Origin: a virus
Virus record (IMG/VR): IMGVR_UViG_3300044998_000886
Span: 1-20,248 of that record
Reading direction: 5' to 3' (one strand)
DNA length: 20,248 nucleotides
Position 1 is the first letter of the stretch. Each line of letters opens with the position of its first letter. Below the pieces are notes generated by a model that searched no databases, had not been told where the DNA came from, and saw nothing but the letters and a program-made list of their open reading frames with translations. Shown piece by piece: positions 1 through 20,248 of this stretch. Position numbers and translations under genes: made by a program.

Positions 1-1
1 A

Positions 2-21
2 GTATCCATCCGGCGGGGACC
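2..21 (+). repeat. IS66 left terminal inverted repeat
   Basis: This 20-bp end begins GTATCCATCCGG. It matches the reverse complement of 2540-2559 at 16 of 20 positions, including the first 12. It marks the left boundary of the insertion sequence. Confidence 0.85.
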
Positions 22-86
22 GCCTTGCCCAGGCGGGCAGTGAGAGCTCTTTAGCGTGCTCTTTTGAGCGCGCTTAGGAGTGGTCG

Positions 87-464
87 ATGGGTCAGGTGAC
101 GGTATTTTCGGGGCCGGTGCGGCGCCGACGGTGGAGCGAGGAAGAGCGGCTGCAGATCCTGTCCGAGGCATTTGCGCCGGGCGCGTGCGTTGCCGAGGTG
201 TGCCGACGGCACGATATTTCTTCAGCGCTGATCTACACATGGCGGCGCAAGTTGCTCGATGCAGGCGCGGCGCAGGAGGCCGAGGTGCCGGATGCGCTTC
301 CCACGCCGGTATTCGCCGAAGCGCTGATCGACGGGGACGCGGCGGCGGCTAACACGATCGAGCACCCCGCGATGATCATCGACCTGCCGCGCGGGAAGCG
401 GGTGAGCATCTTCACCGCAGCATCGCCGGCGCTGGTCGCTGCCGCGCTGAAGGCTCTGCGATGA
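87..464 (+). CDS. tnpA: IS66 TnpA (Orf1), HTH DNA-binding accessory protein
   Basis: This 125-aa protein is the first of three IS66 genes. Residues about 8-50 carry the helix-turn-helix seen in IS66 Orf1 and IS3-type Orf1 proteins, including RRRRWSEEERLQIL, VAEVCRRHDIS and LIYTWRRKL. It probably binds the element's ends; in IS66 relatives TnpA and TnpB are needed with TnpC for transposition. The ATG at 87 is preceded by AGGAG at 76-80, which decides the start. The stop overlaps tnpB by ATGA (461-464), indicating translational coupling. Family length is about 110-140 aa, so it is complete. Confidence 0.9.
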   Translation: MGQVTVFSGPVRRRRWSEEERLQILSEAFAPGACVAEVCRRHDISSALIYTWRRKLLDAGAAQEAEVPDALPTPVFAEALIDGDAAAANTIEHPAMIIDLPRGKRVSIFTAASPALVAAALKALR

Positions 465-802
465 TCCCTTCCGGCGCGCGGGTGTGGATCGCGCTCGGCC
501 ACACGGATATGAGGAAGGGCATGCAGGGCCTGGCGCTGCTTGTGCAGCAAGGGCTCAAGCGTAATCCGCATAGCGGGGATCTGTTCGTATTCCGCGGCCG
601 CGCAGGATCGCTGATCAAGATCATCTGGCACGACGGGATCGGCATGTCGCTCTACGCCAAGCGGCTTGAGAAGGGCCGGTTCGTATGGCCCTCGGCCAAG
701 GATGGAACGGTGTCGCTGACCCCCTCGCAGCTGGCCTGTCTGCTGGAGGGGATCGACTGGCGCAACCCGCAGTATACGTGGCGGCCGGCGAGCGCCGGAT
801 AA
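461..802 (+). CDS. tnpB: IS66 TnpB (Orf2) accessory transposition protein
   Basis: This 113-aa protein has the conserved IS66 Orf2 pattern: an N-terminal VWIALGHTDMRKGMQGLA stretch (about residues 8-25), then GDLFVFRGRAG, LIKIIWHDGIG, KRLEKGRFVWP and a closing LLEGIDWR. This family (also called IS66 Orf2-like or TnpB_IS66) is of normal length here. Its exact biochemical role is unknown, but it is essential for transposition in tested IS66 relatives. It starts inside the end of tnpA through an ATGA overlap and ends about 60 bp before the preferred tnpC start. It is not related to the RNA-guided TnpB nucleases of IS200/IS605. Confidence 0.92.
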   Translation: MIPSGARVWIALGHTDMRKGMQGLALLVQQGLKRNPHSGDLFVFRGRAGSLIKIIWHDGIGMSLYAKRLEKGRFVWPSAKDGTVSLTPSQLACLLEGIDWRNPQYTWRPASAG

Positions 803-862
803 TGGTGGCAGACCGGCATTTTGCCCTTGCAGCAGGGGGTGGATGATGATTCACTCTGGTTC

Positions 863-2506
863 ATGGAAGCCGCCATCTCGCCCCTTCCGGACGATGTCGA
901 AGCGCTCAAGGCGCTGGTGGCGGCGATGGCCCGCAAGGCCAACGAGGCCGAGGCCAAGCTCGCCAACGCCATGGCCCACCAGAGCGCGATCGAGGCGCTG
1001 ATCGCCCACCTCAAGCTGCAGATCGCAAAGCTCAAGCGCGAGCAGTTTGGCCCCAGCGCCGAACGCAGCCGCCGCCTGCTCGATCAGATGGAGCTGCAGC
1101 TCGAAGATCTCGAGGCCGACGCTGCCGAGGACGATCTGGTCGCTGAGGAAGCGGCAGCGAAGACCACCACGGTCACCGCCTTCGAGCGCAAGCGGCCCGC
1201 AAGGAAGCCGTTCCCCGAGCACCTGCCGCGCGAGCGCGTCGTCGTGCCTGCGCCCTGTTCCTGCCCGGCCTGCGGCGGCAGTCGGCTCTCCAAGCTTGGC
1301 GAGGACGTCACCGAGACCCTCGAGGTCATCCCGCGCTCGTGGAAGGTGATCCAGACGGTCCGGGAGAAGTTCTCGTGCCGGGACTGCGAGAAGATCGCGC
1401 AGGCCCCGGCACCGTTCCACGTCGTGCCGCGCGGATGGGCCGGCCCCAGCTTCCTCGCGATGCTGATCTTCGAGAAGTATGGGCAGCACCAGCCCCTCAA
1501 CCGGCAAGCCGAGCGGTTCGCCCGCGAAGGCGTGCCGCTCAGCGTCTCGACCCTTGCCGATCAGGTTGGCGCCGCTGCTCACGCGCTGATGCCGATCTAC
1601 AAGCTGATCGAAGCGCATGTTCTGGCCGCCACCCGGATTCACGGCGACGATACCACCGTGCCGGTCATGGCCAAGGGCAAGACCGATGTGGCGCGATTAT
1701 GGGTCTACGTGCGCGATGATCGTCCCTTTGCCGGGACCGATCCACCAGCTGCCCTGTTCTACTACTCGCGCGATCGGCGCGGCCAGCACCCGCAAGCCCA
1801 TCTCGCGGCATGGTCCGGCATCCTGCAGGCCGATGCCTATGGCGGCTACAACGAGCTCTATCGCGAAGGCCGCTCACCCGGTCTCGTGCTCGAGGCTGGC
1901 TGCTTCGCTCATGCGCGGCGCAAGTTCTTCGAGCTCGCCGATGTCGTAAGCTCAGCCCGCAAGAAGAGCCGCGGCCAGCGCAGCAGCATGATCTATCCGA
2001 TCGCGCTCGAGGCCGTGCAGCGTCTCGACGCCCTGTTCGACATCGAGCGCGGCATCAACGGCAAGAGCCCGGCCGAGCGGCTCGCGGTCCGGCAAGAACT
2101 CAGCGCGCCGCTGATGGCCGATCTCCATGCCTGGCTCACCGAGCAGGTCGCCAAGCTCTCGCGCGGCCATGATCTGACCAAGGCCTGCTTCTATATGCTG
2201 AAGCGCTGGGATGCATTCACCCGCTTCCTCGACGACGGCCGCGTCTGCTTGACGAACAATGCCGCCGAGCGCGCGCTGCGCTGCATCCCGCTGGGCCGCA
2301 AGGCGTGGCTGTTCTGCGGCTCGGATCGTGGCGGGCAACGTGCTGCCGTCATCTACACCCTGATCCAGACCGCGAAGCTCAACAACATCGATCCGCAGGC
2401 ATGGCTCGCCGACGTGCTCGCACGCATCGCCGACCACCCAGCAATCAGGCTCGACGAGCTCCTCCCCTGGAACTGGACGCCGCGCACCGCAGCGATCGCC
2501 GCATAA
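863..2506 (+). CDS. tnpC: IS66 TnpC, DDE transposase
   Basis: This 547-aa DDE transposase cuts and joins the IS ends. An N-terminal leucine-rich, probably coiled-coil region covers about residues 5-80. A zinc-finger follows (CPACGG near 133 and CRDC near 173). The catalytic domain has HGDDTT (acidic residues about 262/263), ADAYGGY (D about 324) and NNAAERALR (E about 469), then the C-terminal WLADVL...LLPW tail. Alternative starts are TTG at 821 and GTG at 839, in the same frame. I prefer the ATG at 863 because MEAAISPLPDDVEALKAL resembles the usual start of these proteins, although no strong ribosome-binding site decides it. Full length, with no frameshift seen. Confidence 0.92.
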   Translation: MEAAISPLPDDVEALKALVAAMARKANEAEAKLANAMAHQSAIEALIAHLKLQIAKLKREQFGPSAERSRRLLDQMELQLEDLEADAAEDDLVAEEAAAKTTTVTAFERKRPARKPFPEHLPRERVVVPAPCSCPACGGSRLSKLGEDVTETLEVIPRSWKVIQTVREKFSCRDCEKIAQAPAPFHVVPRGWAGPSFLAMLIFEKYGQHQPLNRQAERFAREGVPLSVSTLADQVGAAAHALMPIYKLIEAHVLAATRIHGDDTTVPVMAKGKTDVARLWVYVRDDRPFAGTDPPAALFYYSRDRRGQHPQAHLAAWSGILQADAYGGYNELYREGRSPGLVLEAGCFAHARRKFFELADVVSSARKKSRGQRSSMIYPIALEAVQRLDALFDIERGINGKSPAERLAVRQELSAPLMADLHAWLTEQVAKLSRGHDLTKACFYMLKRWDAFTRFLDDGRVCLTNNAAERALRCIPLGRKAWLFCGSDRGGQRAAVIYTLIQTAKLNNIDPQAWLADVLARIADHPAIRLDELLPWNWTPRTAAIAA

Positions 2507-2539
2507 ACCCGGCCTACGCTCCGGTCGGGACTACACCGT

Positions 2540-2559
2540 GGCCTTCACCGGATGGATAC
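2540..2559 (-). repeat. IS66 right terminal inverted repeat
   Basis: The reverse complement begins GTATCCATCCGG, identical to the outer 12 bases of the left end. It lies 34 bp past the tnpC stop codon, as expected for IS66. The host-side flank is GCTGTGCA at 2560-2567. Confidence 0.85.
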
Positions 2560-2808
2560 GCTGTGCAAGAGGGCTGGAAGCCGGTTCGAACACGCACCGC
2601 CCGGCTAATGTGTCAATCGAGGTCACAGATGCGCCATCGCCTCAGTTGACGCCTGATCGAAAATCAGCCCAGATCTCAATATATTCTGCGAAGAGCCTAT
2701 AAGGCCTAAGTCAGAGAATTGGCATGCAGGGGGACAAGCTTGTGCTAGACGATTCCGAATTGACGATGGCTGTCATGGCAGCTTCGCATCTTAGACGGAC
2801 TAACCTGC

Positions 2809-3849
2809 ATGATTGCTTCTGACCTTTCCGGCCTTCCTGATCAAACCTGCCATTTTGTGAGGCGGTTGCAGGCATTGGGGATTGATCGGATCAGGATCCA
2901 CGGCCTTTTTGTGTTGTTAGGTCTGAATGCTGGCACACCTCGCTCGCAAGACGAAATTGAGAGCCTGTTCCAGAATCTCGATCAGGTCGTGCCGATCGAC
3001 CGCTCCAGGAACATCGACGATGTTGTCGGCGAATTTTATGACGGATACGAGCGTGAACTCAATGAGCTATGCTTCAGGAGTGGTGCGGCCTTCGAATTTC
3101 GCCAGATCAATGTTCCCCCTGTCGAGAAGAACTTTGCCATCGTCTATTTGAGGGATGAGGGCATTCTGCCAACGGATGTCCGCTCCATCCGCAAGCTCGC
3201 CGATAGTTTCGATTTGTTCGACGCCTTTGTCTTGGCCGTCGGCAAATCGACCGCAAACAAGGGCCGAAGCTTGCTCGACGCTTTCTGCTGCGGCGTGTTC
3301 CAAATGCAATTGCATGCACAAATGGACATCAAAGGCGCTCAACAAATATCCCTACTGCTCAGAAACTTCCGCCCTCTCGTTTACGGGCAATGCCTGGACG
3401 CTCTTTCATTCAACCGCATCGATTACTTCCTTGGCCTCGAAGATGGGCAAATTGCGCTGATTCCGTTGATGTCAGCCTTGGACACGAACTTTGCGCAGCA
3501 GATGTGGGGTTATCAATCACGTCTTTTCTACGGGAAGGATGGCTCGCCGATCGATGAAATAGAAGCGCTTGATATCCAGCACTGGCACGCCTGGATCGTG
3601 AAAAACGCAATAGAATTTTACGATCAGTATGGGGCCCAGATTCTACCCTTCAGCTCATCGCGAGCGGTGCTTTCTGAGCTGCCTCCGTGGACCAGCCTCG
3701 CCTCAGATTTCGAGTCCTGCGATCGCTACATCTATGAGGTGTGGGGTTACGCGTGGGACAGTTTGGGTAATAAAATCAGCCAATTGGAGTTCAGATCCAT
3801 ACTCGTCTATATCATCTATTCGTCGTTGGCGGCTGCGATAGAACAGTGA
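2809..3849 (+). CDS. Hypothetical protein, unrecognised, lower G+C
   Basis: I do not recognise this 346-aa protein. It reads as one uninterrupted frame from ATG 2809. No signal peptide, Walker motif, zinc-finger or obvious nuclease motif is visible. It looks soluble and mostly helical, with aromatic-rich stretches (for example WGYQSRLFY and HWHAWIVKNAIEFYDQYG) and a hydrophobic tail ILVYIIYSSLAAAIEQ that could be one buried or membrane helix. G+C in sampled lines is about 50%, clearly below its neighbours, which suggests separate acquisition. There is no good Shine-Dalgarno before 2809, so the start is uncertain. It stands alone between the IS66 copy and the convergent recombinase operon, a common place for cargo or defence genes; that role is only a guess. 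Confidence 0.6.
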   Translation: MIASDLSGLPDQTCHFVRRLQALGIDRIRIHGLFVLLGLNAGTPRSQDEIESLFQNLDQVVPIDRSRNIDDVVGEFYDGYERELNELCFRSGAAFEFRQINVPPVEKNFAIVYLRDEGILPTDVRSIRKLADSFDLFDAFVLAVGKSTANKGRSLLDAFCCGVFQMQLHAQMDIKGAQQISLLLRNFRPLVYGQCLDALSFNRIDYFLGLEDGQIALIPLMSALDTNFAQQMWGYQSRLFYGKDGSPIDEIEALDIQHWHAWIVKNAIEFYDQYGAQILPFSSSRAVLSELPPWTSLASDFESCDRYIYEVWGYAWDSLGNKISQLEFRSILVYIIYSSLAAAIEQ

Positions 3850-3883
3850 CTACAGCCAAGCAGGGCTCTGGCAGTGCCACCCG

Positions 3884-3903
3884 CAACAACCATGGTTCTG
3901 TTG
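3884..3903. other. Near-palindrome at recombinase operon end (possible att-related site)
   Basis: AACCATGGTT (3888-3897) is a perfect 10-bp palindrome, flanked by CAACA (3884-3888) and TGTTG (3899-3903), which are also inverted. It lies in the 65-bp gap between the convergent ends of the orphan gene and the recombinase operon. Serine integrase attachment sites are imperfect inverted repeats close to the integrase gene, so this is a candidate only. No duplicate copy could be found within the window. Confidence 0.2.
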
Positions 3904-3914
3904 ACGCAAACCGG

Positions 3915-4292
3915 CTACCCAAACACCGCCTCATCCTGCCCGCCCCACGGCAGTTCCGCCGCTGCCGCCATGTCCTTGATCGATACGGCGGGCGGCACGC
4001 GACCCAAAAGCAGCTTCTCCAGTACGACGGGCGCTAGATAGGCCAGCTTCAGGACACGGCCGGCATAGGCCGGTGTTAGATCTTCGGCCTTGGCAATGTC
4101 GGCTAGCGTCGCCGCTGCTCCGCTTTCCAGCTTCCGCCGCCAGCTCCATGCCTTGGCGACCGCCTTCAGCACATGTGGATCGACGCCACCGGTGTCCGGC
4201 ACGATGTCCGTCGGCGGAACGATCTTCGGCCGCCCGTTGCGCTTGCGGATGGTGAGCGGGATGAACACCCGCATGGTAGTGGGTGCGCTCAT
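3915..4292 (-). CDS. HTH protein matching the C-terminal domain of large serine recombinases
   Basis: This 125-aa protein starts at ATG 4292 and overlaps the recombinase stop by ATGA (4289-4292). Its start MRVFIPLTIRKRNGRPK, the WSWRRKLESG segment (about 70-80), the helix-turn-helix TLADIAKAEDLTPAYAGRVLKLAYLAP (roughly 84-110) and the following LLLGRVPP closely resemble the tail that many alphaproteobacterial and phage serine recombinases carry after their zinc/recombinase domain (from memory of that family). I infer it supplies DNA binding to the recombinase in trans. It could be a natural gene split or the result of an old frameshift. It is the last gene of the operon. Confidence 0.75.
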   Translation of the reverse strand: MSAPTTMRVFIPLTIRKRNGRPKIVPPTDIVPDTGGVDPHVLKAVAKAWSWRRKLESGAAATLADIAKAEDLTPAYAGRVLKLAYLAPVVLEKLLLGRVPPAVSIKDMAAAAELPWGGQDEAVFG

Positions 4293-5608
4293 GCTGCTTG
4301 TCTCCGTTCGGGCGTGACCATTTCGCGAATGACTGACCCCAGCCCCTCGGTGCGCAGGTCGACCGCAAGGCCGTCGGCGCTGACCGTGACCCGTTCGATT
4401 AGAAGCCGGGCGATGCGGGCCTGCTCGGCCGGGAACAGCGATTCCCACAAGCCATCAAAGCCCGCCAGCGCGGTGACCACATCCTGCTGGTCGATGTCCG
4501 GTGCAGCCCGGCGCGCTGCCTCAACGGCCCGTGCCGCGATTTCCGGGGTGCGCAGCAGCGACCGGATGTGCTGGACGACGGCGCCTTCGACCATGCCGGC
4601 ATTTAGGCGCACAAAGCTGTCGCGCCCTTCGCAGGCCCGGTTCCTGATTGCATCCATCGAGGTGTAATACCGGTAATGCCGGCTGCCCTTTTTCGTCACC
4701 GTCGGCGTCATGGCGATCCCGCGATCGGTGAAGATCAGACCTTTCAGCAGCGCCGGCGTCTGGGTGCGGGTGTTGGCCGCGCGCTGGCGCGGGCTTTCCT
4801 GCAGGATGGCATGGACCTGATCCCACAGTTCAGGCGTGACGATGGCTTGATGCTCCCCGGGATAGCTGGTCCCCTTGTGGACCGCCTCGCCGAGATAGAG
4901 CCGGTTGCGCAGCAGCTTGTAGAGGAACCCCTTGTCGATCGGCTTGCCGCGCTTGTTCAGGGTTCCCTTCGCCACCAGTTCGCGGGTCAGCAGGGTCGCC
5001 GATCCCAGCTCGACAAAGCGCTGGAACATATGCCGGACCGTCGCCGCCTCGGCCTCGTTGATCACCAGTTTGCGGTCGACGACATCGTAGCCCATCGGCA
5101 CGAACCCACCCATCCACATGCCTTTGGCGCGGCTGGCAGCGAACTTGTCGCGGATGCGTTCGCCGGTTACCTCGCGTTCGAACTGGGCGAACGACAGCAG
5201 GATGTTCAGCGTCAGCCGTCCCATGGAGGTCGTGGTGTTGAACGCCTGCGTCACCGACACGAACGTCACGTTGTTGCGGTCGAAGGCCTCGACCAGCTTG
5301 GCAAAGTCCATCAGCGAGCGCGACAGGCGATCGATCTTGTAGACGACGATGACGTCGACCAGACCGGCCTCGACATCTTCGAGCAGGGCCTTGAGCCCGG
5401 GCCGGTCGAGCGTGCCGCCCGAGAACCCGCCGTCGTCGTAGCGTTCACGCATGCAGACCCAGCCTTCAGCGCGCTGGCTGGCGACATAGGCCTCGCAGGA
5501 CTCGCGCTGGGCGTCGAGCGAGTTGAACTCCATGTCCAACCCTTCTTCGCTCGATTTGCGGGTGTAGACGGCGCAGCGCAGGCGCCGCCGGGGTACCGTG
5601 TCGTTCAT
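4289..5608 (-). CDS. Large serine recombinase (site-specific integrase/resolvase family)
   Basis: This 439-aa protein has an N-terminal resolvase domain (about 10-160). YTRKSS carries the likely catalytic serine S19, followed by LDAQRESC, VYKIDRLSRS, and the helix SFAQFEREVTGERIRDK. A Recombinase (PF07508-like) domain follows, with GYDV, LLRNRLYLGEAVHKG and AIVTPELWDQV. The last part (LLKGLIFTDRG...SRHYRYYTS) corresponds to the zinc-ribbon region but lacks obvious cysteine pairs, as in related proteins. The usual C-terminal HTH tail is absent and is instead encoded by the next gene, through an ATGA overlap. The ATG at 5608 is chosen because it overlaps the upstream DUF2924 stop (ATGA, 5605-5608). 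It probably mediates integration or excision of the element; a resolvase role is possible. Confidence 0.93.
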   Translation of the reverse strand: MNDTVPRRRLRCAVYTRKSSEEGLDMEFNSLDAQRESCEAYVASQRAEGWVCMRERYDDGGFSGGTLDRPGLKALLEDVEAGLVDVIVVYKIDRLSRSLMDFAKLVEAFDRNNVTFVSVTQAFNTTTSMGRLTLNILLSFAQFEREVTGERIRDKFAASRAKGMWMGGFVPMGYDVVDRKLVINEAEAATVRHMFQRFVELGSATLLTRELVAKGTLNKRGKPIDKGFLYKLLRNRLYLGEAVHKGTSYPGEHQAIVTPELWDQVHAILQESPRQRAANTRTQTPALLKGLIFTDRGIAMTPTVTKKGSRHYRYYTSMDAIRNRACEGRDSFVRLNAGMVEGAVVQHIRSLLRTPEIAARAVEAARRAAPDIDQQDVVTALAGFDGLWESLFPAEQARIARLLIERVTVSADGLAVDLRTEGLGSVIREMVTPERRQAA

Positions 5609-6066
5609 GCCGCGTCCTTTCGTTCCCGCAGGCCAAAGAACCGGTAGCCGTTCCACTGCGTGCCGGTGATGTCCCGGGCGATGGCCGACAGCGACTTGTA
5701 GCGTCGCCCCTGCCAATCGAAGCCGTCCTTCAGCACGGTGATGACGTGCTCGGTCCCGTTCCATTCGCGCACGAGGCGCGTGCCGATGACCGGGTTGCGC
5801 GGGTCGGCGATGACCGACTTCCGCACCTTCTTGCCCTCGACCTCGTCGGCCAGGGCGTCGAGCAGTTGGCGCACCGGCTTCGACAGGCCGCCGAAGGTCA
5901 GCTCCTGGATCCTGTAAGCCAGACGCTGCTCGAGGAACGAGCGGCTGTTGTTGGGCGCCTCTGTCTCGAACAGCTTTGCCCATTCGGCCTTCAGTTCCCT
6001 GACCGACATGTCCTTCAGCGCCGCCAGCCTGGCGAGCACCGGCGCATTGTCATCCTGTTTGTGCAT
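5605..6066 (-). CDS. DUF2924 domain protein
   Basis: This 153-aa protein shows the DUF2924 pattern: LARLAALKDMSVRELKAEWAKLF at the start, RSFLEQRLAYRIQELTFGGLS in the middle, then PVIGTRLVREWNGTEHVITVLKDGFDWQGRRYKSLSAIARDITGTQWNGYRFFGL, whose final part resembles the DNA-mimic or DNA-binding folds used beside recombinases. DUF2924 genes are regularly found immediately upstream of large serine recombinases in alphaproteobacteria. The biochemical role is unknown; a recombination directionality or accessory factor is a reasonable guess. The ATG at 6066 is preceded by GGAGG, overlaps the upstream stop (TAATG), and its own stop overlaps the recombinase start. Confidence 0.88.
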   Translation of the reverse strand: MHKQDDNAPVLARLAALKDMSVRELKAEWAKLFETEAPNNSRSFLEQRLAYRIQELTFGGLSKPVRQLLDALADEVEGKKVRKSVIADPRNPVIGTRLVREWNGTEHVITVLKDGFDWQGRRYKSLSAIARDITGTQWNGYRFFGLRERKDAA

Positions 6067-6284
6067 TATCGTCCTCCGTTCCGGGCCTTTACCCGGGGAC
6101 GACTGACGCTCTTGGTGGGCAGGATTGCGAGTGAACTATCTCCGCTGCCAGCAGATAAAGAACTGGACTGTTCGCGCATGCGCAGCACGCCGGCGGACAC
6201 GATGCGACCAAGCTCTGAAAGCCTGGCGTCTGGCGACATCTTGGAGGGGCAAAGCCCGTTTGGGTTGGATGTGTCGGTGGACAT
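6066..6284 (-). CDS. Small conserved protein heading the DUF2924-recombinase operon
   Basis: This 72-aa ORF ends in TAATG with the DUF2924 start, so it is very likely translated and coupled. The segment MSPDARLSELGRIVSAGVLRM followed by SSSLSAGSGDSSL and a basic tail resembles a short protein I recall in front of recombinase modules in sphingomonads, which usually reads LDELGRILAAGILRLRARKSSSLS. Function is unknown. ATG 6284 is preferred over an upstream TTG (6347) and an internal ATG (6239), but ribosome-binding evidence is weak for all three. There is no transmembrane or catalytic motif. Confidence 0.62.
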   Translation of the reverse strand: MSTDTSNPNGLCPSKMSPDARLSELGRIVSAGVLRMREQSSSLSAGSGDSSLAILPTKSVSRPRVKARNGGR

Positions 6285-6292
6285 GGAGACCG

Positions 6293-6454
6293 TTCGCAAT
6301 AATGAGTGGCTGGCGACACGGTAGGTTTGAGAACTATCTTTAAACAAGCAAATTCATGTGTTTATCGTAGTCTTGCGAAATCATGAGCATTGCTTGGTGA
6401 TCGCGATCCACACCTTTGAAAAGTCGCTCGGAACGCCTGCGAAATTCTTCGCAA
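6293..6454. promoter_or_regulatory. Divergent control region with TTGCGAA half-sites
   Basis: Four copies of TTGCGAA or its complement lie between the divergent recombinase and XRE operons: TTCGCAA 6293-6299, TTGCGAA 6373-6379, and a 16-bp dyad TGCGAAATTCTTCGCA at 6438-6453. A separate perfect palindrome GATCGCGATC sits at 6399-6408, flanked by GGTG (6396-6399) and CACC (6411-6414). The stretch is more AT-rich than its surroundings. These are plausible operator sites for the XRE protein encoded at 6617, by analogy with phage repressors. No clear -10/-35 pair could be fixed. Confidence 0.45.
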
Positions 6455-6616
6455 TTTGATTCGGGGAGGGTCGCCGGTCGGCCACATTCTGACCTCGGCA
6501 CCCGGGTGTGCGGCCGGAGTTCACGGCAATGCGTTCTTGACCCCGGAACCCCTCACAACTACGCTGATCCGCATAGAGGCGTGATTTTGAGGGTTGGCCG
6601 AAGCCATGATGAACCG

Positions 6617-6943
6617 ATGACAACTGACGGGACGAGTTTTGGACGTCAGATTTCCAAAGCCAGGAAGGCCATGGCTCTCAGCCAGAAGGAGCTGGCGGCA
6701 AGGATCATGAAAGAGGAAGACGGCACACCGATCTCGCCGCAATACCTCAACGACATCGAGCATGACCGGCGCAGTCCCACCTCGGATCACCTGATCCGGC
6801 AGTTTGCGGAAGTGTTGAACATCGACGAAGGCGTTCTGTTCTTGCTGGCAGGGAAGATTCCCGACGACCTCCGCAGCCAGGTCAATGACCCAGCCAAGGC
6901 GGCCGAGGCATTCGTCAATTTCCGTCGCGCCATTACCAACTGA
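6617..6943 (+). CDS. XRE-family HTH transcriptional regulator
   Basis: This 108-aa protein has one helix-turn-helix of the XRE/Cro-CI type at about residues 8-70 (FGRQISKARKAMALSQKELAARI, then ISPQYLNDIEHDRRSPTSDHLIRQFAEVLNI), followed by a short tail. It probably acts as a DNA-binding repressor of its own and nearby promoters. It is 13 bp upstream of the ImmA-type peptidase gene, the usual arrangement for a repressor and the metallopeptidase that cleaves or relieves it, as with ImmR/ImmA. ATG 6617 gives a protein that starts right before the HTH; upstream in-frame sequence up to 6416 does not look coding. The Shine-Dalgarno is weak. Confidence 0.88.
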   Translation: MTTDGTSFGRQISKARKAMALSQKELAARIMKEEDGTPISPQYLNDIEHDRRSPTSDHLIRQFAEVLNIDEGVLFLLAGKIPDDLRSQVNDPAKAAEAFVNFRRAITN

Positions 6944-6956
6944 CGGAGCGGCGGCG

Positions 6957-7673
6957 ATGAGGATGATACGGGATCCAAAAGGCCGATTTCCAGAGCGGCC
7001 CTATTACACGAACGACGAACTCGATCGGGAGTGTGAGCGGCTTGTCAGGCATCTGCACCGCAAGCGGAACCAGGAAGCACGTCCACGTATCACGACCGAT
7101 GAACTCCATCTGCTGATTGAGCTGAACGACGCCAGCCTGGATTCCTCTGCCGACCTGACAATCTATGGCGACGATGTCGAAGGCGTGACCGCCTTCCATC
7201 CAGACAGGGATCCCGAAGTCGCAATCTCAGACCGGCTGGCCAACGATCCCCGCCGCGAGAACCGGCTGCGCACGACGTTGGCCCATGAGTTCGGCCATGT
7301 GCATTTCCACCGGCACCTGTGGGCGGGCAAGTTTCAGCATGGCCAACTGTTCGACCGCAGCAGCCATGAAAACAAGGCGATCTGCAAGCGCGACACGATC
7401 ATTCAAGCCGCAAACTATGACTGGATGGAGTGGCAGGCCGGATATGTCAGTGGCGCGATCCTGATGCCGGTCACGTCAATCCGCCGGCTGGTGTCCGATT
7501 ATTGCCAGGAGCGTGATCTCCACGCTGCCGTGGCAGTGCGGTCAGACCATGGTCGGCAAATCGTTGGTGCAGTGATGGAGACGTTTCAGGTTTCCGAGGA
7601 GGCTGCTCAGGTCAGGCTCAAAGTGCTCAAACTACTGGGGGAATCTGATCGTCAGGGATCGCTGTTTGGGTAA
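6957..7673 (+). CDS. ImmA/IrrE-family metallopeptidase
   Basis: This 238-aa protein contains the zinc metallopeptidase motif HEFGH at residues 110-114, in the context LRTTLAHEFGHVHFH, and a downstream MEWQAGYVSGAILMP segment whose glutamate (about 158) fits the third zinc ligand of the ImmA/IrrE family (COG2856). Such enzymes cleave or inactivate XRE-type repressors in response to DNA damage or other signals. The preceding XRE gene is the likely substrate. ATG 6957 follows GGAGCGGCG. An N-terminal region of about 45 residues with PYYTNDELDREC precedes the usual domain. It is longer than a minimal ImmA (about 170 aa). Cytoplasmic. Confidence 0.9.
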   Translation: MRMIRDPKGRFPERPYYTNDELDRECERLVRHLHRKRNQEARPRITTDELHLLIELNDASLDSSADLTIYGDDVEGVTAFHPDRDPEVAISDRLANDPRRENRLRTTLAHEFGHVHFHRHLWAGKFQHGQLFDRSSHENKAICKRDTIIQAANYDWMEWQAGYVSGAILMPVTSIRRLVSDYCQERDLHAAVAVRSDHGRQIVGAVMETFQVSEEAAQVRLKVLKLLGESDRQGSLFG

Positions 7674-7709
7674 TCCACAGCAAATCCGCTAATCTGCGTA
7701 GATTTTCGA

Positions 7710-7739
7710 TTGACCCGCCACATGAGCGCAAATACGCTC
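7710..7739 (+). promoter_or_regulatory. Promoter-like site with overlapping dyad
   Basis: TTGACC at 7710-7715 is followed, after 17 bp, by TACGCT at 7733-7738, a fair sigma-70-like pair. A perfect inverted repeat GAGCG-CAAATA-CGCTC (7724-7739) covers the -10, where a repressor would block it. A second small dyad, AATCT-GCGT-AGATT, lies just upstream at about 7690-7703. This suggests the 7790-9896 pair has its own regulated promoter. Confidence 0.4.
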
Positions 7740-7789
7740 TTTAGCAGATCGGCGTGCAGCTACGCCTGATTCTGTTCAAGGAGTCCCCC

Positions 7790-8971
7790 ATGTCCTCGAT
7801 TGCCACTATCATTCGCAAAACCTCCACCCCCACCCTCCGTGCCTATTTTGAGCACAGCGGCATTGGCCTGCCTGCAAATATCGACTGGTCGGTCCCCGAG
7901 CCGGAAATCCTGCCGCCGCTTCTGAAGGCGGTCGATGAACTGACCGATACCGAAAAGGCTCGCCTGGCGCTCGACGCCGGTCGGATCGGCGACCTGGTCA
8001 GCGAAGTTGGCCAGATCGCACTTTACAGCGTTGCCGAAGACAAGGCCTTTCTTGATAGCCTTGGCGGCGCGCATGACCGCGCATTCTGGATGTTTCTCAA
8101 TCATCCGGACCGCTTCCGCCGCGCCGAGGAGGTCCGCTACACCGACGAACGTCGCCGTGGGCGTTCGTGGGCGGGTTTCATTGTTGCCGCCGATCAGCCG
8201 TTGAACAAGGATCCGGCCGCTCTCGACGCATTCAAGTCGGCGCTGCGCGAATGTTTCGCTTCGCCCAACATCCACATCGATATCTTTGATCGCCGTCGCC
8301 CCACCTTCGACGGCGAGGATTGCGAACTGATCCAGATCGCGGTGTACCGCGAGGGCTTGCCGGATGATGTCCTGGAGTTTGACGCAGGCGATCTGGTTCG
8401 CCGCGTGCGCAGCCCGGTATTCGAGGCCGCCCTGACCTATGAACCCGCCACCGGCGTGGTCGAGGTGGTCGCGAACGACAGCAAGAGCCGTGAAGCCATG
8501 GCCCGGATCATGGTGCGCGATCTGCTCCAGATCGAGTTCACCAGCGAGAAACTGCCGTCCCGCAACTATGATCTGAGCCCGCTTCAACAGCACCATGCTT
8601 TCCCGCGGGACGCTGCCGACGGAATCGAGTCCGTCACCTTGAAGCAGCTGCGCCTTATGCCGATGGACAATCAGGGTCATCGCGTGACGCTGGAATGCAT
8701 GCGCGGCAGCGAGGAGACCATCTGGCAGATGGCTGCGGGGCATTTTGGCGACCGTAATCCGCTCCTCGGCGGCTGGGTGGTCACGCAGGCAAAGCTCACG
8801 ATCGCCTTCCTGCCCAAGGGAGATGCGCGACGTGGACGTGTTTTGTCGCTGACGATCACGATGCCGCACGGCTGCAATCTCAAGGACCTGACGCCGGAAG
8901 AGCAATTGATCGGCGAGAAATACCTGCGCCGCTGGGGCATCCTGTCCGGGGACACTGGCGTCGATGATTGA
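7790..8971 (+). CDS. Hypothetical protein, first of an overlapping pair
   Basis: I do not recognise this 393-aa protein. ATG 7790 is preceded by AAGGAG (7778-7783), so the start is firm; a GTG at 7754 is in frame but less likely. It is soluble, with no membrane segment and no Walker or nuclease motif that I can name. The N-terminal third is helical (LPPLLKAVDELTDTEKARLALDAGRIGDLVSE). The middle has a conserved-looking AFWMFLNHPDRFRRAEEVRYTDERRRGRSWAGF block. The C-terminal part is beta-rich with TIAFLP and GRVLSLTITMP. It overlaps the next gene by 8 bp and sits downstream of XRE-ImmA, so it may be effector or target of that regulatory pair. That is inference. Confidence 0.75.
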   Translation: MSSIATIIRKTSTPTLRAYFEHSGIGLPANIDWSVPEPEILPPLLKAVDELTDTEKARLALDAGRIGDLVSEVGQIALYSVAEDKAFLDSLGGAHDRAFWMFLNHPDRFRRAEEVRYTDERRRGRSWAGFIVAADQPLNKDPAALDAFKSALRECFASPNIHIDIFDRRRPTFDGEDCELIQIAVYREGLPDDVLEFDAGDLVRRVRSPVFEAALTYEPATGVVEVVANDSKSREAMARIMVRDLLQIEFTSEKLPSRNYDLSPLQQHHAFPRDAADGIESVTLKQLRLMPMDNQGHRVTLECMRGSEETIWQMAAGHFGDRNPLLGGWVVTQAKLTIAFLPKGDARRGRVLSLTITMPHGCNLKDLTPEEQLIGEKYLRRWGILSGDTGVDD

Positions 8972-9896
8972 TCAGGCGTCCGCCCGGCTGCTCATGACGA
9001 TTGCGGAAACGCCCGGTGCGAGGATCGCGGGATCGGTGCTCAGCGATTTCCATCCGAAGCACGGCAGGCAGCTGATGGAAGCCAATCTGCTGATGCCACA
9101 AGGGGAGACGCTCGCGGCGCCGCTGGATCTCGATCATGACGATGAGCCGATGCGGCTGATCTGGTCCAGCGAACATGGTGGCTATGGCTATTACAGCCCG
9201 GTTGCGGACTGGCTGCCGGTGACCCCCGACCGTCTGCGCATGTTCGGTATCAACATGCCGGTGCTGCTGGCGCGGATGCTGACGCAGCTTGAAATCGTGG
9301 GCGGGAACGAACCCCTTGCACTGGTTCCGGATGCGGTCTGGGAAATCGGCAATGTTCGCCTGCCAGCACGCGGCAAGCCTGTGCCGTTGTGGATTGCCCG
9401 GCGATTGTCCGATCCGGCTTGCTGGGCCGCAATCGTTGCAGCCACGCGGTTGCGCCCCGCACCGGGGCTGAGAATCGTGTTGTGTACGACGCCCACCGTC
9501 CGCCTGCCAAAGAAGATGTTCGAGGGTCATGAGATCGTCAGCGTCGGCGATGTGGCCGACCACGAGGATGGGATTGCTCTCGACCCTGCGCTGTTGGCAG
9601 CTCGGATCACGACCGGCACGTTGCCGGCGGATATGCCGATTTCCATGTCTGCTGACGGAGGATCTGTCACGGTACGCGGGAAACGCTACACCTTCACCGG
9701 CCCGAAGCAGCGGGCCATAATCCGACATCTCTATGAAGCCTGGGAGAACGGGGAGCCCGAATGCCTGACCGACGCGGTGCTGGAGGCGGCCGACTGCGCC
9801 AATAGCGTGAACACGCTGACCAAGGCCTTTTCCGGCCGAAAGGACTGGCAGGAGTTCATCAAGGTCGAGGGTGGTCGCTGCTGGATACAGTGCTGA
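8964..9896 (+). CDS. Hypothetical protein with possible C-terminal winged helix
   Basis: This 310-aa protein overlaps the previous gene by 8 bp and ends just before a strong terminator, so the two form one transcript. The C-terminal 80 residues (about 228-310: SVTVRGKRYTFTGPKQRAIIRHLYEAW, then CANSVNTLTKAF and VEGGRCWIQC) look like an OmpR-type winged helix, suggesting DNA binding. The N-terminal two-thirds (for example LMTIAETPGARIAGSVLSDFHPKHGRQLMEANLL, which itself resembles a helical DNA-binding or adaptor region) are not familiar. The start is ATG 8964; the coupled overlap supports it. Function is unknown. It could be a regulator or the sensing partner of the 393-aa protein. Confidence 0.75.
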   Translation: MIDQASARLLMTIAETPGARIAGSVLSDFHPKHGRQLMEANLLMPQGETLAAPLDLDHDDEPMRLIWSSEHGGYGYYSPVADWLPVTPDRLRMFGINMPVLLARMLTQLEIVGGNEPLALVPDAVWEIGNVRLPARGKPVPLWIARRLSDPACWAAIVAATRLRPAPGLRIVLCTTPTVRLPKKMFEGHEIVSVGDVADHEDGIALDPALLAARITTGTLPADMPISMSADGGSVTVRGKRYTFTGPKQRAIIRHLYEAWENGEPECLTDAVLEAADCANSVNTLTKAFSGRKDWQEFIKVEGGRCWIQC

Positions 9897-9918
9897 CCAG
9901 TCACAGAAGCCGTCATCG

Positions 9919-9943
9919 AAAGCCGCCTTCGGGCGGCTTTTTT
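9919..9943 (+). terminator. Intrinsic terminator after the 7790-9896 pair
   Basis: A perfect 9-bp stem (AAAGCCGCC at 9919-9927 and GGCGGCTTT at 9932-9940) with a TTCG tetraloop runs into a six-T tract (9938-9943). It is 22 bp past the stop codon at 9896. This separates the accessory cassette from the DNA-metabolism operon. Confidence 0.92.
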
Positions 9944-9969
9944 GTGTCCGGCGGGCTCAAGCGTTGATT

Positions 9970-10011
9970 CCTACCTTGAACCCTACCTCGCTCCTTCCCG
10001 GCTCCTACCTT
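9970..10011 (+). repeat. Three CCTACCT direct repeats in the leader of the early operon
   Basis: CCTACCT occurs at 9970-9976, 9982-9988 and 10004-10010, the first and last extended to CCTACCTT. They lie in the 120-bp gap between the terminator and the excisionase-like gene. Spacings are 12 and 22 bp, close to one and two helical turns, compatible with binding sites for a small DNA-binding protein such as an excisionase. A TTGATT at 9964 could be a -35. Evidence is limited. Confidence 0.35.
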
Positions 10012-10063
10012 CGCCAGCGCCAATGTCTCCGCAGGTTTTCGAACCGAACCCAAGGAGACGCCA

Positions 10064-10273
10064 ATGGCTACCAGACACCTTTCCCAGATCGAGCTTGCCG
10101 CTCGCTGGAACCTTTCCCACCGCACGCTCGAGCGCTGGCGGTGGACGGGCGAAGGCCCGCAATTCATCAAGCTCGGCGGTCGCGTCGTTTATCGCCTCGA
10201 AGATGTCGAGGCGTTCGAAGCTGCCCAGGCCCGGCACAACACCGCCCGCGCTGATGCGCAGACCGTGGCGTGA
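10064..10273 (+). CDS. Excisionase-like small HTH protein
   Basis: This 69-aa protein has a MerR-type HTH_17 or AlpA-like fold: HLSQIELAARWNLSHRTLERWRWTGEGPQFIKLGGRVVYRLEDVEAFE. Such proteins serve as excisionases or small regulators in prophages and integrative elements. AAGGAG sits 8 bp before ATG 10064, fixing the start. It opens the long plus-strand operon and its stop lies inside a GTGA overlap with an alternative start of the next gene. The likely role is binding near att or early promoter sites, possibly the CCTACCT repeats. Which of the two is not shown by sequence. Confidence 0.8.
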   Translation: MATRHLSQIELAARWNLSHRTLERWRWTGEGPQFIKLGGRVVYRLEDVEAFEAAQARHNTARADAQTVA

Positions 10274-10284
10274 GGGCGGCCGAC

Positions 10285-10767
10285 ATGACCATCACCAACC
10301 ACATCAGCGTGGACGATTTCGTTCACATGGCCGTGGGCGAGATCGTCGCCCTGCCGGCCGAGGTGCTCGCCCATCTCCAGCAGGAGATCGATGAGCGCCT
10401 GCGTTTTGCCAAGACGGCCAGCGACTGGCTCAATGGCGCGCTCGCCCTCAAATATGCAGATCGTGCTTCGCAGGCGCGCGGCGATGCCGGCAAGGATTTT
10501 GGCACCGCGCGCTTCGCTGACGGCGATGTGACGATCATCGCGGACCTGCCTAAGAAGGTCGACTGGGATCAGTTCGAACTGGCCCAGCTGGTCGAGCGCA
10601 TCAAGGCGGACGGCGAAGATCCCCGCGAATATGTCGACATCAGCTTCAAGGTCTCCGAGCGCAAGTTCGCGGCTTGGCCCAGCCATATCCGCAGCGCCTT
10701 CACTACCGCCCGCACGGTGCGCAGCGGCGCCCCCAGCTTCAAGCTCAAACTGGAGGGCGCAGCATGA
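10285..10767 (+). CDS. Conserved phage-type protein of unknown function
   Basis: This 160-aa protein has an N-terminal helical half (AVGEIVALPAEVLAHLQQEIDERLRFAKTASDWLNGALALKY) and a more structured half with KKVDWDQFELAQLVERI, EDPREYVDISFKVSERKFAAWP and a final ARTVRSGAPSFKLKLEG. I recall similar proteins directly upstream of Sak4-like ATPases in prophages, but none has a function known to me. ATG 10285 is preferred, with AGGG at 10273-10276. GTG 10270, overlapping the previous stop, is an alternative that adds five residues. It overlaps the next gene by ATGA (10764-10767), so it is co-translated with the recombination genes and probably serves with them. Confidence 0.75.
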   Translation: MTITNHISVDDFVHMAVGEIVALPAEVLAHLQQEIDERLRFAKTASDWLNGALALKYADRASQARGDAGKDFGTARFADGDVTIIADLPKKVDWDQFELAQLVERIKADGEDPREYVDISFKVSERKFAAWPSHIRSAFTTARTVRSGAPSFKLKLEGAA

Positions 10768-11633
10768 CCCTCCCGATCATTTCGGCGGATCAGCGTCTCG
10801 CGGAAAATCGCGGCATCAAGGGCGTGATCTTCGGCAAATCCGGCATCGGCAAGACCAGTCTGCTCTGGACGCTTCCGGCACCGACGACCCTGTTCTTCGA
10901 CCTCGAGGCGGGTGACCTCGCCATCGAAGGGTGGAACGGCGACAGCATCCGTCCCCGCACCTGGGAGGAATGCCGGGACTTTGCGGTGTTCATCGGCGGG
11001 CCGAACCCGGCACTGCGCGACGATCAGGTCTACAGCCAGGCACATTACAATGCGGTGTGCGCCCGGTTCGGCGATGCCGCGGCGATCGACCGGTACGAGA
11101 CAGTCTTCATCGACTCGATCACGGTTGCCGGGCGCCTGTGCTTCCAGTGGTGCAAGGGGCAGCCCGAAGCATTTTCCGACAAGACCGGCAAGCCCGACAT
11201 GCGCGGGGCCTATGGTCTGCATGGCCGGGAAATGATCGCCTGGCTGACCCATCTTCAGCACACCCGGACGAAGAATGTCTGGTTCGTCGGCATCCTCGAC
11301 GAGAAGCTGGACGACTTCAATCGCAAGGTTTTCCAGCCGCAGATCGACGGTTCCAAGACCGGACTCGAGTTGCCGGGCATCGTCGATGAAGTTCTGACGA
11401 TGGCCGAGGTGAAGGACGACGCCGGAAACGCTTCACGTGCCTTCATCTGCCAGACGATCAACCCCTGGTCTTACCCGGCCAAGGACCGGTCCGGCCGCCT
11501 CGCGCTGGTCGAGGAACCGCACCTGGGCCGGCTCATGGCCAAGATCCGTGGCCCCGTCACGCCTGCCACTGACCGACTGGAATTCGGCCTGCCCGACGTG
11601 CCGGCGGCCAACACCCAATCCCCCCAAAACTGA
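10764..11633 (+). CDS. Sak4-like RecA-fold ATPase (phage recombination)
   Basis: This 289-aa protein has a Walker A GKSGIGKTSLL at about residues 23-33, then LFFDLEAGDLAIEGW, which fits the AAA_24 (PF13479) family, and a Walker B-like YETVFIDSITV at about 110-120. The family includes Sak4 single-strand annealing or RecA-like proteins of phages. It is expected to bind ssDNA with ATP and promote annealing or strand exchange, usually with a partner ssDNA-binding protein, here probably the next gene. The C-terminal part after about residue 190 (LELPGIVDEVLTMAEV) is typical of this group. ATG 10764 overlaps the upstream stop (ATGA). Complete in length. Confidence 0.82.
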   Translation: MTLPIISADQRLAENRGIKGVIFGKSGIGKTSLLWTLPAPTTLFFDLEAGDLAIEGWNGDSIRPRTWEECRDFAVFIGGPNPALRDDQVYSQAHYNAVCARFGDAAAIDRYETVFIDSITVAGRLCFQWCKGQPEAFSDKTGKPDMRGAYGLHGREMIAWLTHLQHTRTKNVWFVGILDEKLDDFNRKVFQPQIDGSKTGLELPGIVDEVLTMAEVKDDAGNASRAFICQTINPWSYPAKDRSGRLALVEEPHLGRLMAKIRGPVTPATDRLEFGLPDVPAANTQSPQN

Positions 11634-11653
11634 CCTGAACAAGGAGACCCATC

Positions 11654-12229
11654 ATGGGTAGCTGGAACGATTTCAACGACGCCAAACAGACCTCGAACAT
11701 CATCCCGAAGGGCACACTGGCCAAGGTCCGCATGACCATCCGGCCGGGCGGCCATGACGATCCCAGCCAGGGCTGGACTGGTGGCTATGCCACGCGCGGC
11801 ACGACCGGATCGGTCTATCTGAACATCGAATACACGGTGCTCGAAGGTCCCTTCGCCAAGCGCAAGGTGTTCGGCATGATCGGGCTCTACAGCCCGAAGG
11901 GGCCTGACTGGGCCAATATGGGGCGCGGTCTGGTGCGCTCGATGCTGAACTCGGCGCGCGGAATTTCCGACAAGGACAACAGCCCGCAGGCCCAGGCGGC
12001 ACGCCGCATCAGCGGCTTCGGCGACCTCGACGGACTGGAGTTCGTCGCCCGCATCGATGTCGGCACCGACAGCAATGGCGATGACAAGAACGACATCCGT
12101 ACTGCCGTCACCCCGGACCACCGCGAATATGCGGCGCTGATGGGATCGGTCGCGGCCGCGCATACGGCGGCATCGCCCCAGTTCTCCACGGCACCCGCAA
12201 CCGGCGGTCGCCCCGCCTGGGCACGGTGA
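11654..12229 (+). CDS. DUF669-like protein, candidate ssDNA-binding protein
   Basis: This 191-aa protein has the DUF669-type arrangement: an early IIPKGTLAKVRMTIRPGG strand, then GSVYLNIEYTVLEGPFAKRKVFGMIGL, a helical ANMGRGLVRSMLNSARGI, and LDGLEFVARIDVGTD. DUF669 proteins sit beside Sak4/Erf-type recombinases and are thought to act as phage ssDNA-binding proteins. The C-terminal tail from about residue 165 is Ala/Pro/Thr-rich and probably disordered, as in SSBs. But it ends GGRPAWAR rather than an acidic DDDIPF tip. AAGGAG (11641-11646) precedes ATG 11654. It is 20 bp behind the ATPase and 10 bp before the helicase. The link to SSB function is inference. Confidence 0.68.
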   Translation: MGSWNDFNDAKQTSNIIPKGTLAKVRMTIRPGGHDDPSQGWTGGYATRGTTGSVYLNIEYTVLEGPFAKRKVFGMIGLYSPKGPDWANMGRGLVRSMLNSARGISDKDNSPQAQAARRISGFGDLDGLEFVARIDVGTDSNGDDKNDIRTAVTPDHREYAALMGSVAAAHTAASPQFSTAPATGGRPAWAR

Positions 12230-12239
12230 GGAGCACGCC

Positions 12240-13919
12240 ATGATCCTTCGTCCCCGACAGTCCCTTTTCGTCGAGCGCAGCCTGTCTGCGCTCGACACCC
12301 ACGGCAACACGCTCGGTGTGGCACCGACCGGTACGGGCAAAACGATCATCCTGTCCGCGGTGGCGGGCCAGATGATCGGCGACAGCCGCGCCAAGGCCTG
12401 TGTCCTGGCCCACCGCGATGAACTGACAGATCAGAACCGGGACAAATTCTCCCGGGTTCATCCCGGCATGTCGACCTCGGTCGTCGATGCCAGCAGCAAA
12501 AACTGGGATGGCCAGGTCACCTTCGCGATGGTGCCGACCCTTTCCCGGCCGGCCAATCTCGACGCTATGCCGGCGGTCGACCTGCTGGTGATCGACGAGG
12601 CGCATCACGCGGTTGCCGACAGCTACCGCCGCATCATCGACCAGGTGCTGCACCGCAATCCGATGGCGCGCATCTTCGGGGTCACAGCCACCCCCAATCG
12701 CGGAGATCGTAAGGGGCTGCGCGAGGTGTTCACCAACGTGGCGGACCAGATCCGCATGGGGGAGCTGATCGCCTCGGGCCATCTCGTGCGCCCGCGGACC
12801 TTCGTGATCGACGTCGGCGTCCGCGAAGATCTCGGCAAAGTGCGCAAGACGGCTGCCGATTTCGACATGGGTCAGGTCGACGCCATCATGAACAAGGCGC
12901 CTGTGACCGAACAGGTCATTGCGCACTGGCGAGAAAAGGCCGGCGACCGCCAGACGGTCGCGTTCTGCTCGACCGTCAGTCATGCCGAGAATGTCGCGGA
13001 CGCCTTCAATGCAAATGGCATTACCGCAGCAGTCGTACATGGCGATCTGGATGACGCGACCCGTCGTGCCACCCTGGCCGCCTATGACGCCGGTGACATT
13101 CAGGTGGTCGTCAATGTCGCTGTATTGACCGAAGGCTGGGACCACCCCCCGACCTCCTGCGTCATCCTGCTGCGCCCCAGCTCGTTCAAGTCGACCATGA
13201 TCCAGATGATCGGTCGTGGCCTGCGCACGGTAAACCCGGAAGAATATCCCGGTATCGTCAAAACCGACTGCATTGTCCTCGACTTCGGGACGTCGACCTT
13301 GATCCATGGCTCGCTTGAGCAGGACGTCGATCTGGATGGCAAGCATGCCAACGGTGATGCGCCGACCAAGGAATGTCCTGAATGCGGTGCTGTCGTGCCG
13401 GCCGCCGTGACCGAATGTCCTCTGTGCGGTCACATCTGGGAAGGGTCGGCAAGCGATCCTGCAGAGCCGCTCAGCCAGTTCATCATGGCCGAAATCGACC
13501 TGTTGAAGCGGTCGAGCTTCGAGTGGGTGGATCTGTTCGGGGACGATGCCGCACTCGTCGCCAATGGCTTCCATGCCTGGGCCGGCGTCTTTTTCCTGAA
13601 CGGTCGCTGGTATGGCATCGGCGGTCAGCCCAAAAAGCCCGCACATCTGTTGGCCATGGGTGAGCGCAGCATCTGCCTCGCTGCCGCAGACGACTGGCTC
13701 AACACCCATGAGAGCGACGAGTCCGCCCACAAGAGCCGCGGCTGGCTACGGCAACCGCCGACCGACAAGCAGCTGGCCTTCCTGCCGCCGTCCTATCGGA
13801 TCGACTACGGCCTGACGCGTTACCACGCCTCCGCGCTGCTCTCCTTCCGCTTCAACCAGTCAGCCATCCGCGGCCTCGTCATGGGCGCGGAACCGCATGC
13901 TTTGCGGGAGGCGGCGTGA
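12240..13919 (+). CDS. Superfamily 2 DEAD/DEAH-box helicase with zinc motif
   Basis: This 559-aa ATP-dependent helicase has Walker A APTGTGKT at residues 28-35, DEAH near 119-123 (VIDEAHHA), motif III FGVTATP, a helicase C domain with FCSTVSHAENVADAF, VVVNVAVLTEGWDHP and motif VI QMIGRGLR near 322. A zinc-binding pair follows (CPECG near 379 and CPLCGH near 393). The last 160 residues form an extra domain ending in GLVMGAEPHALREAA, of unknown role. The architecture resembles phage and ICE helicases related to the UvsW/RecQ-like or type III restriction groups. It probably unwinds branched or forked DNA during replication or recombination. GAGGAG precedes ATG 12240. Confidence 0.9.
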   Translation: MILRPRQSLFVERSLSALDTHGNTLGVAPTGTGKTIILSAVAGQMIGDSRAKACVLAHRDELTDQNRDKFSRVHPGMSTSVVDASSKNWDGQVTFAMVPTLSRPANLDAMPAVDLLVIDEAHHAVADSYRRIIDQVLHRNPMARIFGVTATPNRGDRKGLREVFTNVADQIRMGELIASGHLVRPRTFVIDVGVREDLGKVRKTAADFDMGQVDAIMNKAPVTEQVIAHWREKAGDRQTVAFCSTVSHAENVADAFNANGITAAVVHGDLDDATRRATLAAYDAGDIQVVVNVAVLTEGWDHPPTSCVILLRPSSFKSTMIQMIGRGLRTVNPEEYPGIVKTDCIVLDFGTSTLIHGSLEQDVDLDGKHANGDAPTKECPECGAVVPAAVTECPLCGHIWEGSASDPAEPLSQFIMAEIDLLKRSSFEWVDLFGDDAALVANGFHAWAGVFFLNGRWYGIGGQPKKPAHLLAMGERSICLAAADDWLNTHESDESAHKSRGWLRQPPTDKQLAFLPPSYRIDYGLTRYHASALLSFRFNQSAIRGLVMGAEPHALREAA

Positions 13920-13931
13920 TGGATACCGCCC

Positions 13932-14336
13932 ATGGAAAAATCGCCCTCTGCCGAAAAGCGACTGCGGTGCTGGCATCCACGCGGATTGCTGTGTGCAGTC
14001 TGCCTTCGTCCAACCTCTGGCTTCGGCTGGTCGGGCCCGCAACGCACGAAACGATCGGGCCCCTCTGTGTGGTTCTGCTCAATCAGCTGCCAGCGCTTCT
14101 TCTGGCTGCGGGCGCGCAAGGTGCAGGACATGGTTGATCTGACCGCCCGCGAAGAGGCCGCGATCCGTGCGACGTTGCAAACTGTCGCAGCCCTGATCGA
14201 CACGATCGGCTGGCACTCCCCACCATCCGCATGGTCGCAGGAGCAGATGCTCCAGTTGATCACCGTCGCGATCGTTGGCTTCCAGACCGCGATGCATCAG
14301 GCAGCCGTGGACGACCCCATGGAGGTGCCGTTCTGA
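13932..14336 (+). CDS. DUF6511-like small zinc-finger protein
   Basis: This 134-aa protein has a cysteine-rich N-terminus (CWHP, LCAVCLRPTSGFGW, FCSISCQRFF; residues about 13-58) that suits a zinc-binding fold, and a helical C-terminus (ARE EAAIRATLQTVAALI; QMLQLITVAIVGFQTAM). It resembles DUF6511 proteins I recall in alphaproteobacterial prophages. ATG 13932 is 13 bp after the helicase stop. A competing frame starting at 13919 (TGATG overlap) stays open to 14137 but looks non-coding and has no cysteine pattern. The start could lie further in at MVDLTARE, which would lose the zinc motif. It ends in TGATG with the nuclease gene (14334-14338). Confidence 0.65.
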   Translation: MEKSPSAEKRLRCWHPRGLLCAVCLRPTSGFGWSGPQRTKRSGPSVWFCSISCQRFFWLRARKVQDMVDLTAREEAAIRATLQTVAALIDTIGWHSPPSAWSQEQMLQLITVAIVGFQTAMHQAAVDDPMEVPF

Positions 14337-15103
14337 TGTTGGACTTCAATCACCGTCCCGCATTCGGCGATTGTCTGAACGCCCTCGTCGATAGCCATCT
14401 CGTGGCAGATAACGCCGCGCGCAGCCCCCGGGATTATCTCGGCGGCTCGCGGGTCGGCGTTTCCTGCGAGCGCGCGCTCCAGTTCGAGTTCACGGCCACG
14501 CCCAGGGACGAAAATGCGGACTTCTCGGGCCGAACCCTGCGGATTTTCGCGATGGGTCACGCCCTGGAAGATCTGGCCATTGCCTGGCTGCGCGGTGCCG
14601 GCCTCGATCTGTTCACCCGCAAAGGCAATCGTCCGGACGGGGAGCAGTTCGGCTTTTCGGCTGCCGGTGGGCGCTTGCGCGGTCATGTCGACGGGATAAT
14701 CGCCGGCGCTCCTGCAGCGCTCGGACTTCGTGTCCCTGCGCTCTGGGAGTGCAAGACCATGAACGCGAAGAACTGGCGCGAGACAGTGTCGAAGGGCGTT
14801 GTGCTGTCGAAGCCAGTCTATGCAGCCCAGATCGCGCTGTACCAGGCCTATATGGAAGGCAGCGTGCCGCGCATTTCGGCCGCACCTGCACTGTTCACCG
14901 CCATCAACAAGGACACAGCCGAACTCCACCACGAACTGGTCCCGTTCGATGCAGACCTGGCCCAGCGCATGAGCGACAAGGCCGTGCGGATCCTTTCTGC
15001 CACCGATGCCGGGGAATTGCTGCCGCGCTTCACCCGGACACGCGAGCATTTCGAGTGCCGCTTCTGCTCGTGGGCCGTCCGTTGCTGGGAGATGCCCCAG
15101 TGA
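14336..15103 (+). CDS. Cas4-like PD-(D/E)XK nuclease with Fe-S cysteines
   Basis: This 255-aa protein has a PD-(D/E)XK core, visible as GHVDGII (about 118-124) and WECKTMNAKNW (about 137-147). Four cysteines match the Cas4/AddB 4Fe-4S arrangement: C44 (SCERAL) and C241, C244, C250, spaced CX2CX5C at the C-terminus. Phage Cas4-like exonucleases of this type make recombinogenic ssDNA ends, which suits the Sak4 and SSB neighbours. No CRISPR array or cas gene is nearby, so this is not an adaptation module. It begins in TGATG with the zinc-finger gene and its stop overlaps the primase-helicase start (GTGA). Confidence 0.85.
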   Translation: MLDFNHRPAFGDCLNALVDSHLVADNAARSPRDYLGGSRVGVSCERALQFEFTATPRDENADFSGRTLRIFAMGHALEDLAIAWLRGAGLDLFTRKGNRPDGEQFGFSAAGGRLRGHVDGIIAGAPAALGLRVPALWECKTMNAKNWRETVSKGVVLSKPVYAAQIALYQAYMEGSVPRISAAPALFTAINKDTAELHHELVPFDADLAQRMSDKAVRILSATDAGELLPRFTRTREHFECRFCSWAVRCWEMPQ

Positions 15104-17385
15104 CCGAAGACAACATCGTCCACTTCAACCCCTGGCGGGATTTCAATGATGCCGCATCGCTGGAAGAGCTGTTCCTCGAGCCTGATCCGGCCCAGATCGC
15201 TGCCTTTTTCGCTGTCGTATTCGACTATTGTGACGGCCTGATCCCGGTCCGCAGCTTCATCGACAAGGGTCAGGGCATCGAGGGCAAGCCCCATAACATC
15301 TGGATCGATGCGGATGCGTCCGCACCGGAAAAGCTCACGACCTTTGCCCATTGGGCAGGCCGCGAGGGCGCGGCGGTTTACGTGATCCCCGGCACGGTGG
15401 CGGAGAGCGGCCAGGCAAAGTCTGCCGACATCACCGCGATGCAGGCGATCGTCGTCGACATCGACACCGGCGATATCGGTGCCAAGCTCACCCATCTGAC
15501 CCGGCATCTGGGCGACCCCACCCTGATCGTGGAAAGCGGAGGGCGGACACCCGGGGGCGCGCACAAGCTCCACGTGTGGTGGAAGCTGTCGGAGCCTGCG
15601 ACCGATGCCGACGTCGAGCAGGTCTGCGCTCTGCGCGGTGCCATTGCCGCCAAGGTGGCCGGCGACACCCATTTCCGCTCGGCGCACCAGCCGATCCGTG
15701 TCCCGGGCACCATCTACCATAAGGGTGGCAGCCAGCGCATGGTGCAGATCCTGCAGCACGCCGCCAAACGTGAGGTGGACCTTGCTGATTTTGCCGAGAT
15801 GGTCTCGGCCATGCCGCCCATGCCCGGGATTGGCGCGGCTTCTGCCTCATCGCCAGAAAAGCCCGCTCTCGCCGATGTGCTGACGACGCCGGTCCATGAA
15901 GGCGGGTCTGATGCCTGGTCGCGGTTCGAGGGCGCAAGCGCCGCCATCGGTCACTACATCCGCCAGGTCCATGATGGCCGCATCAGCCCGGACGAAGGCT
16001 GGGAGGCGATCTGCCAGTACAATGCCGCAATGCTGCGGCCAAGCTGGCCGCTCGATCGCCTGAAGGCGGAATCCGATCGGCTGTGGCGCTTGCATGTCGA
16101 GCGCAACGGCCCGCCGCTGCTTCGTTCTGCTGAAACCGCACGCCGGGCAGACATGCCTGCCTTCACCTTTGGCGCGTTGCTGGATGACGCCAGCCCGATG
16201 CCCGCTGACATCGTCGCACCCCGGCTTCTGACACCCGGCGGTCTGCTCGTGCTCGGCGGCGCCCCCAAGGTGGGCAAGAGCGATTTTCTGATCTGCTTTC
16301 TCGCGCACATGGCTGCGGGCGTGGCATTTCTTGGCTTCACACCGCCGCGCCCTCTGCGGATCTTCTATCTCCAGGCAGAGATCCAGTACCACTATCTGCG
16401 CGAGCGGTTGCAGGCCATCCGGCTCGACCCCGCCGTCATTGCCGCCGCCCGTGACAACCTGGTGGTCACTCCAAAGCTGCGTCTACTGCTCGACGAGCGC
16501 GGCGTCGCGCTGGCCGTCGATGCCATCAAATCCCATTTCCCGGGCGATCCGCCGGACATCATCTGCATCGATCCGATCCGCAACGTGTTTGACGGCGGGC
16601 CCGACGGCGGTGGCGAAAACGACAACAGCGCCATGATGTTCTTCCTGCAGCAGCGGGTCGAGCAGCTGTGCGACGCCGTCGCCCCTGATGCCGGGGTGAT
16701 CCTCGCTCACCACACCAAGAAGCTGAACAAGAAGCAGGTCGCCGAGGACCCGTTCCAGGCGCTTTCCGGCGCCAGTGCGCTGCGTGGTTTCTATACGTCC
16801 GGCATCATCATGTACCGACCGGACGAGGACATGCCGGCGCGCAGGCTCGAGATCGAGCTGCGCAATGGTCCAGCGATCGGCCCGATGCTGGTGGACAAAC
16901 GCGGCGGGCAATGGGTCGAGCTCGACGCAAGCAGCGAACGACTGATCCGCAAGGATGTGGGTGCCCGGCTCGATGCTGAGCGGGTGCGCAAACATGATGT
17001 CATTCTCGGCATCCTGCTCGACGAAGCCGCTGCAGGGCGGCTCTATACGTCGCTGCAGTTCGCGGAGAAGTTCGAGAACAAAGGCGGCCTTGGCGGGACC
17101 TATACCATCAGGGACCGCATCTCGGTCCTGGCGACCAAAGGCTACATCAAGTTTGTCCGCGATGGCTCGCCCTACGGCATGGCCAGAACGACATCGAAGT
17201 TCGGCTATCTCTGCACCGAAGGGATGATCATTCCCGGGAATGGCGAAACGGCGGATCCCGACACCGGTGAAATATCCCCCGCGATGCTGGAGGTGCTGCC
17301 CAGCCACTTCAAATGCCCCCAGTCAGGCGGATCCCTGCCGGTCGAGAACCCCCGGGTCTGGGTCTATCCGGAGGACGAGCAATGA
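15100..17385 (+). CDS. Primase-helicase fusion (AEP-type primase plus RecA-like ATPase)
   Basis: This 761-aa replication protein joins two activities. The N-terminal half has AEP/RepB-type primase features: VVDIDTGD near 118, ESGGRTPGGAHKLHVWWKL near 145-163, and PIRVPGTIYHKGG near 198-210. The C-terminal half is a RepA-like RecA-fold NTPase (AAA_25 type): Walker A GAPKVGKSD near 387-395, IFYLQAE near 422, IICIDPIRNVF near 487, and LAHHTKKLNKK near 534, then ALRGFYTSGI. About 120 more residues form a winged-helix-like tail. It probably primes and unwinds element DNA. GTG 15100, overlapping the nuclease stop, is the most likely start. It is the last gene before the repeat-rich region, which may be its origin. 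Confidence 0.85.
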   Translation: MTEDNIVHFNPWRDFNDAASLEELFLEPDPAQIAAFFAVVFDYCDGLIPVRSFIDKGQGIEGKPHNIWIDADASAPEKLTTFAHWAGREGAAVYVIPGTVAESGQAKSADITAMQAIVVDIDTGDIGAKLTHLTRHLGDPTLIVESGGRTPGGAHKLHVWWKLSEPATDADVEQVCALRGAIAAKVAGDTHFRSAHQPIRVPGTIYHKGGSQRMVQILQHAAKREVDLADFAEMVSAMPPMPGIGAASASSPEKPALADVLTTPVHEGGSDAWSRFEGASAAIGHYIRQVHDGRISPDEGWEAICQYNAAMLRPSWPLDRLKAESDRLWRLHVERNGPPLLRSAETARRADMPAFTFGALLDDASPMPADIVAPRLLTPGGLLVLGGAPKVGKSDFLICFLAHMAAGVAFLGFTPPRPLRIFYLQAEIQYHYLRERLQAIRLDPAVIAAARDNLVVTPKLRLLLDERGVALAVDAIKSHFPGDPPDIICIDPIRNVFDGGPDGGGENDNSAMMFFLQQRVEQLCDAVAPDAGVILAHHTKKLNKKQVAEDPFQALSGASALRGFYTSGIIMYRPDEDMPARRLEIELRNGPAIGPMLVDKRGGQWVELDASSERLIRKDVGARLDAERVRKHDVILGILLDEAAAGRLYTSLQFAEKFENKGGLGGTYTIRDRISVLATKGYIKFVRDGSPYGMARTTSKFGYLCTEGMIIPGNGETADPDTGEISPAMLEVLPSHFKCPQSGGSLPVENPRVWVYPEDEQ

Positions 17386-17430
17386 TCTTCGGGCCGGCCA
17401 TTCCGGGCTACGCATGGGCACGCACAATCC

Positions 17431-17662
17431 AGTTGGGGAAGTTGCGGACCATTTCCGCAACTGGGTCCGCACATGTACCCATTCCCCCGCTCGGATACGC
17501 AAAATCCAGTTGTGGACGATTTTCCCAACTACCCCCGCACGCCTTCGCACGGCCACGCTGTGCCACCCGCAATCCAGTTGCGGTCGGGTTGGCCATTCCC
17601 AACTGCCACAACTTCAATTTTTGGCAGTTTTCCAAGGAGTTGAATCTCACCCCAAGTTGTGG
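17431..17662. repeat. Cluster of AGTTGNGG repeats, candidate origin or control region
   Basis: At least ten copies of AGTTGNGG or its complement fill this non-coding stretch, for example at 17431, 17440, 17508 and 17576 on the plus strand and at 17454, 17522, 17596 and 17606 on the minus. Three copies share an extended CGCA-AATCCAGTTG start (around 17421-17436, 17498-17512, 17569-17580). Two units have the same 9-5-9 dyad geometry: AGTTGCGGA/TCCGCAACT (17440-17462, perfect) and AGTTGTGGA/TTCCCAACT (17508-17530, imperfect). AACTGCCA/TGGCAGTT (17601-17629) and CCACAACTT/AAGTTGTGG (17606-17662) add further dyads. It follows the primase-helicase gene directly, which is where a cognate origin would lie. 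An iteron role is inferred, not shown. Confidence 0.55.
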
Positions 17663-17671
17663 GTGTGAAAC

Positions 17672-17715
17672 CCCCATCCTAAAGGATGGGGACGCACCCC
17701 GTGGGGTGTGCGTCC
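17672..17715. other. Two adjacent strong hairpins
   Basis: CCCCATCC-TAAA-GGATGGGG (17672-17691) is a perfect 8-bp stem with a 4-nt loop. It touches a second stem: GGACGCAC at 17690-17697 pairs with GTGCGTCC at 17708-17715, with CCC...GGG inside and a small bulge. No T-run follows, so this is not a classical terminator for the upstream operon. The shape recalls subterminal hairpins of IS200/IS605-type elements or a nicking or replication structure. No transposase is present. Alternatively it may attenuate transcription towards the RuvC gene. Confidence 0.45.
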
Positions 17716-17831
17716 ACCTTCAGAATGGGAACCCGCGGGCCGTCGCTCCAAGGCAGCAGCGCGCACCACCCTGATCCCTGATCCCGATCTTTTCGCAAAC
17801 ATCATTCAGACATTTCCGAACGGAGACCATC

Positions 17832-18371
17832 ATGGCTTCGAATACCCTCGCTTTGCCTTCAGGTATTGCACCCCCTGCAACAACTGCGGGGCTGATCGCC
17901 CCGTGTGCCACCATGCTTGCGCTGGATCTTGGGACCACCACCGGTTGGGCCATGCGCCCGACAGCGGGTCCGATCGTCAGTGGCACCCTCAGCCTCAAGC
18001 CTTCCCGCTACGACGGTGGCGGCATGCGGTTCGTCCGGTTTCGCAAATGGCTCGATCAACTGGATATTGACGCCGGGCCGATTGCGACCGTCCACTTCGA
18101 GGAGGTCCGACGCCACCTCGGGACCGATGCCGCCCACATCTATGGCGGCCTGCTTGCAGTGCTCACTGCCTGGGGCGAGGAATCGGGAATTGCCTATCAG
18201 GGCGTTCCTGTCGGCACGATCAAGCGGTTCATCGCCGGCAAGGGCAATGCCGACAAGGCAGCCGTGATCGCGGCAGTTCGCGCAAAGGGTTTTGCCCCTG
18301 CCGACGACAACGAGGCTGATGCTATCGCCATCCTGCTCTGGGCTATCGAGACCCGTGGAGGTGTCCGGTGA
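17832..18371 (+). CDS. RuvC-like Holliday junction resolvase
   Basis: This 179-aa protein has the RNase H-like RuvC fold: LALDLGTTTGWA with D32, HFEEVRRH with E90/E91, and DDNEADAIAILLWA with acidic residues 158-163, matching the acidic catalytic set of RuvC-type resolvases. It probably cleaves branched DNA made during replication or recombination of the element. GGAG precedes ATG 17832. An internal ATG at about residue 28 starts just before the first motif and is an alternative. The first 28 residues (MASNTLALPSGIAPP...) are Ala/Pro-rich and unlike host RuvC. The stop overlaps the next gene by GTGA. Confidence 0.88.
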   Translation: MASNTLALPSGIAPPATTAGLIAPCATMLALDLGTTTGWAMRPTAGPIVSGTLSLKPSRYDGGGMRFVRFRKWLDQLDIDAGPIATVHFEEVRRHLGTDAAHIYGGLLAVLTAWGEESGIAYQGVPVGTIKRFIAGKGNADKAAVIAAVRAKGFAPADDNEADAIAILLWAIETRGGVR

Positions 18372-18637
18372 GCGCGGCCGGTTTCCTGAAGCGCGTGGCG
18401 CAGGTGCTGGAAGATCGCGGTGCTGCCTACGGTGATCCCAAGACCCAGATGGAGGCGATCGCCCGGCGCTGGTCGATCACGCTGGGAACGCCGGTAACGG
18501 CGCAGCAGGTCGCACTGTGCATGATCGACCTGAAGCTGGCGCGGCTCGCCCATGATCCCAATTACGCTGACGGTCCGATCGACGTGATCGGCTACGCGGC
18601 GCTCATTCCGGAGATTATCCGTGGCCCGCGGTCGTAA
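18368..18637 (+). CDS. DUF6378 domain protein
   Basis: This 89-aa protein carries the DUF6378 signature: LEDRGAAYGDPKTQMEAIARRWSITLGTPVTAQQVALCMIDLKLARLAHDPNYADGPIDVIGYAAL. Small DUF6378 proteins are common in phage early regions. The pattern, with a D...Y.D...DVIGY stretch, recalls helical MazG-like or nucleotide-handling proteins, but no activity is established. The start is GTG 18368 within a GTGA overlap with the RuvC-like gene. The end overlaps the next gene by 17 bp. Confidence 0.82.
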   Translation: MSAAGFLKRVAQVLEDRGAAYGDPKTQMEAIARRWSITLGTPVTAQQVALCMIDLKLARLAHDPNYADGPIDVIGYAALIPEIIRGPRS

Positions 18638-19202
18638 GCGCAAGGCGGGCCGCCGCCACCCCTGCGGCAAGCTGGTCCCTGCCAGTGTGGGTGAGACCCA
18701 GCGTGAAGTCGTGGCAACTGTGCTTGAAGCCCGGCAGCGCCATTACGGCGTGACGGAGAGGCAGGCGAAGGACGGCCGGTTGGGCACGGCGCTTGGCCGG
18801 GCCGCCTTTGCGGGCAAGATCACAGCCGACCAATATGCGGCAGGCGAGATGTACGGTGAAATCATGGCCCGCAACCGTGCGGTCATGGGCCTGCCCATGG
18901 ATCAGCCGCGCTCTGTCACGGCCCTGCTGATCAACGAGGGTATCTTCGGTGGTAGCGCGCCTGACCATGACCCGGATCTGGTCGAGAAGGTTCGTCGCCG
19001 CGCTGCTGCTGCAATCATGATGCTGCGCACAGCTGACCACGATGCGCCTGGTACAGCTGGTCGCAAGCCCAGCGCCCTTGTTTATGCAGTGGTTTGCCAT
19101 GAAGCCGAAGCATCGAAATGGTCAGCAACGGACATCATCAACCTTGGCCATGGTCTGGATGCCTTGTGTCGCCTGTTTCGCATTGGCAGGGATAGTTCGT
19201 GA
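18621..19202 (+). CDS. Hypothetical phage-type protein
   Basis: I do not recognise this 193-aa protein. It has a basic N-terminus (ARGRKRKAGRRHP), then a helical stretch TQREVVATVLEARQRHYGVTERQAKDGRLGTALGRAAFAGKITADQYAAGEMYGEIM, and a C-terminal ATDIINLGHGLDALCRLF. Short basic openings and a compact all-helical body suit a nucleic-acid-binding protein, perhaps a regulator of late genes; that is a guess. The start is GTG 18621, with GGAG at 18610-18613, and a 17-bp overlap with the DUF6378 gene. It is the last gene of this transcript, before an AT-rich gap. Confidence 0.68.
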   Translation: MARGRKRKAGRRHPCGKLVPASVGETQREVVATVLEARQRHYGVTERQAKDGRLGTALGRAAFAGKITADQYAAGEMYGEIMARNRAVMGLPMDQPRSVTALLINEGIFGGSAPDHDPDLVEKVRRRAAAAIMMLRTADHDAPGTAGRKPSALVYAVVCHEAEASKWSATDIINLGHGLDALCRLFRIGRDSS

Positions 19203-19204
19203 TC

Positions 19205-19244
19205 AGATTCACTCGCCAATCAAGTGAATTAACAAACTGAATCT
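19205..19244. promoter_or_regulatory. Overlapping inverted repeats in an AT-rich gap
   Basis: ATTCACT (19207-19213) pairs with AGTGAAT (19223-19229), and AGATTCA (19205-19211) also pairs with TGAATCT (19238-19244). The gap 19203-19320 is distinctly AT-rich. Downstream, TTGACC at 19269-19274 and TATAGA at 19290-19295 (spacing 15) may form a weak promoter for the HNH gene. Operator function is a guess. Confidence 0.35.
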
Positions 19245-19322
19245 ATTGGGGTATTGGTGAACTTTTGATTGACCAGACTTGCCAGATGCTATAGACCTTC
19301 CGAAATAGAGGATTGAGAACTG

Positions 19323-19349
19323 CGCCCGGAGCCCATCAGCTTCCGGGCG
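19323..19349. other. Stem-loop upstream of the HNH gene
   Basis: CGCCCGGA (19323-19330) pairs perfectly with TCCGGGCG (19342-19349) across an 11-nt loop. The following TTGTTCGTTTC is T-rich but interrupted. It may act as an attenuator or as a weak terminator of the upstream operon, 24 bp before the HNH start. Confidence 0.35.
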
Positions 19350-19372
19350 TTGTTCGTTTCAGGCGTTGCGCG

Positions 19373-19639
19373 ATGGCTGAACGACTTCGGGGACGTCGGG
19401 CAGTTGCGCAGCGTCTGCGACGATTACGTGTCGAGCCGCTCTGCCGGGACTGCGCCGCCAGGGGCATCGTTCGGGAAGCCACCGTGCCCGACCACATCGT
19501 GCCGCTCACCAAGGGCGGTAGCGACGACGACAGCAACATCCGCTGCCTGTGCGCCGGCTGCCACCAGGCCCGCACGGCCGAGCAGTTCGGCCTTCGCCGG
19601 ACCATCGGCACCGGCCCGAATGGCTGGCCGATCGGCTGA
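19373..19639 (+). CDS. HNH endonuclease
   Basis: This 88-aa protein has the HNH/zinc pattern: LCRDC (C24, C27), PDHIVPL with the catalytic D40-H41, then N55 and CAGCHQ (C60, C63, H64). Small HNH nucleases like this sit next to terminase genes in many tailed phages and assist DNA packaging cleavage. Here no terminase follows within the window. ATG 19373 starts right before a basic RLRGRRAVAQRLRRL segment. An upstream TTG (19313) is in frame but would run through the stem-loop. It is expected to be metal-dependent. Confidence 0.85.
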   Translation: MAERLRGRRAVAQRLRRLRVEPLCRDCAARGIVREATVPDHIVPLTKGGSDDDSNIRCLCAGCHQARTAEQFGLRRTIGTGPNGWPIG

Positions 19640-19825
19640 GCCCCCCGGGGGCGGGTCGAAACTCTGGGGCCTTGGGAGGGGAAACCGCGCCTGGCCCAAA
19701 CTTTTCACGCCCGCGAGTTAGCGACCGGGGGTGGAACCCGGGAAAGTGACGGAAAACCGTCTATTTGACTGGATAGTGCCCGCGAACAGAGCGTTAGTCG
19801 TCTCCGCCAACCACGGAGATCCGCA
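19640..19825. promoter_or_regulatory. G-rich non-coding gap after HNH
   Basis: This 186-bp gap has CCCCCGGGGG (19642-19651), a G-rich run with GGGTCGAAACTCTGGGG, a hairpin GACGG-AAAA-CCGTC (19748-19761) and TTGACT (19765-19770), a possible -35. G-rich sequences directly after a small HNH gene are typical of cos-proximal regions in cos-type phages, so a packaging site is possible but unproven. Confidence 0.3.
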
Positions 19826-20188
19826 ATGACCAACTCGACCCTTCCGACCCGCAACGAAGCCTGGGGTTTCTACGGCTCCACCGCCGGATTCACGGATGCG
19901 GACGCCGCCTGGAGCATCGCCTTTCCGGCGGTTGCCAAGGCCACCGGCGCCACCGCCGAAGGGGTTCGGGACTTTCTCGACAGCCGCCACGGCCGCCACT
20001 TCGCCGACGACGTGCACAACGGGATCCACGCCGCCCTTGCGCTCGAAACGGCAATCGACGTCGCCATCACCCGCTGGATGGGCTGGACCATCAGCCGCAC
20101 CACATCGCGCGAAACCGGCAACCCCAAGGGGCTGCCCTACCTGACCGGCTTTGTTGGCCTCTACGAGATCATGGCAGAGGCAGAATGA
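19826..20188 (+). CDS. Conserved protein of alphaproteobacterial mobile elements
   Basis: This 120-aa protein contains RNEAWGFYG at the start, VRDFLDSRHGRHFADDV in the middle, and WMGWTISRTTSRETGNPKGLPYLTGFV at the end. I recall this combination from sphingomonad and other alphaproteobacterial plasmids and integrative elements, where it is called hypothetical. It is soluble and has no catalytic motif I can name. GGAG (19814-19817) precedes ATG 19826. The stop overlaps the next gene by ATGA (20185-20188), so the two are coupled. Its presence suggests plasmid- or ICE-like cargo rather than a terminase region. Confidence 0.72.
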   Translation: MTNSTLPTRNEAWGFYGSTAGFTDADAAWSIAFPAVAKATGATAEGVRDFLDSRHGRHFADDVHNGIHAALALETAIDVAITRWMGWTISRTTSRETGNPKGLPYLTGFVGLYEIMAEAE

Positions 20189-20248
20189 GCGCGGGCATCA
20201 CCAGCACCATCCGCCTTGCGATCCGCACGCTGCCGGAGGACTTCGACC
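20185..20248 (+). CDS. Start of an unidentified gene, cut by the window edge
   Basis: Only 21 residues are visible, MSAGITSTIRLAIRTLPEDF plus one. ATG 20185 overlaps the preceding stop by ATGA, which supports a real start. Too little is present to assign a family. Confidence 0.6.
   Translation, partial: MSAGITSTIRLAIRTLPEDFD

Follow-up and report, generated by a model that had tools for sequence, protein, structure and literature searches.

Related prophages appear to exchange repeatedly a repeat array, a candidate replication origin, as a matched cassette with the tail of its predicted reader protein

The window, a viral record of 20,248 bp, carries from left to right (Pfam and PHROG assignments) an IS66 element, a serine recombinase, regulators and a Sak4-like ATPase, followed by a helicase, a Cas4-like nuclease, a primase-helicase, a repeat array, and RuvC-like, DUF6378 and HNH genes. 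The IS66 element (transposase and TnpB-like Orf2; 1–2506) occupies the left end of the record. The large serine recombinase (4289–6066, minus strand) is found beside a DUF2924 gene, the two likely representing an integration module, while three sizeable ORFs (346, 405 and 310 aa; within 2809–3849 and 7754–9896) have no Pfam match. Sphingobium sp. DEHP117 encodes a protein 98% identical to the primase-helicase of the window and, because terminase and portal genes are located a few kb downstream of its gene, the window element is most likely a tailed prophage. The DEHP117 prophage also encodes a ParB-like domain fused to a DNA methyltransferase (L178, 4504–5739), upstream of its terminase genes. 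No full-length isolated phages were found as relatives; Wolbachia phage WO gave partial matches only and, judged from annotation only, has no intergenic array after the matching gene.

No gene is present between the primase-helicase stop (17385) and the RuvC-like gene (17832), where the ORFs crossing the array are overlapping chance frames, in agreement with an earlier note on this DNA that had described a gene-free stretch. Seven exact copies of AGTTGNGG lie within 17431–17662 (232 bp), five on the plus and two on the minus strand; the eighth exact copy in the window is outside the array, at 8560. This word is expected 1.86 times in the whole 20 kb window, and none of 100 shuffles reached eight copies. 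Counting TTCCCAACT variants gives nine sites in all, five forward and four reverse, and the dense two-orientation array of about ten copies described earlier is thus real. The extended core attributed to three of the copies, AATCCAGTTGNGG, does occur three times, always in the array, and three AATCCAGTTG extensions are found here and are absent from the rest of the record. The window showed no second array. The features of the locus are:

15100–17385, plus strand: putative initiator of 761 aa with PrimPol, RecA-fold helicase and winged-helix parts (Pfam, PHROG, AF2)
16980–17385, plus strand: exchangeable C-terminal domain, approximately aa 628–761 (AF2, fold alignment, mutual information, drop in DNA identity)
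17431–17438, plus strand: site 1, AGTTGGGG
17440–17447, plus strand: site 2, AGTTGCGG
17455–17462, minus strand: site 3, AGTTGCGG
17508–17515, plus strand: site 4, AGTTGTGG
17523–17530, minus strand: site 5, AGTTGGGA
17576–17583, plus strand: site 6, AGTTGCGG
17597–17604, minus strand: site 7, AGTTGGGA, in a slot occupied in a minority of relatives only
17606–17613, minus strand: site 8, AGTTGTGG
17615–17634, no strand: AT-rich stretch separating site 8 from site 9, which may serve as unwinding element (AT content in relatives)
17655–17662, plus strand: site 9, AGTTGTGG
17672–17691, plus strand: hairpin 1, CCCCATCCT/AGGATGGGG (inverted repeat; paired stems in relatives; DNA fold z −3.4)
17690–17715, plus strand: hairpin 2, GGACGCACCCC/GGTGTGCGTCC (inverted repeat, DNA fold, pairing in relatives)

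Two dyads of 9-5-9 geometry, also reported in the earlier note, are both present, one perfect (sites 2 and 3; 17440–17462) and one imperfect (sites 4 and 5; 17508–17530), but they are oppositely oriented copies of one site over a fixed 23-bp span and not conserved stems. The suggestion that a hairpin-recognising primase acts on the repeats is not supported, although such a primase may possibly act on the two hairpins at 17672–17715.

Comparison with 160 loci from viral and genome collections, mostly Alphaproteobacteria, revealed a gene-free stretch at the same place in nearly all loci with enough sequence, and an array there in nearly all of ~150 relatives, with a repeated word that differs by lineage. 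The exact AGTTGNGG words of the window are missing from most relatives; nearly every locus repeats its own word (AGTTGxGG, AGTTGGGA, AGTTTCGG/AGATTGGG, ACTCATATGAG, ACTCCTC, AGGACGA, AGAATCC, and AGATTCC in 11 copies), and an exact long-pattern scan of viral contigs gave no match. Conservation of repeat spacing, proposed earlier as a check, was found in the commonest layout (44 nonredundant loci, selected by an anchor that includes site 9), where sites lie at nearly fixed offsets from the hairpin and forward sites are spaced 9, 68, 68 and 79 bp apart. Sites 4, 5, 6, 8 and 9 keep their slot in essentially all 44 loci (site 8 within 1 bp), sites 1–3 move together in about seven, and slot 7 frequently lacks a site. 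The betaproteobacterium Eleftheria terrae has a more distant homologue (L167), whose locus also shows CCAACTG/AGTTGGC copies and hairpins. In a further genome sample, with loci kept out of rule-making, repeats were identified in 8/9 (besides L084's own locus), most with a hairpin, including AGAATCC repeats beside proteins only 60% identical; L176, one of the nine further homologues, has no array.

The stretch between sites 8 and 9 has a mean AT content of 0.60 in 43 relatives, compared with 0.30–0.47 in other bins of the array. Hairpin centres served as the reference for counting pairing, the MAFFT alignment of this region being out of register; hairpin 1 stays paired in ten distinct stem versions among relatives, a count biased by selection of stems for perfect pairing. 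Three hairpin arms (a, b and c) can be recognised across 17672–17737 and its counterparts. In most relatives arm c repeats a, and arm b can pair with either, giving two exclusive structures and an alternative long hairpin; arm c has been lost in the window's clade. Pairing maintained although both arms change, and a strand that folds better than shuffles (z −3.6), would fit a structured non-coding RNA with the repeats as its helices. However, no Rfam family was found at gathering score in the window and 12 relatives, and the copies change in concert (identity 0.86 within a locus versus 0.67 for the same slot across classes). A forward AGATTGGG can also face a reverse AGTTTCGG, breaking the stem and keeping both sites, and the word follows a domain of DNA-binding type (see below), making an RNA very unlikely.

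The 761-aa protein encoded immediately upstream matches Pfam AAA_25 only (E 3.8e-19) and PHROG 13004 and 239 ('DNA primase/helicase'); phmmer against the PDB gave no match. In Foldseek searches with the AF2 model, the N-terminal part matched the S-2L PrimPol AEP domain (E 3e-8) and, second, the RSF1010 RepB' primase (3h20; E 2e-7), while the middle part matched RecA-fold ATPases. A winged helix is predicted at approximately aa 620–705, containing residues 652, 668 and 696, which track the repeat word. The C-terminal domain had no Foldseek match under E 0.001 and aligned (VIA-align) at Z 5–6 with many wHTH domains, a common arrangement, such that the likeness is to generic winged helices; the fold matches listed for it include no origin-binding domain of a phage or plasmid initiator such as P4 alpha. 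On these models, a single chain unites AEP PrimPol, RecA-fold ATPase and wHTH; together with a swappable specificity cassette, this appears to be a new combination of known parts.

DNA of the window and of relative L006 is ~95% identical until ~400 bp before the primase-helicase stop, only 52–77% identical from there to ~300 bp after it, and 95–96% identical again over the next 200 bp. The two also differ in repeated word (AGTTGNGG in the window, AGATTGGG in L006). In most of 12 pairs the identity drop is likewise confined to the C-terminal domain and array, with recovery on both sides; as several pairs share one event, independent exchanges were estimated from the tree, which gives 7–10 changes of word class. 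What is exchanged spans ~700 bp, comprising the C-terminal domain and the array, and has its right border near the hairpins. These comparisons indicate that related prophages repeatedly swap the array and the tail of its predicted reader protein as a matched cassette. Absence of the repeats from close relatives, named in the earlier note as grounds for rejecting an origin, would mislead if taken literally: L006 indeed lacks a AGTTGNGG array, but has an array of a different word together with a different C-terminal domain. The swap pairs also bear on whether the array could be a packaging (pac/cos) or partition site, which the terminase genes and ParB-like/methyltransferase protein downstream in L084's related prophage might suggest; flanking genes of these pairs are mostly 80–95% identical while the array word changes, and the terminase genes lie ~4 kb or more downstream, leaving such a site extremely unlikely.

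The repeat word varies with the winged helix. Residue 652, at the start of its second helix (AF2), is Leu in 17/17 AGTTG loci and Asn in 27/27 AGTTT/AGATT loci (44 nonredundant), a rule that holds through repeated word switches. In a wider set of 98 loci, Leu652 accompanies 16/16 AGTTG arrays and Asn652 31/31 AGTTT/AGATT arrays, the sole exception being L104 (Leu652 with another word). Phylogenetically independent pairs, taken from a tree built on residues 1–620, agree in 6/6 (p 0.03) and 7/7 (p 0.016) cases. Mutual information with word class peaks at columns 696 and 652 of 761, both within the winged helix, and nearly all of the twenty highest-ranking columns are C-terminal to residue 628. 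Array similarity has a rank correlation of 0.58 with similarity over residues 640–705 and 0.26 over residues 1–620; between word and C-terminal similarity, with the rest of the protein controlled, the partial rank correlation is 0.57 (0/999 permutations as high). As the word both co-varies and is co-exchanged with this domain, binding of the array by the primase-helicase through its C-terminal domain is strongly implied.

Co-variation speaks to binding specificity and not to function, and the array lies between two co-directional genes; the protein might thus bind there solely for transcription control (autoregulation or of the RuvC operon), with the origin elsewhere. We regard this as unlikely, given that no sigma-70-like promoter or terminator-like site was found in 17000–18200 and that the array, lying 3′ of its binder's gene with many sites and an AT-rich element, resembles SaPI/PICI origins (PMC6092414, PMC7581432). 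SaPI/PICI pri-rep-ori, P4 alpha and RSF1010 offer parallels on which the array is very probably the replication origin of the prophage. The candidate origin of the earlier note gains support from the presence of an array in nearly all relatives, its near-fixed spacing in the commonest layout, and a word that changes and is exchanged together with the winged-helix domain. The GC-skew check adds weak support, with a switch consistent in 22/24 loci but small, among loci that share homologous genes.

We consider it highly probable that the array is an origin read by the upstream protein. Sites of the AGTTGNGG type, nine in total and lying in either orientation, would be bound by the C-terminal winged helix, and several initiator copies would assemble at the fixed site spacing. 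By analogy with known replicons, DNA would then open at the AT-rich stretch separating sites 8 and 9, the RecA-fold domain would be loaded as helicase, and the N-terminal PrimPol would prime, perhaps on the pair of hairpins 3′ of the sites. Together, the domain and the array would constitute a single exchangeable specificity cassette of ~700 bp.

In SaPI/PICI, the origin is directly 3′ of the initiator gene and consists of several short iterons with an AT-rich element, the iterons being read by the initiator's C-terminal domain (PMC7581432, PMC6092414). Here, an array of short sites similarly lies immediately 3′ of the proposed initiator gene, and co-variation and co-exchange suggest that the C-terminal domain sets iteron specificity. 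In SaPI/PICI two iteron sets flank the AT-rich region; here an AT-rich stretch has eight sites on one side and a single site as second 'set' on the other (8 + 1), with sites in both orientations. SaPI Rep helicases are of DUF927 or D5 type (D5_N/Primase_Cterm), unlike the RecA-fold ATPase here, for which AAA_25 is the only Pfam match. P4 alpha, as summarised in PMC4234260 (citing Ziegelin & Lanka; Yeo et al.), combines primase and helicase with an origin-binding winged helix that recognises repeats, as proposed for the window protein, but it has a Toprim-type primase like those of bacteria (PMC4234260), whereas an AEP primase and RecA-fold ATPase are predicted here. In pRN1, a single chain, ORF904, comprises PrimPol, helicase and wHTH; the putative origin lies 3′ of the gene and shows the lowest conservation, between flanks that are conserved (PMC4234260). 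The window matches this organisation in chain, position and conservation, but has an iteron array and a RecA-fold ATPase rather than the SF3 helicase and single large stem-loop (100 nt) without iterons of pRN1. RSF1010 (IncQ) has RepA, RepB' and RepC, which together supply helicase, AEP primase and iteron-binding activity, an oriV, and hairpins (ssiA/ssiB) used for priming (PMC4234260). The models suggest a comparable set here, with a RepB'-like AEP primase, RecA-fold helicase, iteron array and hairpins, but in one 761-aa chain instead of three separate proteins. RSF1010 iterons are direct repeats, unlike the sites here, which occur in both orientations. The window system resembles these replicons but is a member of none: it joins in one chain an AEP primase and RecA-fold ATPase otherwise seen in combination as separate RSF1010 proteins.

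We found no described replicon for this large prophage group, and the locus offers a putative origin-initiator pair ready for experiment, in which natural domain swaps already test specificity and provide a short candidate protein-DNA recognition code to check. It also gives a route to asking why phage replicon specificity diversifies (incompatibility, satellite piracy) and a basis for orthogonal replicons in alphaproteobacteria. Lambdoid O proteins also have type-specific origins. A broader reading is tentative, a real possibility rather than an expectation: in a widespread, mainly alphaproteobacterial prophage family, winged helix and origin would form an interchangeable cassette that recombination at conserved borders repeatedly replaces as a whole, with residues 652, 668 and 696 as a readable recognition code. 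If true, exchange would keep co-infecting relatives or satellites from using each other's initiator. Prophages sharing a genome differ in class in 5/6 pairs (p 0.49; six genomes only).

Four relatives (L079, L104, L141 and L163) carry a further hairpin, GACGACGGCGGCC...GGCCGCCGTCGTC, at ~+300 after the primase stop and before the RuvC-like gene; it is not evident in the window and matched no Rfam family in the loci searched. Its loop, GTACCGCCAAGCAC, is conserved, its stems differ yet pair, and it resembles an RNA or DNA element not described before.
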